NCBI RefSeq assembly: GCF_008727735.1 | Contig: NZ_CP044227.1 | Location: 2,119,001 to 2,183,000, forward strand | DNA length: 64,000 bases | Direction of reading: 5' to 3' | DNA from: Flintibacter sp. KGMB00164 | Lineage (GTDB): Bacteria; Bacillota; Clostridia; Oscillospirales; Oscillospiraceae | Shown here: in pieces, positions 1 to 64,000 of the stretch | Position numbering within the stretch: the first letter of the stretch is position 1 | Layout of the letters: every line of letters starts with the position of its first letter | Notes under the pieces: model-generated | Database searches by the model: none | Told to the model about the DNA's origin: nothing | The model's input: only the letters and a program-made list of their open reading frames with translations | Translations under genes and position numbers: made by a program

Positions 1-450
1 GTGGCCGCAGTTGCTGCACTGCCAGATCATGTCGCCGTCACGGGAGAAGACCAGGCCGCCCTCCACATTGGCCAGCAGCTTGAGGTAACGCTCCTCGTGC
101 TCCTTCTCGATCTTGGCCACTTCCTCAAACAGGAACGCGATGTGGTCAAAGCCCTCCTCCTTGGCCTCCTTGGCCATGGTGGCATACATGTCGGTCCACT
201 CGTAGTTCTCACCCTCGGCGGCAGCCTTCAGGTTCTCAGAAGTGGTGCCGATGCCGCCCAGCAGCTTGAACCAGATCTCAGCGTGCTCCTTCTCGTTGGC
301 AGCGGTCTCCTCAAAGATCTTGGAGATCTGCACATAGCCGTCCTTCTTCGCCTTGGAGGCAAAGTAGGTGTACTTGTTGCGGGCCTGGGACTCTCCGGCA
401 AAAGCGGTCCACAGGTTCTGCTCGGTCTTGCTACCCTTCAGTTCAGGCAT
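1..450 (-). CDS. rbr: Rubrerythrin, 3' end cut by window edge
   Basis: Non-haem di-iron peroxidase that reduces H2O2 in the cytoplasm of anaerobes. The visible 150 codons hold a ferritin-like four-helix domain with two ExxH-type iron-binding blocks (EKEHAEIW near residue 53, EKEHEERY near 115) and the start of a C-terminal rubredoxin-like domain (IWQCSNCG, first CxxC). The second CxxC lies beyond the window edge. The ATG follows a strong AAGGGAGG site. Upstream lies a perfect promoter and a Fur/PerR-like palindrome, which fits peroxide or iron control. Family call is firm; regulation is inferred. Confidence 0.95.
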
Positions 451-480
451 CGTAAGTTCCTCCCTTAAAAAATATTTAAT

Positions 481-494
481 GCGAATAATTCTCG
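481..494. promoter_or_regulatory. Fur/PerR-like palindrome in rubrerythrin leader
   Basis: A GAATAATTC palindrome (483-491) lies just downstream of the -10 element, where a bound repressor would block transcription. It resembles the core of Fur/PerR boxes but does not match the full 7-1-7 consensus, so the regulator is a guess. Confidence 0.4.
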
Positions 495-507
495 TTTAAC
501 TGGTTAC

Positions 508-536
508 ATTATAGCAACTGCCCAAAGCTTTGTCAA
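508..536 (-). promoter_or_regulatory. Consensus sigma-A promoter of rubrerythrin
   Basis: Minus-strand TTGACA (531-536), 17-nt spacer and TATAAT (508-513): a perfect consensus about 60 bases upstream of the rubrerythrin start. Confidence 0.85.
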
Positions 537-561
537 TCACTCTTTGGGTTTTTTAAGAAAA

Positions 562-598
562 ATCCCCCTTCAGTATTCCCAGATACTGAAGGGGGGAT
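562..598 (-). terminator. Intrinsic terminator after cysS
   Basis: Perfectly paired C-rich/G-rich stem with a 6-base loop, followed on the minus strand by a T-rich run (551-561). It ends the cysE-cysS transcript. Confidence 0.85.
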
Positions 599-617
599 TC
601 TACGTTTTTTCCCGTTT

Positions 618-2060
618 TTACACGCGCTTCCAGGAGGCGCCGCCGGGCACGTCGGTGATCTCAATGCCCTGAGCCTTCAGCTCATCCCGGATCTGGTCAG
701 CCTTGGCAAAATCCTTGGCCTTCTTGGCCTGATAGCGCTCCAGCACCAGGGCGTCCACAGCAGGGTCACCCTCGCCGGTGATGGTGTAGTCGCCGGCAGA
801 AGTGGTCTTCTGGGCAGCCTGCTCCTTGCGCACCTGAGCCGCCTTCTCCAGCAGGGACAGGGACAGCACCTGGTCAAAGTCGCCCAGGATGGCCAGCTTA
901 GTGGCGTCGTCGGTCTTGGCCTTCAGGGCGTCGTACAGCAGGGTCACCGCCATGGATGTGTTCAGGTCGTTGCCAACCTGCTGCAGGAACTTCTCCCGGT
1001 ATTCCTGCACCACCGCCTGGTCGGGCTCGCCGCCCTCCTTCAGGGCCGCGATGCGCTTGATGAGCTTCTGGTAAGCGCCCTGGGCGTTGTCCAGGTTCTC
1101 CCAGGAGAACACCAGGCCCTTGCGGTAGTGGGACTGCAGGCAGAAGAAACGGTAGCTGAGAGGATCATAGCCCTTCTCCTCCAGGAGGGAGACGGTCAGG
1201 AACTCACCCTTGGACTTGGACATCTTGCCGGAATTAGTATTCAGGTGGTGAACATGGAACCACTGCTTGCACCAGGGGTGACCCAGGTAGCTCTCGGACT
1301 GGGCGATCTCGTTGGTGTGGTGGGGGAAGGCATTGTCGATGCCGCCGCAGTGCAGGTCCAGGTACTCGCCGTTATATTTCAGGGAGATGCCGGAGCACTC
1401 AATGTGCCAGCCGGGATAACCCACGCCCCAGGGAGAGTCCCACTTCAGGGCCTGGTCCTCAAACTTGGACTTGGTGAACCAAAGCACGAAATCGTTCTTG
1501 TTGCGCTTGTTGGAGTCTTCTTCCACGCCCTCGCGCACGCCGACTGCCAGGTCCTCCTCGTTGTGGTCGTTGAAAATATAGTACCGATTCAGCTTGGAGG
1601 AGTCGAAATACACGTTGCCGCCGGCCACATAGGCATAGCCCTTTTCCAGCAGCCCGGAGACGATCTTGATGTACTCATCAATGCAGCCGGTGGCGGGCTG
1701 AACGGTATCGGGAGTCTTGATGTTCAGCTTGGCACAGTCGGAGAAGAAGGCATCGGTGTAGTACTGGGCGATCTCCATGACGGTCTTGTGCTCCCGCTTG
1801 GCGCCCTTGAGCATCTTGTCCTCGCCGGTGTCGGCATCGGAGCTGAGGTGACCCACGTCGGTGATATTCATGACCCGGTTCACATCATAGCCGGAGTAGC
1901 GCAGGAACTTCTCCAGCACGTCCTCCATAATGTAGGAACGCAGGTTGCCGATGTGGGCGAAGTGGTAGACGGTGGGGCCGCAGGTATACATCTCCACATG
2001 GCCGGGCGTGTGGGTGGTAAACTCTTCTTTTTTATGGGTCGCAGAATTATAAAGCAGCAT
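618..2060 (-). CDS. cysS: Cysteinyl-tRNA synthetase
   Basis: Class I aminoacyl-tRNA synthetase that charges tRNA-Cys, 480 aa (normal length). The HIGH-type motif reads HIGN at 36-39 and KMSKS is at 279-283. The zinc site that selects cysteine is visible as C27, C222, H247 and E251, with the same H-to-E spacing as the E. coli enzyme. It lies 15 bases after cysE, has its own AAAGGAGG site, and shares the Cys T-box leader upstream of cysE, so cysteine synthesis and charging respond together to uncharged tRNA-Cys. Confidence 0.97.
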   Translation of the reverse strand: MLLYNSATHKKEEFTTHTPGHVEMYTCGPTVYHFAHIGNLRSYIMEDVLEKFLRYSGYDVNRVMNITDVGHLSSDADTGEDKMLKGAKREHKTVMEIAQYYTDAFFSDCAKLNIKTPDTVQPATGCIDEYIKIVSGLLEKGYAYVAGGNVYFDSSKLNRYYIFNDHNEEDLAVGVREGVEEDSNKRNKNDFVLWFTKSKFEDQALKWDSPWGVGYPGWHIECSGISLKYNGEYLDLHCGGIDNAFPHHTNEIAQSESYLGHPWCKQWFHVHHLNTNSGKMSKSKGEFLTVSLLEEKGYDPLSYRFFCLQSHYRKGLVFSWENLDNAQGAYQKLIKRIAALKEGGEPDQAVVQEYREKFLQQVGNDLNTSMAVTLLYDALKAKTDDATKLAILGDFDQVLSLSLLEKAAQVRKEQAAQKTTSAGDYTITGEGDPAVDALVLERYQAKKAKDFAKADQIRDELKAQGIEITDVPGGASWKRV

Positions 2061-2075
2061 AGCTGTCTCCTCCTT

Positions 2076-2747
2076 TTATCTCATGTTCTTGGGAACAAAG
2101 TTTCCGCTTTGGTACTGTTCATCCAGCAGACGCTCCACCAGCTCTAGCCGGGCAGAGAGGGCCTCGATGCGCTCTTCCACCGGGTTTTCCACGCTGGTCT
2201 GGTCCACGTCGTCAGCATAGTGGGTGGTGCGCCCGGCAATGCGGACGATCTGGGCGGGGATTCCTACGGCGGTAGCGTCCTCGGGCACCTCGCTGAGCAC
2301 CACGGAGTTGGCCGCGATGCGCGCTCCGTCTCCCACCTTGAAGGGGCCGAGGATTTTCGCTCCGCAGCCGATGAGCACGTTGTTCCCGATGGTGGGGTGG
2401 CGCTTGCCCTGGTCCTTGCCGGTGCCGCCCAGGGTGACTCCATGGTAGAGAAGCACATCGTCTCCCACTTCGGCGGTTTCGCCGATGACGATGCCCATGC
2501 CGTGGTCAATGACGAACCGACGGCCGATCTTGGCCCCGGGGTGGATCTCGATGCCCGTCCAGAACCGGTTCCACTGGGAGACGAACCGGGCTAAAAACTT
2601 CCAGTTATGGCAGTATAACCAGTGGGCCAGGCGGTGATACAGGGTGGCGTGAACCCCCTGGTACAGCAAAAAGATCTCCAGCTTGGAGCGAGCCGCCGGG
2701 TCACGGCGCTGATAGGCCTCCAGCGTTTCCATCAGGGAATGAAACAT
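2076..2747 (-). CDS. cysE: Serine O-acetyltransferase
   Basis: Makes O-acetylserine from serine and acetyl-CoA, the first committed step of cysteine synthesis. An N-terminal helical domain (about 1-55) is followed by the left-handed beta-helix hexapeptide region with the signature [18 protein letters not shown], which carries the catalytic Asp/His pair, and [12 protein letters not shown]. 223 aa, within the usual range. The ATG at 2747 was chosen over an upstream in-frame start because AAAGGAGG sits at ideal spacing before it. First enzyme of the T-box-controlled cysE-cysS operon. Confidence 0.95.
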
Positions 2748-2880
2748 AGTATCCTCCTTTTCTCCGGGGCACACGGGCTCCGGCTGGCGCCGATTGGGGC
2801 GCATGATATGGTATGCTTACGATTTCGGCTACGTCCCAACATCGACACGCCTCCAAGATCATTCCGTTTGTGTTACACAT
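2701..2880 (-). CDS. Possible short cysteine-bearing ORF in the cysE leader
   Basis: A 59-codon frame between the T-box terminator and cysE, overlapping the cysE start in another frame. It begins with ATG eight bases after a GAAGGAGGT site, unusually good for a chance ORF. It starts MCNTNG and has Cys at positions 2, 12 and 14. It could be a leader peptide whose translation senses cysteine or couples to cysE, or it may be spurious. No family recognised. Confidence 0.3.
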
Positions 2881-2904
2881 ATCACTGCACCTCCTTCGGT
2901 CCGT

Positions 2905-3139
2905 TTGGAGAAAAACAAAAACGCCTCTCACGCCCACTTCGGGCATAAGAGGCGACGAATCGCGGTTCCACTCTCATTTCTCGCTTGTCTGGCCGCTATC
3001 GGGGCCAAGCCGGGCGGCATTACCCACCGCGCTCCCGGACGCACTTCACATCCGCCAACCTAAGCCCCCTTTCAGCCGGTGAAGGGCTCTCTCTGTCTGC
3101 TGGGTAGGACGTTACTTTTCCGTTCTCTGCGCTTTACAA
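2905..3139 (-). ncRNA. T-box leader (Cys specifier) of cysE-cysS
   Basis: Minus-strand leader with the T-box core AGAGTGGAACCGCG (2961-2974), the AGAGAG stem I element, and a GAAGTGCGTCC specifier-loop arrangement whose TGC codon (complement of 3041-3043) reads cysteine. The T-box core can pair as an antiterminator against a terminator stem (2922-2954) followed by TTTTTGTTTTT (2911-2921). Uncharged tRNA-Cys should permit readthrough into cysE and cysS. Confidence 0.92.
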
Positions 3140-3145
3140 GTCAGT

Positions 3146-3174
3146 ATATTACCATTGCTTGGCGTTTGTGTCAA
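3146..3174 (-). promoter_or_regulatory. Sigma-A promoter of the cysE T-box transcript
   Basis: Minus-strand TTGACA (3169-3174), 17-nt spacer, TAATAT (3146-3151). Transcription would start near 3139, just before stem I. Confidence 0.85.
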
Positions 3175-3205
3175 GTCCGCCCCGTTTTTTGCCCCACAAT
3201 CCCCC

Positions 3206-3228
3206 CTGTCAACCTGAGGTTGACAGGA
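3206..3228. promoter_or_regulatory. Perfect 11-bp inverted repeat, likely operator
   Basis: CCTGTCAACCT and its exact complement flank a single central G. It lies between the divergent cysE and Xre-gene promoters, 16 bases upstream of the Xre gene's -35. No T run follows, so it is not a terminator. It probably binds the neighbouring Xre protein or another dimeric regulator. Confidence 0.6.
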
Positions 3229-3244
3229 TTCCAGCTTCTTTTTC

Positions 3245-3273
3245 TTGTCATCTGCCCCGTCCTTTGCTATGCT
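3245..3273 (+). promoter_or_regulatory. Promoter of the Xre-family gene
   Basis: TTGTCA (3245-3250), 17-nt spacer, TATGCT (3268-3273), about 38 bases before the ATG. Confidence 0.65.
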
Positions 3274-3310
3274 GAAACCAGAAAGAGGTCAGAGAAAGGG
3301 AGGGATTTCC

Positions 3311-4003
3311 ATGGAATTAAAGGAACGCATTGCCCTGGCCCGAAAGCAGGCCGGGCTGTCTCAGGAGCAATTAGGTGAAAAGCTTGGCGTCTCCCGGCAG
3401 GCGGTAAGCAAGTGGGAAAGCGGCCAGAATAACCCCGACGTGGCCTATCTAGCTGAAATGTGCCGGCTGTTCGGCGTGTCCTCTGACTGGCTGCTGCTGG
3501 GCAAAGAGACGGAACAGGCCTCTGCTCCCGCCCGCTGCCCCGACTGTCAGACCATTGTAACAGGACTGGACAATTTCTGTCCCAACTGCGGGTGTTCTCT
3601 GAAAGCGCCCCCAAAGGAGCAGTATGCTCTGGTTTTGAAAACCGGTATCTACTCTCCTAACGATGACACCACCCTCTGCCAGATTTGCAGCGAAGGGATC
3701 TATAAGCCCAGCTTCCACCTTCCAGAAAACTATTCTGAGAATGATACCCACCGCATTTTGAACAATGCCCCCCGGGTACTGTTCCGTGGTCTGACCCTCG
3801 ACCAAGCTTTGGCAATTCAAGGACGCTTTCTTCAATCAAGCTACTTACAGATCTGCTCTGACCCTACTGGCAATACTCCACTTCCCCGCCTTATGGACTG
3901 TCCCTACAAGCCGGACACAGAGCATGGTATGTCCTTTAGCGCCACAGTGGCGGCAGTCATTCTAGGAGTCATGTGTGCGATTTTGATTTTGTCCTTTCTA
4001 TGA
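3311..4003 (+). CDS. Xre-family HTH regulator with zinc ribbon and C-terminal membrane anchor
   Basis: 230 aa. Residues 1-65 form a Cro/C1-type helix-turn-helix (LGEKLGVSRQAVSKWESG). Residues about 75-100 contain two CPxC pairs (CPDC, CPNC), a zinc ribbon. A middle region of unknown fold precedes one hydrophobic segment at the C-terminus (about 208-230). A membrane-tethered regulator that may sense through the middle domain; the ligand is unknown. The start follows GGGAGG. Its last codons overlap the next gene by ATGA, so the two are translationally coupled. Confidence 0.8.
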   Translation: MELKERIALARKQAGLSQEQLGEKLGVSRQAVSKWESGQNNPDVAYLAEMCRLFGVSSDWLLLGKETEQASAPARCPDCQTIVTGLDNFCPNCGCSLKAPPKEQYALVLKTGIYSPNDDTTLCQICSEGIYKPSFHLPENYSENDTHRILNNAPRVLFRGLTLDQALAIQGRFLQSSYLQICSDPTGNTPLPRLMDCPYKPDTEHGMSFSATVAAVILGVMCAILILSFL

Positions 4004-4365
4004 GATGCTTGAATCTTGCCCTGATCTTGCTGGCAGGGATTTTCTACCTGACAAACCGACTGGTGCTCCAGACAATCATCGGAGGATGGCTTCACTGGTT
4101 TCTGGTGTGCTACGCCAACGACCTGTTTGCCGGACTGGCCATAGTGGCCTGGACCGATCTTCTGCTGGGGCTTGGCCGTCTGCCCCCCATCCGCTCCTGG
4201 AAGCAGACAGTTCCTCTTCTGCTTGTCTGCGGTCTGGTGTGGGAAGTGCTGGCCGCCCTGTGGAAAGCAGGTGCGGTTTTTGACCCGTGGGATTTTGTAG
4301 CCTATCAGGCTGGCGGTTTGTTGTGGCTGCTTCTGGTCCGCCGGATTTCCAACATAAAAGCATAA
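4000..4365 (+). CDS. Small four-helix membrane protein, function unknown
   Basis: 121 aa from the coupled ATG overlapping the upstream stop (ATGA). An in-frame ATG at 3973 is possible but would lie inside the previous gene. Four hydrophobic segments are visible (about 4-22, 26-55, 68-85, 98-112). The layout loosely recalls VanZ-like small membrane proteins, but I see no diagnostic motif. Tight coupling to the membrane-anchored Xre protein suggests the two form one sensing or response unit. Confidence 0.65.
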   Translation: MRCLNLALILLAGIFYLTNRLVLQTIIGGWLHWFLVCYANDLFAGLAIVAWTDLLLGLGRLPPIRSWKQTVPLLLVCGLVWEVLAALWKAGAVFDPWDFVAYQAGGLLWLLLVRRISNIKA

Positions 4366-4370
4366 TATAT

Positions 4371-4413
4371 GCCCCTCGTTTCCTGTTTGGGAACGAGGGG
4401 CGCTATGTTTTTT
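4371..4413 (+). terminator. Terminator after the Xre/membrane-protein pair
   Basis: GCCCCTCGTTTCC stem closed by its complement (to 4401), followed within a few bases by six T residues (4408-4413). Confidence 0.8.
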
Positions 4414-4423
4414 CTACAATCAA

Positions 4424-4762
4424 TCAACCCGGAGGCCAGGTCATGTCGCGGCCAGCCAACACGTGGAAGTGCAGGTGGGGCACACTTTGACCAGCCTGCT
4501 CGCCGATGTTGGAGACCACCCGGTAGCTCCCCAGACCCAGCTCCTTGGTCACCTTGGAGATGACGGCAAAGATGTGGGCCACCACCGTGGCATTTTCGGG
4601 AGTGACCTCAGCCACGGAAGCGATGTGAGTCTTTGGAATCACCAGGAAATGGGTGGGCGCCTGGGGCTCGATGTCGTAAAAGGCATAGACCGTCTCGTCC
4701 TCATAGACCTTGTTGGACGGGATCTGGCCGTTTGCGATCTTACAAAACAGACAATCGGACAT
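4424..4762 (-). CDS. hinT: HIT-family purine nucleoside phosphoramidase
   Basis: Histidine-triad hydrolase of AMP-linked phosphoramidates. 112 aa, the usual HinT length, with CLFCKIANGQIPSNKVYED at the N-terminus and the catalytic triad HLHFHVLAG near the C-terminus. The ATG at 4762 follows AAAGGAGG. Single-gene transcript with a promoter at 4795-4822. Confidence 0.95.
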   Translation of the reverse strand: MSDCLFCKIANGQIPSNKVYEDETVYAFYDIEPQAPTHFLVIPKTHIASVAEVTPENATVVAHIFAVISKVTKELGLGSYRVVSNIGEQAGQSVPHLHFHVLAGRDMTWPPG

Positions 4763-4794
4763 GGATAAACCTCCTTTGTTTGTCAAGTAAGACC

Positions 4795-4822
4795 ATTGTA
4801 CCCCAATTTGTCGGGATTGCAA
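4795..4822 (-). promoter_or_regulatory. Promoter of hinT
   Basis: Minus-strand TTGCAA (4817-4822), 16-nt spacer, TACAAT (4795-4800). Confidence 0.6.
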
Positions 4823-4829
4823 GATTTTT

Positions 4830-5846
4830 TTACTCCGCCACAGGCTGGAGGTTGTCCAGGGAGAAAGTCTGGCCGTACAAGGTCACACAGCGTACAGTCT
4901 GTGGGTCCACCAACTTTTCCGGCTGGAACTGGACCCGGCAGTCATCCGTCTCCCCTGTCTGATCAGCTGACGCTGAATAAATCCCCTCCTCCATTTTGAC
5001 GATACTTCCGTCCTCCAGGGTCAAAAACACACTCCCCCGCTCCTCATGCAAGGTGTCCATGGTAGGATCGCAGGCCTCCAGGGTGAATACAAACCGAATG
5101 GGAGAAATATAGATACTCTTCAGTCCCAGCTCTTTTCCCTCCAGGGAGAAGGGCTCATCCATCTGGTACAGTAGCCCAGCGTCCTCTGTGGGCAGCGTTC
5201 CGGTACAGCTCCACCCATCGGAGAACTGCACAGGCCCTTCTTTTGTACTCCAGAAGAACTGGCGAGGGGTCAGAGTGAAGCTCCCGCCCCACATCTCCTC
5301 CACCCCCAGCAGAATATCATAGCTCCACAGGATGGTCGCCTGATTGTCCTCCGGGTCCGGGTCTTCCAGCGGAATTCCCCTGGGCATGCCGCCCAGCAGA
5401 AGCTCTTCTCCCTGGGCACTGGTAATGGTGGGCTCCATATCGAATATACGGTACTCCAGCTCCGGAACGATTCCCTCTGGAGCGGTGAGTTCCACCAAGG
5501 CGGCAATGGAATTGCGGTCCATAAGTACCTGTTTGATTTTCACCGTCCAGCCGTTGTCGTAGGTGTGGCTTTGCTCTACCGGTACGATCCCCGCCGACAT
5601 TAGGCTAGCGTCCTTTGGTTCTCCTTTAAAATACTCCACGATCCTCTGATCCAATCCCGTCGCCACGGTAAACGCACAGGCCATCAGCATCAGCGCCGCA
5701 GCCACCAGTACTGCCACCGTCTTTTTCATCGGTTTCACGGTTTTTCTGCTCCTTTCCCCGCTCAGGAGGCGCTCCAGCATGGCCTCCTGCCGCTCCGGGG
5801 ACAGCTTCACCTGGTCAAACACCCGCTTTAATTCACGGTTTTCCAT
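4830..5846 (-). CDS. DUF4179-type membrane anti-sigma factor (pair 1)
   Basis: 338 aa. A short cytoplasmic N-terminus of about 40 residues precedes one transmembrane helix (VLVAAALMLMACAFTVATG) and a large extracytoplasmic domain beginning with the DUF4179-like YDNGWTVKIKQVLMDRNSIAALVEL block. The gene starts inside the end of the upstream sigma gene (14-base overlap), the classic sigma/anti-sigma arrangement. The N-terminus probably holds the sigma factor inactive until an envelope signal is sensed. A close paralogue lies at 6486-7508. Role inferred from context and fold. Confidence 0.8.
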   Translation of the reverse strand: MENRELKRVFDQVKLSPERQEAMLERLLSGERSRKTVKPMKKTVAVLVAAALMLMACAFTVATGLDQRIVEYFKGEPKDASLMSAGIVPVEQSHTYDNGWTVKIKQVLMDRNSIAALVELTAPEGIVPELEYRIFDMEPTITSAQGEELLLGGMPRGIPLEDPDPEDNQATILWSYDILLGVEEMWGGSFTLTPRQFFWSTKEGPVQFSDGWSCTGTLPTEDAGLLYQMDEPFSLEGKELGLKSIYISPIRFVFTLEACDPTMDTLHEERGSVFLTLEDGSIVKMEEGIYSASADQTGETDDCRVQFQPEKLVDPQTVRCVTLYGQTFSLDNLQPVAE

Positions 5847-6327
5847 ACTCGTTCACCTCCAAGATGTCTTTCAGTTTCCACCTGGCCTGTACCAGCCATG
5901 TGCGGACGGTGGATGGGTTCTTCCCCAAAATCTCCGCCACCTCCAGCGTGGAATACCCCTGATAGTAGTAGAGATAGATAACCATCCGCTCCTTCTCGGG
6001 CAGAGATAGGATGTATTCCCACAGTTCCCCGTCCTCCGGCTGTTCCCAGGTCAGTGTTTGAAGTGCTTCCTCCCCCGCCCGCCGGGTACGCAACCAGTGC
6101 TTGAGCTGGTTTTTACAGTGATTGCGGGTGGTGACGATGAGCCACGCCTTCTCATGCTCCGGATCACGAAAAGGCTTGTCATACTCCATTACCTTTTGAA
6201 AGACCGTCTGGGTGGCGTCCTCCGCGTCAGGCACATTTTTCAGCAGCATTATGCAGATTTGATAGACCATGCCCACATGCCGCCGGTAGAGGGCGGCCAC
6301 TTCCTCTCCGGTACGAATTGTTCCCAT
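5833..6327 (-). CDS. ECF RNA polymerase sigma factor (pair 1)
   Basis: 164 aa sigma-70-family factor with only regions 2 and 4. Region 2 carries the -10 recognition block (NVPDAEDATQTVFQKVMEY). Region 4 ends in the helix-turn-helix STLEVAEILGKNPSTVRTWL. The start was placed at ATG 6327 rather than a GTG at 6336, because that GTG is part of the GGAGGTG ribosome binding site. Co-transcribed with its DUF4179 partner and paralogous to 7495-7989. Probably autoregulated. Confidence 0.92.
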   Translation of the reverse strand: MGTIRTGEEVAALYRRHVGMVYQICIMLLKNVPDAEDATQTVFQKVMEYDKPFRDPEHEKAWLIVTTRNHCKNQLKHWLRTRRAGEEALQTLTWEQPEDGELWEYILSLPEKERMVIYLYYYQGYSTLEVAEILGKNPSTVRTWLVQARWKLKDILEVNEYGKP

Positions 6328-6360
6328 CCGCGACACCTCCTTTCCTGTCTCTCTGCTTAT

Positions 6361-6387
6361 AACACAATGCAGCGGGGCAGAATGTTG
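6361..6387 (-). promoter_or_regulatory. Candidate ECF-type self-promoter, pair 1
   Basis: Minus-strand CAACATT (6381-6387), 14-nt gap, TGTGTT (6361-6366). The same CAACATT-N14-GTGT arrangement precedes the second sigma gene. No TTGACA/TATAAT promoter is evident at either place. Confidence 0.5.
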
Positions 6388-6399
6388 AGACCCTAAAAA

Positions 6400-6430
6400 A
6401 TATTTCAGGGACGGCCCGAAAGCCGTCCCT
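6400..6430 (-). terminator. Terminator of sigma/anti-sigma pair 2
   Basis: AGGGACGGC stem (6407-6415 with 6422-6430), followed on the minus strand by a T-rich run (ATATTTTTTA, complement of 6392-6401). Confidence 0.75.
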
Positions 6431-6485
6431 GTTTCATTGTATCACAAAGGATACTGTTTCACTTGGAGATATATTTTCCCTTTCA

Positions 6486-7508
6486 TTAGGTCTGAGTATC
6501 CAGATGGATGGTCTGCCCCAGAAGCGTAACCGAGACCACATTCTCCGGCTTCACGATCTCCTCCGTCTGGAAGACACAGTATGCCGCTCCGGTGTTCTGG
6601 TCGTAGGTTTGGGATACTACGCGCCCCACGGCCACCGTTTCACCATCTGCCATGTGCAGGACCGCCCCTTCTTCCATGTAGTTCATCTCTGTCGGTCCCC
6701 ACATCCGGGAATCGCTCCCCTCACCTTGCAGGGAGAAGGCCACGCTGATGGGCGAGAGATAGAACTCACCCAGGGTCATCTCTTCCCCGCTCACCTGGAT
6801 GGGGGCGTTGACCTCATAAGTCATGCCGCTGTCCTCCTCAGGCAGCTGTACGGTGCAGCTCTGCTTCTCTTCGGAGAAATCCACACTCAGCTTTCTCCCC
6901 CCGCTCTCCTGCAGCCACATGGGAGTCAGTGTCAAACTCTGTCCGTTCAGGCTCTGGCCTTTGGCCTGCTGGGACCCTCTGGTGCACAGGAAGGTGAGCC
7001 GATTGTCCTGCCCATCTCCCTGTTCCAGGATGACTGGGCCGTAGCCCCAACTTGCCACTCCCTCCTGGCCCTGCGTCTGGGAGTCCACCTCCATGCCCAG
7101 CTCGAAGTAGTAGTTCTCCCCGTCCAGCACGGTCCCCTCCGGGGCAACGACCTCAGCCAAAACTGCCAGGGAGTACCGGTCCGCCAGCACCTGCCGGATG
7201 TGGATCGCCCATCCATTTTCATAGCGGAAGCTTTTCTCCACCTCAATCACACCGCCGGACACCAACTGGGCCTGCTCTTCTTCGCCGCCAAAATACGACA
7301 AAATCCGCTGGTCTAGTCCGGTCACCATGGTAAATGCGCAGGCCATCAGCATCAGCGCCGCGGCCACCAAAACAACCGTCATCTTTTTGATCCGATTCAC
7401 AGGTCTGACCTCCTTCTGCTCGGTGAGGAGGCGGTCCAGCATGGCCTGTTCCTGCTCTTCTGTAGGGGCAAACGTCTCAAACGCCCGATTCAAATCATGG
7501 GATGTCAT
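6486..7508 (-). CDS. DUF4179-type membrane anti-sigma factor (pair 2)
   Basis: 340 aa with the same architecture as the pair 1 protein: about 42 cytoplasmic residues, a nearly identical transmembrane helix (VLVAAALMLMACAFTMVTG), then the extracytoplasmic DUF4179-like domain (YENGWAIHIRQVLADRYSLAVLAEV). The distal half diverges strongly, suggesting the two proteins sense different signals. It overlaps its sigma gene by 14 bases and has its own GGAGG site. Confidence 0.8.
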   Translation of the reverse strand: MTSHDLNRAFETFAPTEEQEQAMLDRLLTEQKEVRPVNRIKKMTVVLVAAALMLMACAFTMVTGLDQRILSYFGGEEEQAQLVSGGVIEVEKSFRYENGWAIHIRQVLADRYSLAVLAEVVAPEGTVLDGENYYFELGMEVDSQTQGQEGVASWGYGPVILEQGDGQDNRLTFLCTRGSQQAKGQSLNGQSLTLTPMWLQESGGRKLSVDFSEEKQSCTVQLPEEDSGMTYEVNAPIQVSGEEMTLGEFYLSPISVAFSLQGEGSDSRMWGPTEMNYMEEGAVLHMADGETVAVGRVVSQTYDQNTGAAYCVFQTEEIVKPENVVSVTLLGQTIHLDTQT

Positions 7509-7989
7509 ATCCTTCCGCCTCCATTCTTAATTTCAGCTTTTTCCGTGCCCGAACCAGCCAGGTGCGAACTGTGGATGGATTCTTGCCCAACAGCTCTGCA
7601 ATCTCCTGAGCGGTATAGCCCTGGTAATAGTAGAGATACAGCACCAGACGGTCATGCTCCGGCAGACTCCAGATCAGCTCTTTCAGCCCAAGATCCTCCG
7701 GCTGCTCACAGGTCATGTTCTGCAGCGCGGCTTCACTCTCCCGGTTTCTGCGCCACCAGTGCTTCAGCTGGTCCCGGCACTCATTGCGGGCGGTGACGAT
7801 AAACCACGCCTTTTCATGCTCCGGATCACGGAAAGGCTTGTCCTGCTCCATCACCTTGCGAAAGACGGTTTGGGTCGCATCCTCGGCGTCCGGCACGTTT
7901 TTCAGCAGCATCAGACAGATCTGATACACCATGGACCCATGGCGGCGATAGAGGTCGGCCACTTCCTCTTTGCTGCGTACACGGTTCAT
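7495..7989 (-). CDS. ECF RNA polymerase sigma factor (pair 2)
   Basis: 164 aa, regions 2 and 4 only. Region 2 (NVPDAEDATQTVFRKVMEQ) and region 4 (TAQEIAELLGKNPSTVRTWL) are very close to those of the pair 1 sigma, so the two modules arose by tandem duplication. The start at ATG 7989 follows AAAAGGAGGTG. Specificity helices are similar, so cross-recognition of promoters is likely. Confidence 0.92.
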   Translation of the reverse strand: MNRVRSKEEVADLYRRHGSMVYQICLMLLKNVPDAEDATQTVFRKVMEQDKPFRDPEHEKAWFIVTARNECRDQLKHWWRRNRESEAALQNMTCEQPEDLGLKELIWSLPEHDRLVLYLYYYQGYTAQEIAELLGKNPSTVRTWLVRARKKLKLRMEAEGYDIP

Positions 7990-8020
7990 TCCGGACACCT
8001 CCTTTTGTCTTTCTATTTGG

Positions 8021-8047
8021 TACACGATTGAGGGGGAAGAAATGTTG
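8021..8047 (-). promoter_or_regulatory. Candidate ECF-type self-promoter, pair 2
   Basis: Minus-strand CAACATT (8041-8047, preceded by TTG), 14-nt gap, CGTGTA (8021-8026). This resembles known ECF promoters with an AAC-containing -35 and a CGT-containing -10, and matches the pair 1 site in spacing. Confidence 0.55.
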
Positions 8048-8063
8048 CAAAGAAGGAAAAGAA

Positions 8064-8089
8064 AAGGGACGGTCCGGGGACCGTCCCTT
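8064..8089 (-). terminator. Terminator of alaS
   Basis: AAGGGACGGTCC stem (8064-8075 with 8078-8089), with a T-rich stretch following on the minus strand. A partial T run on the plus side may make it work both ways. Confidence 0.7.
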
Positions 8090-8109
8090 ATTTTGATCGC
8101 TCAGTAAGC

Positions 8110-10782
<2,673 letters not shown>

Positions 10783-10805
10783 GGGTATTACCTCCAATAT
10801 TTCTC

Positions 10806-11225
10806 TTACTTTGTCTGGATTTCCAGGCCCATGAGCACCATATCGGTGTCAAAGGCGATGCGGTAGACGACGTCTTTCTCCGAATGTTTGCAGTAGAACA
10901 CGGCGGTGGCATATTCTTCGCCGGAGTCCAGCTTTTGACCAGTGGCCATGCTGTCCTCCTCCTTTTCAAAGGTACCCGCCTTTTCCACGGCGGAGTTCAT
11001 ATAGCTCTCGATGTTTTCCGGGCTGGTGGTCTCTTTGGCGTCAGAGCGCAGCTGGTCATAGACCGCCTGCCAGTCGCCTTGGTTAAGCAGCTCCATCACG
11101 CTGCGGCCCTGCTGCAGCACCTTGTCTTCCTCCATGCCCTGAGGCAGGGGGTTGCCCTTACAGGCACACAGCACCACCAGACAGGCCAGCAGGGCTGCCG
11201 CCAGCGCCCACAGCTTCTTTTTCAT
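10806..11225 (-). CDS. DUF3887-like lipoprotein
   Basis: 139 aa. The signal peptide MKKKLWALAAALLACLVVL ends in the lipobox LCAC (Cys about 22). The small extracytoplasmic domain starts with VLQQGRSVMELLNQGDWQAVYDQL, the pattern of DUF3887/DUF4878 NTF2-like lipoproteins. It is the first gene after an alanine-type T-box, so it is made together with alaS; I see no functional reason for that link. The start follows GGAGGGAGAGGG. Confidence 0.7.
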   Translation of the reverse strand: MKKKLWALAAALLACLVVLCACKGNPLPQGMEEDKVLQQGRSVMELLNQGDWQAVYDQLRSDAKETTSPENIESYMNSAVEKAGTFEKEEDSMATGQKLDSGEEYATAVFYCKHSEKDVVYRIAFDTDMVLMGLEIQTK

Positions 11226-11261
11226 CCCTCTCCCTCCTTTTCTCCTCAGGCGGTACAAAAA

Positions 11262-11480
11262 AACCGCCCCTGACCACAGTCAGGGGCGGAAAATTCCACG
11301 GTACCACCCTGATTATCCCAAAATGGGCATCTCAGCCATCCGCTTACGGGGATGAGCCGTCCCGCTCGTCACGGGCCGCTCCGGAGTGGCCTGCCTCGGC
11401 TGCCGGCCGGGGGCTTTCACCTGCTCCCCCTCGCTCTGGGCCATCGTCCGAAGCTTTGCTCCATCTTTGCGTGTAACAAG
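11262..11480 (-). ncRNA. T-box leader upstream of the lipoprotein gene and alaS
   Basis: Contains the T-box core AGGGTGGTACCGTG on the minus strand (about 11301-11314), an AGAGCGAG stem I element with GGTGAAAG, and a terminator stem CCGCCCCTGAC/GTCAGGGGCGG followed by seven T residues (11266-11288). The downstream alaS implies an alanine specifier. A GCC codon is present in the expected region, but I could not place the specifier loop with certainty. Confidence 0.88.
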
Positions 11481-11483
11481 GGT

Positions 11484-11511
11484 ATTGTATCACATTTTTT
11501 GCCCTTGTCAA
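11484..11511 (-). promoter_or_regulatory. Promoter of the alaS T-box transcript
   Basis: Minus-strand TTGACA (11506-11511), 16-nt spacer, TACAAT (11484-11489). The -35 overlaps the end of the TetR-type gene. Confidence 0.75.
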
Positions 11512-12062
11512 GGCCGCGCTTCCCCGCCCGGCGGGAAAAAGTCCCCCACCTGCCGGGACAGGCGGCCCACCAGCTCCACCACTTGCTCCAGACCGTAACC
11601 AAGGTTCTTTCGGTAGGCGTAGTAGCCTCCGTAGATGACAAAGCTGAGCACGATATGGCTGGCTGGATCCTGGCGGTACTCCGGCCGGCGCTGAAAGGCC
11701 AGTTCTTTCAGCCCCGCCTCCAAGGTCTCAATGAGCCGCCCCTCCCGACTGCCGGAAAACAGGGTCTGGATCATGGCGGAGCGGGCATTGCAGGAGCGGA
11801 ACAGATCCCGGGTAAACTCCTCAGTATTGTCAAAGATCCTCTCCGGGTGGGGAATATCGGCCAGAATGGCCTCCACCACCTCCCCCTCCAGGGCATGAGA
11901 GAGGGCAAAGATATCCGAGTAGTGGGTATAAAAGGTGGATTTGTTGATTCGGGCCAGCTGGCACAGCTCCTTGACCGTGATCTTCTCCAGCGGTTTCCTT
12001 GCCCGTAGGCTGAGGAAGGCATTGACGATGCTCCCCTTGGTTTTTTCCACGCGCAGGTCCAT
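11508..12062 (-). CDS. TetR-family transcriptional regulator
   Basis: 184 aa. The N-terminal helix-turn-helix (ITVKELCQLARINKSTFYTHYSDIFALSHALE) is typical of TetR proteins; the C-terminal ligand domain is divergent. The start at 12062 follows GGGGAGGTG. It is divergent from glgB across 139 bases and may control itself and glgB, but TetR targets are often unlinked. Ligand unknown. Confidence 0.88.
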   Translation of the reverse strand: MDLRVEKTKGSIVNAFLSLRARKPLEKITVKELCQLARINKSTFYTHYSDIFALSHALEGEVVEAILADIPHPERIFDNTEEFTRDLFRSCNARSAMIQTLFSGSREGRLIETLEAGLKELAFQRRPEYRQDPASHIVLSFVIYGGYYAYRKNLGYGLEQVVELVGRLSRQVGDFFPPGGEARP

Positions 12063-12201
12063 AGGACACCTCCCCGACAATTTCCGTCAAGTGTCGTTTA
12101 TCCAACTCTTTTCTATTTTCGCCGGTGGAACCGGCCTCTTGGTTCGTTATAATAAGTATAGTCACTTTTCCGACTCATGTCTATTATTTTAGGAGGACCC
12201 C
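12063..12201. promoter_or_regulatory. Divergent TetR/glgB control region
   Basis: Holds a TATAAT (12148-12153) pointing to glgB with no good -35. Just downstream, AGTC and GACT flank eight bases (12160-12175), a weak inverted repeat that could be a TetR half-site pair. Confidence 0.35.
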
Positions 12202-13989
<1,788 letters not shown>

Positions 13990-13991
13990 GC

Positions 13992-14025
13992 AAAAGCCGG
14001 TGCGCAGACGCGCACCGGCTTTTTT
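13992..14025. terminator. Bidirectional terminator, glgB / chromate-type transporter
   Basis: AAAAGCCGGTGCG paired with its complement and flanked by A and T runs. It serves the convergent glgB and the gene ending at 14024. Confidence 0.85.
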
Positions 14026-14560
14026 AAAATATTCCAAAGCAGATCAGGCCCAACAAGGCGCACAGACCGATCACCTTTGGGATGCTCACTTTGAATTTCA
14101 GCAGCAGCACCAGCGCCAGCACACCAATCCCCACGCTGGGCAGGTTTAGGGCGCTGTTTTCCATATAGTTGGTCCTGCTCAGGGATACCATCACCCCCGC
14201 CACCATGCCCACGCAGGCGGGACGCACCCCCACCATCACCCGGCGCATCACAGGACTATTGCGGAAGCGCTGGAAAAACAGGGCGGCCAGGGCGCACACG
14301 GTCAAGGTGGGCATCAGCACCCCCAGATTGGCGGCGATGGCGCCAGGTAAACCGGCAGTGCGCATTCCGGCAAAGGTGGCACAGTTGAGGCCCAGCGGCC
14401 CGGGGGTCATCTCAGCTATGGCCACGATGTCGGACACTTCCTCCGCCGTCATCCACTGGTGGACCTGCATTTCACTGGAGATAAGGGGGATCATGGACAG
14501 GCCGCCGAAGCTGGTAAAGCCAATTTTGGTAAAACTCCAGAGAAGCTGAAGAAGGATCAC
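14024..14560 (-). CDS. Chromate-type (CHR) transporter, second half-size subunit
   Basis: 178 aa single CHR domain: N-terminal FTKIGFTSFGGLSMIPLI, then EMTPGPLGLNCATFAG (the PGP motif), then hydrophobic helices. Half-size CHR proteins usually work as a pair, as with the gene starting at 15120, which it overlaps by ATGA. Annotated members export chromate or related oxyanions. Lying at the end of a citrate lyase operon, an organic-anion role is possible but unproven. Confidence 0.85.
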   Translation of the reverse strand: MILLQLLWSFTKIGFTSFGGLSMIPLISSEMQVHQWMTAEEVSDIVAIAEMTPGPLGLNCATFAGMRTAGLPGAIAANLGVLMPTLTVCALAALFFQRFRNSPVMRRVMVGVRPACVGMVAGVMVSLSRTNYMENSALNLPSVGIGVLALVLLLKFKVSIPKVIGLCALLGLICFGIF

Positions 14561-15120
14561 AGCGTTTCTTCCCCCTTCCCCTCCATGTACTTACTGAGGA
14601 TCAGGCCGCACACCGCACCGATGATCACCAGCCATACGCAGTTGACATTCAGAAACAGGTACAGGCAGAAACTCACCGCCGTCACCACAGCGCAGGGCGG
14701 CCAGCGGAACGCTCCCTTCACCATCCCCACCAGGGCGCTGGCAATGATGGGCACCACAGCGCACCGCACTCCCATCATGGCCGCCATCACCCAGGGGTTA
14801 TGGCGCACTGCGGAATAAAACAAGGTAATGACCGTCAGCACCGCCATAGGAGGCGTCACCATACCCACCACACAGGCCAAACCACCCAAAAATCCGGCCA
14901 TCCGGTAGCCAAACAGCATGGCCACGTTGCCGATCATGGTGCCGGGCAGACTGCGCCCCACACTGGTCAGGTCCAGCAACTCTTCCTGGGTCAGCAGGCC
15001 CTGCTGCTCCACATAGCGCTTTTGCATCTGGGCCACGATGCTCCACCCTCCGCCAAAGGTAAACAGGCCAAACTTCATAAAGTCCCGCAGCAGTCCTGTC
15101 AGCATCTTCCACCGCTTCAT
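14557..15120 (-). CDS. Chromate-type (CHR) transporter, first half-size subunit
   Basis: 187 aa single CHR domain (MKFGLFTFGGGWSIVAQMQ, then VGRSLPGTMIGNVAMLFG, the PGT variant of the PGP motif). The start at ATG 15120 follows GAGAGAGGTGGG. It begins only 23 bases after the citXG stop, so it is probably part of the cit transcript. Partner of the following half-size subunit. Confidence 0.85.
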   Translation of the reverse strand: MKRWKMLTGLLRDFMKFGLFTFGGGWSIVAQMQKRYVEQQGLLTQEELLDLTSVGRSLPGTMIGNVAMLFGYRMAGFLGGLACVVGMVTPPMAVLTVITLFYSAVRHNPWVMAAMMGVRCAVVPIIASALVGMVKGAFRWPPCAVVTAVSFCLYLFLNVNCVWLVIIGAVCGLILSKYMEGKGEETL

Positions 15121-15143
15121 GATACCCACCTCTCTCCATGCGG

Positions 15144-16499
15144 TCACATGCGGCTTAAAAACTCCAAAAAGTAGGTAATGGCCAGCAGATCGGCGCAGCC
15201 GCCGGGAGACAGGTTGCGCTCGATCAGCGCCCGGTCCAGTTTCTCTGCCTCCTGCTGGGTGGCCGCTCTGCCCTGAGGCAGGTTTTTAGTTTGCTCCATT
15301 GCCCATTGCTGGCCCTCCAGGCCACCCCGGGCAATGAGATTGGTGTCCACCACCTGAGCCATCAGCGCCAGAAGCGCCTGGACTCCCGCCTGCTCCAGGC
15401 TGTCTCCTGCCGCCAGGTGACGGCGCAGGGTGGGCAGCCCGATCTGCGCCACGGCAGGCAATCCCCGGGACAGCTCTCCACGGATTCCCTCCAGGCCGTG
15501 CTCCAGATAGAGCCGCTGACCTGTGGTGTGGGCTCCCTCCCGGCGGATGGCCTCAAAATCCTCCTGCACCGCCTGGGCGCTCATCTCTCCAGACAGGGCT
15601 AAAGTCGCCTCCAGGTCCTTGGAAAAACCTACCGCGGTCCACAGCCGTCCGGCGGCGGCACACACGGTTCCCAGGGTAAACACCGCTCCCTTGTGGGTGT
15701 TCACCCCCCCAGTGGACCGGAACATGGCTCGCTCCCCTGCCGCACCCGCCTGGCGCAGGCGGCGGAAGGTCTCCTGGGGCGGAAGATTTCTTATTTCCAT
15801 CCCCAGTCTCACCGCTTCTTCAAAATAAGGCAGCAGGGCGGCGGTACTGTCCAGGAAGGTAAACACGTCCATATCCCGGTGGCTGCCGTTATTCTTTCGG
15901 TCCACCAGACCGGGCTTTGGGGTGGTGCACACCTCATAGAGCAGGGCCTTGGCCGCCAGAGCACCCAGGGCCTGCTGGTCTTTTTGGGAAAAATAGTTCT
16001 CCAGGATGGCCTGGGTGGCTTCCTGAAGCTCCTCCACGGTATGGAGGCGGCGGGAGGCGCACCCCTTGCCCTCCTTGCCGCACACCAGACACTTCCGGGG
16101 CGGCTGTCCCAGCTGGGTACGGTCCCACTTGCCGCTCGCCGGGTCCAGAACATCCAGGTCAAAGAGGCGGCCCAGGGCGTCCCGGTCCTCCAGCTCCACA
16201 CACAGTTCCTTCACCGCCCGGCCGTCTCCCCGTACCACCCACAGGGCCTCACATCCGGTAGGCTGGTCCACCTCTTCCCGATGGACAACCTCCAACCGCC
16301 CGGCCAGCAGAGCGCACACCAGACGCTCCAGCCCCTCCCGGAAGGCCCGGCGGAGGACCGGGGAGTTTTTCACCGGCCCGGCAATGTTTAGGCAAAAGGA
16401 GATAACAGGAAGCTGATATTCCTCCAACAGCTGCTGCTGGCGCATGGCCCGGGCCTCCCGGGCACCCAGCATCTCCATGAGGGTGACGGCATGTTCCAT
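15144..16499 (-). CDS. citXG: Fused apo-citrate lyase phosphoribosyl-dephospho-CoA transferase / dephospho-CoA precursor synthase
   Basis: 451 aa fusion. Residues about 1-165 are CitX, which attaches the prosthetic group to CitD (FCLNIAGPVKNSPVLRRAFREG; a Cys pair CLVC near 138). Residues about 175-451 are CitG, which makes triphosphoribosyl-dephospho-CoA (EVCTTPKPGLVDRKNNGSHRDMD, RSTGGVNTHKGAVF). Both steps are needed to activate citrate lyase. Such CitXG fusions are known. It follows citC by 14 bases. Confidence 0.93.
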   Translation of the reverse strand: MEHAVTLMEMLGAREARAMRQQQLLEEYQLPVISFCLNIAGPVKNSPVLRRAFREGLERLVCALLAGRLEVVHREEVDQPTGCEALWVVRGDGRAVKELCVELEDRDALGRLFDLDVLDPASGKWDRTQLGQPPRKCLVCGKEGKGCASRRLHTVEELQEATQAILENYFSQKDQQALGALAAKALLYEVCTTPKPGLVDRKNNGSHRDMDVFTFLDSTAALLPYFEEAVRLGMEIRNLPPQETFRRLRQAGAAGERAMFRSTGGVNTHKGAVFTLGTVCAAAGRLWTAVGFSKDLEATLALSGEMSAQAVQEDFEAIRREGAHTTGQRLYLEHGLEGIRGELSRGLPAVAQIGLPTLRRHLAAGDSLEQAGVQALLALMAQVVDTNLIARGGLEGQQWAMEQTKNLPQGRAATQQEAEKLDRALIERNLSPGGCADLLAITYFLEFLSRM

Positions 16500-16513
16500 T
16501 GGGGGACCTCCTT

Positions 16514-17554
16514 TTAGTAGTGGATGACTTCCGCGCTGCCGCGGATGGCGTTGATGACAGGCTGAGCCTCAGGGGTGTGGAAAAAGTTCCAGGTGGTCTG
16601 GGGCAGCTGATTTTGAATCTCCTCCAGGCATCCGTCATGGATGGCCTGGCGCACCGCGCTGGCGCTAATGACCTGTCCGTCTGCCTGGGTGCGGGGCACC
16701 TCCACGCACTGGATACCCATTTTGGGCAGCTCCTGGGCCATGATCTGGTTATAAAGGCCGGTGACCAAGCTGCGGGGCTCCTCCCCCACATAGCGCACGC
16801 TCACCCCCAGTGCCTGGGCAATGGAGCCAAACAGCGTGAGGTCCAGCTTGGCGTGGCCGGTGATCACCGCCTGCTCGTCCTTCAAAAAGTAGCTGGGGAA
16901 GGTGGCAGAGCTGATCATGTAAGGGCCGCTTGGGTGGCAGATGACGTTTTTCAGATGGGCCACTCCCTCCGTCACCAGCTTCCAGCGCACATCGAAGGGC
17001 ACCAGGCTTGCCTCCTCGCTGAGGACGAAGAGGTGTACCGTGTCGCACTCCTTAGCCGCCCGCTCCACCAGGCTCAAGTGGCCCAGGGTGAAGGGATTGG
17101 CGTTCATGACGATAGCCCCCGACTTGCCGGGGCGGCGGTCCTGCTCCAGCTTTTTGCAGAAGGAGGAAAACCCGCCCCGGCGGTTCTCCAGGAAGGAGAG
17201 GGTCCCCTCCACGCGGGCGATCTCATAAAAACCCAGGTCCTGAAAAAACTTGGCGCTTTTGCACTTGGTGTAGACAAACTGGTGCAAAATTCCCCGCTCC
17301 GTCTGGCGCTCCATCAGGTGAGAGACCACCTGGTTGAGAAGCCCCTCCCCCTGGTGGCGGTGGTCTACCGCAAAGCAGCGCAGGGTGCACCCAAAGGTGC
17401 TGCCGGTGGCCACCAGCTGGTAGTCCTCGTCAAACAGGCCGCAGGTGTAGTCCAGATTGCCGTCCAGGGTGATCCCCTCTCCCTCCAGCAGGGCGCGGAG
17501 TTTTGTTTGTCCGCGCTTATCGTCGGGGCGGATCTCACTGAGGGTATAGGCCAT
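16514..17554 (-). CDS. citC: [Citrate (pro-3S)-lyase] ligase
   Basis: 346 aa. Acetylates the thiol of the citrate lyase acyl carrier subunit, using ATP and acetate. An N-terminal GNAT-like region (about 10-125) is followed by a cytidylyltransferase-like nucleotide-binding domain with the HIGH-type MNANPFTLGHLSLVERA (about 145-165) and ISASAVRQAI. The ATG at 17554 follows AAAAGGAGG, placed immediately after a terminator-like stem that separates it from citF. Confidence 0.95.
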   Translation of the reverse strand: MAYTLSEIRPDDKRGQTKLRALLEGEGITLDGNLDYTCGLFDEDYQLVATGSTFGCTLRCFAVDHRHQGEGLLNQVVSHLMERQTERGILHQFVYTKCKSAKFFQDLGFYEIARVEGTLSFLENRRGGFSSFCKKLEQDRRPGKSGAIVMNANPFTLGHLSLVERAAKECDTVHLFVLSEEASLVPFDVRWKLVTEGVAHLKNVICHPSGPYMISSATFPSYFLKDEQAVITGHAKLDLTLFGSIAQALGVSVRYVGEEPRSLVTGLYNQIMAQELPKMGIQCVEVPRTQADGQVISASAVRQAIHDGCLEEIQNQLPQTTWNFFHTPEAQPVINAIRGSAEVIHY

Positions 17555-17568
17555 GGGGTCTCCTCCTT

Positions 17569-17603
17569 TTAAAAAACACGGGGACTGAAACAGCCCCCGT
17601 GTT
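17569..17603 (-). terminator. Intrinsic terminator between citF and citC
   Basis: AACACGGGG stem (17575-17583 with 17594-17603), followed on the minus strand by a T run that leads straight into the citC ribosome binding site. It should lower expression of citC, citXG and the transporters relative to citDEF. Confidence 0.8.
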
Positions 17604-17618
17604 GGTCGTTCGTTTGGT

Positions 17619-19187
17619 TTATTCCGCTTTGTTGGGGTCGTAGGGCTTGATCTTGCGCACCACGTCCAGGATGGTACCATCCCGGGCCTCCAGAATGGCG
17701 ACCACCTTGTCCTCCCACTCCAGATCGTCGGGGCGGCCCACCAGGGAGTAGGCCTTCTCCTTCAGCTCTTCGATGGTCACGTGGGGGATGCCCGCCTTGT
17801 CCAGGCACTCGATGAGGTCGGGGCGCAGGGGGTTGACGGCGATGCCGTAGTCAGTGACCAGCACGTCCACACAGTCCCCGGGGGTGGTGACGGTGACCAC
17901 GTGCTCACAGACGGTAGCCATGCGGCCGCGGACCAGGGGAGTGACGATGATGCAGCACTTGCTGCCGGCGGCGGTATCGGGATGTCCGCCGGGCGCGCCG
18001 CGGAGCACGCCGTCAGAGCCGGTGAGCACATTGACGTTAAAGCCGGTGTCGATCTCCAGAGCGGCCAGCACCACAAAGTCCAGGCTGTTGACGAAGGCGC
18101 CCTTGTTGGCGGGGTTGGCGTACTGGGAGGCGCTCATTTCAAAGTGATTGGGGGTCTGGTTGATGGAGTTCACCGCGTCCAGGTCAAAGTCCTGCACGTC
18201 GATGACCTTTCCCACCTTGCCCTTCTTCAGCAGCTCCACCATGGGGCCGCAGATGCCACCGATGGCCCAGCCCATCTTGATGCCCCGCTCGTCCATGTAC
18301 TGCTCCAAAAACAGGTTGGCCGCCAGAGAGGGACCGCCTACACCGGTCTGGAAGGAGAATCCCTCCTTGAAGTAGGGGGTGGAGGCGATGACCTTGGCCA
18401 CGTTCTCCGCCATCATCAGGTCCCGGGGGTTCTGGGAGATGCGGGCAGCGGCAGAGGCGATCTTCTTGGGATTACCAATGGAGTCTACCACCACCACAGC
18501 GTCCACGTCAATGGCCTCCACGCTGGCGGGCATGTTGGGGAAATCCACCAGGCAGTCGGTGACCACCACTACATGATCGGCGTACTTGGCGTCAGACATG
18601 GCGTAGCCCATGGAGCCGCAGTTGCTCTTGCCGCCGATGCCCCGGCAGTTGCCCATACAGTCACTGGTGGGAGCGGCGATGAAGGCGATGTCGATGTGGA
18701 CCTCGCCGGCCTCAATGGCACGGGGACGGCCGCCGTGGCTGCGGATGATGGCGGGGGTCTTCAGCTTGCCGGCGGAGACCACCTCGCCCATACGACCACG
18801 GATGCCGGAGGTCTGGATGCCGATGACCTTGCCCTCCTCAATGTAGTCGGCAATGGGGTCGTGGGCAGAGCCCAGGCTGGTGGCGGCGATGGTCAGGTCC
18901 TTGAGGCCCAGTTCCTCGATGGCGGCGGCCATCACCTGATTGACTACGTAGTCGCCGTCCCGCAGGTGGTGGTGGAAGGAGAAGGTCATACCGTCCTTGG
19001 CACCGCACTGCTTGAGGGCCTCCACCAGGGAGTCCACCACCTTGGTATCCACCGGCTTCTCGCACCGGCGGGTGCGGGGAGAGGCCTTCTGAATGTACTT
19101 GCCGTCCATATAGTTCTTGCCCTGGTACACCTCACGGCCATTGGTGAGCAGAGCGTCGGGAATATCCCGTCCTACTTTGTTAATCAT
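17619..19187 (-). CDS. citF: Citrate lyase alpha subunit (citrate CoA-transferase)
   Basis: 522 aa. Exchanges the acetyl group on CitD for citrate. Typical blocks are MTFSFHHHLRDGDYVVNQVM, GCMGNCRGIGG-like (SDCMGNCRGIGGKSNCGSMGYA) and GGHPDTAAGSKCCIIV. Starts inside the citE stop (ATGA overlap). Central subunit of the alpha6-beta6-gamma6 complex that splits citrate to acetate and oxaloacetate. Confidence 0.97.
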   Translation of the reverse strand: MINKVGRDIPDALLTNGREVYQGKNYMDGKYIQKASPRTRRCEKPVDTKVVDSLVEALKQCGAKDGMTFSFHHHLRDGDYVVNQVMAAAIEELGLKDLTIAATSLGSAHDPIADYIEEGKVIGIQTSGIRGRMGEVVSAGKLKTPAIIRSHGGRPRAIEAGEVHIDIAFIAAPTSDCMGNCRGIGGKSNCGSMGYAMSDAKYADHVVVVTDCLVDFPNMPASVEAIDVDAVVVVDSIGNPKKIASAAARISQNPRDLMMAENVAKVIASTPYFKEGFSFQTGVGGPSLAANLFLEQYMDERGIKMGWAIGGICGPMVELLKKGKVGKVIDVQDFDLDAVNSINQTPNHFEMSASQYANPANKGAFVNSLDFVVLAALEIDTGFNVNVLTGSDGVLRGAPGGHPDTAAGSKCCIIVTPLVRGRMATVCEHVVTVTTPGDCVDVLVTDYGIAVNPLRPDLIECLDKAGIPHVTIEELKEKAYSLVGRPDDLEWEDKVVAILEARDGTILDVVRKIKPYDPNKAE

Positions 19188-20098
19188 ACCAGATCCCCCT
19201 CATACAGTCCACAGGCCCGGGCCAGACGCAGGGTGCGCTCGGCGCCGGGGATAAAGGCGATGTCGATCATCTTGCCGTCCACGGTAAATACGCCCACGCC
19301 GGCAGCAGACTGCTCCCGGTAGGCACGCACGATCTTCTCGGCCTGGATAATCTCCTTCTCGGTGGGGGCAAAGACCTGGTGGACAAAGCGGATCTGCTTG
19401 GGGTTGATGAGGCTCTTGCCGTCAAAGCCCATGGCCTTGTTCTGCAGGACCTCGGCCTCAAAGCCCGCCTGGTCGTCCAGGTTGGTAAACACGGTGTCAA
19501 AGCACTGGATGCCGGCGGCACGGGCAGCCAGCAACATCTGTCCCCGGGCGAAGAGCATGTCCACGCCGTCGGGCTGGGGGGTAGTCTGCATGCACTTGCG
19601 GAAGTCGCCGCCAGAGATGGCCACGCCGAACATACGCTCCGAAGCGGAGCAGATCTCATAGGCGTTCAGAATCCCCTTGGGGCTCTCCAGAGCGGCCATG
19701 AGCAGGGTGCGGCCCTTCTCGACACCGAACTCCTCCTCGGCGGCCTCCACCGCGGCCTCCACGGTCTTCACATCCTGGGCGCTCTCACACTTGGCGATGC
19801 GGATGCCGTCGGCTCCGCCGGCCACACACACCCGGATATCCTCCTGCCAGTGGGGGGTATCCAGGCCGTTGATGCGGACGATAACCTCGGTGTCGCCATA
19901 GTCGATAGTCTTCAGGGCGTGGTACAGGGAGAAGCGGGCGGCGTCCTTCTGGTTCTCGGCCACCGCGTCCTCCAGGTCCAGCATAATGGAGTCACAGCCG
20001 TAGATGTAGGCGTCTTTAATAAGGCCGGGCTTCTGGGCGTTCATAAACATCATGGTCCGGCGCAGGCGGAACCGCTCGGGTCTGGGACGAGGAATCAT
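19184..20098 (-). CDS. citE: Citrate lyase beta subunit (citryl-ACP lyase)
   Basis: 304 aa HpcH/HpaI-fold lyase that cleaves citryl-CitD into oxaloacetate and acetyl-CitD. Shows the family blocks SIMLDLEDAVAENQKDAAR, VIVRINGLDTPHW and GKSLINPKQI. ATG 20098 overlaps the citD stop (ATGA), which decides the start. Confidence 0.97.
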   Translation of the reverse strand: MIPRPRPERFRLRRTMMFMNAQKPGLIKDAYIYGCDSIMLDLEDAVAENQKDAARFSLYHALKTIDYGDTEVIVRINGLDTPHWQEDIRVCVAGGADGIRIAKCESAQDVKTVEAAVEAAEEEFGVEKGRTLLMAALESPKGILNAYEICSASERMFGVAISGGDFRKCMQTTPQPDGVDMLFARGQMLLAARAAGIQCFDTVFTNLDDQAGFEAEVLQNKAMGFDGKSLINPKQIRFVHQVFAPTEKEIIQAEKIVRAYREQSAAGVGVFTVDGKMIDIAFIPGAERTLRLARACGLYEGDLV

Positions 20099-20397
20099 TG
20101 CACCACACCTCCCCAGGGAATATTGGCCTGAGACTGGCCGCAGCTGCGGAACACCGCGCACTCTACCCGGGCCTTCAGGGTGCAGTCCAGAGCGCCCTTA
20201 TCCACCACAGTGACCTGGGCGTTCTCCACGCCCAGGCGCTCCAGGGTCTCCAGCACGGTGGCCTTGATCTGGCGGCCGTACTGGTTCATCACGCTGCTGG
20301 ACAGGGTCAGCTGGATGCCGTCGGTACCGGGTTCCACGGTGACCTGGGCGTCGCTGGACTCCAGGGTACCGGCCATAGCTGGCTTCAAAATTTCCAT
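20095..20397 (-). CDS. citD: Citrate lyase gamma subunit (acyl carrier protein)
   Basis: 100 aa. Carries the phosphoribosyl-dephospho-CoA group on a serine in GTLESSDAQV (S14 or S15, the conserved attachment region). First gene of the cit operon; its ATG follows AAAGGAGG. Upstream lies the LysR-type box and divergent regulator. Confidence 0.96.
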   Translation of the reverse strand: MEILKPAMAGTLESSDAQVTVEPGTDGIQLTLSSSVMNQYGRQIKATVLETLERLGVENAQVTVVDKGALDCTLKARVECAVFRSCGQSQANIPWGGVVQ

Positions 20398-20477
20398 GAC
20401 ATGTCCTCCTTTAAGGGATTTTTTTGCTGATTATAGGGTAACATGCCCAATATTATAGGTCAAATACAATTTATAAT

Positions 20478-20502
20478 ATAGTATCCATAGGATTTATACT
20501 AT
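20478..20502. promoter_or_regulatory. Perfect LysR-type box between citD and its regulator
   Basis: ATAGTAT and ATACTAT are exact inverted repeats separated by 11 bases, matching the T-N11-A rule for LysR proteins. It lies just upstream of the regulator promoter and 75-100 bases from citD. The citD side has TATAAT sequences but no good -35, as expected for an activated promoter. Confidence 0.75.
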
Positions 20503-20509
20503 GTTTTTC

Positions 20510-20538
20510 TTGACGGCAGGTTCATGCTGCATTATGCT
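20510..20538 (+). promoter_or_regulatory. Promoter of the LysR-type regulator
   Basis: TTGACG (20510-20515), 17-nt spacer, TATGCT (20533-20538), directly beside the LysR-type box, so negative autoregulation is likely. Confidence 0.7.
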
Positions 20539-20589
20539 GAGGATAGAAAGAAATCAAACCGGCTCATTTTTCAGAGAAGAGGGGATCAT

Positions 20590-21483
20590 ATGAATCTGAA
20601 ACAGGCCCGCTACATCCGCACCATCGCCCAGGAGGGGGGCGTGACGGCGGCGGCAAAAAAGCTGTATATCAGCCAGCCCTCTCTCAGCCAGATGCTGCGG
20701 CAGATCGAGGGGGAGCTGGGGGTAGAGCTGTTTGACCGCACGGTGCAGCCCTTCCGTCCCACCTACGCCGGGGAGTGCTATCTCCGGGCCGCCCAGGCCA
20801 TGCTCAGCGCCAACGAGATCCTGGAAAATGAGATACAGCAGATCCGCCAGGAGGATCGAGGACGGCTGCGACTGGGCATCAGCATGCAGCGCTCCGCCCG
20901 TCTGCTCCCCCAGGTCCTGCCCCAATTCATCAAATCCTTTCCCCAGGTCCGCCTGGAGCTGCGGGAGGCGGGCAGCGCCATGCTGGAACAGATGGTGCTG
21001 GAGGGGGAAGTGGACCTGGCCTTTGCCTCCACGGAAGGCGGCATCCCCGGCCTGGCCTATCAGCTGATCCAGCGGGAGACCATCGGAATTCTGGCCGCTT
21101 ATGACACCCCTCTGGCCCAGGCTCTGCCATCCGGCACCCCCATCCAGCTGGAGCAGGCCATGGACGCCCCCTTTGTCTCGCTGAAAACCGGCCACAATGT
21201 TCGCATCGTCCAGGACCGGCTCTTTCAGGAACACGGCCTGAACCCCACCCTATTTCTGGAGAGCGACAACATGGAGGCTGCCCGGCAGATCACGGTAAAT
21301 TGCGGGTGCTATATGCTGTGCGCCCACAGCTACACCGCCGGACAGGGTTGCTTCTACCCCTTGGCCGGCTACGACAATCAGCGCCACTTCTGTGCCTGTT
21401 ACCGGCAGGGACAGCGTCTGCCCCGCTATGTTCAGACGATCCTGCACCTGGTGGCCCAAAGTCTGGCCCCCGACGGCTCCTGA
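20590..21483 (+). CDS. LysR-family regulator, probable activator of the citrate lyase operon
   Basis: 297 aa. N-terminal winged helix-turn-helix (MNLKQARYIRTIAQEGGVTA AAKKLYISQPSLSQMLRQIE region, residues 1-60) and a periplasmic-binding-like effector domain (about 90-290). Divergent from citD with a perfect LysR box between. Citrate is the natural candidate ligand, as for CitR/CcpC-type regulators, but the binding residues cannot be judged from sequence alone. Confidence 0.9.
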   Translation: MNLKQARYIRTIAQEGGVTAAAKKLYISQPSLSQMLRQIEGELGVELFDRTVQPFRPTYAGECYLRAAQAMLSANEILENEIQQIRQEDRGRLRLGISMQRSARLLPQVLPQFIKSFPQVRLELREAGSAMLEQMVLEGEVDLAFASTEGGIPGLAYQLIQRETIGILAAYDTPLAQALPSGTPIQLEQAMDAPFVSLKTGHNVRIVQDRLFQEHGLNPTLFLESDNMEAARQITVNCGCYMLCAHSYTAGQGCFYPLAGYDNQRHFCACYRQGQRLPRYVQTILHLVAQSLAPDGS

Positions 21484-21494
21484 CCCACACAGAA

Positions 21495-21529
21495 AAGGCA
21501 GCGGAAGTGCTTCCACTTCCGCCGCCTTA
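21495..21529. terminator. Bidirectional terminator, LysR gene / rsmI
   Basis: AAGGC-GCGGAAGTG stem with a 3-base loop between the convergent genes. Short T-rich tails occur on both sides. Confidence 0.65.
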
Positions 21530-21540
21530 TTTCATCTATA

Positions 21541-22374
21541 TTACTTGTCGCTGACCGCCATATCGTAGAGCTCATTGCGGGACAGGCCCAGTTCCTTGGC
21601 CGCCTGCTTCACCGCATCCCGCAGGGAGGCTCCCTCCTCCCGAAGGGCGCGCACCCGCGCCAAGCCGTCCTCCAGGGTGGCCTCCTCTTCCTGGGCAGGT
21701 TCCGCTCCCCGGACTACCAGCACGAACTCCCCCCGTGGCGGATTCTGGTCGTAATAGTCGGCCGCCTCTCCCAGGGTGGTGCGGCGGATCTCCTCATGGA
21801 GCTTGCTCAGCTCCCGGCACAGAGAAATCGGGCGCTCCGGCCCGAAGGTGGCCGCCAAGTCCTTCAGGGTGGCGGGCAGTTTATGGGGCGCCTCATAGAA
21901 GATCATGGTCCGCTCCTCCCCCCGGAGAGAGTCCAGGTGGCGGCGGCGGTTCTTCTTGTTCATAGCAAGGAACCCCTCAAAGGTGAAGCGTCCCGTGGGC
22001 TGGCCCGAGGCCGCCAGGGCAGTAACCAGGGCGCAGGGACCGGGAATGGACACCACCGGCACCCCGTTCTGGGCGCACAGGGCCACCAGGTCCTCTCCCG
22101 GGTCGGAGATAGCGGGGGTGCCCGCGTCGGTGACCAGCGCGCAGCTCTCTCCAGCCAGCAGCCGCTGCAAAATGCTCTGGCCGCTGTTCTCCGAGTTATG
22201 GCGGTAGTAGGAGACCATGGGCTTTTTCAGCTCCAGATGGTTGAGGAGCTTCATGGTCACCCGGGTGTCCTCGGCGGCAATAAAGTCCGCCTCGGCCATG
22301 GTCTGGGCCATACGGGGCGAGATGTCCCCCAGGTTTCCAATGGGGGTGGGAACTAAATATAAGGTTCCGGACAT
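21541..22374 (-). CDS. rsmI: 16S rRNA (cytidine1402-2'-O)-methyltransferase
   Basis: 277 aa tetrapyrrole-methylase-fold enzyme that methylates C1402 of 16S rRNA. Signature blocks LYLVPTPIGNLGDISPR, AEDTR, VSYYRHN, LVTDAGTPAISDPG and FYEAPHKL are all present. Downstream of a small-molecule/rRNA methyltransferase and a NUDIX gene in one tight transcript (23985 to 21541). Confidence 0.96.
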   Translation of the reverse strand: MSGTLYLVPTPIGNLGDISPRMAQTMAEADFIAAEDTRVTMKLLNHLELKKPMVSYYRHNSENSGQSILQRLLAGESCALVTDAGTPAISDPGEDLVALCAQNGVPVVSIPGPCALVTALAASGQPTGRFTFEGFLAMNKKNRRRHLDSLRGEERTMIFYEAPHKLPATLKDLAATFGPERPISLCRELSKLHEEIRRTTLGEAADYYDQNPPRGEFVLVVRGAEPAQEEEATLEDGLARVRALREEGASLRDAVKQAAKELGLSRNELYDMAVSDK

Positions 22375-22392
22375 GGGATGAACCTCCTCGTT

Positions 22393-23019
22393 TTATTCCT
22401 GGCAGGGCAACACCTGCAAACCGGGCTTGCCCTGGCGTACCCCCTCGACCAACAGGGCGTAGGGGGGCTTTGTGGGCGTGTGGGACAACAGCTTGAGCCG
22501 CTTGGGCTCCAGGTCCCAGCGGCGCATGGCCTCCAACAGGTCAACCATCCGCTGGGTGGGAAACGACAGGGCAAACCGCCCGCCGTTGCGCAGCAGCCGG
22601 GCGGCTGCCCGGCACAGGGCGTCCAGCTCCTCCCGCTCCATCCGGGCCGGGCCGCCGTCTTTTCCGCTGCCTGGGGCGTAGTAGGGCGGGTTGGACACCA
22701 CCAGATCAAAGCTGCCCGGCTGGAAAGGGGTTTGGGACCAGCTTCCGGTCCAGATCTGTCCCTCCAGGCCGTTGTGCCGCAGGTTATCCTGGGCCAGCGC
22801 GGCGGCAGCCGGGTCCTGATCCAAACCGAACAGCTTCAAGCCGGGCTGCCGCTCCTCCAGCAGCAGCAACAGTACGCCGCTGCCTGTCCCCAGATCGCAC
22901 ACCCGCCATCCCTTGCGCACCGTGGCAAACCGTCCCAGAGCCAGGGTATCGCTTCCCAGCGGGAAAACTCCGGGCCGCTGCTCCAGCTGGTAAGGGCCCA
23001 ACTGCTCCAGCTTACTCAT
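22393..23019 (-). CDS. tRNA1(Val) (adenine37-N6)-methyltransferase-like protein
   Basis: 208 aa class I SAM-dependent methyltransferase: VCDLGTGSGVLLLLLEE (motif I), FGLDQDPAAAALA, and the N6-adenine signature VSNPPYY. Closest in layout to TrmN6/YfiC. The ATG at 23019 overlaps the end of the NUDIX gene by 8 bases. The exact substrate is inferred from family. Confidence 0.85.
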   Translation of the reverse strand: MSKLEQLGPYQLEQRPGVFPLGSDTLALGRFATVRKGWRVCDLGTGSGVLLLLLEERQPGLKLFGLDQDPAAAALAQDNLRHNGLEGQIWTGSWSQTPFQPGSFDLVVSNPPYYAPGSGKDGGPARMEREELDALCRAAARLLRNGGRFALSFPTQRMVDLLEAMRRWDLEPKRLKLLSHTPTKPPYALLVEGVRQGKPGLQVLPCQE

Positions 23020-23650
23020 GGACCGCCTCTCCCCCGCTCTCCCGGATGAGGGACACCAGATGCCGGGTGATCCGCCCGGTGAGACCCCAGATAGCTCTTC
23101 CCTGCCAGGGGTAGACCGGCACGTTCTCCCCGCCGGGCTGCCACTTGTAGTCCCGAGGGATACCCAGCAGGTCATAGGGGAAGCCCTCCCCCGTCTGAGG
23201 CATCAGCTTGTAGCTATACTCCAGAGGCGGGTGGCTGCACAGGTGATCCAGAGGGACCAGGAAGGTCTCCTCCACCTCGGCGGGGCTTTTCTTCATGCAC
23301 TCCAGACCCTCCCGGTCCACCACCCCCAAAATGGGATAGAGGATAAAGTTGGCCCGGTGGGCGATAAAGTCCAGCCGTCCCAGCAGGCGGATGTGATTTT
23401 GGGGAATAGACAGCTCCTCCCAGGTCTCCCGCAGGGCGCAGGTCTCAGGGCTCTCCGTCCCCTCTATCTTTCCTCCGGGGAAGCACACCTCCCCCGGCTG
23501 GCGATGGAGTTTGGCGGCCCGCACCTCGTAGAGGACCTGCCACCCCTGTTCACTCTCCACCAGGGGGACCAGCACGGCGTAGCGCCCGGTGGCATCCATC
23601 AGGCCGGGGGTGCGCACCTCCAGCAGCTTGTTCAGCTTCTCCAGTTCCAT
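23012..23650 (-). CDS. NUDIX hydrolase, NudL/CoA-pyrophosphatase type
   Basis: 212 aa. The NudL (UPF0035) block YEVRAAKLHRQPGEVCFPGGK is followed by a NUDIX box GGKIEGTESPETCALRETWEE whose final Gly is replaced by Ser (EELSI). The catalytic glutamates RETWEE are kept. Probably hydrolyses CoA or a related pyrophosphate. The ATG at 23650 overlaps the upstream stop (ATGA). Confidence 0.82.
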   Translation of the reverse strand: MELEKLNKLLEVRTPGLMDATGRYAVLVPLVESEQGWQVLYEVRAAKLHRQPGEVCFPGGKIEGTESPETCALRETWEELSIPQNHIRLLGRLDFIAHRANFILYPILGVVDREGLECMKKSPAEVEETFLVPLDHLCSHPPLEYSYKLMPQTGEGFPYDLLGIPRDYKWQPGGENVPVYPWQGRAIWGLTGRITRHLVSLIRESGGEAVHE

Positions 23651-23985
23651 CAGGCCACCCCCAAATTGGCGGCCAGCAGATTGAATACCAGCAGCAGGCT
23701 GATCACCGCCCCCACAAAATAGGCGATCTCCCGGGGCCAGCGCCAGAACAGGGCGCAAAAAGCTCCGGTCATCCCCAGATGGACCAGCAGCATCACATTT
23801 TTGGGCCGCCGGATCACGTCCACGCCGCTGCCTGCCACCTGGACGGAGACCTGATCGGGCAGCAGCCGCCATCCCATCAGGCTGCCCAGCAGAGCCAGCA
23901 GCACGATGAGATAGATGATGGTATTCCGGTTCTTCTGCAAAAAATCCTTCTGCTCCCGGAAGCGCTCCCGCTTATTTGACGCCAT
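23650..23985 (-). CDS. Small DUF1648-like membrane protein
   Basis: 111 aa. A basic N-terminus, three hydrophobic segments (about 23-41, 63-80, 86-107), and between the first two LPDQVSVQVAGSGVDV, which resembles the LPdqip-H-gxxG block of DUF1648. First gene of the NUDIX / methyltransferase / rsmI transcript. Function unknown. Confidence 0.6.
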   Translation of the reverse strand: MASNKRERFREQKDFLQKNRNTIIYLIVLLALLGSLMGWRLLPDQVSVQVAGSGVDVIRRPKNVMLLVHLGMTGAFCALFWRWPREIAYFVGAVISLLLVFNLLAANLGVA

Positions 23986-24003
23986 ACAATCTCCTCTCTG
24001 CCA

Positions 24004-24032
24004 AAAAACACGCCGCGAGGGCGTGTTTTTCG
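24004..24032 (-). terminator. Terminator of argS
   Basis: AACACGCC stem around a GCGA loop with A and T runs at both flanks; T6 follows on the minus strand. Confidence 0.8.
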
Positions 24033-24057
24033 GCGTAAAAGGGTTTTCCCTTTCTGA

Positions 24058-25806
24058 TTACATCTTCTCCGGTGCGCTGACACCCAGCAGACCCATGCCG
24101 TTGGCCAGCACGGAACGCACGGTGTCTGCCAGCTTCAGCCGGGCGCCCAGCACCTGGGGCTCCTCGCCCTTGATGCGGCAGGCGTTGTAGAAGCGGTGGA
24201 AGTCACCGGCCAGTGCCACCAAATAGCGGTTAATGCGGCTGGGATCGTAGTCCCGGGCAGCCAGGTGGATCTCCTCGGGGAACTGGGCCAGAGCCTTGAT
24301 GAGGGCCAGCTCCTCGGGGGTGTTCAGCACGGCGGCGTCCACATCCCCGGCCTTGGGCACCTGAGCGCCCTCCTCAGCCAGACGGGCAATGAGGGAGCAG
24401 ATCCGGGCGTGGGCGTACTGGACATAGTACACGGGATTTTCGCTGTCCTCCCGGACGGCCAGATCCAGGTCGAAATCCAGGGGGCTGGTAGAGGCCCGGG
24501 AGTTAAAGAAGTACCGGGCGGCGTCCACGCTGATCTCGTCCAGCAGGTCGTGCAGGGCGATGGTCTTGCCGGAACGCTTGGACATACGCACAGGCTTGCC
24601 GTCCTGCATCAGGTTGACCAGCTGCATCAGCACCACCACCAGGCGGTGGGAGCCGTCCAGTCCCAGTCCGTCCAGAGCGGCCTGGAGACGGGCCACGTGG
24701 CCGTGGTGGTCAGCGCCCCAGATGTTAATGGCCTTGTCAAAGCCGCGTACCTCCAGCTTGTTGCGGTGGTAGGCAATGTCAGCGGCAAAGTAGGTGTAGA
24801 ACCCGTTGCCCCGGCGCAGCACGTCGTCCTTCAGGTCCAGCTTGTCCACCTGCTCCTGGGTCTTGCCCTCCCGCATGAACTTCTCCTTGAGAAGCTTGGT
24901 GGTGTTAAGCCACAAAGCGCCGTCCTTCTCGTAGGTCCAGCCCTTCTTCTCCAGCAGCTCCACCGTCTCGGCCACATAGCCGCTGTTGTGCAGGGAGGAC
25001 TCGAAGAACCACTGGTCGTACACGATGCCGTAGCGCTTCAGGTCGGACTCCATGCGGGGGATGTTCACGGACAGGCCGTACTCAGCCAGCTTGTCCAGCC
25101 GCTCCTCCTCGGGCAGGTCCTTCCAGCTGTCCCCGTGCTTCTCGTAGATAGCCTGAGCCAGCTCCTTGATGTCGTCGCCGTGGTAGCCCTCCTCAGGGAA
25201 GGGGAAGTTCTCCTCGCCCACGATGAGCTGCATGTACCGGGCATTGATAGAAACGGCAAACTTGTGGATCTGGTTGCCGGCGTCGTTGACGTAGAATTCC
25301 TTCCAGGTGTTGCAGCCGTCCCGCTTAAGGACGTTGGCCAGGGTGTCACCCAGCACGCCGCCGCGGGCGTTGCCCATGTGCATGGGGCCGGTGGGGTTGG
25401 CGGAGACGAACTCCACCATGACCTTCTCGCCGTTGCCCTCGGTGTTGGCGCCGTACTCAGCGCCCTCCTGCTCCACAGCGGAGAGAACATCGCCGTACCA
25501 CTTGGGGCCCAGAGTAAAGTTCAAAAAGCCGGGGCCGGCGATCTCCACCTTCTGGAAGTAGCTGCCCTCCAGCTCCAGGTTATCCACAATGGCCTGTGCA
25601 ATGGCCCGGGGAGCCTTGTGCAGAGCCTTGGCACCTGCCATGGCAAAGGAGGAGGCATAGTCCCCGTGGGCAGTGTCCTTGGGAATCTCGATGGTGGCCT
25701 TCACCTGGGCGCCCTCAGGGAGCAGTCCGGCCTGGGCCGCCTTCTCATAGGCCTGCTGAGTCAGCTGTGCTACCTGAGCGCGGGCCGCTTGGATCATATT
25801 TGACAT
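24058..25806 (-). CDS. argS: Arginyl-tRNA synthetase
   Basis: Class I synthetase, 582 aa, normal length. The HIGH motif is HMGN in SANPTGPMHMGNARGG. The KMSKS region is the relaxed VRMSKRSGKTIAL, as usual in ArgRS. The anticodon-binding DALR domain closes the protein. The ATG at 25806 follows GAAGAAGGG. Downstream of a DUF1934 gene with a 56-base gap, a frequent pairing in Firmicutes. Confidence 0.96.
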   Translation of the reverse strand: MSNMIQAARAQVAQLTQQAYEKAAQAGLLPEGAQVKATIEIPKDTAHGDYASSFAMAGAKALHKAPRAIAQAIVDNLELEGSYFQKVEIAGPGFLNFTLGPKWYGDVLSAVEQEGAEYGANTEGNGEKVMVEFVSANPTGPMHMGNARGGVLGDTLANVLKRDGCNTWKEFYVNDAGNQIHKFAVSINARYMQLIVGEENFPFPEEGYHGDDIKELAQAIYEKHGDSWKDLPEEERLDKLAEYGLSVNIPRMESDLKRYGIVYDQWFFESSLHNSGYVAETVELLEKKGWTYEKDGALWLNTTKLLKEKFMREGKTQEQVDKLDLKDDVLRRGNGFYTYFAADIAYHRNKLEVRGFDKAINIWGADHHGHVARLQAALDGLGLDGSHRLVVVLMQLVNLMQDGKPVRMSKRSGKTIALHDLLDEISVDAARYFFNSRASTSPLDFDLDLAVREDSENPVYYVQYAHARICSLIARLAEEGAQVPKAGDVDAAVLNTPEELALIKALAQFPEEIHLAARDYDPSRINRYLVALAGDFHRFYNACRIKGEEPQVLGARLKLADTVRSVLANGMGLLGVSAPEKM

Positions 25807-25862
25807 TTCATTCTCACCCTTCTTCAAACCGGCCGGTAAAACCGGCCGATACAATATAATAT

Positions 25863-26306
25863 TTACTGCTTCAGGCTGATACCGTCCGCTTCTTTCACCT
25901 TGATTTGAAAAATGTTCCGACCGGCGATGGCGTGGTCAATTTCGATGGCATAGTCGATCTCAATGTCACCGCCCTGGTCATCCAGCTCAGCCAGCAGGTG
26001 TCGGGTATTCACCCCGACGGTCATGGCTCCGTAGGGGGTATTATACATGGCCATGTGCCGACGTCCCTCTTCAAATACCATCTGGGAGTTATACTCTCCC
26101 ACTCGCAGCAAGGTCACCCGCTCGGGCTCGATCTGGAAGGTGGTCAAGGTCCCTTCCAACCCGGTCAGCTCGCTCTCCTGGTAGGACAGGGTATAGCTGC
26201 CGCCCTCCCGCTCCAGACGACCCTCGGTCACCAGCTCGATCACATCCTGATCGGCATTTTCATATTTCTGTGTCCCCTTAATGGAGATGATTACATCTTT
26301 TTCCAT
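25863..26306 (-). CDS. DUF1934 (YwiB-like) protein
   Basis: 147 aa. The N-terminus MEKDVIISIKGTQKYENADQDVIELVTEG and the calycin-like beta pattern (YTLSYQESELTGLEGTLTTFQI) match DUF1934. Upstream partner of argS, as often seen. Start at 26306 after GGAGGGACCC. No biochemical role known to me. Confidence 0.8.
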   Translation of the reverse strand: MEKDVIISIKGTQKYENADQDVIELVTEGRLEREGGSYTLSYQESELTGLEGTLTTFQIEPERVTLLRVGEYNSQMVFEEGRRHMAMYNTPYGAMTVGVNTRHLLAELDDQGGDIEIDYAIEIDHAIAGRNIFQIKVKEADGISLKQ

Positions 26307-26500
26307 GGGTCCCTCCGTGGTTCTGTCTGCAATATGCCGGGCAGGGGCGCTTCCCCAGGTCCGGCGAAAAAACAGTGGAGGTATTATACACTGGTCCGCC
26401 GCTTCTGTAAAGGGTTCCCGGCTGCCGCCGCAATATCTTATATATTTTATGCGATTTTCTCTGGAAAAACAAGGGGCAGTTTCCCTCCTTACACAAAAGA

Positions 26501-26526
26501 AAAGGAAGGCCAACAGGCCTTCCTTT
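26501..26526 (-). terminator. Terminator after the YibE/F gene
   Basis: AAAGGAAGGCC stem (26501-26511 with 26516-26526), followed on the minus strand by TTCTTTTG. Confidence 0.8.
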
Positions 26527-26535
26527 GGTCTTTTT

Positions 26536-27708
26536 TCAGGGACACTGCTGCTGGGGCTCAGCTGCCGCTTCTTTTTTCTCCCGCCGGGTGAGAAACACGC
26601 CTGCACACAGTGCAGTGAACGGAGCCACCGTCACCAGACCGAAGGAACCGATCACCGTGTGGATCAGCTCGGCAGCCACATACTTGTAATTGAGGATATT
26701 CTCCACCGGGGTGCCCTGAGCCATAAACACCATCAGCAGGGCTACATAGCCCCCCGAGTAAGCAAACAGCAGGGTGGTGGTCATAGTGCCCATAGCTGCC
26801 CGACCCACGTTCATGCCGGAACGGGTGGCCTCCCACCAGGTGAGGTCAGGGCGCTTTTCCACCACCTCATAGACCGCCGAGGTGATGTCCACGCTCAGAT
26901 CCATGATGGCACCGGAGGCTCCAATGAAGATGGAGGCCATGAAAATCTGGGTCAGGTTCAGGTCCTGATAGCCGGAGTAGAGCAGGCTCTCCGAGTAGGA
27001 CATGACCGCACCGTGAATCTGAAACAGGTCGGTAAACAGCACGCCCAGCACGCAGGTGACCAGAATGCCCAAAAAGGAGCCCGACACCGCGGCCCAGCAC
27101 CGCCGGTCAAAGCCGTACACCAGGGCGATGATGAGCACAGTGAGAAACAGGGTGATGGCCAGACCGATCCAGATGGGGTTATAGCCCTTAAGATACAGGG
27201 GGACCAACACCTTCCACAGGGTGAGCACCGTCAGCACAAAGGAGGCGATGGCCCGCACGCCGGTGGGTCCGGCAAACAGAATGAGGAAAATGGCAAAGCC
27301 GATGGCCATCACCAGCTCCCAGCTCAGGCGGTAGTGGTCACTCATGGTGACATTGGTAATGGTATCCCCGTCATGGCTGACCACTACCAAAGCCTTGTCC
27401 CCGGGCTGGAACACCTTGTCCTGCTCCAGGGAGCCGTTGAGCATGTTGACGCCGGAGACCGTCTGGCCCTGGAACATACCGTCCAAAATCTCCAGCTGGC
27501 AGCGCTGCTCGCCGGAGCGCACCAGTCCGGTATCGATGATGGCCGAGTCATCCACCGACAGCACCCGGGCGGTACACCGCTCTGCCTCCTGGTACACCAG
27601 CGCCCCTTCAAATCCGGTGGGCAACAACAACAAAATCAAAATAGCCAGCAGGCACACCACCACCGGCGCGTGGTAGCGAACCGACCTGCGGGAAAGATAC
27701 TGTTTCAC
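26536..27708 (-). CDS. YibE/F family multi-pass membrane protein
   Basis: 390 aa. One N-terminal transmembrane helix, an extracytoplasmic beta-rich segment (about 40-120), then seven or so helices. YibE/F signatures are GASGAIMDLSVDITSAVYEV and AAMGTMTTTLLFAYSGGYVALLMVF. Family function is not established; members are found in many Firmicutes. It follows the zinc-ribbon membrane protein by 30 bases and probably shares its transcript. Confidence 0.85.
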   Translation of the reverse strand: MKQYLSRRSVRYHAPVVVCLLAILILLLLPTGFEGALVYQEAERCTARVLSVDDSAIIDTGLVRSGEQRCQLEILDGMFQGQTVSGVNMLNGSLEQDKVFQPGDKALVVVSHDGDTITNVTMSDHYRLSWELVMAIGFAIFLILFAGPTGVRAIASFVLTVLTLWKVLVPLYLKGYNPIWIGLAITLFLTVLIIALVYGFDRRCWAAVSGSFLGILVTCVLGVLFTDLFQIHGAVMSYSESLLYSGYQDLNLTQIFMASIFIGASGAIMDLSVDITSAVYEVVEKRPDLTWWEATRSGMNVGRAAMGTMTTTLLFAYSGGYVALLMVFMAQGTPVENILNYKYVAAELIHTVIGSFGLVTVAPFTALCAGVFLTRREKKEAAAEPQQQCP

Positions 27709-27738
27709 AAAACGAACTCCTTCTCCATGGATTCTTTC

Positions 27739-28470
27739 TTATTCCAGGGCCTGGGCTACCCGGGCGGCAAGTTCCGCTCCGGCCCCATCCCCTGACAAAC
27801 CAATCTGATAGACCGCACCGTTGATAAAGGCATAGCGGCTGCCCAACAGGCTCAGATCAAAATCCGTCCCGCTGAGATAGCACTGCACCTCCCCCAGCCC
27901 AGAGACAGCGGTATCTCCCCGCAGAGTCTTCCAGCACCGGCGGTAGGTATAATCAGACAGGATCTCCGCCACCTTCTCCGCTTCCGGAGTGCCGGGCTTG
28001 AGCACATAGTGCTCCATCTGTGTCTGTGGAAAGGCCGCATAATTCTCCACCAGGGGATATGCGTTCCGCTGGACGGTAACAGACACCTCTTCCTGGGGCA
28101 GGCTGGGCAGGGCCATGGGCCAGGTGTAGGCTTCCTTTCCCACCACCAAAGCGGCCAGCAACACCAGGACCGCGATCATGCCCCGGCCGGTACAGACATC
28201 TGTGGGCACCGGCTCCCCGCAGTGGGGGCAGGCCATTTTAAGCAGAATACGGGGGCCATAGCTGTACCCGCAGCTTGGGCAGGCCAAAGCAATGCTGCTG
28301 CGCAGGGGGAGGACCACCACCAGAGTCAGCCACAGCAGGCCTCCCACCACCCCGCTCAGAGCATACCGCCACTCTCCCAGCCACAGGCTCTGGCCTATCT
28401 GAACTGCGATCCATATCAGGACCCCTGCCGCCAGTGCCCGCACTGCAACAACATGATTGCGCAGAGACAT
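27739..28470 (-). CDS. Zinc-ribbon membrane protein, unknown function
   Basis: 243 aa. Two N-terminal helices (about 10-30, 38-55), a zinc ribbon made of CPSCGYSYG and CPHCGEP (about 63-86), a third helix (about 98-113) and a C-terminal extracytoplasmic domain with VQRNAYPLVENYAAFPQT. The start at 28470 follows AAAGGAG. I do not recognise the C-terminal domain. Confidence 0.65.
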   Translation of the reverse strand: MSLRNHVVAVRALAAGVLIWIAVQIGQSLWLGEWRYALSGVVGGLLWLTLVVVLPLRSSIALACPSCGYSYGPRILLKMACPHCGEPVPTDVCTGRGMIAVLVLLAALVVGKEAYTWPMALPSLPQEEVSVTVQRNAYPLVENYAAFPQTQMEHYVLKPGTPEAEKVAEILSDYTYRRCWKTLRGDTAVSGLGEVQCYLSGTDFDLSLLGSRYAFINGAVYQIGLSGDGAGAELAARVAQALE

Positions 28471-28511
28471 GCCGTACTCCTTTCCTCCCCCAAATAGAGG
28501 ATACATATGGA

Positions 28512-28541
28512 CCCGCCCCGCCTGGACTCAGGCGGGGCGGG
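28512..28541 (-). terminator. GC-rich terminator-like stem after the alkaline phosphatase gene
   Basis: CCCGCCCCGCCT paired with its complement around a 6-base loop, placed after the stop of the minus-strand phosphatase gene. The T run is poor, so termination efficiency is uncertain. Confidence 0.5.
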
Positions 28542-28561
28542 CCGAAGGTTGTGGTTTTAAA

Positions 28562-30112
28562 TCAGGCGATGCTGAGCATCTCGGCCAGCTTGTTGTAGAT
28601 GTCGGTGTTGTCGTAGTAACCGTTGAACACGTCGCTGCCCACACCCTGAGCCAGCACGGCCACGGGCAGACCGGTGTGGCTGTAAGAGGTAAAGCTCACG
28701 CCGGACTTGTTGTTGATGATGTGGGTGATGGTGACGGTGAGAGGCTCATAGGTGCCGTAGAGCACGTACTCCTGCTGCTCGTCCATACCGGTGTCCTTCT
28801 CGTTGATGCTCTTCTCGTAGGCGGTCTTCAGCAGGCTCAGCTCATAGTCGGTGAGCACCAGCTTGTCTCCCTCCTCGCCGGAGGTCTTCAGACCAAACAG
28901 CTCGGTCACATCGGCCATCACCTCGTCAAAGGAGGTCTTGTTCTCCTTGTACTTGGCCACGTAGTCGCTGTCAAACTTGGCAAAGGAGATCTTCTGGCTC
29001 TCCAGCAGGTTGAGGTAGGTGTCATAGTCGGTACCGGCAAAGCCGATGGTCAGACCGCCGGTCTCGTGGTCGCCAGTGACCAGGATCAGAGTCTCGTCGG
29101 CATGCTCCTTGGCAAAGTCCACAGCCACCTGCACCGCGTCGGCCAGAGCCATGGTGTCGTGGATGGAGGAAGCAGCGTCGTTGGCGTGGCAGGCCCAGTC
29201 GATCTTGCCGCCCTCACACATCATGAAGAAGCCGTTGTCGTTGTCCAGCACCTCGATGCCCTTCTCCACGTAGTCAGCCAAAGACCACATGTCCTCGGTG
29301 CGGTCCAGCTCGTAGGCCATGGCGTCGCCGTCGGCCAGATTCTCGTCCACCAGAATGGCCTTCTCGGTGTCAGCGCCCACAGCCTCAGCCTCCTCGTGGG
29401 TCATGGCCACGGTGTAGCCGGCCTCCTTGGCCAGATCATACAGGTTGTCCTGGTTCTCCTCTTCACCGGTGGGAGACAGCAGACCGCCGCCGGCAAAGTA
29501 GTCAAAGTCGGAGGCGATCAGCTCCTGGCCGATCTCATAGTAGTTGTTGCGGCTGGCCTGGTGGGCATAGAAAGCCGCGGGAGTGGCGTGGTTAAGGTTG
29601 ACGGAAGAGATGATACCGATTTCCCAGTTTTTCTGGTCCTTAAGCTGCTCGGCAATGGTCTCATAGGCAGTGGTGCCGGTCTCGTCCATGTTGATGGTGC
29701 CGGAATAGGTCTTGTGTCCGGTGGAGATGGACGTAGCGGTGGAGGCGGAGTCGGGGCAGAAGCTGTTGGAGTCGTAAGTAACAGCGGAACCTACCGACTC
29801 AAAATTCATAAAGTTGAGGTACTCAGGGCCATCCAGCTTGGCGCCCTGGTTGTCGTCCAGGCTGGGCTCGGCCTGCCAGTAGTCCTCGTCCTTCAGAGCA
29901 CCCAGATAGTCAGAAGTGGACTGGATCTGGGGATAGCTCATACCGTCGCCGATGAACAGGAACACGTACTTGGGGGCCTTCGCGGTCTGGGTCTGGGACA
30001 TCTTGTCCGCATCCACCGCATTCTGGGAGCCGGCATCGGAAGTGCCGGAGCAGCCCGCCAGAGAAGCGGCAGTCAAAGCCAAAGCCAGCGTTGTGGCAAT
30101 CAGTTTTTTCAT
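28562..30112 (-). CDS. phoA: Lipoprotein alkaline phosphatase
   Basis: 516 aa phosphomonoesterase. Signal peptide with lipobox LAGC (Cys21) anchors it outside the membrane. Metal- and phosphate-binding motifs: D56 in FIGDGMSYPQ, the nucleophile S122 in CPDSASTATS, and later ILVTGDHETGG and a final H in SYSHTG. Two or three metal ions are expected. The ATG at 30112 follows GGAGGG. The promoter area has spaced TTGACC/TTAACG repeats that could bind a PhoP-type regulator. Confidence 0.9.
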   Translation of the reverse strand: MKKLIATTLALALTAASLAGCSGTSDAGSQNAVDADKMSQTQTAKAPKYVFLFIGDGMSYPQIQSTSDYLGALKDEDYWQAEPSLDDNQGAKLDGPEYLNFMNFESVGSAVTYDSNSFCPDSASTATSISTGHKTYSGTINMDETGTTAYETIAEQLKDQKNWEIGIISSVNLNHATPAAFYAHQASRNNYYEIGQELIASDFDYFAGGGLLSPTGEEENQDNLYDLAKEAGYTVAMTHEEAEAVGADTEKAILVDENLADGDAMAYELDRTEDMWSLADYVEKGIEVLDNDNGFFMMCEGGKIDWACHANDAASSIHDTMALADAVQVAVDFAKEHADETLILVTGDHETGGLTIGFAGTDYDTYLNLLESQKISFAKFDSDYVAKYKENKTSFDEVMADVTELFGLKTSGEEGDKLVLTDYELSLLKTAYEKSINEKDTGMDEQQEYVLYGTYEPLTVTITHIINNKSGVSFTSYSHTGLPVAVLAQGVGSDVFNGYYDNTDIYNKLAEMLSIA

Positions 30113-30206
30113 GGTTGTTTTCCCTCCAATAATCTCTTGCCCTACAAGGACCCGTTTCCTCGCAGCGGCAAGCATTATTGTATGGGGCTTTTGTAAAATC
30201 ATCCAC

Positions 30207-30231
30207 CGTCAACAGGTCAAACTCCCGTTAA
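30207..30231 (-). promoter_or_regulatory. Possible PhoP-type repeats before the alkaline phosphatase gene
   Basis: Minus-strand TTAACG, TTGACC (11 bases on) and TTGACG (8 bases on). They recall the TTAACA-like direct repeats of Bacillus PhoP boxes, but spacing is imperfect. Confidence 0.3.
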
Positions 30232-30237
30232 ACGCCC

Positions 30238-30651
30238 TCAGTCTGCTCCCGGCCCCTCCAAAAGGTCGGCCAGAGTCACGCCGTCCAGATACTCCTCCAC
30301 CATGGCATCCAGCTTTTCCCACAGCGGGCGAGTCCGGCACTGGGCCGCGTTTTCACACTGCCCCTCCAGCGCCTGGCAGTTTACCGGGGCCAGCTTTCCC
30401 TCCGTCAGGCGCAGAATCGCCCCTACGGAGTAGTCCTTGGGTGCCCGGGTCAGACGGTAGCCGCCACCCTTGCCCCGCACGCCTGCCAGGTCGCCGTTGC
30501 GGGCCAGCAGCTTGACGATGCTCTCCAGATACTTCTCCGACAGTCCCTGCCGCTGGGCAATGTCCTTGAGGGGAATATAACCCGCTCCCCCCTGTTGGGC
30601 CAGATCGATCATGACCCGAAGGGCATAGCGCCCCTTTGTTGATACCATCAT
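30238..30651 (-). CDS. Rrf2-family regulator with Fe-S cysteines
   Basis: 137 aa. Winged helix-turn-helix MVSTKGRYALRVMIDLAQQ through LARNGDLAGVRGKGGGYRL is typical of Rrf2. Three cysteines in VNCQALEGQCENAAQCRT (spacings 7 and 6) match the cluster-binding loop of IscR/NsrR-type members. Start ATG 30651 follows GGGAGG. It is divergent from the [FeFe] hydrogenase gene, so it may match hydrogenase expression to Fe-S or redox state. Confidence 0.88.
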   Translation of the reverse strand: MMVSTKGRYALRVMIDLAQQGGAGYIPLKDIAQRQGLSEKYLESIVKLLARNGDLAGVRGKGGGYRLTRAPKDYSVGAILRLTEGKLAPVNCQALEGQCENAAQCRTRPLWEKLDAMVEEYLDGVTLADLLEGPGAD

Positions 30652-30722
30652 CTCCAGTTTCCTCCCTAATATATGGATCGTTTTTTGCGCTCGGCGGAAA
30701 AAAGCGCTCATTTTTCTCTCAA

Positions 30723-30750
30723 ATTATACCATAGCAGTAGGAAAAGGCAA
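30723..30750 (-). promoter_or_regulatory. Promoter of the Rrf2 gene
   Basis: Minus-strand TTGCCT (30745-30750), 16-nt spacer, TATAAT (30723-30728). Confidence 0.6.
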
Positions 30751-30759
30751 TGATTCCTT

Positions 30760-31020
30760 TTTTTCATTTTGGTGCATCAATTGCTTCATATCTCTTCGAT
30801 TTCCTCTCTCTTCCATTTCCAGCTTTTCTGCCGGTATCCCGGACTTTCTCACCCCGCCGCCTGCCTGCTCCGCCCCTGCCTCCGGCTTCCTCTGCCCCAC
30901 CTGGATTTTCTCCCCAGAGAAGGTTATTTTCCCCCTTCTGCTCCTATTTTATTGGATATCAGCCCATTTGGTCCCCTTGGCTCTCGTCACTAACTCCAAA
31001 GGAAATGAGGGAAAATCGGT
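30760..31020. other. Gene-free pyrimidine-rich tract between Rrf2 and hydrogenase genes
   Basis: About 260 bases without a credible ORF. Roughly 30780-30930 is strongly C/T-biased on the plus strand. No hairpin-plus-T terminator or known riboswitch core was seen. Binding sites for the Rrf2 protein may lie here but no clear palindrome stands out. Confidence 0.5.
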
Positions 31021-31032
31021 GGAAATTCTCTG

Positions 31033-31061
31033 TTGTCTTAAGGAAAGATATGTTGTAAAAT
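31033..31061 (+). promoter_or_regulatory. Promoter of the [FeFe] hydrogenase gene
   Basis: TTGTCT (31033-31038), 17-nt spacer, TAAAAT (31056-31061), leaving a 65-base leader before GGAGGAGG and ATG. Confidence 0.65.
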
Positions 31062-31133
31062 GAGGTAAGCTATGGTAATATGATGCTGACTAGTGTGAAA
31101 GTTTTCTTGCAAATTTAGGAGGAGGAAAAATTT

Positions 31134-32651
31134 ATGCGGGGAGTCCACACCTTTATCAACGATATCCGGCGTCAGGTCTTTACCGAAGTTGCCCGCCTGG
31201 CCTTTGAGGGCGGCGATTACGCCAAGGCGATCGAGCATCTGCCCTATAAAATCATTCCCGGCGAGGTAGCCCGCCACCGTCAGAATATCTTCCTGGAGCG
31301 CGCCATTGTCAGCGAGCGTCTCCGTCTGGCCATCGGCCTGCCTCTGCGTGAGATTGACGAGTACGCTCCCACCGGCGCCAACATCGAGGAGAGCGCCATT
31401 GCTGAGAAGTACTATGAGCCCCCCCTGATCAACATCATCAACTTTGCCTGTAACGCCTGCCCTCCCAAGCAGGTTCGGGTCACCAATATGTGCCAGGGCT
31501 GCCTGGCTCACCCCTGCATGGAGGTCTGCCCCAAGGACGCCATCTCTCTGGTCCAGGGCAAGAGCTTCATCGACCAGGCCAAGTGCATCAAGTGCGGCAA
31601 GTGCGCTGACGCCTGCCCCTACGGCGCCATCCTGAAGCTGGAGCGCCCCTGCGCTGAGGCCTGCGGCATGGACGCCATCGGCTCTGACGAGCTGGGCCGC
31701 GCCAAGATCGACTATGACAAGTGCGTCTCCTGCGGCATGTGTCTGGTCAACTGCCCCTTCGGCGCCATCTCCGACAAGAGCCAGATCTTCCAGCTCATCC
31801 AGGCTATCAAGCGCGGTGACAAGGTGGTCGCCGCTGTGGCTCCCGCCTTTGTCAGCCAGTTCGGCGACAAGGTCACCTCTTCTCAGATGCGCGAGGCTAT
31901 GCGCCGTGTGGGCTTTGACAAGGTTATCGAGGTTGCCGTGGGCGCCGACATGTGTACCGCCGAGGAGGCCGAGGACTTCCTCAAGAAGGTCCCCGCCGAG
32001 CAGCCCTTCATGGCTACTTCCTGCTGCCCCGCCTGGAGCGTGATGGCCAAGAAGTTCTTCCCCCAGTTTGCCCCCTATATCTCCATGGCACTGACCCCCA
32101 TGGTGCTTACCGCCCGTTTGTACAAGAAGGATCATCCCGACGCCCGCGTCGTCTTCATCGGTCCCTGCGCCGCCAAGAAGCTGGAGGCCTCCCGCCGCAC
32201 CATCCGCAGCGACGTGGACTTCGTCCTCACCTTTGAGGAAATGCAGGGCATCTTTGACGCCAAGGGTATTGTTCCCGCGGACATGCCCATCAACCCCGAT
32301 GACGAGTTCAGCACCGGCACCGCTGCGGGCCGTGGCTTTGCAGTGACCGGCGGCGTGGCCGCTGCCGTGAAGGCCGCCATCAAGGAGATCGATCCCGACC
32401 GTGAGGTTCTGGTGGAGCACGCCGACGGCCTGCGTGAGTGCCGCAAGATGCTGCTGATGGCCAAGACCGGCAAGTACAACGGTTACCTGCTGGAGGGCAT
32501 GGGCTGCCCCGGCGGCTGCGTGGCCGGCGCCGGTACCATCACTCCCGTGAAGAAGAGTACCGCTGCGGTTACCAAGTACACCAACGATGCTCCCGTCAAG
32601 AGCGTCTCCGACTCTGCCGCTGTCAAGCGCCTGCACGAGGTCCAGGAGTAA
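31134..32651 (+). CDS. Monomeric [FeFe] hydrogenase, group B type
   Basis: 505 aa, cytoplasmic. Residues about 104-212 hold several Fe-S Cys clusters (CNAC, CQGC..CMEVCP, CIKCGKCADACP, CAEAC, CVSCGMCLVNCP). The H-cluster loops are complete: TSCCPAW (295-301), GPCAAKKLE (C345) and EGMGCPGGCVAGAG (C458, C462). TSCCPAW instead of the group A TSCxPGW, plus the long N-terminal domain, points to the little-studied group B. No maturation genes (hydEFG) are nearby. Likely handles ferredoxin-linked H2 turnover; physiological direction unknown. Confidence 0.92.
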   Translation: MRGVHTFINDIRRQVFTEVARLAFEGGDYAKAIEHLPYKIIPGEVARHRQNIFLERAIVSERLRLAIGLPLREIDEYAPTGANIEESAIAEKYYEPPLINIINFACNACPPKQVRVTNMCQGCLAHPCMEVCPKDAISLVQGKSFIDQAKCIKCGKCADACPYGAILKLERPCAEACGMDAIGSDELGRAKIDYDKCVSCGMCLVNCPFGAISDKSQIFQLIQAIKRGDKVVAAVAPAFVSQFGDKVTSSQMREAMRRVGFDKVIEVAVGADMCTAEEAEDFLKKVPAEQPFMATSCCPAWSVMAKKFFPQFAPYISMALTPMVLTARLYKKDHPDARVVFIGPCAAKKLEASRRTIRSDVDFVLTFEEMQGIFDAKGIVPADMPINPDDEFSTGTAAGRGFAVTGGVAAAVKAAIKEIDPDREVLVEHADGLRECRKMLLMAKTGKYNGYLLEGMGCPGGCVAGAGTITPVKKSTAAVTKYTNDAPVKSVSDSAAVKRLHEVQE

Positions 32652-32664
32652 TTCCGAAAATTCA

Positions 32665-32693
32665 GAGCCCGGCCAACGGCCGGGCTCTTTTTT
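32665..32693 (+). terminator. Terminator of the hydrogenase gene
   Basis: GAGCCCGGCC stem with AAC loop (32665-32687), followed by T6. Confidence 0.9.
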
Positions 32694-32701
32694 ACGCAAG
32701 C

Positions 32702-32738
32702 ACAAAAAAATCCCGCAGTACCATGTACCGCGGGATTT
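32702..32738 (-). terminator. Terminator of the NlpC/P60 gene
   Basis: AAAATCCCGC-GTAC stem around CAT, followed on the minus strand by T7. Confidence 0.85.
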
Positions 32739-32772
32739 TCAAGTTTATGTAGAAAGAGAATCTCGAACAGAA

Positions 32773-33636
32773 TCAGCCCAGGCGGCGAGCGCCCACAAAG
32801 GTGCTGCTGTAATAAGAGGAATTGATGTCGCTGATGATCACACCGGTGCTGGGAGTAGAGGCGTGAACGAACTGACCGTTGCCCAGATAGATACCCACGT
32901 GGGTGGCCAGCTTGCTGGAGTTTCCGCTGTTGAAGAACACCAGATCGCCGGGCTGCAGCTGAGCCTTGGTCACAGCGGTGCCATTGCTCATCTGAGCGGA
33001 GGCGGTGCGGTTAACGGAGTAACCGTTCTGCTTGCACACATAAGTAACAAAACCGGAGCAGTCAAAGCCGCTGGGGCTGCTGCCGCCGTACACGTAGGGG
33101 TAGCCCACAAACTGCTTGGCATAGGCGGCAATGGCGGCGCCCTTGGCAGAGCCGTTGGCCACGCTGGCATCCACCAGAGTCACATAATCGGTGCTCACAT
33201 AGCCGTTGGCGATCTTGTACCAGCCGCCCAGACCACCGATGGTGTCCAGAACCTCCACCACGGTGCCCTTGCTGAGAGAGCCGCAGGTGGCATAGTTGGT
33301 GCCGGGGCCGGTGCGGATATTCAGAGAATCGGCAACCACCTGACCATAAACCTTTTCAGCCACCACGCTGAGATAATCTCCGGAGACATATCCGGTCACA
33401 CCCAGATAGGTGACCTGGTGCCACTTACCGTCGCTGGTGGTGCTGATCACATCCACCTGAGTACCGCTGGGCAGTACCGACAGCACAGAAGAAGTGGTGT
33501 TGGCCTGAGCGCGAAGATTCAGACCGGAATCACTGGTCACAGTGCCGACATTCGCGGCCAGAGTAGGGGTAACCAGGGCGGAGACCACCAGCACAGCGGC
33601 GGCCAGCTTTGCAGCCAGGGCTTTGGACAGATGCAT
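32773..33636 (-). CDS. Secreted NlpC/P60 peptidoglycan endopeptidase with two SH3 domains
   Basis: 287 aa. Signal peptide (1-28, cleavage after TLA), bacterial SH3 domains at about 30-92 and 96-157, and a C-terminal NlpC/P60 papain-like domain with C193 (FDCSGF), H246 (ATHVGIY) and H258 (QFVHAS). Cuts peptide stems of the wall. Probably co-transcribed with the small gene upstream (55-base gap) from a promoter overlapped by a WalR-type box, which suits a wall hydrolase. Confidence 0.94.
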   Translation of the reverse strand: MHLSKALAAKLAAAVLVVSALVTPTLAANVGTVTSDSGLNLRAQANTTSSVLSVLPSGTQVDVISTTSDGKWHQVTYLGVTGYVSGDYLSVVAEKVYGQVVADSLNIRTGPGTNYATCGSLSKGTVVEVLDTIGGLGGWYKIANGYVSTDYVTLVDASVANGSAKGAAIAAYAKQFVGYPYVYGGSSPSGFDCSGFVTYVCKQNGYSVNRTASAQMSNGTAVTKAQLQPGDLVFFNSGNSSKLATHVGIYLGNGQFVHASTPSTGVIISDINSSYYSSTFVGARRLG

Positions 33637-33691
33637 AGGAATACTCCTCCGTTTCTCTTTCGTAAACTTGATTTTAATTTGCGCCGGGCAA

Positions 33692-33982
33692 TTACTTGCC
33701 GCTCAGCGCCCGTTCCAGCCAGACAGAAGCCACATCCATGGCGGCGTACAGGCTGTCCTTTTCACTCTTCTTGACCACACGGTCCCGGCTCTTCAGGTCG
33801 GGGTCGGTGAGCTGCAGCTGAACGCTGACCTTGGTTGCCACGTCCATGTCGTCCACCTTTTTGGTGTCCAGAACCTGCAGCATAATAATGTATTTCTCGG
33901 CCATGGTGCCGTAGTAAATCAGGTTGTCTTTCCGGCGCAGGGGATGTCCCTTATAGGAAAGAGGAATCTTCTCCGAAGCCAT
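33692..33982 (-). CDS. Conserved-looking small protein, unknown function
   Basis: 96 aa, no signal peptide or membrane segment. Sequence MASEKIPLSYKGHPLRRKDNLIYYG then a beta-rich stretch (EKYIIMLQVLDTKK, VATKVSVQLQLTD) suggests a small beta-sheet protein. The ATG at 33982 follows GAGGAGG. First gene of the transcript that continues into the NlpC/P60 hydrolase, with a near-consensus promoter. Family not recognised. Confidence 0.75.
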   Translation of the reverse strand: MASEKIPLSYKGHPLRRKDNLIYYGTMAEKYIIMLQVLDTKKVDDMDVATKVSVQLQLTDPDLKSRDRVVKKSEKDSLYAAMDVASVWLERALSGK

Positions 33983-34007
33983 GTCGTTCCTCCTCAAAGT
34001 TTGATGT

Positions 34008-34035
34008 TGTAACCGAATTGTAACACATTCGTAAC
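34008..34035 (+). promoter_or_regulatory. WalR-type box with a third half-site
   Basis: TGTAAC, five bases, TGTAAC, five bases, CGTAAC: half-sites at an exact 11-base period. The first two match the WalR (YycF) consensus TGTWAH-N5-TGTWAH perfectly. It overlaps the minus-strand promoter of the wall-hydrolase transcript. Confidence 0.65.
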
Positions 34036-34045
34036 CAGTTGTCAA
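34017..34045 (-). promoter_or_regulatory. Promoter of the small-protein / NlpC-P60 transcript
   Basis: Minus-strand TTGACA (34040-34045), 17-nt spacer, TACAAT (34017-34022). The WalR-type repeats cover the -10 and spacer. Confidence 0.8.
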
Positions 34046-34146
34046 ACCCTTCTGTTTCTTTTTTAAGGATTTCTTTCGTTTGTCTAATTTTTCTATTAAA
34101 AATAGGTCAGATACCCAGGGATATCCCCCCTTTTCCAATATATTCT

Positions 34147-34175
34147 TTGACATTTCCCCAGAATTCGTGTACAAT
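34147..34175 (+). promoter_or_regulatory. Promoter of the first LTA-synthase-like gene
   Basis: TTGACA (34147-34152), 17-nt spacer, TACAAT (34170-34175). Confidence 0.85.
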
Positions 34176-34191
34176 GTAAACCGTTTGTAAA
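34175..34191 (+). promoter_or_regulatory. WalR-type box at the LTA-synthase-like promoter
   Basis: TGTAAA, CCGTT, TGTAAA: a perfect TGTWAH-N5-TGTWAH direct repeat covering the end of the -10 and the start point, a position that would favour repression. Confidence 0.65.
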
Positions 34192-34223
34192 TTCTATGTT
34201 AAAAAAAGAGGAGACTGTCTGAA

Positions 34224-36023
34224 ATGAACCAATGGCTCCGCCGTTTAGACCTGCGGCGGAACAGGGCGCTTTTGCTCCAGGCTGCCCTGCTCCTGGTGCC
34301 GCCGGTGACGGCCTTTTATTTGATGCAGTTTATTCTTGGAGCTTATCCCTGGCAGATGTCGCTGGGCGTGGTGGTCGCCAACGCCATCTGCATCGGCGCG
34401 GTCTACTACCTGCTGTGTGCCCTCACCGGCCGCTGGGTCATCAGCTGCGTGCTGTTACATATCATCAGCGGAATCTGGGGCGCGGCCAATTATTTTGTCT
34501 CGGTCTACCGCGGCACCCCGGTGCTGCCCTGGGACCTCACCGCCCTGGGAACTGCCTCCGCGGTCTCCAGCAGCTATGACTTTACCCCCACCTGGCAGAT
34601 GGCCCTCTCCATTGCCGGAGTAGTCGTGGTGTGCGTGCTGCTGTGGCGCAAGGCCGGTTCCGGCCGCCTTCCCCTGGTCAGCCGTCTTGCCTGTGTGGTC
34701 GGCTGCCTGCTGTGCCTCATTCCCATTCTCCAGCCCACCCGTCTGGGCTGGTTCGGCGTGAAAACCGACGTGTGGGACCAGACCGGTGCCTACCGTACCA
34801 GCGGCTCTCTGGCCACTTTCCTGCGCAACACGGAATTTATGGAAGTAGAAGAGCCGGAGGACACCTCTGTGGAGCGCCTGGGCCAGATCATGGAGCAGGC
34901 GGAGCAGACCGACATCCCCCTCCAGGCCTCGGTGGACCACCCCAACATCATTGCTATTATGAATGAGTCCTGGGCCGACTTTGAGGAGTTTGGCAATCTG
35001 GAACTCACCGAGAGTGTCACCGACTACATCTCTTCCCTGGACAACGCCATCTGGGGTCACGCCTATGCCTCCGTGTTCGGCGCGGGCACCAGCGCCAGTG
35101 AGTTTGAGTTTTTGACCGGAAACTCCATGGCCTTCCTGCCCTCGGGCAGCATCCCCTATCAGCAATATATTTTAAAGGATACACCCTCTCTGGCCTCCCT
35201 GCTGCGGGAGGAGGGCTATGAGACCCGTGCCTTCCATCCCGGCGAGCTCACCTCCTGGCAGCGCAACCAGGCCTATCCCCTGCTGGGCTTTGACAGCTTC
35301 AAGTGCGGCGAGGATATGAACGTGCCCCAGACCATGGAGCACGGCTACGTCAGCGACCAGTCGGACTTTGAGCAGATCATCTGGGAGTTTGAGCACAAAG
35401 AAGAGGGACAGCCCCTCTTCCTGTTTAACGTCACCATCCAGAACCACGGCAGCTACACTGTAAAGGACTACCCCGCTCAGGTGCAGCTGGCCGACCAGCC
35501 CGGAAAGTATCCCATGGCGGAGCAGTACCTCACCCTGGCCAACAAGACTGACGAGGCCTTCAAGACCCTGGTGGACTACTTCTCCCAGTGTGATGAGCCC
35601 ACCATCATCGTCATGTTCGGCGACCACCAGCCCTCGGTGGAGCAGGAATTCCTGGACAAGGCCTATGGGGTCACCCAGGATCAGATGACCATGGAGCAGT
35701 ACATGGATAAGTTCCGGGTCCCCTTCGTCATCTGGGCCAACTACCCCCTGGAGCTGGAAGGCCCCCAGGAAACCAGCCTGAACTTCCTGTCCCAGTATCT
35801 GCTCTCTTACAGCGGTATCCCCACCGATTCCTATGGCCGCTTCCTCTGGTCCCTGCAGGACATTCTGCCCGCCCTCACCTTTGTAGGCTATAAGGACACG
35901 CTGGGTGCGGCATACAGCCACTTGGAGAACAACGGCTACACCTCCCTGATTGAGGACTACCAGGCCCTGCAATATGACCGGCTCTTCGGCGGAGAAGATT
36001 CCTACTTCCACGCTCAGACCTGA
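34224..36023 (+). CDS. LTA-synthase-family membrane sulfatase-fold enzyme
   Basis: 599 aa. About five N-terminal membrane helices (15-170), then an extracytoplasmic sulfatase-like domain. Likely active residues: E248 (IIAIMNESWAD), nucleophile T289 (GAGTSASEFEFLTG), H408 (QNHGSY) and D467/H468 (FGDHQPS). Such enzymes transfer glycerol phosphate or phosphoethanolamine to envelope polymers. Preceded by GAGGAG and a WalR-boxed promoter. A second, distant member lies at 55075-57090. Confidence 0.88.
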   Translation: MNQWLRRLDLRRNRALLLQAALLLVPPVTAFYLMQFILGAYPWQMSLGVVVANAICIGAVYYLLCALTGRWVISCVLLHIISGIWGAANYFVSVYRGTPVLPWDLTALGTASAVSSSYDFTPTWQMALSIAGVVVVCVLLWRKAGSGRLPLVSRLACVVGCLLCLIPILQPTRLGWFGVKTDVWDQTGAYRTSGSLATFLRNTEFMEVEEPEDTSVERLGQIMEQAEQTDIPLQASVDHPNIIAIMNESWADFEEFGNLELTESVTDYISSLDNAIWGHAYASVFGAGTSASEFEFLTGNSMAFLPSGSIPYQQYILKDTPSLASLLREEGYETRAFHPGELTSWQRNQAYPLLGFDSFKCGEDMNVPQTMEHGYVSDQSDFEQIIWEFEHKEEGQPLFLFNVTIQNHGSYTVKDYPAQVQLADQPGKYPMAEQYLTLANKTDEAFKTLVDYFSQCDEPTIIVMFGDHQPSVEQEFLDKAYGVTQDQMTMEQYMDKFRVPFVIWANYPLELEGPQETSLNFLSQYLLSYSGIPTDSYGRFLWSLQDILPALTFVGYKDTLGAAYSHLENNGYTSLIEDYQALQYDRLFGGEDSYFHAQT

Positions 36024-36030
36024 CATACCG

Positions 36031-36071
36031 CCCCCTTTCCCACCATATGATATGGGTATGGGAAAGGGGGC
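36031..36071 (+). promoter_or_regulatory. Stem that sequesters the ymxH ribosome binding site
   Basis: GCCCCCTTTCC pairs with GGAAAGGGGGC (11 bp); the 3' arm is the purine-rich ribosome binding site of the ORF at 36078. No T run follows, so control of translation is more likely than termination. Confidence 0.45.
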
Positions 36072-36077
36072 GGCGGC

Positions 36078-36347
36078 ATGCGTACCAGAATTGCGGAGCT
36101 GCGTTGGAAAGAGGTTATCGGGATGGGAGACGGCAGCCGCTTTGGATTCGTAGAGGATCTGGAGGTGGACGTAGAGAGCGGCCGGGTCCGCTCTCTGGTG
36201 CTGCCTGGCCGGCGGCGGCTGTTCGGTCTGCTGGGCCGGGAGGAGGACCGGTACATCCCCTGGGAGAGCGTGCGCCGCTTCGGAGAGGACACCATCCTGG
36301 TGGAGCACGCCCCCCAATCCCGCCCACCCCGCCGGGGACGGCGATAA
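36078..36347 (+). CDS. ymxH: YlmC/YmxH-type PRC-barrel protein
   Basis: 89 aa. The PRC-barrel pattern KEVIGMGDGSRFGFVEDLEVD, RVRSLVLPG, YIPWESVRRFGEDTILVE matches the YlmC/YmxH family found in spore-forming Firmicutes. A basic proline/arginine tail closes it. Its ribosome binding site is inside a stem. Confidence 0.88.
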   Translation: MRTRIAELRWKEVIGMGDGSRFGFVEDLEVDVESGRVRSLVLPGRRRLFGLLGREEDRYIPWESVRRFGEDTILVEHAPQSRPPRRGRR

Positions 36348-36357
36348 GCCGCGTTCC

Positions 36358-36385
36358 AGTCCGGACAAATAGTCCGGACTTTTTT
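36358..36385 (+). terminator. Terminator of ymxH
   Basis: AGTCCGGAC stem with a 5-base loop followed by T6. Confidence 0.88.
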
Positions 36386-36427
36386 ACTTAAATCGGGAAT
36401 AAAGCTGGAAAAATTCCGGGAAACTAC

Positions 36428-36456
36428 TTGCAACCTGGACTCTCCTGTGATATACT
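36428..36456 (+). promoter_or_regulatory. Promoter of rpsB-tsf
   Basis: TTGCAA (36428-36433), 17-nt spacer, TATACT (36451-36456). The following 110-base leader may fold (GGGCATCATGCC and GGCGCC-type stems), as expected for a ribosomal-protein leader, but I could not match a known S2 leader. Confidence 0.7.
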
Positions 36457-36576
36457 ACCAGGGCATCATGCCTGGGAGTGCTGATTTTTCGCCCAGTGCC
36501 CGGCCAAGACAGTCGGGTTGGCGGGAAATATGAGGCGCCCAGAAAGATCAAACTGAACTATTAGGAGGAAACAATC

Positions 36577-37299
36577 ATGGCAGTCGTATCTATGAAGCAG
36601 CTGCTGGAGGCCGGCGTGCACTTCGGCCACCAGACCCGTCGGTGGAACCCCAAGATGGCCACCTACATTTACACCGAGCGTAACGGCATCTATATCATCG
36701 ACCTGCAGAAGACCGTGAAGAAGCTGGAGGAGGCCTACAACTTCGTGCGTGAGCTGGGCGAGAAGGGCGAGACCCTGCTGTTCGTCGGCACCAAGAAGCA
36801 GGCTCAGGAGGCCATCAAGGAAGAGGCTTCCCGCGTTGGTATGTACTGGGTGAACGCCCGTTGGCTGGGCGGCATGCTCACCAACTTCAAGACCATGCGC
36901 GGCCGTGTGGACCGTCTCAACCAGCTCAAGAAGATGCAGGAGGACGGCACCTTCGACATGCTGCCCAAGAAGGAAGTCATGAAGCACCTGGGCGAGATCG
37001 CCAAGCTGGAGAAGTACCTGGGCGGCGTGACCGAGATGAAGAAGCTGCCCGGCGCCCTGTTTGTCGTTGATCCCCGCAAGGAGCGCAACGCCATCAATGA
37101 GGCCCGCAAGCTGCACATCCCCATCGTGGCCATCGTGGATACCAACTGCGATCCCGACGAGATCGACTATGTGATCCCCGGCAACGACGACGCCATCCGT
37201 GCCATCAAGCTGATCTCCTCTGTCATGGCTAACGCCATCCAGGAGGGCAAGCAGGGCAAGGACGAGGCCCCTGTGGAGACCGCTGAGACTGCGGAGTAA
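36577..37299 (+). CDS. rpsB: 30S ribosomal protein S2
   Basis: 240 aa. Opens with [27 protein letters not shown] and contains [16 protein letters not shown] and the [13 protein letters not shown] block of S2 proteins. TTAGGAGG precedes the ATG. Followed by a terminator-like stem and tsf, the universal rpsB-tsf order. Codon use is strongly biased, as expected for a ribosomal gene. Confidence 0.98.
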
Positions 37300-37324
37300 T
37301 CCAAATTCGTTTGACGGCTCTGAA

Positions 37325-37354
37325 AGCGCCCGCCAACAGGGCGGGCGCTTTTTT
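37325..37354 (+). terminator. Terminator/attenuator between rpsB and tsf
   Basis: AGCGCCCGCC stem (37325-37334 with 37340-37349) followed by T6. It probably lowers tsf relative to rpsB. Confidence 0.85.
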
Positions 37355-37391
37355 AAACCGCTCCCGATAATTTAAATGGAGGTAATTCATT

Positions 37392-38312
37392 ATGGCTATT
37401 ACTGCTAAGGACGTACAGAAGCTGCGCGAGATGACCGGCGTGGGCATGATGGACTGCAAGAAGGCCCTCACCGCTTCCGAGGGTGACATCGACAAGGCCA
37501 TCGAGTGGCTGCGCGAGAAGGGCCTGGCCGCTCAGACCAAGAAGGCCGGCAAGGTTGCCGCTGAGGGCGTGTCCTACGCCATCGTGGCCGACAACGGCGT
37601 GGGCGTTGTCATCGAGGTCAACTCCCAGACTGACTTCGTGGCCAAGAACGAGGTCTTCCAGGCCTTCGTTAAGGACCTGGCTCTGGTTGTCGCCAACGAG
37701 AATCCCGCCGACGTGGAGGCTCTGAAGGCCTGCACCTATCCCGGCACCGACCGCACCGTGTCCGACGTTACCGCTGACAAGGTTCTGGCCATCGGCGAGA
37801 ACATCCAGATCCGCCGCTTTGTCCGCTATGCTGAGGGCGTGAACGTGCCCTACATCCACATGGGCGGCAAGATCGGCGTGCTGGTGAACATGGAGGTCGA
37901 GGGCATCGACGCTGCTCAGGTCACCGAGCTGGGCAAGGACGTGGCCATGCAGATCGCCGCCATGAACCCCGCCTACCTGGACAAGTCCGAGGTGGATCAG
38001 GCCACTCTGGACAAGGAGAAGGAGATCCAGCTGGCTCAGATGGCCAACGATCCCAAGATGGCTGCCAAGCCTGAGAAGGTGAAGCAGGGCATCGTTATGG
38101 GTAAGCTGGGCAAGTACTTCGAGGAGAACTGCCTGCTGCAGCAGGCCTTCGTCAAGGAGAACAAGACCTCCGTTGAGAAGCACGTGGCCGAGGTTGCCAA
38201 GCAGCTGGGCGGCAAGATCACCATCAAGGCCTTCACCCGCTTCGCTACCGGCGAGGGCATTGAGAAGAAGGAGGACGACTTCGCTGCTGAGGTCGCTTCC
38301 ATGATTAAGTAA
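37392..38312 (+). CDS. tsf: Elongation factor Ts
   Basis: 306 aa nucleotide exchange factor for EF-Tu. N-terminal UBA-like domain (VQKLREMTGVGMMDCKKALTA), then EVNSQTDFVAKN and DVAMQIAAMNP, all standard EF-Ts blocks. The ATG follows GGAGG. Full length. Confidence 0.98.
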   Translation: MAITAKDVQKLREMTGVGMMDCKKALTASEGDIDKAIEWLREKGLAAQTKKAGKVAAEGVSYAIVADNGVGVVIEVNSQTDFVAKNEVFQAFVKDLALVVANENPADVEALKACTYPGTDRTVSDVTADKVLAIGENIQIRRFVRYAEGVNVPYIHMGGKIGVLVNMEVEGIDAAQVTELGKDVAMQIAAMNPAYLDKSEVDQATLDKEKEIQLAQMANDPKMAAKPEKVKQGIVMGKLGKYFEENCLLQQAFVKENKTSVEKHVAEVAKQLGGKITIKAFTRFATGEGIEKKEDDFAAEVASMIK

Positions 38313-38371
38313 TTTGGCTGTACTTGTCCCACCGCAAACAAGCACATTGTCCCTAAATCATGGCTTAAAAG

Positions 38372-38414
38372 GAGTCCAAGGTAATCGTAATGATTGCCTT
38401 GGACTCTTTTTTTA
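38372..38414 (+). terminator. Terminator of tsf
   Basis: GAGTCCAAGG-AATC stem around GTAAT, closed at 38406 and followed by T8. Confidence 0.9.
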
Positions 38415-38528
38415 AGTACAGCAATATGTGGTTGCAGCTCATCATGTGGTAAGCATCTGGCGGTATAGGAGTAGCCACGCTGTGGACTTTGGTAAGGACG
38501 TTGAGACACCAAAATTGACGTCAATATA

Positions 38529-39737
38529 TTATGTTGCATACTGGTCACGGTATTGTTTGGGTGTCATGCCCATAACCTTTTTGAATGCCTGCCCAAAATG
38601 ACTTTGGGAGGAAAACCCAAGTTGATAGGCAATTTCTCCATACGTTGCCTTAGTGTAGCGCAGTGCCTGCAAGGAAGAATGGATTTTCTGCTCCATGATA
38701 TAGTCCATCAGAGGGATTCCCTCTTCCTTCATAAACAGTTGAGAGAGATAATTTCGGGTTACACCCAACTCATCTGCCAGCTCTACAACGGTAATCTTTT
38801 GACGAAGCCGCTTTCCCACTTCTTCCTTGCATCGGGTTACCAGGGCATTTTTCTGCATTCCGCTGATATGGTCCCGAACAAGAGTGGTATAGTGCGCCTC
38901 CGCCTGTCGCGCCAGAGCAATCACTTCATCTGCATGCAGAAGCTCTTCTACCTGCAGGACATAGGCGTCGGATAAAGAATAGGCGATTTCAGATGGGATC
39001 CCGCCTGCGATGGCTGAACGGCTGGATAGGGCTATCAAGGTAATGGCTATGTTTTTAGCGTGGCGCAAAGGGTTATTAGCCAGGGTCCCAATTTCGCCCA
39101 CATAGGTCTCCTGAATACTTTTGCGCAGTGACTCCAGATCGCCCCGCCGGATACTGTCCTGCTCCCGCTCCTCCTGACTATATGGATTATGGACCTTGCC
39201 TTGCCCGTTGTAATTGTCATACACATGATCCAGCTTTTTCTGGACCAGTCCTTTTAAGTGTTCCTCCTCAGTTCCCCGGGCCATGATTTCCGTCCAGCTC
39301 AGATAGATGCCGGTAAGATGGTGGTACAGCATGGACAAAAGAGAAAAGAAAAATTCCAGCGTGCAGCTTGACATGCGATAGGGCTTTTGCGGATCCATAT
39401 GATGAATCCGTACCATCTGCTGTGTGATCTCTTGGCTGCGCTGCACAAGACAGCCGGGACCAACAAGAAAGATTCCCTGCTCTTTGGCATGGATGATTCC
39501 ATATACCACGGCATCCAGTTCAAAATACAGCTTTGGAGCACTGACAGATGCTTTTTCCAGCAGCATGGCTTCCAAATCAGGATCACACCGCAGGGGGTCT
39601 GGGTATCCGCCTTGATCGGCATAGGTACACTGGTACTCAGCATCAGCAGTATAGCAGCGGATGGGTACATGGCTCAAATGGACCAGATGACTGCACAGCT
39701 CAGTTGTATCTAACAAGCGTATCACCCACCTTTCCAT
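38529..39737 (-). CDS. AraC-family regulator
   Basis: 402 aa. The C-terminal 100 residues form the double helix-turn-helix (KITVVELADELGVTRNYLSQLF, then YGEIAYQLGFSSQSHFGQAFKKVMGMTPKQYR). The N-terminal 290 residues are an unrecognised sensor region. No good ribosome binding site precedes ATG 39737; AAAGGTGG sits just inside the frame, so a TTG or GTG a few codons in could be the real start. Located downstream of the GH43/GPH/GH5 operon, which it probably controls. Confidence 0.88.
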   Translation of the reverse strand: MERWVIRLLDTTELCSHLVHLSHVPIRCYTADAEYQCTYADQGGYPDPLRCDPDLEAMLLEKASVSAPKLYFELDAVVYGIIHAKEQGIFLVGPGCLVQRSQEITQQMVRIHHMDPQKPYRMSSCTLEFFFSLLSMLYHHLTGIYLSWTEIMARGTEEEHLKGLVQKKLDHVYDNYNGQGKVHNPYSQEEREQDSIRRGDLESLRKSIQETYVGEIGTLANNPLRHAKNIAITLIALSSRSAIAGGIPSEIAYSLSDAYVLQVEELLHADEVIALARQAEAHYTTLVRDHISGMQKNALVTRCKEEVGKRLRQKITVVELADELGVTRNYLSQLFMKEEGIPLMDYIMEQKIHSSLQALRYTKATYGEIAYQLGFSSQSHFGQAFKKVMGMTPKQYRDQYAT

Positions 39738-39810
39738 TTTATTTTACCAGGAAGGCGCTTAAAGAACTACTGTAACATGGTATTTCTTTTCCAAATCATT
39801 TACTTAAAAA

Positions 39811-39846
39811 CAGGCGAACTATGGGGCTGTGCCCACAGTTCGCCTG
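39811..39846 (-). terminator. Terminator of the glycoside hydrolase operon
   Basis: AGGCGAACT stem, extended by GGGC/GCCC inside, followed on the minus strand by TGTTTTTAAG. Confidence 0.8.
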
Positions 39847-39850
39847 TTTG

Positions 39851-41500
39851 TTAATCGTCTACAGGACGATCCTCGTCGGCCAGATATTCAAAGAAATCAA
39901 AGTCGGCATAGTGGCTGTGCTTCACTCGGTCGGCGCAGGTGATGCCTACCATAGTGCCGGTAAACTCTCCAAACTTGCAGTATTCATCAGAGAAATGAGC
40001 GGTGGCAAAGCAGCGGCCGATGGCATGGTACTCCTGATTATCATAGCTCCAGAAGAACTGTGCCTTACGTCCTTCAATGGTCAGACGCAGATAGATAGGC
40101 ACATCGTCCACGGGAATACGGGTATTGAGAAATTCTGTTTTCTCTCCGTTTTCCAAATGGATGATAGACAGGGCGCTGCGGCCCAGGGTCTCGCTGTAAT
40201 ACTTGCGCAGGTTGATATAGTTCATATTATCGTAGTACAGAATGAGACCCGCGCTGTGCTGGTGTACCTCGGGGATAAAGTCCATCTTGGTGGTGATCCG
40301 TGCATGGACGCTGGTAAGCTTACGGGCCAGGATACTCACCTTGTTCAGTGAGGTGCGGGACTCCTGGCCCCGCAGGCGCACCCAACCGGGACGAGCCGTG
40401 ACATCGGCAAACCGGGAGGGCATGATACGGGGGGCATAGTAAAAATTCCCCAGCTGAGGGCTGTCAAAGTCATCAAACGCAGGCGGCATCTGGAGGGGAA
40501 CCTCGGGCAAGTGAGACTCGGGAACCTCCATCTTGGCCAGATTGGAGCCGTCTGCCATCCGCAGCCAGCCATCCTCCGTCCACATCATCTTCTGGATGGC
40601 CGTCTCACGACCCAGGGTGCAGCTAAGTTCGGGAACAAAGGGGCGCGCGCACAGGTGGACCAGGTAGACCTCGCCGGTGGGCAGTTCCACATAGCTGCCA
40701 TGTCCGGATTTTTGCAGTACAGAATCGGGATTGAAATACTTTGGCTTGAGGTGATCCGGGTCGCTGCGCTCGTAGGACACACCGGGCACACTGGTCACAA
40801 TGGGATTTTGGGGATCTCGCTCATAGGGACCCCAGACCTGGGAACTGCGGCCCATGGTGACGCAGTGGTTATAGCCCGTGCCGCCCTCGGCACACATAAT
40901 GTAGTAATACTCGCCTCGCTTGGTCAGGTGGGGCGCTTCGATGCAGCCGCGATCCGTTCCGCCGCGCCACATCCGTTTGGGGTAGCCCACGATTTCCTTC
41001 TTTACCGGGTCGTACTCCACCATGCAGATGGAGCCAGGCTTTTCATAGCCCAGGCGGGTCTCCCACTCCAGAGAGACGATGTATTTCTTGCCGTTGTCAT
41101 CATGGAAAATGGAGGCGTCAAAGCCAGAGGAGTGCAGATACACCGGCTCGCTCCAGGGGCCGCGGATGTCCTTGGCCGTGATAAGGTAGTTGTCCACATC
41201 AAAGTAGCGGGCATTCATGGAGTTCATCACGCCGTAGACCACGTAGAACAGATCCTCTTCCTGGCAGTAGGTGAGGCAGGGCGCCCAGATTCCCTTGGCG
41301 CTGGGTAGCTTTTTCAGATCTACCTTCTCGTCATCCGTGAGGACATGGGTGTAAAGCTCCCAGTGCTTTAAGTCCCTGGAGTGATAGATGGGAATGCCGG
41401 GGAACCATTCGAAGGTGGATACCGCCAGGTAGTAGTCGTCCCCCTTGCGGCAGATGCAGGGGTCCGGGTTAAAACCGGGAAGAATGGGATTTTTAATCAT
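39851..41500 (-). CDS. GH43 beta-xylosidase-type glycoside hydrolase
   Basis: 549 aa. An N-terminal five-bladed propeller with catalytic residues D13 (GFNPDPCI), D128 (SGFDASIFHD) and E188 (GCIEAPHL), and a C-terminal beta-sandwich (about 335-540), the layout of GH43 subfamily 11-12 beta-xylosidases. No signal peptide, so it cleaves imported oligosaccharides. Last gene of the GH5 / GPH transporter / GH43 operon. Xylo- or arabino-specificity cannot be settled from sequence. Confidence 0.92.
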   Translation of the reverse strand: MIKNPILPGFNPDPCICRKGDDYYLAVSTFEWFPGIPIYHSRDLKHWELYTHVLTDDEKVDLKKLPSAKGIWAPCLTYCQEEDLFYVVYGVMNSMNARYFDVDNYLITAKDIRGPWSEPVYLHSSGFDASIFHDDNGKKYIVSLEWETRLGYEKPGSICMVEYDPVKKEIVGYPKRMWRGGTDRGCIEAPHLTKRGEYYYIMCAEGGTGYNHCVTMGRSSQVWGPYERDPQNPIVTSVPGVSYERSDPDHLKPKYFNPDSVLQKSGHGSYVELPTGEVYLVHLCARPFVPELSCTLGRETAIQKMMWTEDGWLRMADGSNLAKMEVPESHLPEVPLQMPPAFDDFDSPQLGNFYYAPRIMPSRFADVTARPGWVRLRGQESRTSLNKVSILARKLTSVHARITTKMDFIPEVHQHSAGLILYYDNMNYINLRKYYSETLGRSALSIIHLENGEKTEFLNTRIPVDDVPIYLRLTIEGRKAQFFWSYDNQEYHAIGRCFATAHFSDEYCKFGEFTGTMVGITCADRVKHSHYADFDFFEYLADEDRPVDD

Positions 41501-41518
41501 AGCAGCACGTTCCTCCTA

Positions 41519-42886
41519 TCAGTTACCTTCCATTTTTCTCTTTTCCAGGTCCGCAAGGATGCCGCTGAACTCCTTGTCCAGGTGCCAGAACTTCATGATG
41601 ATCAGGCCGCACACATACACCACAATGGGAATCCAGACGAAACAGACCTCGATGGAGAACAGGGCTTCCGCAGTCTGTACCGCAGCCTCGCCCACATAGC
41701 CGCCAATCTCCAGGATAAGGCCCAGAAGAGCGGAGCCGATGCCGTTGCCGATCTTATATCCAAAGCTGCACGCGCTGTTGACCAGGCCCTCGGTGCGGTA
41801 ACCGGTTTTCCACTCGCCGTAGTCAATGGTATCAGATACCATAGCCCACATGGTGGCGCCGCCGCAGGCATTTCCGATGCCGCGGATCACGCTGGAGACC
41901 ACGATCAGGTTCATAGCGCCGCCGGAATAGTTCAGCACCAGCATACCCACGATGTCAAAAACCAGGCCCAGTGCAAAGACATTGCGCTTTCCAAAACGCT
42001 TGACCAGCATGGCGATGAAGAACATGCTCACGATCTGCACTACATTGAAGATGCCGTTGATGGTAGTAACCAGGTTCTTGTCCCCCAGAATATCCTTGGC
42101 ATAAAAGACAGTGGCGCCGCCGTTTACGGAATACATCAGGAAGAAGAGAGCCAGCATCCCGGTCATCATGATCCAGTACTTATTCTGGAACAGTGCTTTT
42201 ACGCCTGTGGCAAAGGGCACATCCTTTGCCTCTCCATCCTTGACTGCGGGGCGCACACGCTCTTTGGTACCAAAGAAGTTGATGAGAAATGCCGCCACAG
42301 AGACAGCGCCCAGCACCACAAACGCCTTGGTCCAGGCAGAGGCGGTGTTGCCAAACAGCTCCACCAGGGGAAGGGTAAAGGTGTTGATGGTCAGCGTGCC
42401 GGCAGTGGCCAGCAGGTTGCGGAAAATACTCAGAACCGAGCGCTCATAAGGGTCCTGGGTCATCAGAGCGTTCAGTGCGGAATAAGGAACGTTGATGGCC
42501 GTATAGACCACCGTGGAAACCAGATTGTATGTAACAAATACGTACACCAGCTTCGCCCCGGAGGACCAGCCTGCGGGGACGGAGAACAGCAACACGCCGG
42601 ACACCGCAAAGGGGATGCACATGCGCAGAAGCCACGGCCTTGCCTTGCCAAAGCGGGACTTGGTGCGGTCCACAATGACACCCATGATAATGTCGCTCAC
42701 ACCGTCAAACACTCTGGAAATCAGCATGATCACACCCACAGCCGCGCTGCTTACCCCGGCGTAATCGGTGTAGTAGAACATGAGGTATACCGACATGGCG
42801 GTGTAGATAATGTTGCAGCCAAAGTCGCCGCATCCATAGGAAAAGCGCTCCAGAATCTTACGAAACGTCAACTTCTCTTTTACCAT
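41519..42886 (-). CDS. GPH-family sugar:cation symporter
   Basis: 455 aa, twelve membrane helices. GPH (MelB/XynP) signatures are FSYGCGDFGCNIIYTAMSVYLMFYYTDYAG at the N-terminus, DIIMGVIVDRTKSRFGKARPWLL and YGEWKTGYRTEGLVNSACSFGYKIGNGIG. Imports the glycosides used by the flanking GH5 and GH43 enzymes, most likely beta-linked xylo- or gluco-oligosaccharides. Confidence 0.93.
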   Translation of the reverse strand: MVKEKLTFRKILERFSYGCGDFGCNIIYTAMSVYLMFYYTDYAGVSSAAVGVIMLISRVFDGVSDIIMGVIVDRTKSRFGKARPWLLRMCIPFAVSGVLLFSVPAGWSSGAKLVYVFVTYNLVSTVVYTAINVPYSALNALMTQDPYERSVLSIFRNLLATAGTLTINTFTLPLVELFGNTASAWTKAFVVLGAVSVAAFLINFFGTKERVRPAVKDGEAKDVPFATGVKALFQNKYWIMMTGMLALFFLMYSVNGGATVFYAKDILGDKNLVTTINGIFNVVQIVSMFFIAMLVKRFGKRNVFALGLVFDIVGMLVLNYSGGAMNLIVVSSVIRGIGNACGGATMWAMVSDTIDYGEWKTGYRTEGLVNSACSFGYKIGNGIGSALLGLILEIGGYVGEAAVQTAEALFSIEVCFVWIPIVVYVCGLIIMKFWHLDKEFSGILADLEKRKMEGN

Positions 42887-42927
42887 TGTTTTTCCCTCTC
42901 ATTCCTTGCATTTGTTAGCGTGGATCG

Positions 42928-44112
42928 TTAGGTGCCGCTGGATACCGGAAACCAGCCTTCGGAAACGCTCTTTCCCAAATCCCAGCAGTCCCAGCCGTAC
43001 CAGTTGGGATCATTGGCAGGGTCCAGCAGCAGCTTATAGTTCCAGTAGTAGTGGCCGCAGCCGTGGTTCCAGGCGTCCAACTGAGCCTGGGCAATGGAGC
43101 GGTAGAGCTGCTTGCGGTTTGTGTCAGAGAGTCGGTTGTCCTGCTGGGAGAAATCCATTCCATTGAGAACGGACTGTCCGCCTTTGGTATCTACACCCAC
43201 GGCCAGAGAATTAAACAGGCTCCACTCGCCGCAGATAACATCCACATACTCCTGCACCTGGGCAATCTCCTTGGCGTAGTGTTCCTGGATATAGGAGAGG
43301 TAGCCCTCCTGAGTCTGTTCACAGCCCATGCTCTCAGCCATCATCAAATACTGATGGGTATCCAAAATTACGTTGCGGAAGTTTCCGTTCTGGAAAAAGT
43401 CCTTCCAGGCATGAAGCTGGAAGCCATCGTGGAAGACAACGTATTTATCCGCATCCATGTGCTTACGGATCCGGTCATAGGCCTTTGTATAGAAGTCACG
43501 GAGGAATTCCAGGGTAATGGGGGCGCTCCCCTTTGCCAGTTCCGGATCTACCGGAGAATAGCGGTTTGAAATATCAAACACATCCCATGCGGCATCGGTA
43601 AGCGGCTCATTCACAGGCTCGATCCCCAGCAGTCCCTTCCGTGTTCCGTAGCGCTGAGCCAGCCGCTCCAGAACATCCAGCACAAAGTCCACTTCCTCAG
43701 GCATCTGGCTCCACTTGCACACGCCGGAAATGCCGCCGTTATCAAAGCCATTCTGGCTCATAGGAACGGTATGCAGATCCAGCAGGATGGAAAGTCCATA
43801 TTTCTCCGCCCAGCAAAAGGCCTTGTCCAGCTCTTCGATACAGCCAACAAAGGGAGGCCGGTCTCCGAAAATGAAGTGCGGAATGGGAATGCGGACACTG
43901 TTCATTCCCATGTGGGCAATGTGGGCAAAGTCCCGCTCAGTGATGTATTCGCTGCGGTGGATCTTCAGCCGCATCCCAAACATCTGCGGAGACAGCTGGT
44001 GGGCCAGGTAGTATTCATCTTCTGCAGTCGTGCCGTCAAACAGCGCAGGGCTCATCCATTTTTCCAGGACCAACCAGTTCCCTAAATTAACTCCGTTGAT
44101 CTTTTTCATCAT
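42928..44112 (-). CDS. GH5 glycoside hydrolase, exo-beta-1,3-glucanase-like
   Basis: 394 aa, no signal peptide. The start INGVNLGNWLVLEKWMSPALF resembles the GVNLGGWLVLExW block of GH5 subfamily 9 (Exg1-like) enzymes. Acid/base E169 in EPVNEP and nucleophile E296 in ICGEWS are present, as is SVRIPIPHF. First gene of the operon, after GGGGG and ATG. Acts inside the cell on imported beta-glucosides or beta-1,3-glucan fragments (inferred). Confidence 0.88.
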   Translation of the reverse strand: MMKKINGVNLGNWLVLEKWMSPALFDGTTAEDEYYLAHQLSPQMFGMRLKIHRSEYITERDFAHIAHMGMNSVRIPIPHFIFGDRPPFVGCIEELDKAFCWAEKYGLSILLDLHTVPMSQNGFDNGGISGVCKWSQMPEEVDFVLDVLERLAQRYGTRKGLLGIEPVNEPLTDAAWDVFDISNRYSPVDPELAKGSAPITLEFLRDFYTKAYDRIRKHMDADKYVVFHDGFQLHAWKDFFQNGNFRNVILDTHQYLMMAESMGCEQTQEGYLSYIQEHYAKEIAQVQEYVDVICGEWSLFNSLAVGVDTKGGQSVLNGMDFSQQDNRLSDTNRKQLYRSIAQAQLDAWNHGCGHYYWNYKLLLDPANDPNWYGWDCWDLGKSVSEGWFPVSSGT

Positions 44113-44545
44113 ATTTTTCCCCCTTTTGGAGTGTTATCTTGGCTTAAAGTATAATTATGAACACTTTTGTGGTATATCAAAAAAGTAAGAAGCATATCAA
44201 GAACAACAGGCGAGGAGTCATTTTCGATGAAATAGATAATTGTACACGTTGTTTTTTGTGCTTAATGACGGTTACTATTGGAAAGGACCTATACATAAGA
44301 TGCCAAAGGTCTTGCTCGAATCTCCCCTGCCAAAATACCGGGATCAGCCCCGAAACGAGCCGCATGGAATGTGACATAAACTCAGGCGATTCCCCAGTTG
44401 GTAACCCCGCAAGCATAGTGGAAGTTCTGTTCTGAAGGCATGTGCATTTTTTAACCAAGTTCACATCGACTTTTTCCTGTGAGTACGGTATACTTTCAAT
44501 GAATGATTCGCCATAGGAAAAGCCTTTGGAAAGGAATGAGTCGTC
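44113..44545. other. Gene-free divergent region, GH5 operon / larA
   Basis: About 430 bases with lower GC than the flanks. A minus-strand TTGATA-17-TAATTA lies before the GH5 gene. A TATACT at 44489-44494 with a weak -35 points to larA. Between them I see no RNA motif and no ORF with a ribosome binding site; the middle may be a decayed gene remnant. Confidence 0.5.
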
Positions 44546-45841
44546 ATGGTGATTGAACCTATGAAATGCGGAACAGAAGAATTTGAGGTCCACCTGCCCG
44601 AGGAGCTGATTGCAGCAGAGCTGGAACCCAATCGGGTGGAACTTCCCCAGCGGACACCGGCAGAGCACATCCGCTGGGCTCTGGACCATCCGGTGGACTC
44701 TGCACCGCTGAAGGAGCTGGTAAAGGCCGGGGATAAGGTGTGCATTGTCATCTCCGATGTCACCCGCCGCTGGCAGTCTCCGGAAACCTATATCCCGGTG
44801 CTGATCGCGGAACTGGAATCCGCCGGCATCCGGGATGAGGACATGCTGATCATCTCCGCCACCGGGACACACCGCCGCCAGACCCCGGAAGAGCACATGG
44901 GCCTGGTGACAAAGGAGGTCTACGAGCGCATTGAGCTGGTGGATCATGTGTGTACCGATGAGGAAAACCTCTCTTATGTGGGCACCACCTCCCGGGGAAC
45001 TCCGGTGTGGCTGGATAAGCGGGCTCTGGCTTGCGACAAAATCATCCTCACCGGAGGCGTGGTATACCACTTCATGGCGGGCTTCGGCGGCGGCCGCAAG
45101 AGCATTCTCCCAGGCATTGCCGGCCGGGAGACCATTATGAAAAACCATAATCTAGCTCTGAATCCCGGTCTTGGAAACGGCTCCAATCCCCAGGTCCGCA
45201 GCGCCAATATGAATGCGACTAACCCGGTCCATGCCGATATGATGGAAGCGTGCTCCATGGTCAGCCCCACTTTCCTGGTGAACGTGGTGGTCAACGATGA
45301 CCAGCAGGTCATCGCCGCCTTTGCCGGCAACTGGATCACCGCCCACCGGGCGGCATGCGACCTGGTCGACCGGATGTACGGTGTACCGGCTAAGGAAAAG
45401 ACACCTCTGGTAATTGCCAGTGCCGGCGGCTTTCCGAAAGATCTGAACTTTTATCAGACCATCAAAACCCTCTCCAATGCTCTGGAGGTGGTAGATGAGG
45501 GAGGCACTATTATTTTGGTGACCCGGTCCCAGGAGGGCTTCGGCAATGGGGATACCCAGCGCCAGATTGCGGGTTTTGCTACCATGGTAGAACGGGAAAA
45601 GGACCTGCGTGAAAATTTCTCCATCGGTGCGTTCATCGGTTACCTCTTTGCTGAGAGTGCCGAAAAGTACCATATGATTGTCGTCACCGGTATGGATCAG
45701 GCGGACTTCGGCACCTCCAATATCCACGTAGTTAAAACCCTGGATCAGGCTCTGGCGCTGTCGCGGGAGTTCAATGGCGGCAAAGACCTGCGTGCCACAC
45801 TGATGCCCCATGGTGCAAATACTCTGCCCAAGTTTGCATAA
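44546..45841 (+). CDS. larA: LarA-type nickel-pincer racemase (lactate racemase family)
   Basis: 431 aa. Residues that hold the nickel-pincer nucleotide and catalyse hydride transfer align one position after those of L. plantarum LarA: H109 (TGTHR), H175 (YHFMAGF), K185 (GGGRKSILPG) and H201 (KNHN). It should interconvert D- and L-lactate or another 2-hydroxyacid. No larB, larC or larE cofactor genes are nearby. The exact substrate is uncertain because LarA homologues are diverse. Confidence 0.85.
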   Translation: MVIEPMKCGTEEFEVHLPEELIAAELEPNRVELPQRTPAEHIRWALDHPVDSAPLKELVKAGDKVCIVISDVTRRWQSPETYIPVLIAELESAGIRDEDMLIISATGTHRRQTPEEHMGLVTKEVYERIELVDHVCTDEENLSYVGTTSRGTPVWLDKRALACDKIILTGGVVYHFMAGFGGGRKSILPGIAGRETIMKNHNLALNPGLGNGSNPQVRSANMNATNPVHADMMEACSMVSPTFLVNVVVNDDQQVIAAFAGNWITAHRAACDLVDRMYGVPAKEKTPLVIASAGGFPKDLNFYQTIKTLSNALEVVDEGGTIILVTRSQEGFGNGDTQRQIAGFATMVEREKDLRENFSIGAFIGYLFAESAEKYHMIVVTGMDQADFGTSNIHVVKTLDQALALSREFNGGKDLRATLMPHGANTLPKFA

Positions 45842-45844
45842 ACT

Positions 45845-45888
45845 TTATCAAAAATCCGGATGGGAAACTCCATCCGGATTTTTGATAA
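45845..45888 (+). terminator. Terminator of larA
   Basis: A 19-bp perfect stem (TTATCAAAAATCCGGATGG and its complement) around a 6-base loop, with T5 inside the 3' arm. Confidence 0.85.
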
Positions 45889-45926
45889 GCCAGCCAGCTG
45901 GTCTTTGCACCTGCCCCACTTATAAC

Positions 45927-45955
45927 TTGAAAACCACCCCAGGAAATGCTATATT
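45927..45955 (+). promoter_or_regulatory. Promoter of the THEP1 leader
   Basis: TTGAAA (45927-45932), 17-nt spacer, TATATT (45950-45955); start expected near 45961. Confidence 0.6.
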
Positions 45956-45960
45956 TTATA

Positions 45961-46111
45961 CCTGAAACAAATTCTCCTTCCCTCCCATAAGGTTCAAAGT
46001 AAAGTTGAAAACACTTTGGCGAGCCGCCCGTGATCAAACTATTTTGATTGGGATGATCACAAGCCAAGCACTTATATTATTCAGGCCCGAGGCAGAGCCT
46101 CGGGCCTTTTT
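45961..46111 (+). ncRNA. Riboswitch-like structured leader with terminator before the THEP1 gene
   Basis: The 5' end CCTGAA (45961-45966) pairs with TTCAGG (46080-46085), enclosing ATAAG/CTTAT (45987-45991 with 46071-46075), CAAAGT/ACTTTG (45995-46000 with 46013-46018) and GTGATCA/TGATCAC (46030-46036 with 46054-46060). The outer stem shares two bases with a terminator GGCCCGAGGC/GCCTCGGGCC (46084-46106) followed by T5. The ribosome binding site comes directly after. Known riboswitch cores I checked by eye do not match. Confidence 0.5.
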
Positions 46112-46125
46112 ATGGAGGTGTCCCC

Positions 46126-46641
46126 ATGCGTCCCATTTTGATCATCGGCGCCCGCGGTGCGGGCAAGACCACTCTCATCCGCCGCCTGCTCTCAGATATG
46201 TCCCGCCCGGTGCGGGGATTTTATACTGCCAACCTGCCAACCGAGCCGTCAGGCACGCACAGCACCTATCTGCACCCCGCCTGGCAGCCCCAGGAGGGGC
46301 GCACCTACACGCCGGACAATCAGGTAGGCCGCTGGAACGGACAGACCATGTGCCCCTTTCCTGAGGTATTTGACACCCTTGGGGTATCCTGTCTGGCCAA
46401 TATACCTCCGCAGTCTTTGGTTGTCATGGACGAACTGGGCTTTCTGGAGTCCCAGGCTCCCCGGTTTACCCAGGCGGTGCTGGACGCTCTGAGCGGCCCC
46501 GCCCAGGTCCTTGCCGCGGTGAAAGACCGGCCCGATGTTCCCTTTCTCCAGGCTGTCCTGGCCCATCCCCAGGCACAGGTATTCCGTCTGACCCCGGAAA
46601 ACCGCCAAGAGCTCTATGGACAGATCCGTGCACTGTTATAA
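46126..46641 (+). CDS. THEP1-like nucleoside-triphosphatase
   Basis: 171 aa P-loop NTPase: Walker A GARGAGKTT (8-16), Walker B LVVMDELGFLE, and a C-terminal DRPDVPFLQ region, as in THEP1-family proteins. GGAGG before the ATG lies directly after a terminator stem. The 3' end overlaps the convergent flippase gene by 6 bases. The cellular role of bacterial THEP1 is unclear. Confidence 0.8.
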   Translation: MRPILIIGARGAGKTTLIRRLLSDMSRPVRGFYTANLPTEPSGTHSTYLHPAWQPQEGRTYTPDNQVGRWNGQTMCPFPEVFDTLGVSCLANIPPQSLVVMDELGFLESQAPRFTQAVLDALSGPAQVLAAVKDRPDVPFLQAVLAHPQAQVFRLTPENRQELYGQIRALL

Positions 46642-48159
46642 CCTCTGCCGCTTCACTCCCTGAGCGCTGAGGGCAGCCAGATAGAGCACCACCCCAAAGG
46701 CCGCTCCCGCCAGATTGGCCCACAGCGCTCCCGTCCCCCAGTCCTTCAAGGCGCGCACCAGCAGATTGGTGGTCAACGCCATGAGCAGGGTGGCCAACCC
46801 CGGAGCAGTGAGCCAGCGAAACAGCTCCAGCCGCAGCCCGGTGCAGGCAATCAGCCGCTGGGCACACAGCAGCAGTCCCAACACGGTGGAAACCCCGGTA
46901 CTGACCACAAAGCCTTCCATTCCCATTTCAGGCACCAGCCAGGCGGTCAGGGCCAGCTGTACCCCGTCGCACAAAATGGAGATCCAGGCTACGCTCCCCT
47001 GCCGCCCCACACCGTTCAAGGCAGCGCCCAGCACCGCCTGATAGCAGCTCAGCGCCATGATGGCAGCCAGAGGGACCAGGAACTCCCCCACTCCATCCTG
47101 GTGGAACAGAGCCCCACCCAAATCACTCCCCACCACCGCCATCAGCCCCATGGAGGGCAGCGCCAGCAGAGACACCGTGGTCATGGATTGAGAAATATTC
47201 TCCCGGATCTCCTCCTTATGTCCCAATGCAGCACAGTGAGACAACCGGGGCACCATGACCAGATTCATGGCTCCCAGAAATACCGTAGGCAAGGCCAGCA
47301 TGGGCAGCGTCATGCCGCACACCACGCCAAACTCCGCCATGGCCGCACTTCGGTCCATCCCTCCCTCCACCAGCTTGCGGGGGATCAGGGTGGCATTGAT
47401 AGCCCCCATCACATTGCCCAGCAGAGCGTTGCAGCCCACCGGAAGGGCAATGGTAGCAATTCTGCGCCGCCGGATTCCGGCCCGCTCCCCCGTCCCAATC
47501 AGCCCCTGGCGGCGCTTTCGGCGGTGGAAAAGAGCGGATAGGGTGGCGGACGAAAACAATTCGCAGATCACCATGCCAGTGACAATGAGCCCCACCACCC
47601 GCTCTGGATATTGGGGCAGAAAGAGGGTCAGCAGTCCCAGCACCGCCGCCGTGCGTACCAGCTGCTCCAGCAGCTCCACCACCGCCGGCGGCCCTACCAG
47701 CCCCGCGCCGTAAAAGAAGTGCTTGTGGATATTCTCCACTCCGGTGAGGGCGGCGCAGGGCACCAGCAGCATCAGCCCCAGCTGGGTGCGGGCATCACCC
47801 AGGAGATAGACGGAAATGGGATCGCTGAACACAATGACCGCTGCTCCCACCGGCAAGATCAGCAGCATGAGCCACCGCAGACAGGAGCTCACGATCTGTG
47901 CTGCACCCCGGCTGTTTTCCCAGGCCAGATACTGGGAGGTGAGATTGGATACCGCCGCCGTCAGTCCCATTGCGGTCAGGGACAACAGCACCGAGAAGGC
48001 GGGCATCACCAGCTGATAGAGGCCCATGACCTCCGCGCCCACCATGCGGGACAGGGCCACACGGTACCCAAAACCCAGCAGCTGGGACAGCGCCCCCAGC
48101 ACAGTCAGCAGCACCACGCTGCGCCGGGCGGCGCTTTTGTATTCCTGATCCACGTCCAT
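46636..48159 (-). CDS. SpoVB/MVF-type polysaccharide flippase
   Basis: 507 aa with about fourteen hydrophobic helices, a multidrug/oligosaccharidyl-lipid exporter fold. The N-terminus SVVLLTVLGALSQLLGFGYRVALSRMVGAEVMGLYQLVMP closely follows the SpoVB/YtgP pattern. Probably flips lipid-linked wall or spore-cortex precursors. Stands alone between two convergent or divergent neighbours. Confidence 0.88.
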   Translation of the reverse strand: MDVDQEYKSAARRSVVLLTVLGALSQLLGFGYRVALSRMVGAEVMGLYQLVMPAFSVLLSLTAMGLTAAVSNLTSQYLAWENSRGAAQIVSSCLRWLMLLILPVGAAVIVFSDPISVYLLGDARTQLGLMLLVPCAALTGVENIHKHFFYGAGLVGPPAVVELLEQLVRTAAVLGLLTLFLPQYPERVVGLIVTGMVICELFSSATLSALFHRRKRRQGLIGTGERAGIRRRRIATIALPVGCNALLGNVMGAINATLIPRKLVEGGMDRSAAMAEFGVVCGMTLPMLALPTVFLGAMNLVMVPRLSHCAALGHKEEIRENISQSMTTVSLLALPSMGLMAVVGSDLGGALFHQDGVGEFLVPLAAIMALSCYQAVLGAALNGVGRQGSVAWISILCDGVQLALTAWLVPEMGMEGFVVSTGVSTVLGLLLCAQRLIACTGLRLELFRWLTAPGLATLLMALTTNLLVRALKDWGTGALWANLAGAAFGVVLYLAALSAQGVKRQRL

Positions 48160-48215
48160 CCCCCCTTCCCTCCACTCTATTCGCCATCCCTGCCGGATAT
48201 GTGGCCTTTCAGACC

Positions 48216-48244
48216 TTGCCCCGGCGGGGTTTCTATTGTATAAT
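48216..48244 (+). promoter_or_regulatory. Promoter of the crotonase gene
   Basis: TTGCCC (48216-48221), 17-nt spacer, TATAAT (48239-48244). Confidence 0.65.
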
Positions 48245-48313
48245 GTAGTGGACTAAAATGCATTCCCTCAGAACAGATGCGCTTGGCGCAAAAAATAAGG
48301 AGGAACCTGAGTT

Positions 48314-49090
48314 ATGGCATTTGTAGATCTGGAACAGCGCGGCTCCATCGGTATTCTTACTATGAACCGGCCGGAGGCCCTCAACGCTCTGAACGATCAG
48401 GTCCTGCGGGACCTGGACGCCGCCCTGGATGCGGTGGAGGCCAATGATGAGATTCTGGTGGTCATCCTCACCGGCGCGGGCCGCTCCTTTGTGGCCGGAG
48501 CCGACATCGGCCAGATGAAGGACTTTACTTCTGTCCAGGCCAAGAAGTTCGGCGCCTACGGCAACAGCGTCTTCCTGAAGCTGGAGAACTTCCCCAAGCC
48601 CGTCATCGCCGCGGTCAACGGCTTTGCTCTGGGCGGCGGCTGCGAGCTGGCCATGTCCTGCGACATCCGTCTGGCCAGTGAGAAGGCCAAGTTCGGCCAG
48701 CCCGAGGTGGGCCTGGGCATCACCCCCGGTTTCGGCGGCACTCAGCGTCTGGCCCGCATCGTGGGCGTGTCCAACGCCATGGAGCTCATCCTCACCGCCA
48801 AGGTCATCAAGGCTGAGGAGGCCAAGGAGATGGGCTTGGTCAGCCACGTATATCCTGCTGAGGAGCTGATGGACAAGGCCATGGAGCTGGCCCAGGCCAT
48901 CGCTGCCAATGCCCAGGTGGCTGTGCGGCAGTCCAAGGCTGCCATCCGCCACGGTCTGCAGACCGATATGTACACCGGCGCCGCCTTTGAGGCCGAGGCC
49001 TTTGGCCTGTGCTTCTCCACCGAGGATCAGAAGGACGCCATGACCGCCTTTGTCAACAAGGACAAGGTTACCAGCTTTAAAAACCGCTGA
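48314..49090 (+). CDS. crt: Crotonase (3-hydroxybutyryl-CoA dehydratase type)
   Basis: 258 aa enoyl-CoA hydratase family. The oxyanion-hole block AGADIGQM and the two catalytic glutamates E111 (GGGCELAM) and E131 (GQPEVGLGITPGFGGTQRL) are present. In butyrate-forming anaerobes this enzyme dehydrates 3-hydroxybutyryl-CoA, but the other butyrate genes are not beside it. Monocistronic, with its own promoter and terminator. Confidence 0.92.
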   Translation: MAFVDLEQRGSIGILTMNRPEALNALNDQVLRDLDAALDAVEANDEILVVILTGAGRSFVAGADIGQMKDFTSVQAKKFGAYGNSVFLKLENFPKPVIAAVNGFALGGGCELAMSCDIRLASEKAKFGQPEVGLGITPGFGGTQRLARIVGVSNAMELILTAKVIKAEEAKEMGLVSHVYPAEELMDKAMELAQAIAANAQVAVRQSKAAIRHGLQTDMYTGAAFEAEAFGLCFSTEDQKDAMTAFVNKDKVTSFKNR

Positions 49091-49105
49091 TAGGTCCCAA
49101 AACGG

Positions 49106-49142
49106 GGCTGCGGCCGGCGCTTATGCGCCGGCCGCAGCCTTG
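49106..49142 (+). terminator. Terminator of the crotonase gene
   Basis: A 15-bp perfect GC-rich stem (GGCTGCGGCCGGCGC) with TTAT loop. The T run after it is short. Confidence 0.65.
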
Positions 49143-49185
49143 TAATGGGCGTAATTCCAGCACCGCCGTGAAAGGAGTTTGATCC

Positions 49186-50124
49186 ATGCTGAACATCGGA
49201 GACGTCTTCTCCAATCTGGTGGGCCTGTTTCTGCTCATCGCCGTGGGATACGCCGCGGTAAAACTTCAGGTCCTCCCCGTCTCCTCCACCAAGCTGCTGA
49301 GCAATCTGCTCATGCAGATTACCCTGCCCGCCACCATTCTGGTCTCCCTGGTGCGGCCCTATGACGCCGCCTTCATCCGGGACGGAATATTGATTGTAAT
49401 CCTCGGAGCAGGTCTGCTGCTTCTTTATGGGTTGCTGGCCCTGCCGGCCTGCCGGCTTTTCCATGTCTCCAAGGGCCGCAGAGGGGTATGGATTTTCTCC
49501 AGCATGTTCAGCAACAACGGCTTTATGGGCTTTCCTGTGGCCCTGGCCCTCTTTCAGGAGGAGGGATTGGCTCTTGCCGTGTTTCTGGGCATCCCCTTCA
49601 ATCTGCTGGCTTATACGCTAGGCGCAAAACTTATGTGCATGGACCATGGCGCACAGGATAACTCCCCGCCGCCCTCCTGGCGCTCCATCCTGCTAACCGG
49701 CGTAAACTTTGCCACTGTGCTGGGCCTGGCTTTATATGTGGCGCAAATTCCCATTCCCGACGTGCTGTCCACTCCCCTCACCCATCTCTCTAATATTACC
49801 ACGCCCCTGTCCATGCTGGTTATCGGTATGAATCTGACCGAGGGACGGGTGGGAGATCTGCTGCGGGATCGGGATGTCTTTTCCGTCTCCTTTCTGCGCC
49901 TCGTCTTCTTCCCGGTCCTTACCTGGGCCATTTTGCGGCTGCTGCCCATCTCCAATCCTCTGGTAGTGGGGGTGACTCTGATCATTATGGCCATGCCTTC
50001 CCCGGCCATCAGCGCCATTCTGGCGGAGAGCTATCACTCGGACAAGGAGTTCGCCTCCCGGTCGGTATTTCTCTCCAGCCTGCTGTGTCTTATTTCTATC
50101 CCGCTGATCTCTCTGCTTTTGTAA
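49186..50124 (+). CDS. AEC-family (auxin efflux carrier type) transporter
   Basis: 312 aa, about ten membrane helices. Typical AEC features are GYAAVKLQVLP near the N-terminus, SSMFSNNGFMGFPVALALF (the central NxGFxGxP block) and ITTPLSMLVIGMNL. In bacteria these carry malate or other organic acids. Own GGAG site; no plus-strand terminator with a T run follows it. Confidence 0.9.
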   Translation: MLNIGDVFSNLVGLFLLIAVGYAAVKLQVLPVSSTKLLSNLLMQITLPATILVSLVRPYDAAFIRDGILIVILGAGLLLLYGLLALPACRLFHVSKGRRGVWIFSSMFSNNGFMGFPVALALFQEEGLALAVFLGIPFNLLAYTLGAKLMCMDHGAQDNSPPPSWRSILLTGVNFATVLGLALYVAQIPIPDVLSTPLTHLSNITTPLSMLVIGMNLTEGRVGDLLRDRDVFSVSFLRLVFFPVLTWAILRLLPISNPLVVGVTLIIMAMPSPAISAILAESYHSDKEFASRSVFLSSLLCLISIPLISLLL

Positions 50125-50146
50125 CAGAGCCGAAAAAAGAAAAAAA

Positions 50147-50160
50147 CGGGCCTTCGCCCG
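50147..50160 (-). terminator. Second, distal terminator of the 50-kb noncoding RNA
   Basis: CGGGC-CTTC-GCCCG stem followed on the minus strand by TTTTTTCTTTTTT. It backs up the terminator at 50182-50234 and protects the convergent AEC gene. Confidence 0.65.
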
Positions 50161-50173
50161 CTTCCATACGATG

Positions 50174-50849
50174 ATAAAAAAGAAATGACCCTTGACTGCT
50201 TGTTTCGTAATCCAATGCAGTCAAGGGTCATTTCTGGTGGTTCTTGTTATCTAACATCATATGGTTACCTCACTTTCTATTGATTCGCATCTACCACACG
50301 TTCCGTTTACAGGATATCGATTTCTGCCATTCAACTTTTGTTGCCGCGCGTTCACTTCGCCGTGCATCCTCGCTTATGAGGTCCTGTGCTGTTGTGCGAT
50401 CTCATGCTTCCTGCAACATCCTGTGGCATTTGCGTGACCAGATATACACTGTATCCTACCAGCTGATCTTGTACGGGGTTCAGAGCTTACCATTGGTTTA
50501 CGCAGGTCCTGTTCGATTTCCCTGGCATTTTTGCTACCCATTGAATTCTTCTCTGCGTTCGGGATCTTGATTTCTCTTCAGCTTACCAAACTCTCATGAG
50601 TTTTTCCTGGTCCGCCGGGTACTGACAAGGTTTACCGAATTTTACTTGCTGATCTGGAATTCTTAAGATATAAACTTGCCTTGGATCTTTAAGGTGCCTT
50701 TGTTTTCCTTCGGGTCGATCTGTATTCCGATACAGGTTTGACAGCTTATGTTTTTGATTTACCAGGGATTTGATATATCTCAACTTTCTGCTGTCGGATC
50801 AGGTGTATCTGGTATCTAGGTTTGCTACCACATTGGTATCACCCTTTCT
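50174..50849 (-). ncRNA. Candidate large ornate noncoding RNA, about 650-680 nt
   Basis: A minus-strand transcription unit with a consensus promoter, strong terminators and no ORF with a ribosome binding site. The sequence is A-rich on the RNA strand and lower in GC than its flanks. Stems seen by eye (plus-strand positions): TACCA/TGGTA 50826-50838, GCTGTC/GACAGC 50790-50795 with 50740-50745, TTGA/TCAA 50770-50783, CTGTAT/ATACAG 50720-50735, AAACTC/GAGTTT 50588-50603, CCTC/GAGG 50368-50381. Size and isolation resemble OLE, GOLLD and ROOL RNAs; class not established. Confidence 0.65.
50182..50234 (-). terminator. Strong terminator of the 50-kb noncoding RNA
   Basis: An 18-bp perfect stem (GAAATGACCCTTGACTGC and its complement) around 17 bases, followed on the minus strand by T6. 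Confidence 0.85.
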
Positions 50850-50855
50850 GGTTAT

Positions 50856-50884
50856 AATATAGCACCCCCCCTATAATTTGTCAA
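50856..50884 (-). promoter_or_regulatory. Promoter of the large noncoding RNA
   Basis: Minus-strand TTGACA (50879-50884), 17-nt spacer, TATATT (50856-50861). Confidence 0.8.
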
Positions 50885-50938
50885 CGGTTTTTGGAGGAAA
50901 TTACAATTCATTTTGCAAGTTTTTTGAAAATCACTTGC

Positions 50939-50970
50939 AAAAAGGGCGTGCCGCTGGGCACGCCCTTTTT
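50939..50970 (-). terminator. Terminator of the VanW / DUF2461 transcript
   Basis: AAAAAGGGCGTGCC stem (to 50952, paired with 50957-50970) with a GCTG loop; T5 on the minus strand. It overlaps the DUF2461 stop codon. Confidence 0.85.
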
Positions 50971-51644
50971 TAGATCCGTTCCGGCGGCGCATCGCCCGCC
51001 AGATCCATCAGATATTCGTAGTACGGTTTCAGGAAACAGAAGCCCTGTGCCACCTGCTGGGCCAGCTCAGGCTGGAACAGCAGACCCTCACAATTTTCAT
51101 CCCGGGTCAGGGAGATACTCTTGCGGTTGTACCAGGGGTACAGCAGAGGTCCCGGGTCCCCCTTGGGCCGCTTGTACTGCTCCCCTTCCAGCGCAAAGCC
51201 GGAGCCCTCCAGCTTCCGGGCCAGCTTCTCCAGGGGCTTGGGGTCCCGGTCGATGCGGGCACGGAGCTTGGCCATGGTAACAGGGGTGGGGTCGTAGCAG
51301 CCCATGCCGAAGCTGTAATACTCCGGGGCGATCTCAAAATAGAACGCCGGCAGACTGACCCACCGCTCCTTGGGACGGCGCAGGGTAAACCACAGGTGAT
51401 CCTTATAAGGTCCCCGGCCGTGGAGCCGCCGGGCATCCCGGTAGATCCGGGAGACATGGAGGTTGAGTCCCAGCTCCGGGGACTTCTCCTCCATGACCTG
51501 GTGGACCTCCTCCCCCAGCTGGCGCAGAGGCTCAGCCACGTAGGTCAGATACTCCTGCTTGTGCTCCAAAAACCAACTGCGTTCGTTATTGAAGCGGATC
51601 CCCCACAGGAAATCCACTGCTTGCTGTGAAAAACCTTGAAACAT
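50970..51644 (-). CDS. DUF2461 protein
   Basis: 224 aa. DUF2461 blocks visible: FLWGIRFNNERSWFLEHKQEY, VSRIYRDARRLHGRGPYKDHLWFTLRR and FYFEIAPEYYSFGMGCYDP. Cytoplasmic, function not established. Eleven bases after the vanW-family gene, so co-transcribed with it. ATG follows GAAGGAG. Confidence 0.88.
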   Translation of the reverse strand: MFQGFSQQAVDFLWGIRFNNERSWFLEHKQEYLTYVAEPLRQLGEEVHQVMEEKSPELGLNLHVSRIYRDARRLHGRGPYKDHLWFTLRRPKERWVSLPAFYFEIAPEYYSFGMGCYDPTPVTMAKLRARIDRDPKPLEKLARKLEGSGFALEGEQYKRPKGDPGPLLYPWYNRKSISLTRDENCEGLLFQPELAQQVAQGFCFLKPYYEYLMDLAGDAPPERI

Positions 51645-51655
51645 GTTGTGCTCCT

Positions 51656-53470
51656 TCAGGATGCCTGGCTGCTGGCCCCTCCTGCCGACTGATCCGACGT
51701 ACTGCTGGACGAGGAAGCCCCGGAATCCGTGCCCTGGCTGCCGGAATCGATGGGCTGTTCCGGTTCGGGCTGAGGCTCCGGTTCAGGCTGAGGTTCGGGC
51801 TGGGGCTGCGGCGGCACGCCGTTGACCCAGGTAGAGGGATCGCCGTCGGCGGGGTTATACAAAATGGTCTTGGGACGCATCTTGTAGGTGCTGGAGGTCA
51901 TCTGCTGCTTCTCCACCAGATTGCCGTTTTTGTCGTAGATATAGCGGTAGGTACTGGCACTGATACCGGTATAAGGATTCTGCTTGCTGTCCACCTTGGT
52001 GGTTCCGCGGGGGATAGACTCATCCGCCTTATACTGGGTGGTGGGAGAGACCCTGTCATAGGTGGTGCTCTTGGGCACGGCATAATAACCGGTCTCGTTG
52101 GTGCCGTAGATCTCCACGGTGAGCTTGCGCTTGCCTCCCTGGTCGTAGCTGCGGGTGACGATCTTCACGGGATAGTTGGTGTTGTTTTTAAAGCGGAAAT
52201 CCGTCAGACCATAGTATACCGTGGCGTCCATGCCCTCATCCACATAACCGGTGTTATACATGTGGGCCTTGCGCTCCACCACCTCCAGCGTGGTGTGCAG
52301 GACGGCGTAGTAGATGGTAGAGGAGGTCTGGCAGATACCGCCGCCCACCTCGTCCACCGAGGCGCCGCCGGAGTACACCGGCGCGGACAGATAGCCCTTG
52401 GAGGCAGTGCGGCTGCCGGTGGTGTTGTTGTAGGAGAAGATCTCTCCGGGCATAAGCACCACGCCGTTGCAGGCCTGGGCGGAGAGCTTTACGTTGTGCT
52501 TGCGGTTGGAAGAGCCGCTGACGTTGGTGGTACCGCTGCCCAGCAGATCCCGGAACAGCTTGGCCTGCAGGCTCTCCTTGGTCTCATTGGGCTGGGTCAG
52601 GGTGAGAGGGATGGAGACGGTCTCGCCCTCGGCCGCCGACTGATAGGCCGCCTTGGCCTGTTCCACGTCAAAGTCTACGCCTACCACATGGTCCGTGGCC
52701 TGATAGGTCTCGGGGTCCACGGTGGCATCCACAGGCTCGGTGTGCAGTTCTTCATACATGGCCTCAAAATCAGGCTCCCGGGGGCTCTCTTCGTGGGCGG
52801 TGAGGGTCACCGTCTCCGCCTGTACCGCTTCGCCCCGCAGCTGCTGGCTGATCTCGTCGGTCAGAGCCTGTTTGACCTGCTGCTCCGACTGCTCCCGGTC
52901 AATGGCCACACCGGTAACACCCTTGGTGATCTTCAGGGCATCGCCCTCCACCACATAGGCGGCCTCGGTGATACCGCCGCCGGCCAGCTGATCGGCCTCG
53001 TCCAGCAGCGCATTCAGCTCTTCTTTTCCGCTCTCGCTCCAGTCCAGCACCAGATCCACGTCCTGCTTCATTCCCATCAGGCTGCCCAGATAGGCGCCGC
53101 CCTGAAGCAGGAAGTTGCTCCGGCCGGCTTCCCACGCCTGCCGGACGCAGTCATCCGCCTCCAGACTGAGGGCACTGCCGCTGATGCTGCCGCTCCAGGT
53201 GCCGTACTCCACCGGCAGGGTGACGCTCTTGGCCTGGGTCATGCTCTGCTCCAGGGTGGACTTTGCCTGCTCCTGGGTCATGCCGCCCACGGACACGCCG
53301 CCCACATGGACGCCCTTCATGATAGTCTGGGAGCCGCCCACCCAGGCACACAGGCCCACATAGGCGCCGACCACCACGACCGCTGCCGCTCCGATTCCGA
53401 TGAGCAATTTCTTTTTCTTTGGGTTCATAGGGCCCTTGGCCCCATTGTTTTGGACCCGACTACCTTCCAT
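51656..53470 (-). CDS. VanW-family envelope protein with peptidoglycan-binding-4 domains
   Basis: 604 aa. Short cytoplasmic N-terminus, one transmembrane helix (about 21-44), then a PG-binding-4-type region beginning GVHVGGVSVGGMTQEQAKSTLEQ, a second repeat (about 130-280), the VanW domain (RKHNVKLSAQACNGVVLMPGEIFSYN to GGGICQTSSTIYYAVL, about 325-400), and a Pro/Gln/Glu-rich then Ser-rich tail. Faces the wall. GGAGG precedes ATG. A WalR-type box abuts its promoter. Confidence 0.9.
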   Translation of the reverse strand: MEGSRVQNNGAKGPMNPKKKKLLIGIGAAAVVVVGAYVGLCAWVGGSQTIMKGVHVGGVSVGGMTQEQAKSTLEQSMTQAKSVTLPVEYGTWSGSISGSALSLEADDCVRQAWEAGRSNFLLQGGAYLGSLMGMKQDVDLVLDWSESGKEELNALLDEADQLAGGGITEAAYVVEGDALKITKGVTGVAIDREQSEQQVKQALTDEISQQLRGEAVQAETVTLTAHEESPREPDFEAMYEELHTEPVDATVDPETYQATDHVVGVDFDVEQAKAAYQSAAEGETVSIPLTLTQPNETKESLQAKLFRDLLGSGTTNVSGSSNRKHNVKLSAQACNGVVLMPGEIFSYNNTTGSRTASKGYLSAPVYSGGASVDEVGGGICQTSSTIYYAVLHTTLEVVERKAHMYNTGYVDEGMDATVYYGLTDFRFKNNTNYPVKIVTRSYDQGGKRKLTVEIYGTNETGYYAVPKSTTYDRVSPTTQYKADESIPRGTTKVDSKQNPYTGISASTYRYIYDKNGNLVEKQQMTSSTYKMRPKTILYNPADGDPSTWVNGVPPQPQPEPQPEPEPQPEPEQPIDSGSQGTDSGASSSSSTSDQSAGGASSQAS

Positions 53471-53591
53471 ATGACGTTACCTCCGCGCATCGGCCCGCAG
53501 CCGATACGTTTTTCTGTTTATTTCTCCACACAGATTCAGAATTTTATGGATATTTCTCCCTGATCCTGCGTGTTTCTGGAGATCATGACCC

Positions 53592-53620
53592 ATTATAGCA
53601 CCCCTGTTTTCCCCTTACAA
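53592..53620 (-). promoter_or_regulatory. Promoter of the VanW gene
   Basis: Minus-strand TATAAT (53592-53597), 17-nt spacer and TTGTAA as -35 (53615-53620). The weak -35 fits activator dependence. Confidence 0.6.
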
Positions 53621-53636
53621 TTACAGAACAGTTACA
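53620..53636 (-). promoter_or_regulatory. WalR-type box just upstream of the VanW -35
   Basis: Minus-strand TGTAAC, TGTTC, TGTAAT: a perfect TGTWAH-N5-TGTWAH. It touches the -35, the usual place for an activating response regulator. Confidence 0.6.
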
Positions 53637-53875
53637 ACTGTCTTTCCCAAATTTCCCCTTTGGAGCAAAATATTTGGACCGCCCTTTACTTTTTTGCGCC
53701 CTTGGGGTATCATGTTTTTTACCCAGGTCCTCCTGTCTGTTTTCAGGATCTGCATCCATTGTATGCGCCTTTAATCAATTTTAAGAAAATCTCAATTCGT
53801 TTTTGACGCATCTCTGCTACAATATCCTTGTTAAGTCGGCCGCCCTGCGGCCTTCTATCGGAGGGAAAAGCCATT
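53637..53875. other. Remainder of VanW / XpaC-like intergenic region
   Basis: About 240 AT-rich bases without an ORF of note. A possible TACAAT (53818-53823) precedes the XpaC-like gene, with no convincing -35. Nothing else seen. Confidence 0.4.
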
Positions 53876-55024
53876 ATGTCAAACTATCAATATCAGAGGG
53901 GAAACCGAAACAACGGCGATCTGACCTATTGGATCCTCGCCGTGGTATTTCTGGTCTGTATGCCGCCCATCGGCTTTTTTATGATCGTTCTGAAACTGCT
54001 GGGCGGAAAAAAGCGCACGGGGCGCAGCGCCACCACCTATGCCCGCCGTCCCGATGCCGCGCCGGTGGGAGCCAGAACCACCTCCCCCCAGCCCGCTGCT
54101 GAGCTCACCGCCGAAGGCCGCAACGCCCAGCTGGCCGCGCTGGAGCGCAAGGGCCGCACGATGACCATTGTGGGCGCTGTACTTACCGCGGTTTTCCTCT
54201 TTGTCTCCCTCTCCAGTGTCAGCAACGCCTTTTATTGGCTGCTCCACGGAGATGTCGTGTGGTTTTTGGAAGACATGATGAACCTGCTGCCCATCTTCTG
54301 CTTCCTGGGCGGCGGCGCCGGATGCCTGTTTGTGGGGCTTCGCCGGCAGAAGAAGGTACGCCGCTTCCGCCAGTATCTGGCCATGATCGGTCGGCGCACC
54401 AGCATCTCTCTGGCCTCCCTGGCCTCCGCCACCGGCACCTCCCCCGCCAAAGTGAAGGATGACCTGGAGGACATGCTGGAGGAGAACCTGTTCCCCAACG
54501 GCTACCTGGATCTGGGCAGCGGCATGCTGGTGATCTCGGGCGACGGCCTGTCCGATCCTCCCAAGGAGGAAGCCAAGCAGCCGGAACAGCCCAAAGAGGA
54601 GCGTCCCCAGGACGCGGTACTGGATGAGATTCGCGCTGTCAACGACGCCATCGATAACCCCCGGCTCAGCCAGCAGATTGACCGCATCGGCGTCATCACC
54701 GCCAAAATTCTGGACTACCAGCGGCAGCACCCGGAGAAATCTCCCCAGCTGCACAGCTTTTTGAGCTACTATCTCCCCACCACGCTGAAGATCCTCCGGG
54801 CCTATGCCCAGTTGGAGGACCAGGAGGTGGCGGGCGAAAACATCACCGCCGCTATGGAACGCATTGAAGGCATGATGGATAAGGTCGTGGAGGGCTTTGA
54901 AAAACAGCTGGACCAGCTGTTCCAGGGAGACGCCCTGGACATCACCTCCGACGTGGAGGTCCTGGAGCGGATGCTCTCCAAAGACGGCCTGTCCTCCAAG
55001 GACAGTATCCGCCTGGAGCTTTAA
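53876..55024 (+). CDS. XpaC-like membrane protein
   Basis: 382 aa. Helices at about 17-38, 95-117 and 129-150, a cytoplasmic winged-helix-like stretch (RTSISLASLASATGTSPAKVKDDLEDML), then an acidic linker and a helical domain (ILDYQRQHPEKSPQLHSFLSYYLPTTLKILRAYAQLE) that matches the XpaC / 5-bromo-4-chloroindolyl-phosphate-hydrolysis family. No TelA partner is adjacent. Start at 53876 after GGAGGG. Function unclear. Confidence 0.8.
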   Translation: MSNYQYQRGNRNNGDLTYWILAVVFLVCMPPIGFFMIVLKLLGGKKRTGRSATTYARRPDAAPVGARTTSPQPAAELTAEGRNAQLAALERKGRTMTIVGAVLTAVFLFVSLSSVSNAFYWLLHGDVVWFLEDMMNLLPIFCFLGGGAGCLFVGLRRQKKVRRFRQYLAMIGRRTSISLASLASATGTSPAKVKDDLEDMLEENLFPNGYLDLGSGMLVISGDGLSDPPKEEAKQPEQPKEERPQDAVLDEIRAVNDAIDNPRLSQQIDRIGVITAKILDYQRQHPEKSPQLHSFLSYYLPTTLKILRAYAQLEDQEVAGENITAAMERIEGMMDKVVEGFEKQLDQLFQGDALDITSDVEVLERMLSKDGLSSKDSIRLEL

Positions 55025-55035
55025 AAGATAAAAGG

Positions 55036-55070
55036 AAAAGGCTGACATCCAACGATGTCAGCCTTTTTTC
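55036..55070. terminator. Bidirectional terminator, XpaC-like / second LTA-synthase-like gene
   Basis: AAAAGGCTGACATC stem with a 4-base loop and flanking A and T runs between convergent genes. Confidence 0.88.
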
Positions 55071-55074
55071 ATGC

Positions 55075-57090
55075 TCAGGAAGCTCCAAATACCACCCGGT
55101 AATAGTCGTTATCCAAAATAGACGCCGAGTAGGCCACCCGGTTTTGCACCTCGGAGAGGCGCTCCGCCACATACTCCGGGTCAGGCTCGCTGCCGTCCCA
55201 CATTTGGAAGGTGTCGGTGGTGGAGTCATAGCGTCCCTTGTCGGTGATAAAGCTGTAATTGGAGAAGATGACCAGCCCGGGCTCATCCGAGAGAATGTCC
55301 CGCCCCATAATGAGCCGGGAGTCGTATTCCAGGCCAAAGAGATTGGCCAGGGTGGGCATCACATCCAGGCTGGAACAGAATTTATCCACATGGACAGGTT
55401 CTTTGATATCTGCACTCCACAAAATCAAGGTGTTTTTGTAGATTTCAAAGACGGGGTCCACCTCGTGGCCCAGCAGTTCGCTGTACTCCTCATCGGTAAG
55501 GCCATAGGGGTAGTGGTCGGCAGAGAGGACGATAACGGTGTCATCCAGCTTGCCTGCCTCCTCCAGCTGATTGACCAGGCTCTCCATGGCCAGCTCCAGC
55601 TCCATCTGGCAGGCCAGATAGGCGGTCACCGCCTCGGAGTAGCCCAGGTCCGACACCTGGCTCCAGTGGCGGCGGGCCATGGAGTTGCTCTCATAGTTGT
55701 ACTTCAAATGACCGCTCACCGTCAGGCAGTAGACCATGAACTGATCCTCATTCACAAATTGGGGCACGATCTTTTCCATCATCTCCTGGTCAGAGGGCGG
55801 GAAATTCTCCTCGTCGATCTCCATATCCAGTCCGTTGCCGATGCCGTAATATTCGTAGCCCATATTGGGGTGAGAGAGGTTGCGGTCGTAGTAATCGTAG
55901 AGATAGTCGTGATAGGCCAGGGTGCGGTACCCCAGATTTTTGAACAGGGTGCCAAAGCCGAAGGGCATGTAGTTGTCCGACGACTCCGAGTAACTCCACA
56001 CCCCCGACTTGGGGATGAGACCCGTGGTTGTCACATACTCTCCGTCCGAGGTGGACACACCCCACAAGGGCGTATAGAAGTGATCGCAGATAATTCCCTC
56101 GTGGGACAGCTTCCACAAGGTGGGAGTACGCTGGGGATCCATAGCCAGGGTGGAAAATCCCTCGGCCACCACCCAGACCAGATTTTTCCCTGCAAAGCGG
56201 CCCGTCCATTCATTTTCCGCCGTAGGTTCCACTTTGGAGAAGTACTGGTGCATGTCGGTAAGCACCGGATCGTCCTGGTCCCGCTCCAGCAGAGCGTCAA
56301 AGTCGATCTCCATCACATGCAGTCCGGGCTCCTTCTTCTCCTCCAGCTGGTAGGGTGCGGAGGTGCGCACCGCCAGCTTGGGCAGGATCTGGTCATCCGG
56401 ATCGATGCCGAAGAGTACCCGCCGGATCTCCAGCTGGGTCTGGGTGATCATACCGAAGTTCTGTACCTCCAGCTCCGGCGCGGCCGCCTGGAAGTAGATA
56501 TACCGCAGCGACAGGTTCCCCCCGCCGCACAGCAGCACCAAGAGGATCCCCGCCACCTGTACCAGCGCACCCACGCCAAACCAGCGCAGCCGGTCGCCCC
56601 GGGCCAGAGGCTCACCGCTCACGATCCGGTCCCGGAACACCAGGGACAGCACCACAGGCACCACCATCATCAAAATTGGAAACCAGTTCATCAGGATCTG
56701 GCCCACCGCCATATCGCCGAAGGCTCCGGCCACCATGGCCATTTTGGTGATGGAAAAGATGGTCAAAAAGGTTTTGAACAGATGGTAGTAGACGATCTGA
56801 GAGCCCATCCACAGGGAGAGCAGGGCGGTACATATCACTACCAGCCACCGTCCCCGCCGCTCCTGCACGCCGCCGCACAGCAGTCCCAGCAGCACCGCCA
56901 CCGGAATGGAAAACAGCAGGGTAAAAAATGCCCCGGCCGGGGACAGGCTATGAAAGCAGAAGAGCTTCATAAACAGCTCTTCATAATAAATAACGGCCAG
57001 GAAAAAGGCCGTAGGCACAAGAAGCCGCCGCCTGCCTGTCTTGGACAGGTGGAGAAGCCTTCTTTTTTTCTTCTGATCCGCCAACTCCAT
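55075..57090 (-). CDS. Second LTA-synthase-family sulfatase-fold membrane enzyme
   Basis: 671 aa. A basic N-terminus, five membrane helices (about 24-190), then the extracytoplasmic domain with E310 (WVVAEGFST), nucleophile T347 (WGVSTSDGEYV), and later LSADHYPYG for the metal site. ATG 57090 was preferred over an upstream ATG at 57138 because AAAGGAG precedes only the former. Only distantly similar to the 34224-36023 enzyme; may act on a different polymer. Confidence 0.88.
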   Translation of the reverse strand: MELADQKKKRRLLHLSKTGRRRLLVPTAFFLAVIYYEELFMKLFCFHSLSPAGAFFTLLFSIPVAVLLGLLCGGVQERRGRWLVVICTALLSLWMGSQIVYYHLFKTFLTIFSITKMAMVAGAFGDMAVGQILMNWFPILMMVVPVVLSLVFRDRIVSGEPLARGDRLRWFGVGALVQVAGILLVLLCGGGNLSLRYIYFQAAAPELEVQNFGMITQTQLEIRRVLFGIDPDDQILPKLAVRTSAPYQLEEKKEPGLHVMEIDFDALLERDQDDPVLTDMHQYFSKVEPTAENEWTGRFAGKNLVWVVAEGFSTLAMDPQRTPTLWKLSHEGIICDHFYTPLWGVSTSDGEYVTTTGLIPKSGVWSYSESSDNYMPFGFGTLFKNLGYRTLAYHDYLYDYYDRNLSHPNMGYEYYGIGNGLDMEIDEENFPPSDQEMMEKIVPQFVNEDQFMVYCLTVSGHLKYNYESNSMARRHWSQVSDLGYSEAVTAYLACQMELELAMESLVNQLEEAGKLDDTVIVLSADHYPYGLTDEEYSELLGHEVDPVFEIYKNTLILWSADIKEPVHVDKFCSSLDVMPTLANLFGLEYDSRLIMGRDILSDEPGLVIFSNYSFITDKGRYDSTTDTFQMWDGSEPDPEYVAERLSEVQNRVAYSASILDNDYYRVVFGAS

Positions 57091-57157
57091 CCCGCAGCTC
57101 CTTTCCGCCCACAGCACGGGTCCTTTCCCATATACCATACCTTATAAATGCAGGCTC

Positions 57158-57186
57158 ATTTTACCCGATTGGGCCTAACCTGTCAA
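57158..57186 (-). promoter_or_regulatory. Promoter of the second LTA-synthase-like gene
   Basis: Minus-strand TTGACA (57181-57186), 17-nt spacer, TAAAAT (57158-57163). Confidence 0.8.
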
Positions 57187-57369
57187 CAAACCGTCCCAGG
57201 CCGGTTCCTTTTTCTTTTTTTCCAGCTCTCACCTTTAAATTTATGGTTCAACCCACTCTCTAATTTTCTTCCTTCCTGCATTCTGACGCTTTCTCCCGTT
57301 CTTAACCGCTTCCTTTTGCCGTTCCAACCAAAAAGGCATAGAATTTTTTCTTTTGCAGATAGTTTAGGG
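57187..57369. other. AT-rich gene-free stretch
   Basis: No ORF, stem or motif that I can support. Pyrimidine-rich on the plus strand. Confidence 0.4.
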
Positions 57370-57398
57370 TTGCATTGAGCATGGAAATCTGCTATATT
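57370..57398 (+). promoter_or_regulatory. Promoter of the cstA operon
   Basis: TTGCAT (57370-57375), 17-nt spacer, TATATT (57393-57398), about 150 bases before the first start codon. Confidence 0.6.
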
Positions 57399-57477
57399 AT
57401 CCTTAATAATTTATTCACAATTTTTCCATTTTCATTTCTTAAGTTTTTCCTAAATTTTTTCCGGCAACTTTTTGAGA

Positions 57478-57504
57478 AAAGCAGCCTTTTCCGGCTGCTT
57501 TCAA
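57478..57504 (+). terminator. Attenuator-like stem in the cstA operon leader
   Basis: AAAGCAGCC stem (57478-57486 with 57493-57501) followed by a weak T-rich tail, 42 bases before the first gene. It may attenuate the operon; I see no antiterminator. Confidence 0.45.
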
Positions 57505-57545
57505 CTTTGTCACCCCGCGCTGGGCGGGGGAAAGGATGGTTTTAC

Positions 57546-58085
57546 GTGACTTCTCTGCGCCAGACCCTGGAGGAGCGTCTGCTGACGATCTTTTCCACCC
57601 ACTACGACATCGAGCGCGGCAGCGACGATTCTGCTCTGAAGGCCTGCTGTGCCTTTCACTCCCGGGACTCCCAGTATGTACTGAGCAAAAAGGCGGAGCT
57701 CTGGGCGGCGGAGCACCACGAGTACCTCTACCTCTATTCCTTGTCTGAGCTGAACGAGACCGCTCTGGAGGACGTGTGCCGACAGACCCTGGAACTGGGC
57801 ACCCCTCTGGTCAAGCCCCATGCTCAGCATATGTATACGTATCTCACTGCTTTGGTTCTGTGTGATCAGGCCGACAAGCAGGCTCTGGGCGCTTTGATCA
57901 AGAAAAAGCACCGCAGAGAATTTAAGCTATCGCTCCATGGATGGATGGAGTTTCGTATAGCCGCCGTGGACCTGTCCACCGGCGAAATTACCACCAACCG
58001 CGCGGGAAAAGCCTTTGGCAAGGACCTGAAGCGGATGGTGGAACGTGTCATTGCAAACTATAAAGGAGAGGAGAAAACTCAATGA
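57546..58085 (+). CDS. Unknown protein coupled to cstA
   Basis: 179 aa from a GTG start after AAAGGA. The upstream in-frame ATG at 57375 lies at the promoter and is unlikely. Soluble, no signal or membrane segment. The sequence (SRDSQYVLSKKAELWAAEHHEYLYL, then KPHAQHMYTYLTALVLCDQ) is not one I can name. Its stop overlaps the cstA start by ATGA, implying a joint role with the transporter, perhaps regulatory. Confidence 0.7.
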   Translation: MTSLRQTLEERLLTIFSTHYDIERGSDDSALKACCAFHSRDSQYVLSKKAELWAAEHHEYLYLYSLSELNETALEDVCRQTLELGTPLVKPHAQHMYTYLTALVLCDQADKQALGALIKKKHRREFKLSLHGWMEFRIAAVDLSTGEITTNRAGKAFGKDLKRMVERVIANYKGEEKTQ

Positions 58086-59812
58086 ATGCAATGCTTGTTG
58101 TCATCGTTGGCATTATCATTCTGATCGTAGGTTACATTTTCTACGGCGGATGGCTTGCCAAGCAGTGGGGCGTTGACGACTCCAAAGTCACCCCCGCCCA
58201 TGAGCTGGAGGACGGCATGGACTACGTCCCCGCCAAGGCTCCTGTTCTGATGGGTCACCACTTTTCTTCCATCGCCGGCGCCGGCCCCATCAACGGCCCC
58301 ATTCAGGCTGCCGTGTTTGGCTGGGTCCCCGTTGTTCTGTGGGTCCTGATCGGCGGTATCTTCTTCGGCGCGGTTCATGACTACGGCGCTCTGTTCGCCT
58401 CCATCCGCCACAAGGGTCAGTCCCTGGGCGAGGTGGTCGCCCTGAACATCGGCGATCGTGCCAAGAAGCTGTTCCTGATCTTCTCTTACCTGACCCTGGT
58501 GCTGGTGGTGGCCGCTTTCGCCTCCATCGTGGCCAGCACCTTCGTGGGTATCAATGCGGACGGCTCCCACAATGAGACCAACGCCTCCGTGGCCATGATC
58601 TCCCTGCTGTTCATCGTGATGGCTATCCTGTTCGGCTTCTTTGTTTACCGCAAGGGCGCTTCTCTGGCCATCGCCACCGTCGCCGGCTGCATCGGCATCG
58701 TGATCTGCCTGGCTCTGGGCCTGGCCTGGCACCCCATCTACCTGTCCAGCACCACTTGGATGTGGATCATCGGCGCTTACATCCTGGTTGCTTCCGTGGC
58801 TCCCGTGTGGATCCTGCTGCAGCCCCGTGACTACCTCAGCTCCTTCCTGCTGTACGCCATGATGGTCATCGCCGCTGTGGGCGTCATCGGCGCCGGTCTC
58901 ACCGGTGCGGACGCTGCTCACATGGATATGCCCGCCTTCACCGGCTGGTATGACACCCTGGCTCCCACCGGCAGCTCCCTGGGCTATGTGTTCCCCGCCC
59001 TGTTCGTTACCATCGCCTGCGGCGCTATCTCCGGCTTCCACTCTCTGGTGGGCTCCGGCACCACCGCCAAGCAGCTGGACCACGAGCGCGACGCTAAGCC
59101 CATCGCTTACGGCGGCATGCTCATCGAGTGTGCCCTGGCTCTGATCTCCCTGAGCGCCGTGTCCTTTATCTGGACCGAGTACGCCTCCGGCGAGATCGTC
59201 ACCCCCACCCAGGTCTTTGCCGTCGGTATCTCCCGCATGGTGGCCTCCATCCCCGGCCTGGCCGGCGCTCAGGAGACCATTGCCTCCCTGCTGGTTCTGA
59301 CCGTTTCCGTGTTCTGCCTGACCTCTCTGGATACCGCCACCCGTCTGGCCCGCTACATGTTCCAGGAGTTCTGGCTCAAGCCCGGCGAGACCTACAAGGA
59401 CGCCACCGGCTTCAAGGCTATCCTCTGCAACCCCGTGGTGGCTACCGCCATCACCGTGGTGCTGGGCGTTGGCCTGGGCATGACTGGCTACTCCAAGATT
59501 TGGCCTCTGTTCGGCGCTGCCAACCAGCTGCTGGCCGCTCTGGCTCTGCTGACCGTGTGTGCCTGGCTGGGCAACATCGGCCGCAACAACAAGATGTTCT
59601 ACTTCCCCATGGCCTTCATGCTGGTAGTCACTCTGGTCTCTCTGTTCCAGACTGTGACCAGCAAGGTGTCCGTCATTGCCGCCGGCGCTGCCAGCGACTG
59701 GGGCCCCTATGCTCAGGCCATTCTGGGCACCCTGCTCTTCGTGCTGGCCATCGTGCTGGCTGTGGAGGGCTGCATGACCATCTTCGGCGGCAAGAAGCCC
59801 GCTCAGAAGTAA
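58082..59812 (+). CDS. cstA: CstA-family carbon-starvation transporter
   Basis: 576 aa, more than twelve helices. CstA/BtsT signatures are HHFSSIAGAGPINGPIQAAVFGWVP and GGIFFGAVHDYGALFASIRHKGQS, then FHSLVGSGTTAKQLDHERDAKPIAYGGMLIE. E. coli members carry pyruvate and perhaps peptides. Codon use is highly biased, suggesting strong expression. Translationally coupled to the unknown gene before it. Confidence 0.94.
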   Translation: MNAMLVVIVGIIILIVGYIFYGGWLAKQWGVDDSKVTPAHELEDGMDYVPAKAPVLMGHHFSSIAGAGPINGPIQAAVFGWVPVVLWVLIGGIFFGAVHDYGALFASIRHKGQSLGEVVALNIGDRAKKLFLIFSYLTLVLVVAAFASIVASTFVGINADGSHNETNASVAMISLLFIVMAILFGFFVYRKGASLAIATVAGCIGIVICLALGLAWHPIYLSSTTWMWIIGAYILVASVAPVWILLQPRDYLSSFLLYAMMVIAAVGVIGAGLTGADAAHMDMPAFTGWYDTLAPTGSSLGYVFPALFVTIACGAISGFHSLVGSGTTAKQLDHERDAKPIAYGGMLIECALALISLSAVSFIWTEYASGEIVTPTQVFAVGISRMVASIPGLAGAQETIASLLVLTVSVFCLTSLDTATRLARYMFQEFWLKPGETYKDATGFKAILCNPVVATAITVVLGVGLGMTGYSKIWPLFGAANQLLAALALLTVCAWLGNIGRNNKMFYFPMAFMLVVTLVSLFQTVTSKVSVIAAGAASDWGPYAQAILGTLLFVLAIVLAVEGCMTIFGGKKPAQK

Positions 59813-59833
59813 TTCCATTTTTCCATCCAGACA

Positions 59834-59863
59834 AGAGGGTCCGGCAAACGCCGGGCCCTCTTT
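59834..59863 (+). terminator. Terminator of cstA
   Basis: AGAGGG-CCGGC stem with AAAC loop followed by TTTC. Confidence 0.7.
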
Positions 59864-59923
59864 CTTGTTCTCTCTGCCCCTTTGTGGTATGATAGAACCT
59901 ACAGTCAGAAAGGAGGCGGTCTT

Positions 59924-60601
59924 TTGCGCCTATCTTATCGGGTACTGCCCCTGTTTCTCACTCTGGAGGCCATCCTCTACGCCGCCTTTCTGATCTGGGA
60001 TGTGACGATCGGAGGTCGCGGCTCCAACCCCATTAAGTTTGCCGGCATCCTGCTGTGTCTGATCTACTCTCTGTACCTGAGTCACCAGGGCGGCAGCCGT
60101 CTGGTGTCCGCCGCTCTGACCCTCACCGTCTTGGCCGATGTATTTCTCCTGCTGCTGGACGCACACTATGCCCTGGGTATTGTGCTGTTTTGCCTGGTGC
60201 AGGGGCTGTACTTTGTCCGCATCTACCGCAGCAATGGAGGCCGCAGCCTGTGGGGGCTGAGGGCAGCCCTGTTTCTCCTCTCCCTGGTCGTACTAAAGGT
60301 GCTGGACCTGCTCGTCCCCCTGAATATTCTGGCCCTGCTTTACTTCACCAACTTTTTCTGCAACGCGCTGGCTAGCCTGAACTGTCCCGGGCAGGAGATG
60401 AGGCTCTTTTCCGCCGGGCTGTGGCTGTTTCTCTGCTGCGATGCGTGTGTGGGCCTGTTCCAGAATCCACAGCTGGTTCCCCCGGCGGTCAGCGCCTTTG
60501 TGTCGGTGGGGATGTGGTTGTTTTATCTCCCCGCCCAGGTTCTGATTGCCTTGTCGGCGGCAAATCGTTCTTCCGGAGGTACTCCCTATGAAACCAAGTA
60601 A
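59924..60601 (+). CDS. YhhN/TMEM86-like membrane protein
   Basis: 225 aa, eight predicted helices. VLADVFLLLLDAHYALGIVLFCLVQGLYFVRIYR resembles the GD-LLL..G...F...H block of YhhN proteins (lysoplasmalogenase family), though the match is loose. Start TTG 59924, seven bases after AAAGGAGG; no ATG has a ribosome binding site. Overlaps the DUF1461 gene by 14 bases. Confidence 0.6.
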   Translation: MRLSYRVLPLFLTLEAILYAAFLIWDVTIGGRGSNPIKFAGILLCLIYSLYLSHQGGSRLVSAALTLTVLADVFLLLLDAHYALGIVLFCLVQGLYFVRIYRSNGGRSLWGLRAALFLLSLVVLKVLDLLVPLNILALLYFTNFFCNALASLNCPGQEMRLFSAGLWLFLCCDACVGLFQNPQLVPPAVSAFVSVGMWLFYLPAQVLIALSAANRSSGGTPYETK

Positions 60602-61325
60602 GCTGCTCGCCCTTTTTACCGGAGTGTTTACCGCCCTTCTGGTGCTCTCCGCCTCCATCGCGGTGCCTTTGCTGTGCCGCCCCTTCTACTACGCTCACAT
60701 TGAGGCCTTGGACCTAGACGGCTATACCGGCTTGAGCGTGGAGCAGATCAAAGAGGCTTTTGACCAGGTGATGGACTACTGCCTTGGCCTGCGACCCGAT
60801 TTTGCCGCCGGAGTGCTGCCCTTCTCAGAGTCCGGCGCTTCCCACTTTGCCGATGTGCGGGTGCTGTTTCTGCTGGATCTGTGGGTAGCTGTGATTTCCC
60901 TGGCTGCGTTGGTGATTTTGTTTGTCATTAGCCGGAAACGCAAACTCGCTCCCGCGCCTCTGCTGGGCCACGGTCCGGGTTTCTGGGCAGCCATTGGACT
61001 GGGCGGCGTGTTCCTGGTGGTAGGCGCCCTGGCCGCCACCAACTTTGAGCGTGCCTTTGTGGTGTTCCACTCTATCTTTTTCCCGGGTAAGACCAACTGG
61101 CTCTTTGACTGGCGCACCGATCCCATCATCCTGCTGCTGCCCGAGACCTTCTTCCGCAACTGCGCCATTTTGATTTTGGGGCTGCTGGTATTCTGGTGCG
61201 TGGTGCTGATTGTCGCTGACCTGCTGGCCCAGCGCCGCCGCAAAAAGTTGGCTCCGCCTCCCCCCTCCCCCTGTTCCGGCTGTCCCGGCGGCGGGGACTG
61301 CTCTGGGTGCTCCGGTTGTTCTTAA
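60588..61325 (+). CDS. DUF1461 (TIGR01906-type) membrane protein with Cys-rich tail
   Basis: 245 aa, four helices (about 5-30, 90-115, 127-150, 185-215). The large loop GYTGLSVEQIKEAFDQVMDYCLG and the FHSIFFPGKTNWLF block match DUF1461/TIGR01906. The cytoplasmic end is unusual: a proline run, then CSGCPGGGDCSGCSGCS with five cysteines as CxxC-type pairs, possibly a metal site. Start 60588 after GGAGG. Confidence 0.85.
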   Translation: MKPSKLLALFTGVFTALLVLSASIAVPLLCRPFYYAHIEALDLDGYTGLSVEQIKEAFDQVMDYCLGLRPDFAAGVLPFSESGASHFADVRVLFLLDLWVAVISLAALVILFVISRKRKLAPAPLLGHGPGFWAAIGLGGVFLVVGALAATNFERAFVVFHSIFFPGKTNWLFDWRTDPIILLLPETFFRNCAILILGLLVFWCVVLIVADLLAQRRRKKLAPPPPSPCSGCPGGGDCSGCSGCS

Positions 61326-61334
61326 AACAGGCAT

Positions 61335-61369
61335 AAAAAATCCCGCTGTTATAAAACAGCGGGATTTTT
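61335..61369. terminator. Bidirectional terminator, DUF1461 gene / trxA
   Basis: AAAAATCCCGCTGTT stem with ATAA loop; A and T runs at both ends. Confidence 0.9.
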
Positions 61370-61374
61370 GTCTC

Positions 61375-61692
61375 TTACAGGTTCTGATCCAGCACCTGGG
61401 TGAAGGCGCCGGCGGGCATCACGCCCACCTTGCGGTCGATCTCCTTGCCGTCCTTGAAGAAGATCACGGTGGGGATGGACATCACGCCGTAGCGCATGGC
61501 CAGCTCGCCCTGCTCATCCACGTCCACCTTGCCGATCTCGGCCTTGCCCTCGTACTGACCGGCCAGCTGCTCGATCACAGGACCCAGCATGCGGCAGGGA
61601 CCGCACCAGTTAGCCCAGAAGTCTACCATCATCAGCTTGCCCTCGTTCAGGCTCTTGTCAAAACTCTCCTTGTTGTAATGCTGCAGTGCCAT
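61375..61692 (-). CDS. trxA: Thioredoxin
   Basis: 105 aa. Active site WCGPC with C30 and C33, plus the conserved cis-Pro loop SIPTVIFF. Full length. ATG 61692 lies seven bases after AAGGA. Second gene of the reductase-thioredoxin operon (35-base gap). Confidence 0.97.
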   Translation of the reverse strand: MALQHYNKESFDKSLNEGKLMMVDFWANWCGPCRMLGPVIEQLAGQYEGKAEIGKVDVDEQGELAMRYGVMSIPTVIFFKDGKEIDRKVGVMPAGAFTQVLDQNL

Positions 61693-61727
61693 ATTCAAAT
61701 CCTTCTTTCTAAATATTTTTTATGTTC

Positions 61728-62582
61728 TTACTTTGACCCATTGCGGTCCAGATATTCACAGGCGGACAGGGCAGCGATCAGGCCCTCCCCCACCGCCTTG
61801 GATACTTGCAGGGGTGCTCCCGTGGCATCTCCGGCGGCAAAGACGCCGGGCACACTGGTGGCCATGGATCGGTCCACCTGGATGGCTCCGTTCTCCAGGG
61901 TCAGGCCTGGGAGCAGGTCGCCGGGGGCCACCGCCTCCCGGAGGATAAACACGCCATTGACCGGGATGTCGGCTCCGTCCGCCTCCAGGGCGGTGACGGT
62001 CTGCTCGCCTTTGACAGCCAGCTTGGCCGCCTGGACGAAGGGAATGTTCTCCTCCAACTGATCCGGCCGCTTGGGAGCCACATAGACTACCTGGCAGCCA
62101 ATGCTCTTGAGGTAAGCCGCCTCGTGGGGGGCATCCTTGCTGCGGCCCACCACCGCCACCGGCTTGTTGCGGTAGAGCATGCCGTCACAGGTGGCGCAGT
62201 AGCTCACACCTCGGCCCAGGTAGGTCTCCTCCCCGGGGAACTTGGCCTGGCGCACCACGCCGGGGGCCAAAATCAAAGCGGAGCCCTGGTAGAGCTGGCT
62301 ACCTACGGTGAGGTTGAAGCCCTCCCACTCCATAATGGAGAGTACCTTTCCGGTGACCATCTCCACCCCCATCTCCTGGGCGTGGCGCTGGAAGGCCTCC
62401 AGCATCTCCATTCCGGTCATCCCGGGCATCCCCAGGTAGTTGTCTACCCGCTCGGCCCGGGCCAGGGGACTGTCCTGCCAGCGGTTGCCGATGACCAGTA
62501 CGCTCTTATTCCGGCCTCGGGCGGTCACCGCCGCCGAGAGGCCAGCCGGGCCGCTGCCCAGCACAATGATATCATACTTCAC
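61728..62582 (-). CDS. trxB: Thioredoxin-reductase-like flavoprotein lacking canonical NADPH motifs
   Basis: 284 aa, a little short for TrxB. FAD-binding GSGPAGLSAA (9-18), redox pair C129/C132 in SYCATCDG, and the C-terminal FAD block GVFAAGDATG. In the place of the NADPH motif GGGxSA and the HRR phosphate-binding segment stand VVGRSKDAPHEA (144-155) and YVAPKRPDQ (167-175). That recalls ferredoxin-dependent flavin thioredoxin reductases of clostridia. It probably reduces the neighbouring TrxA. Confidence 0.85.
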   Translation of the reverse strand: MKYDIIVLGSGPAGLSAAVTARGRNKSVLVIGNRWQDSPLARAERVDNYLGMPGMTGMEMLEAFQRHAQEMGVEMVTGKVLSIMEWEGFNLTVGSQLYQGSALILAPGVVRQAKFPGEETYLGRGVSYCATCDGMLYRNKPVAVVGRSKDAPHEAAYLKSIGCQVVYVAPKRPDQLEENIPFVQAAKLAVKGEQTVTALEADGADIPVNGVFILREAVAPGDLLPGLTLENGAIQVDRSMATSVPGVFAAGDATGAPLQVSKAVGEGLIAALSACEYLDRNGSK

Positions 62583-62626
62583 ACTTCCAGCCTCCTTTGG
62601 CGGTTCTTTCTGGTTCTGGTGGTATC

Positions 62627-62648
62627 ATACCCCATTTTTCGGGGGTAT
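62627..62648. promoter_or_regulatory. Inverted repeat upstream of trxB
   Basis: ATACCCC and GGGGTAT around eight bases, about 45 bases before the trxB start and beside a TATGAT. Could be an operator or a weak terminator of the gene upstream. Confidence 0.35.
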
Positions 62649-62660
62649 ACTGTGACTGGG

Positions 62661-63158
62661 TCACAAAGAGGAAGAATTTTTCTCCCGCACCAGTTCGATG
62701 GCCTCTTTGCCCGTCATGTGCTCCACGGTGAGCTCCACCATGGTCACATTGGAAAACTGAGCGCGGATCTCCTCGTTGCGCCCCTCCTCCTGGTCCGGGG
62801 AATACTTGGCGGCCAGAGCTGCCAGGGCCTGGCGCTTCTCCCAGGGGTCCTCCAACACCCGGGCGGTGCCGAAGGCGATGACACTGCGGAAGTAAGTGGT
62901 GTACTCCTCCGGCACGATCCGGTCCTGGTCCACCACACAGAAGGATACCTTATTATAATTCCGGATGGCATCCAGTTTATGCCCAGCCTTGGCGCAGTGG
63001 AACCAGATCTTCCCCTCTCCGTGCACATAGCTTAGGGGAACTGCATAGGGATAGCCCTCGTCCCCCAGCACTGCCAACACTCCGTGGGTGCCCCGTTCCA
63101 GCACCTGAACACACTCCTCCGCCGTCAGCTCCTGACGAAATCGACGCATGGGACGCAT
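62661..63158 (-). CDS. NimA-like pyridoxamine-5'-phosphate-oxidase-family flavoprotein
   Basis: 165 aa. MRRFRQELTAEECVQVLERGTHGVLAVLGDEGYPYAVPLSYV and IWFHCAKAGHKLDAIRNYNKVSFCVV are typical of the NimA/PNPOx-like split-barrel family. Binds FMN; some members reduce nitroimidazoles, but sequence cannot show that. ATG 63158 follows GAGAGGAG; a second ATG three codons on lacks one. Confidence 0.88.
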   Translation of the reverse strand: MRPMRRFRQELTAEECVQVLERGTHGVLAVLGDEGYPYAVPLSYVHGEGKIWFHCAKAGHKLDAIRNYNKVSFCVVDQDRIVPEEYTTYFRSVIAFGTARVLEDPWEKRQALAALAAKYSPDQEEGRNEEIRAQFSNVTMVELTVEHMTGKEAIELVREKNSSSL

Positions 63159-63259
63159 ATGATGTCTCCTCTCTGTGCCTTTGGCGCATGATCTTTGGAT
63201 ACCTGAGTATAGCACACCGCCCCAACTCCTGCAAGGTGAGAGCAAAAATGGAAAAAACC

Positions 63260-63288
63260 TTGCAAGACAACCGCCCCTGGTGTAGAAT
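63260..63288 (+). promoter_or_regulatory. Promoter of glnS
   Basis: TTGCAA (63260-63265), 17-nt spacer, TAGAAT (63283-63288). Confidence 0.7.
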
Positions 63289-63351
63289 AGTGAAGTTAAG
63301 ATTCCCACATGGACCGGCTGTTTGTCCATGAAAGAGACAGGAGGGTCAACC

Positions 63352-64000
63352 ATGGCTGACGACATCAAGACCGGCGCCCCCGCCACCGAGGGTCCCGCCC
63401 CCAGCCAGAACTTTATTCATGAATTTATCGCGGAGGACATCGCTCCCGGCGGACGCTTTGCCGGGATGCAAGTCCACACCCGTTTTCCGCCCGAGCCCAA
63501 CGGCTATCTCCACATCGGCCACTGCAAGGCGCTGATCATCGACTTCGGCTCTGCTGAGAAGTTCGGCGGCATCTGCAACCTGCGCATGGACGACACCAAC
63601 CCCGCCAAGGAGGACACCGAGTTCGTAGACGCCATCCAGGAGGACATCCACTGGCTGGGCTTTGACTGGGGTGACCGCTTCTTCTACGGCAGCGATTACT
63701 TCGAAAAGACCTACGAGCTGGCTGTGGGCCTCATCAAGAAGGGCCTGGCCTACGTGTGCGAGCTGACCCCCGAGCAGTTCAAGGACTACCGCGGCGACAC
63801 CAACACCCCCGCCCGCTCCCCCTGGCGTGACCGCCCCATCGAGGAGAGCCTGGACCTGTTCGAGCGGATGAAGAACGGCGAGTTCCCCGAGGGCAAGTAC
63901 ACCCTGCGTGCCAAGATCGACCTGGAGAGCGGTAACTTCAATATGCGCGACCCGGTGCTCTACCGCATCCGCTATATCGAGCATCACCGCCAGGGTACCA
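63352..64000 (+). CDS. glnS: Glutaminyl-tRNA synthetase, 5' part (cut by window edge)
   Basis: First 216 codons. Class I HIGH motif in [23 protein letters not shown] and the downstream [23 protein letters not shown] block mark a GlnRS rather than a GluRS. AspPro-rich N-terminus precedes it. Start ATG after GGAGGG. Presence of GlnRS implies direct charging of tRNA-Gln here, although GatCAB may also exist. Confidence 0.95.

Follow-up and report, generated by a model that had tools for sequence, protein, structure and literature searches.

On the minus strand of a 64-kb stretch of DNA from Flintibacter sp. KGMB00164 (64,000 nucleotides, called the window throughout), a complete transcription unit lies between a DUF2461 gene (end 50970) and a convergent AEC gene (end 50124). 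An earlier note had read this unit as a large ornate noncoding RNA, which raises two questions. First, is the RNA noncoding at all? Second, what could such a unit do? Architecture and coding status were established by comparison with relatives, whereas the function is what we infer from them. We rate the architecture as new and the mechanism as a proposal, and the reading that we favour, at about even confidence, is that of a stand-alone gene whose RNA would be a ribosome-stabilised messenger for a micropeptide.

The layout of the unit agrees with what the earlier note had described. The promoter (50884..50856; all features below are on the minus strand and given 5′ end first) reads TTGACA, a 17-nt spacer with TG before the -10 element, and TATATT, with 11 of 12 matches, and the predicted RNA would be ~675 nt long with its 5′ end at ~50849. 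At the other end stands a terminator stem-loop (50235..50181) of 19 pairs, one more than the 18 bp counted before, followed in the sequence by a U-run (50180..50176) and by a second terminator-like hairpin (50165..50133, recognised by the terminator scan and in the sequence), which the convergent AEC gene may share as its own terminator. The drop in GC is likewise confirmed, with 0.40-0.49 in the unit as against 0.55-0.69 in the flanking genes (200-base windows), and the RNA strand is A-rich. The scans alone do not rise above chance, giving 3 promoter-like sites with 1.9 expected from shuffles and 4 terminator-like sites with 4.2 expected; promoter and terminator do rise above it because both RNA ends are conserved in other genomes. 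The two ends are matched by blastn in one same-genus genome with E of 1.5e-12 and 1.4e-9, and in 72 of 123 copies a similar promoter together with the first Shine-Dalgarno (SD) sequence, SD1, was recognised by pattern no more than 1000 nt upstream, although in tandem loci the recognised promoter can be that of the neighbouring unit; no such pair was recognised within 1000 nt in the other 51 copies, some of which lie near contig ends. The whole RNA folds with a z of -6.4, which owes much to the terminator, since the opposite strand reaches -6.7.

The claim that the unit holds no credible ORF fails, as two short frames, AUG UGG UAG at 50833..50825 (mini-ORF1) and MMLDNKNHQK at 50260..50228 (mini-ORF2), both recur in relatives. 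SD1, AGAAAGGGTGATACC (50849..50835), lies at the predicted 5′ end of the RNA and is a near-complement of the 16S 3′ end GGATCACCTCCTTTCT, which was located in the same genome. SD1 and SD2 (AGAAAGTGAGGTAACC, 50278..50263) score 10.0 each; they are strong though not unique, a score of at least 10 being reached by 6 of the 57 long ORFs of the window at the best candidate start. Mini-ORF1 encodes Met-Trp. The arrangement of a minigene, an SD followed by an ATG and a stop after 2-3 codons, was found at 74 of 78 distinct 5′ ends in a count that required an SD1 motif, the exceptions being three ends without an ATG and one that reads 11 codons. The peptides of the 74 are MYR (20), MY (15), MRR (9), MYK (7), MW (6), MF (4) and others (13). 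A hairpin UACC..GGUA around the start of mini-ORF1, possibly formed in the window as UACCA-AUG-UGGUA (50838..50826), is suggested by co-occurrence, GGTA being present in 37 of 47 5′ ends of the ATACC type versus 3 of 29 of the AGTCC type. Because three of the 78 ends have no ATG, and locus L109 keeps the hairpin with its ATG absent, mini-ORF1 might matter as RNA.

Two or three modules of SD and 2-3-codon ORF stand serially in one RNA at L252, L253, L171, L239, L046 and L168, those of L252 being ATGTTCCGGTAA twice and ATGTTCCGGTAG. When a stricter expression and a loose promoter rule were applied to 237 upstream stretches, 93 gave no mini-ORF, 133 gave one and 11 gave two or more; among these 11, L037 and L187 are two neighbouring units, and L125, L232 and L251 look chance-like by eye. 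The 60 modules beyond nt 45 were counted without a shuffle control.

SD2 is strongly conserved in alignment A1, and ATGATGTTAGATAACAAGAACCACCAGAAATGA directly after it translates as MMLDNKNHQK-stop, the second ATG being the commoner start among relatives. An in-frame stop follows 8-9 codons from this second ATG in 121 of 122 close copies, and MLDNKSEQK is the commonest peptide (26 of the 122). L071 (4946-5067) is the sole copy without a stop at the usual place. The close set (122-124 copies) was gathered with a motif that fixes ATGTTAGAT, so codons 1-3 are freely tested by divergent hits only. Covariance models R1 and R2 were built to reach these weaker hits; the window sequence was used to train both, and its own score is therefore no evidence. 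The divergent set consists of 40 sense hits at 39 loci, and 39 hits were used after L230, which is cut off, had been left out. An ATG frame of 7-11 codons, mostly 8-10, is present in 36 of the 39, whereas 500 shuffles averaged 7.7 and never exceeded 16; with only the first ATG considered, the count is 32 of 37 in frame 0, 7 in frame +1 and 0 in frame +2. Mini-ORF2 starts with GTG in L223 and with TTG in L233, and none was found in L237, the weakest divergent hit (34.6 bits).

The variation among codons points the same way. In an entropy table of the 40 divergent rows, model-aligned and made without an ORF filter, a third-position excess is seen at codon 3 (0.17, 0 and 1.66 bits at positions 1, 2 and 3; Asp 25, Glu 14, Gln 1) and codon 5 (0.54, 0.65 and 1.55 bits; Lys in 28 of 40), is weak at codon 2 (1.54, 0.33 and 1.71 bits), and was not found in these rows at codons 4, 6 and 7. 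Synonymous codons are used in the divergent hits for Leu (TTA, TTG, CTG, CTT and CTC), Asp (GAT and GAC) and Glu (GAA and GAG). By a grouping of our own, the 39 hits comprise the kinds M-[LI]-D (10), D-F-K (12), E-P (12) and K-L-Q-I-D (4), with one of none, and the peptide is conserved in kind, as M-[LIV]-D-x-K, M-[LIV]-E-P and M-x-L-D-F-K. Read by eye from TTG, L258 and L259, which belong to another family of the class, give (M)SEPKNEQK and (M)AEPKSEEN. Since 36 of 39 divergent hits keep the frame and third positions vary at conserved codons, the mini-ORF2 frame is, on this comparative evidence, under coding selection, and the label "noncoding" is wrong for the window RNA. Frame and amino-acid kind are thus kept in divergent homologues, as is looked for in a small protein-coding ORF, and a conserved protein frame in homologues is one of the results that the earlier note had named as refuting its proposal. 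A version of the entropy table filtered for M-[LIVM]-[DE], a pattern that itself fixes codons 2-3, was left aside; it also caught a few apparently unrelated ORFs, e.g. MPRRGFEVRS and MIIRAAK. The peptide has no recognised function, and no paper was found in the literature searched for the strings MLDNK, MLDNKSEQK, MMLDNK and MLDIKSEQK.

How widely are such units distributed? The window RNA has blastn matches in 52 of 300 genomes of the family, and the listed pieces outside its own genome cover query positions 1-35 or 548-621 of 621; only the two RNA ends are conserved across relatives. A search of GTDB genomes with a degenerate 3′-end pattern gave 101 stretches; among the 80 listed, most are from metagenome-assembled genomes under the names Oscillospiraceae or Clostridia and a few from Lachnospiraceae or Eubacteriales, and Pseudoflavonifractor sp. 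An184, Lawsonibacter sp. and Faecousia also appear by name. At E 0.01, R1 matches 109 of 300 family genomes, and 14 of these are the own genome or others of its genus. Some of the matches counted are weak (E up to 0.009), and some are antisense hits on the palindromic stem. The non-matches listed include none from the same genus, a further 171 standing outside that list. In the order, 44 of 297 genomes match, namely the own genome, 9 of the same family and 34 across nine other families. Of 293 genomes from the class, 10 match R2 (the own genome, 7 clear and 2 doubtful), and L256 and L257 (E 1.5e-4 and 2.9e-4), which have no clear mini-ORF2, may be chance matches. In the phylum sample of 249, R2 matches the own genome only. 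On these searches, the units are spread across one order and thinly in its class. The window RNA has no blastn match in phage records or plasmids, and the exact 3′ motif, the form covered by that search, occurs 0 times in viral contigs.

A single clear copy is present in the window genome, where two further R2 matches are weak (E 0.34 and 3.7) and were not counted. Tandem arrays with differing interiors and peptide tails occur at 9 places in genome G349 (contigs C109 and C183) and at 7 in G193 (C56 and C76), the loci including L016, L198, L199 and L200. At L201 (G334, contig C18), an 11-kb stretch holds three units, with the peptides MLDTKSAQK, MIEPNNEER and MIEPKHSGNNP. Pfam was run on 60 of the 84 upstream and 65 of the 96 downstream neighbouring proteins, picked by us with one nearest neighbour per side. 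The most frequent downstream family is HTS (homoserine O-succinyltransferase), in 4 of the 65 scanned, and other repeated families are HTH_3 (4), glutamine synthetase (3) and alpha/beta hydrolase (3); within the first 25 entries of each list (77 and 109 families), none exceeds 4 apart from DUF2461, whose seven neighbours were kept deliberately as examples of the window's clade, so that 7 of 60 is not a frequency. In that clade the RNA has a DUF2461 gene upstream of it, as in the window (50970-51644) and at L033, L068, L103, L106, L120 and L126. As far as these neighbours tell, the units are free-standing, with unrelated genes next to them, and some occur in tandem.

In the favoured reading of a micropeptide messenger, initiation over and over on mini-ORF1 would keep a ribosome at SD1 and so protect the 5′ end of the RNA from decay, while on mini-ORF2 ribosomes would stop next to the 3′ stem and start again many times, as is reported for mccA. 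The stable RNA would thereby yield much micropeptide, which would be the active product, and the variable middle could tune access to SD2 or the lifetime of the RNA. According to PMC3997798, strong 5′ SDs stabilise long untranslated RNAs in Bacillus; such a STAB-SD resembles SD1 in its strength and in standing at the transcript's 5′ end, but SD1 is nearly always tied to a 2-3-codon ORF (74 of 78), and stabilisation is here our own proposal. Minigenes of two and six codons act in cis and may protect mRNA, as outlined in PMC8708949; the leader minigenes of axe-txe, LEE1 and LEE4 share with the window family an SD with a minimal ORF in cis, possibly with an effect on mRNA stability, but they precede a normal gene, whereas in the window family the downstream cistron is a micropeptide and the modules can repeat. 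The 7-codon message of mccA, the precursor of microcin C, is translated repeatedly without ribosome release (PMC6495379). Common to mccA and the window family are a very short ORF and a short terminated transcript, reiterative translation being favoured by shortness. However, mccA lies in an operon with modification enzymes, none of which was seen linked to the window family, and it has 7 codons, while the peptides of the window family mostly have 8-10 residues, conserve an acidic residue and Lys, and come after a 2-3-codon ORF. No locus of the mccA-like antibiotic-precursor type was seen: no modification or export family recurs among the nearest neighbours (60 upstream, 65 downstream; first 25 families each), and the neighbours scanned gave no sign of a linked enzyme, exporter or receptor.

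If the favoured reading is true, mini-ORF2 would be among the shortest conserved protein-coding genes, which is our judgement with mccA as the only comparison taken from a paper. Units that scan as large noncoding RNAs could then be messengers for micropeptides, missed because such short frames are ignored, and gut bacteria would offer a natural system for ribosome re-initiation on minimal ORFs and for RNA protection.

The main rival, which we consider rather unlikely, is that the RNA serves as a decoy: its strong SDs and minimal ORFs would park ribosomes, or sequester the 16S 3′ end or tRNAs, and translation would be tuned in this way, with the peptide secondary. Two or more strong SD sites per RNA, the tandem mini-ORF modules of some members, the tandem gene arrays of some genomes and the strong promoter would all suit it; however, a pure decoy has no need of the amino-acid kind that is conserved in mini-ORF2, the SD scores are high without being unique, and the window genome has one clear copy. 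A wider formulation is possible but offered tentatively: the units may represent an undescribed ribosome-engaging RNA class of Clostridia, in which one or more strong SDs each carry a 2-3-codon ORF, the body varies, and the last ORF, of ~8-10 codons, has its stop locked in the terminator. Such RNAs would act in trans, either parking ribosomes or filling the cell with a product that is among the shortest conserved ones, so that translation itself would be the function of the RNA.

The terminator stem bears on the messenger reading in a different manner, since mini-ORF2 ends within its 19 pairs, final codons and stop codon included. In A1 (52 sequences, sequence-aligned), 97.8% of cells are paired and two-sided changes occur at 16 of 18 stem pairs; in A9 (68 sequences), the values are 96.8% and 18 of 18, a count that leans towards the stem as A9 was aligned by a model containing it. 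Neither set of values was reached by any of 500 shuffles. The middle base of the stop codon and its partner are G-C in 31, A-U in 20 and G-U in 1 of the 52 sequences, and the covariation preserves TGA, TAA and TAG. Among the long ORFs of the window, 17 of 57 have a terminator-like hairpin in reach, whose stems begin 4-54 nt downstream of the stop codon's first base, whereas the stem of mini-ORF2 begins 5 nt before that base, as none of the 17 does. To place the stop codon inside a 19-bp stem is odd if the gene is to make much peptide; it suggests a role in cis and speaks against a simple peptide factory. The same layout, conserved with compensatory changes and seen in 0 of 17 window ORFs with a hairpin, would suit a translation-sensing terminator, in which a ribosome or nascent peptide at the mini-ORF2 stop would block folding of the stem and set the length or fate of the RNA. 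A short ORF followed by a terminator, the arrangement of leader peptides and attenuators, is indeed present. However, no consistent gene lies downstream for such a switch to control: the next ORF among 123 copies (at least 80 codons, chosen by length alone and in some cases spurious) is on the same strand in 65, on the opposite strand in 49 and absent in 9, and in the window the next gene is convergent. This weakens the reading as a cis-attenuator, and we regard a translation-sensing terminator as unlikely.

What, then, of the ornate interior on which the original proposal was built? The interior (50824..50279, 546 nt) is structured and fast-evolving, judging by covariation in six sequences and by fold z: a piece of 550 nt nearly coinciding with it has z = -3.3 (opposite strand -2.5), and two-sided changes are found at 15 of 65 predicted pairs in six relatives, a number reached by one of 500 shuffles. 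These six sequences are essentially two groups, with the structure predicted from the same alignment, and of the five measures, the one for further pair types did not exceed its shuffles (302 of 500). A hairpin CCUC..GAGG (50381..50368) has similar counterparts in orthologues (A3, A4 and A5) and is invariant in A3, and the consensus folds of A3 and A4 contain a long-range pairing of the mini-ORF1 region with SD2 and the start of mini-ORF2, a pairing that hardly varies. The terminator stem covaries among homologues, and the interior does so in part, within the window's clade. Across members, however, the interior ranges from 13 to 546 nt, the modules being by eye only 13 nt apart in L204 and 14 nt apart in L010, and it is alignable within clades but poorly between them. 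By these alignments, the interior is structured in places, its length is not conserved, and it is not needed for family membership. The idea that a functional interior makes this a large structured noncoding RNA, with the ORFs merely stabilising it, can draw on the covarying pairs of the window's clade, the z of -3.3 and the interior motifs common to members within clades; with interiors of 13-14 nt in two members and the ORF modules as the part conserved throughout, it appears very unlikely to us.

The assignment to a ROOL, GOLLD or OLE type fares no better. A search with Rfam, which included the models for ROOL, GOLLD, OLE, HEARO and raiA, gave no match to any of these five at the gathering threshold in the window or in 14 relatives; none of 17 relaxed matches was to one of them either, and these were rejected as hairpin look-alikes, the best being mir-2363 with 32.7 bits against a gathering score of 90. 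The 64-kb window contains 0 tRNAs, near which ROOL and GOLLD often lie, and an extended class-wide structure as in ROOL, GOLLD and OLE was not found, given the short interiors of L204 and L010 and an alignment limited to clades. ROOL, GOLLD and OLE (PMC12286853) are similar to the window RNA in size class and in having a folded interior, as in the window's clade, but the window family is without an Rfam match or a phage or tRNA setting, its interior is dispensable in some members, and it carries two short ORFs with strong SDs. Of the alternatives in the earlier note, a ROOL relative or a new class, the former is thus dropped and the latter stands in spirit. No description of the family was met in the literature searched, supplements and most subscription papers aside; it could be among the unnamed candidates in the supplements of PMC11109978 and PMC8040213.

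In arfA and brfA, the stop codon is lost when the terminator stem is processed, which leaves a non-stop message; a ribosome-rescue sensor of this kind, in which the stem would be processed to strip the stop codon, would fit the stop codon within the stem, but it is scarcely credible, the peptide being much shorter than those of arfA and brfA.

An interior motif, ACACGGCGGTGT or a near-match to it, is present in 11 of 244 stretches; as ACACG(G/A)CGGTGT, possibly a short hairpin, it occurs in the interiors of the distant members L117, L168, L169, L175, L176, L231, L249, L251, L253, L254 and L258.
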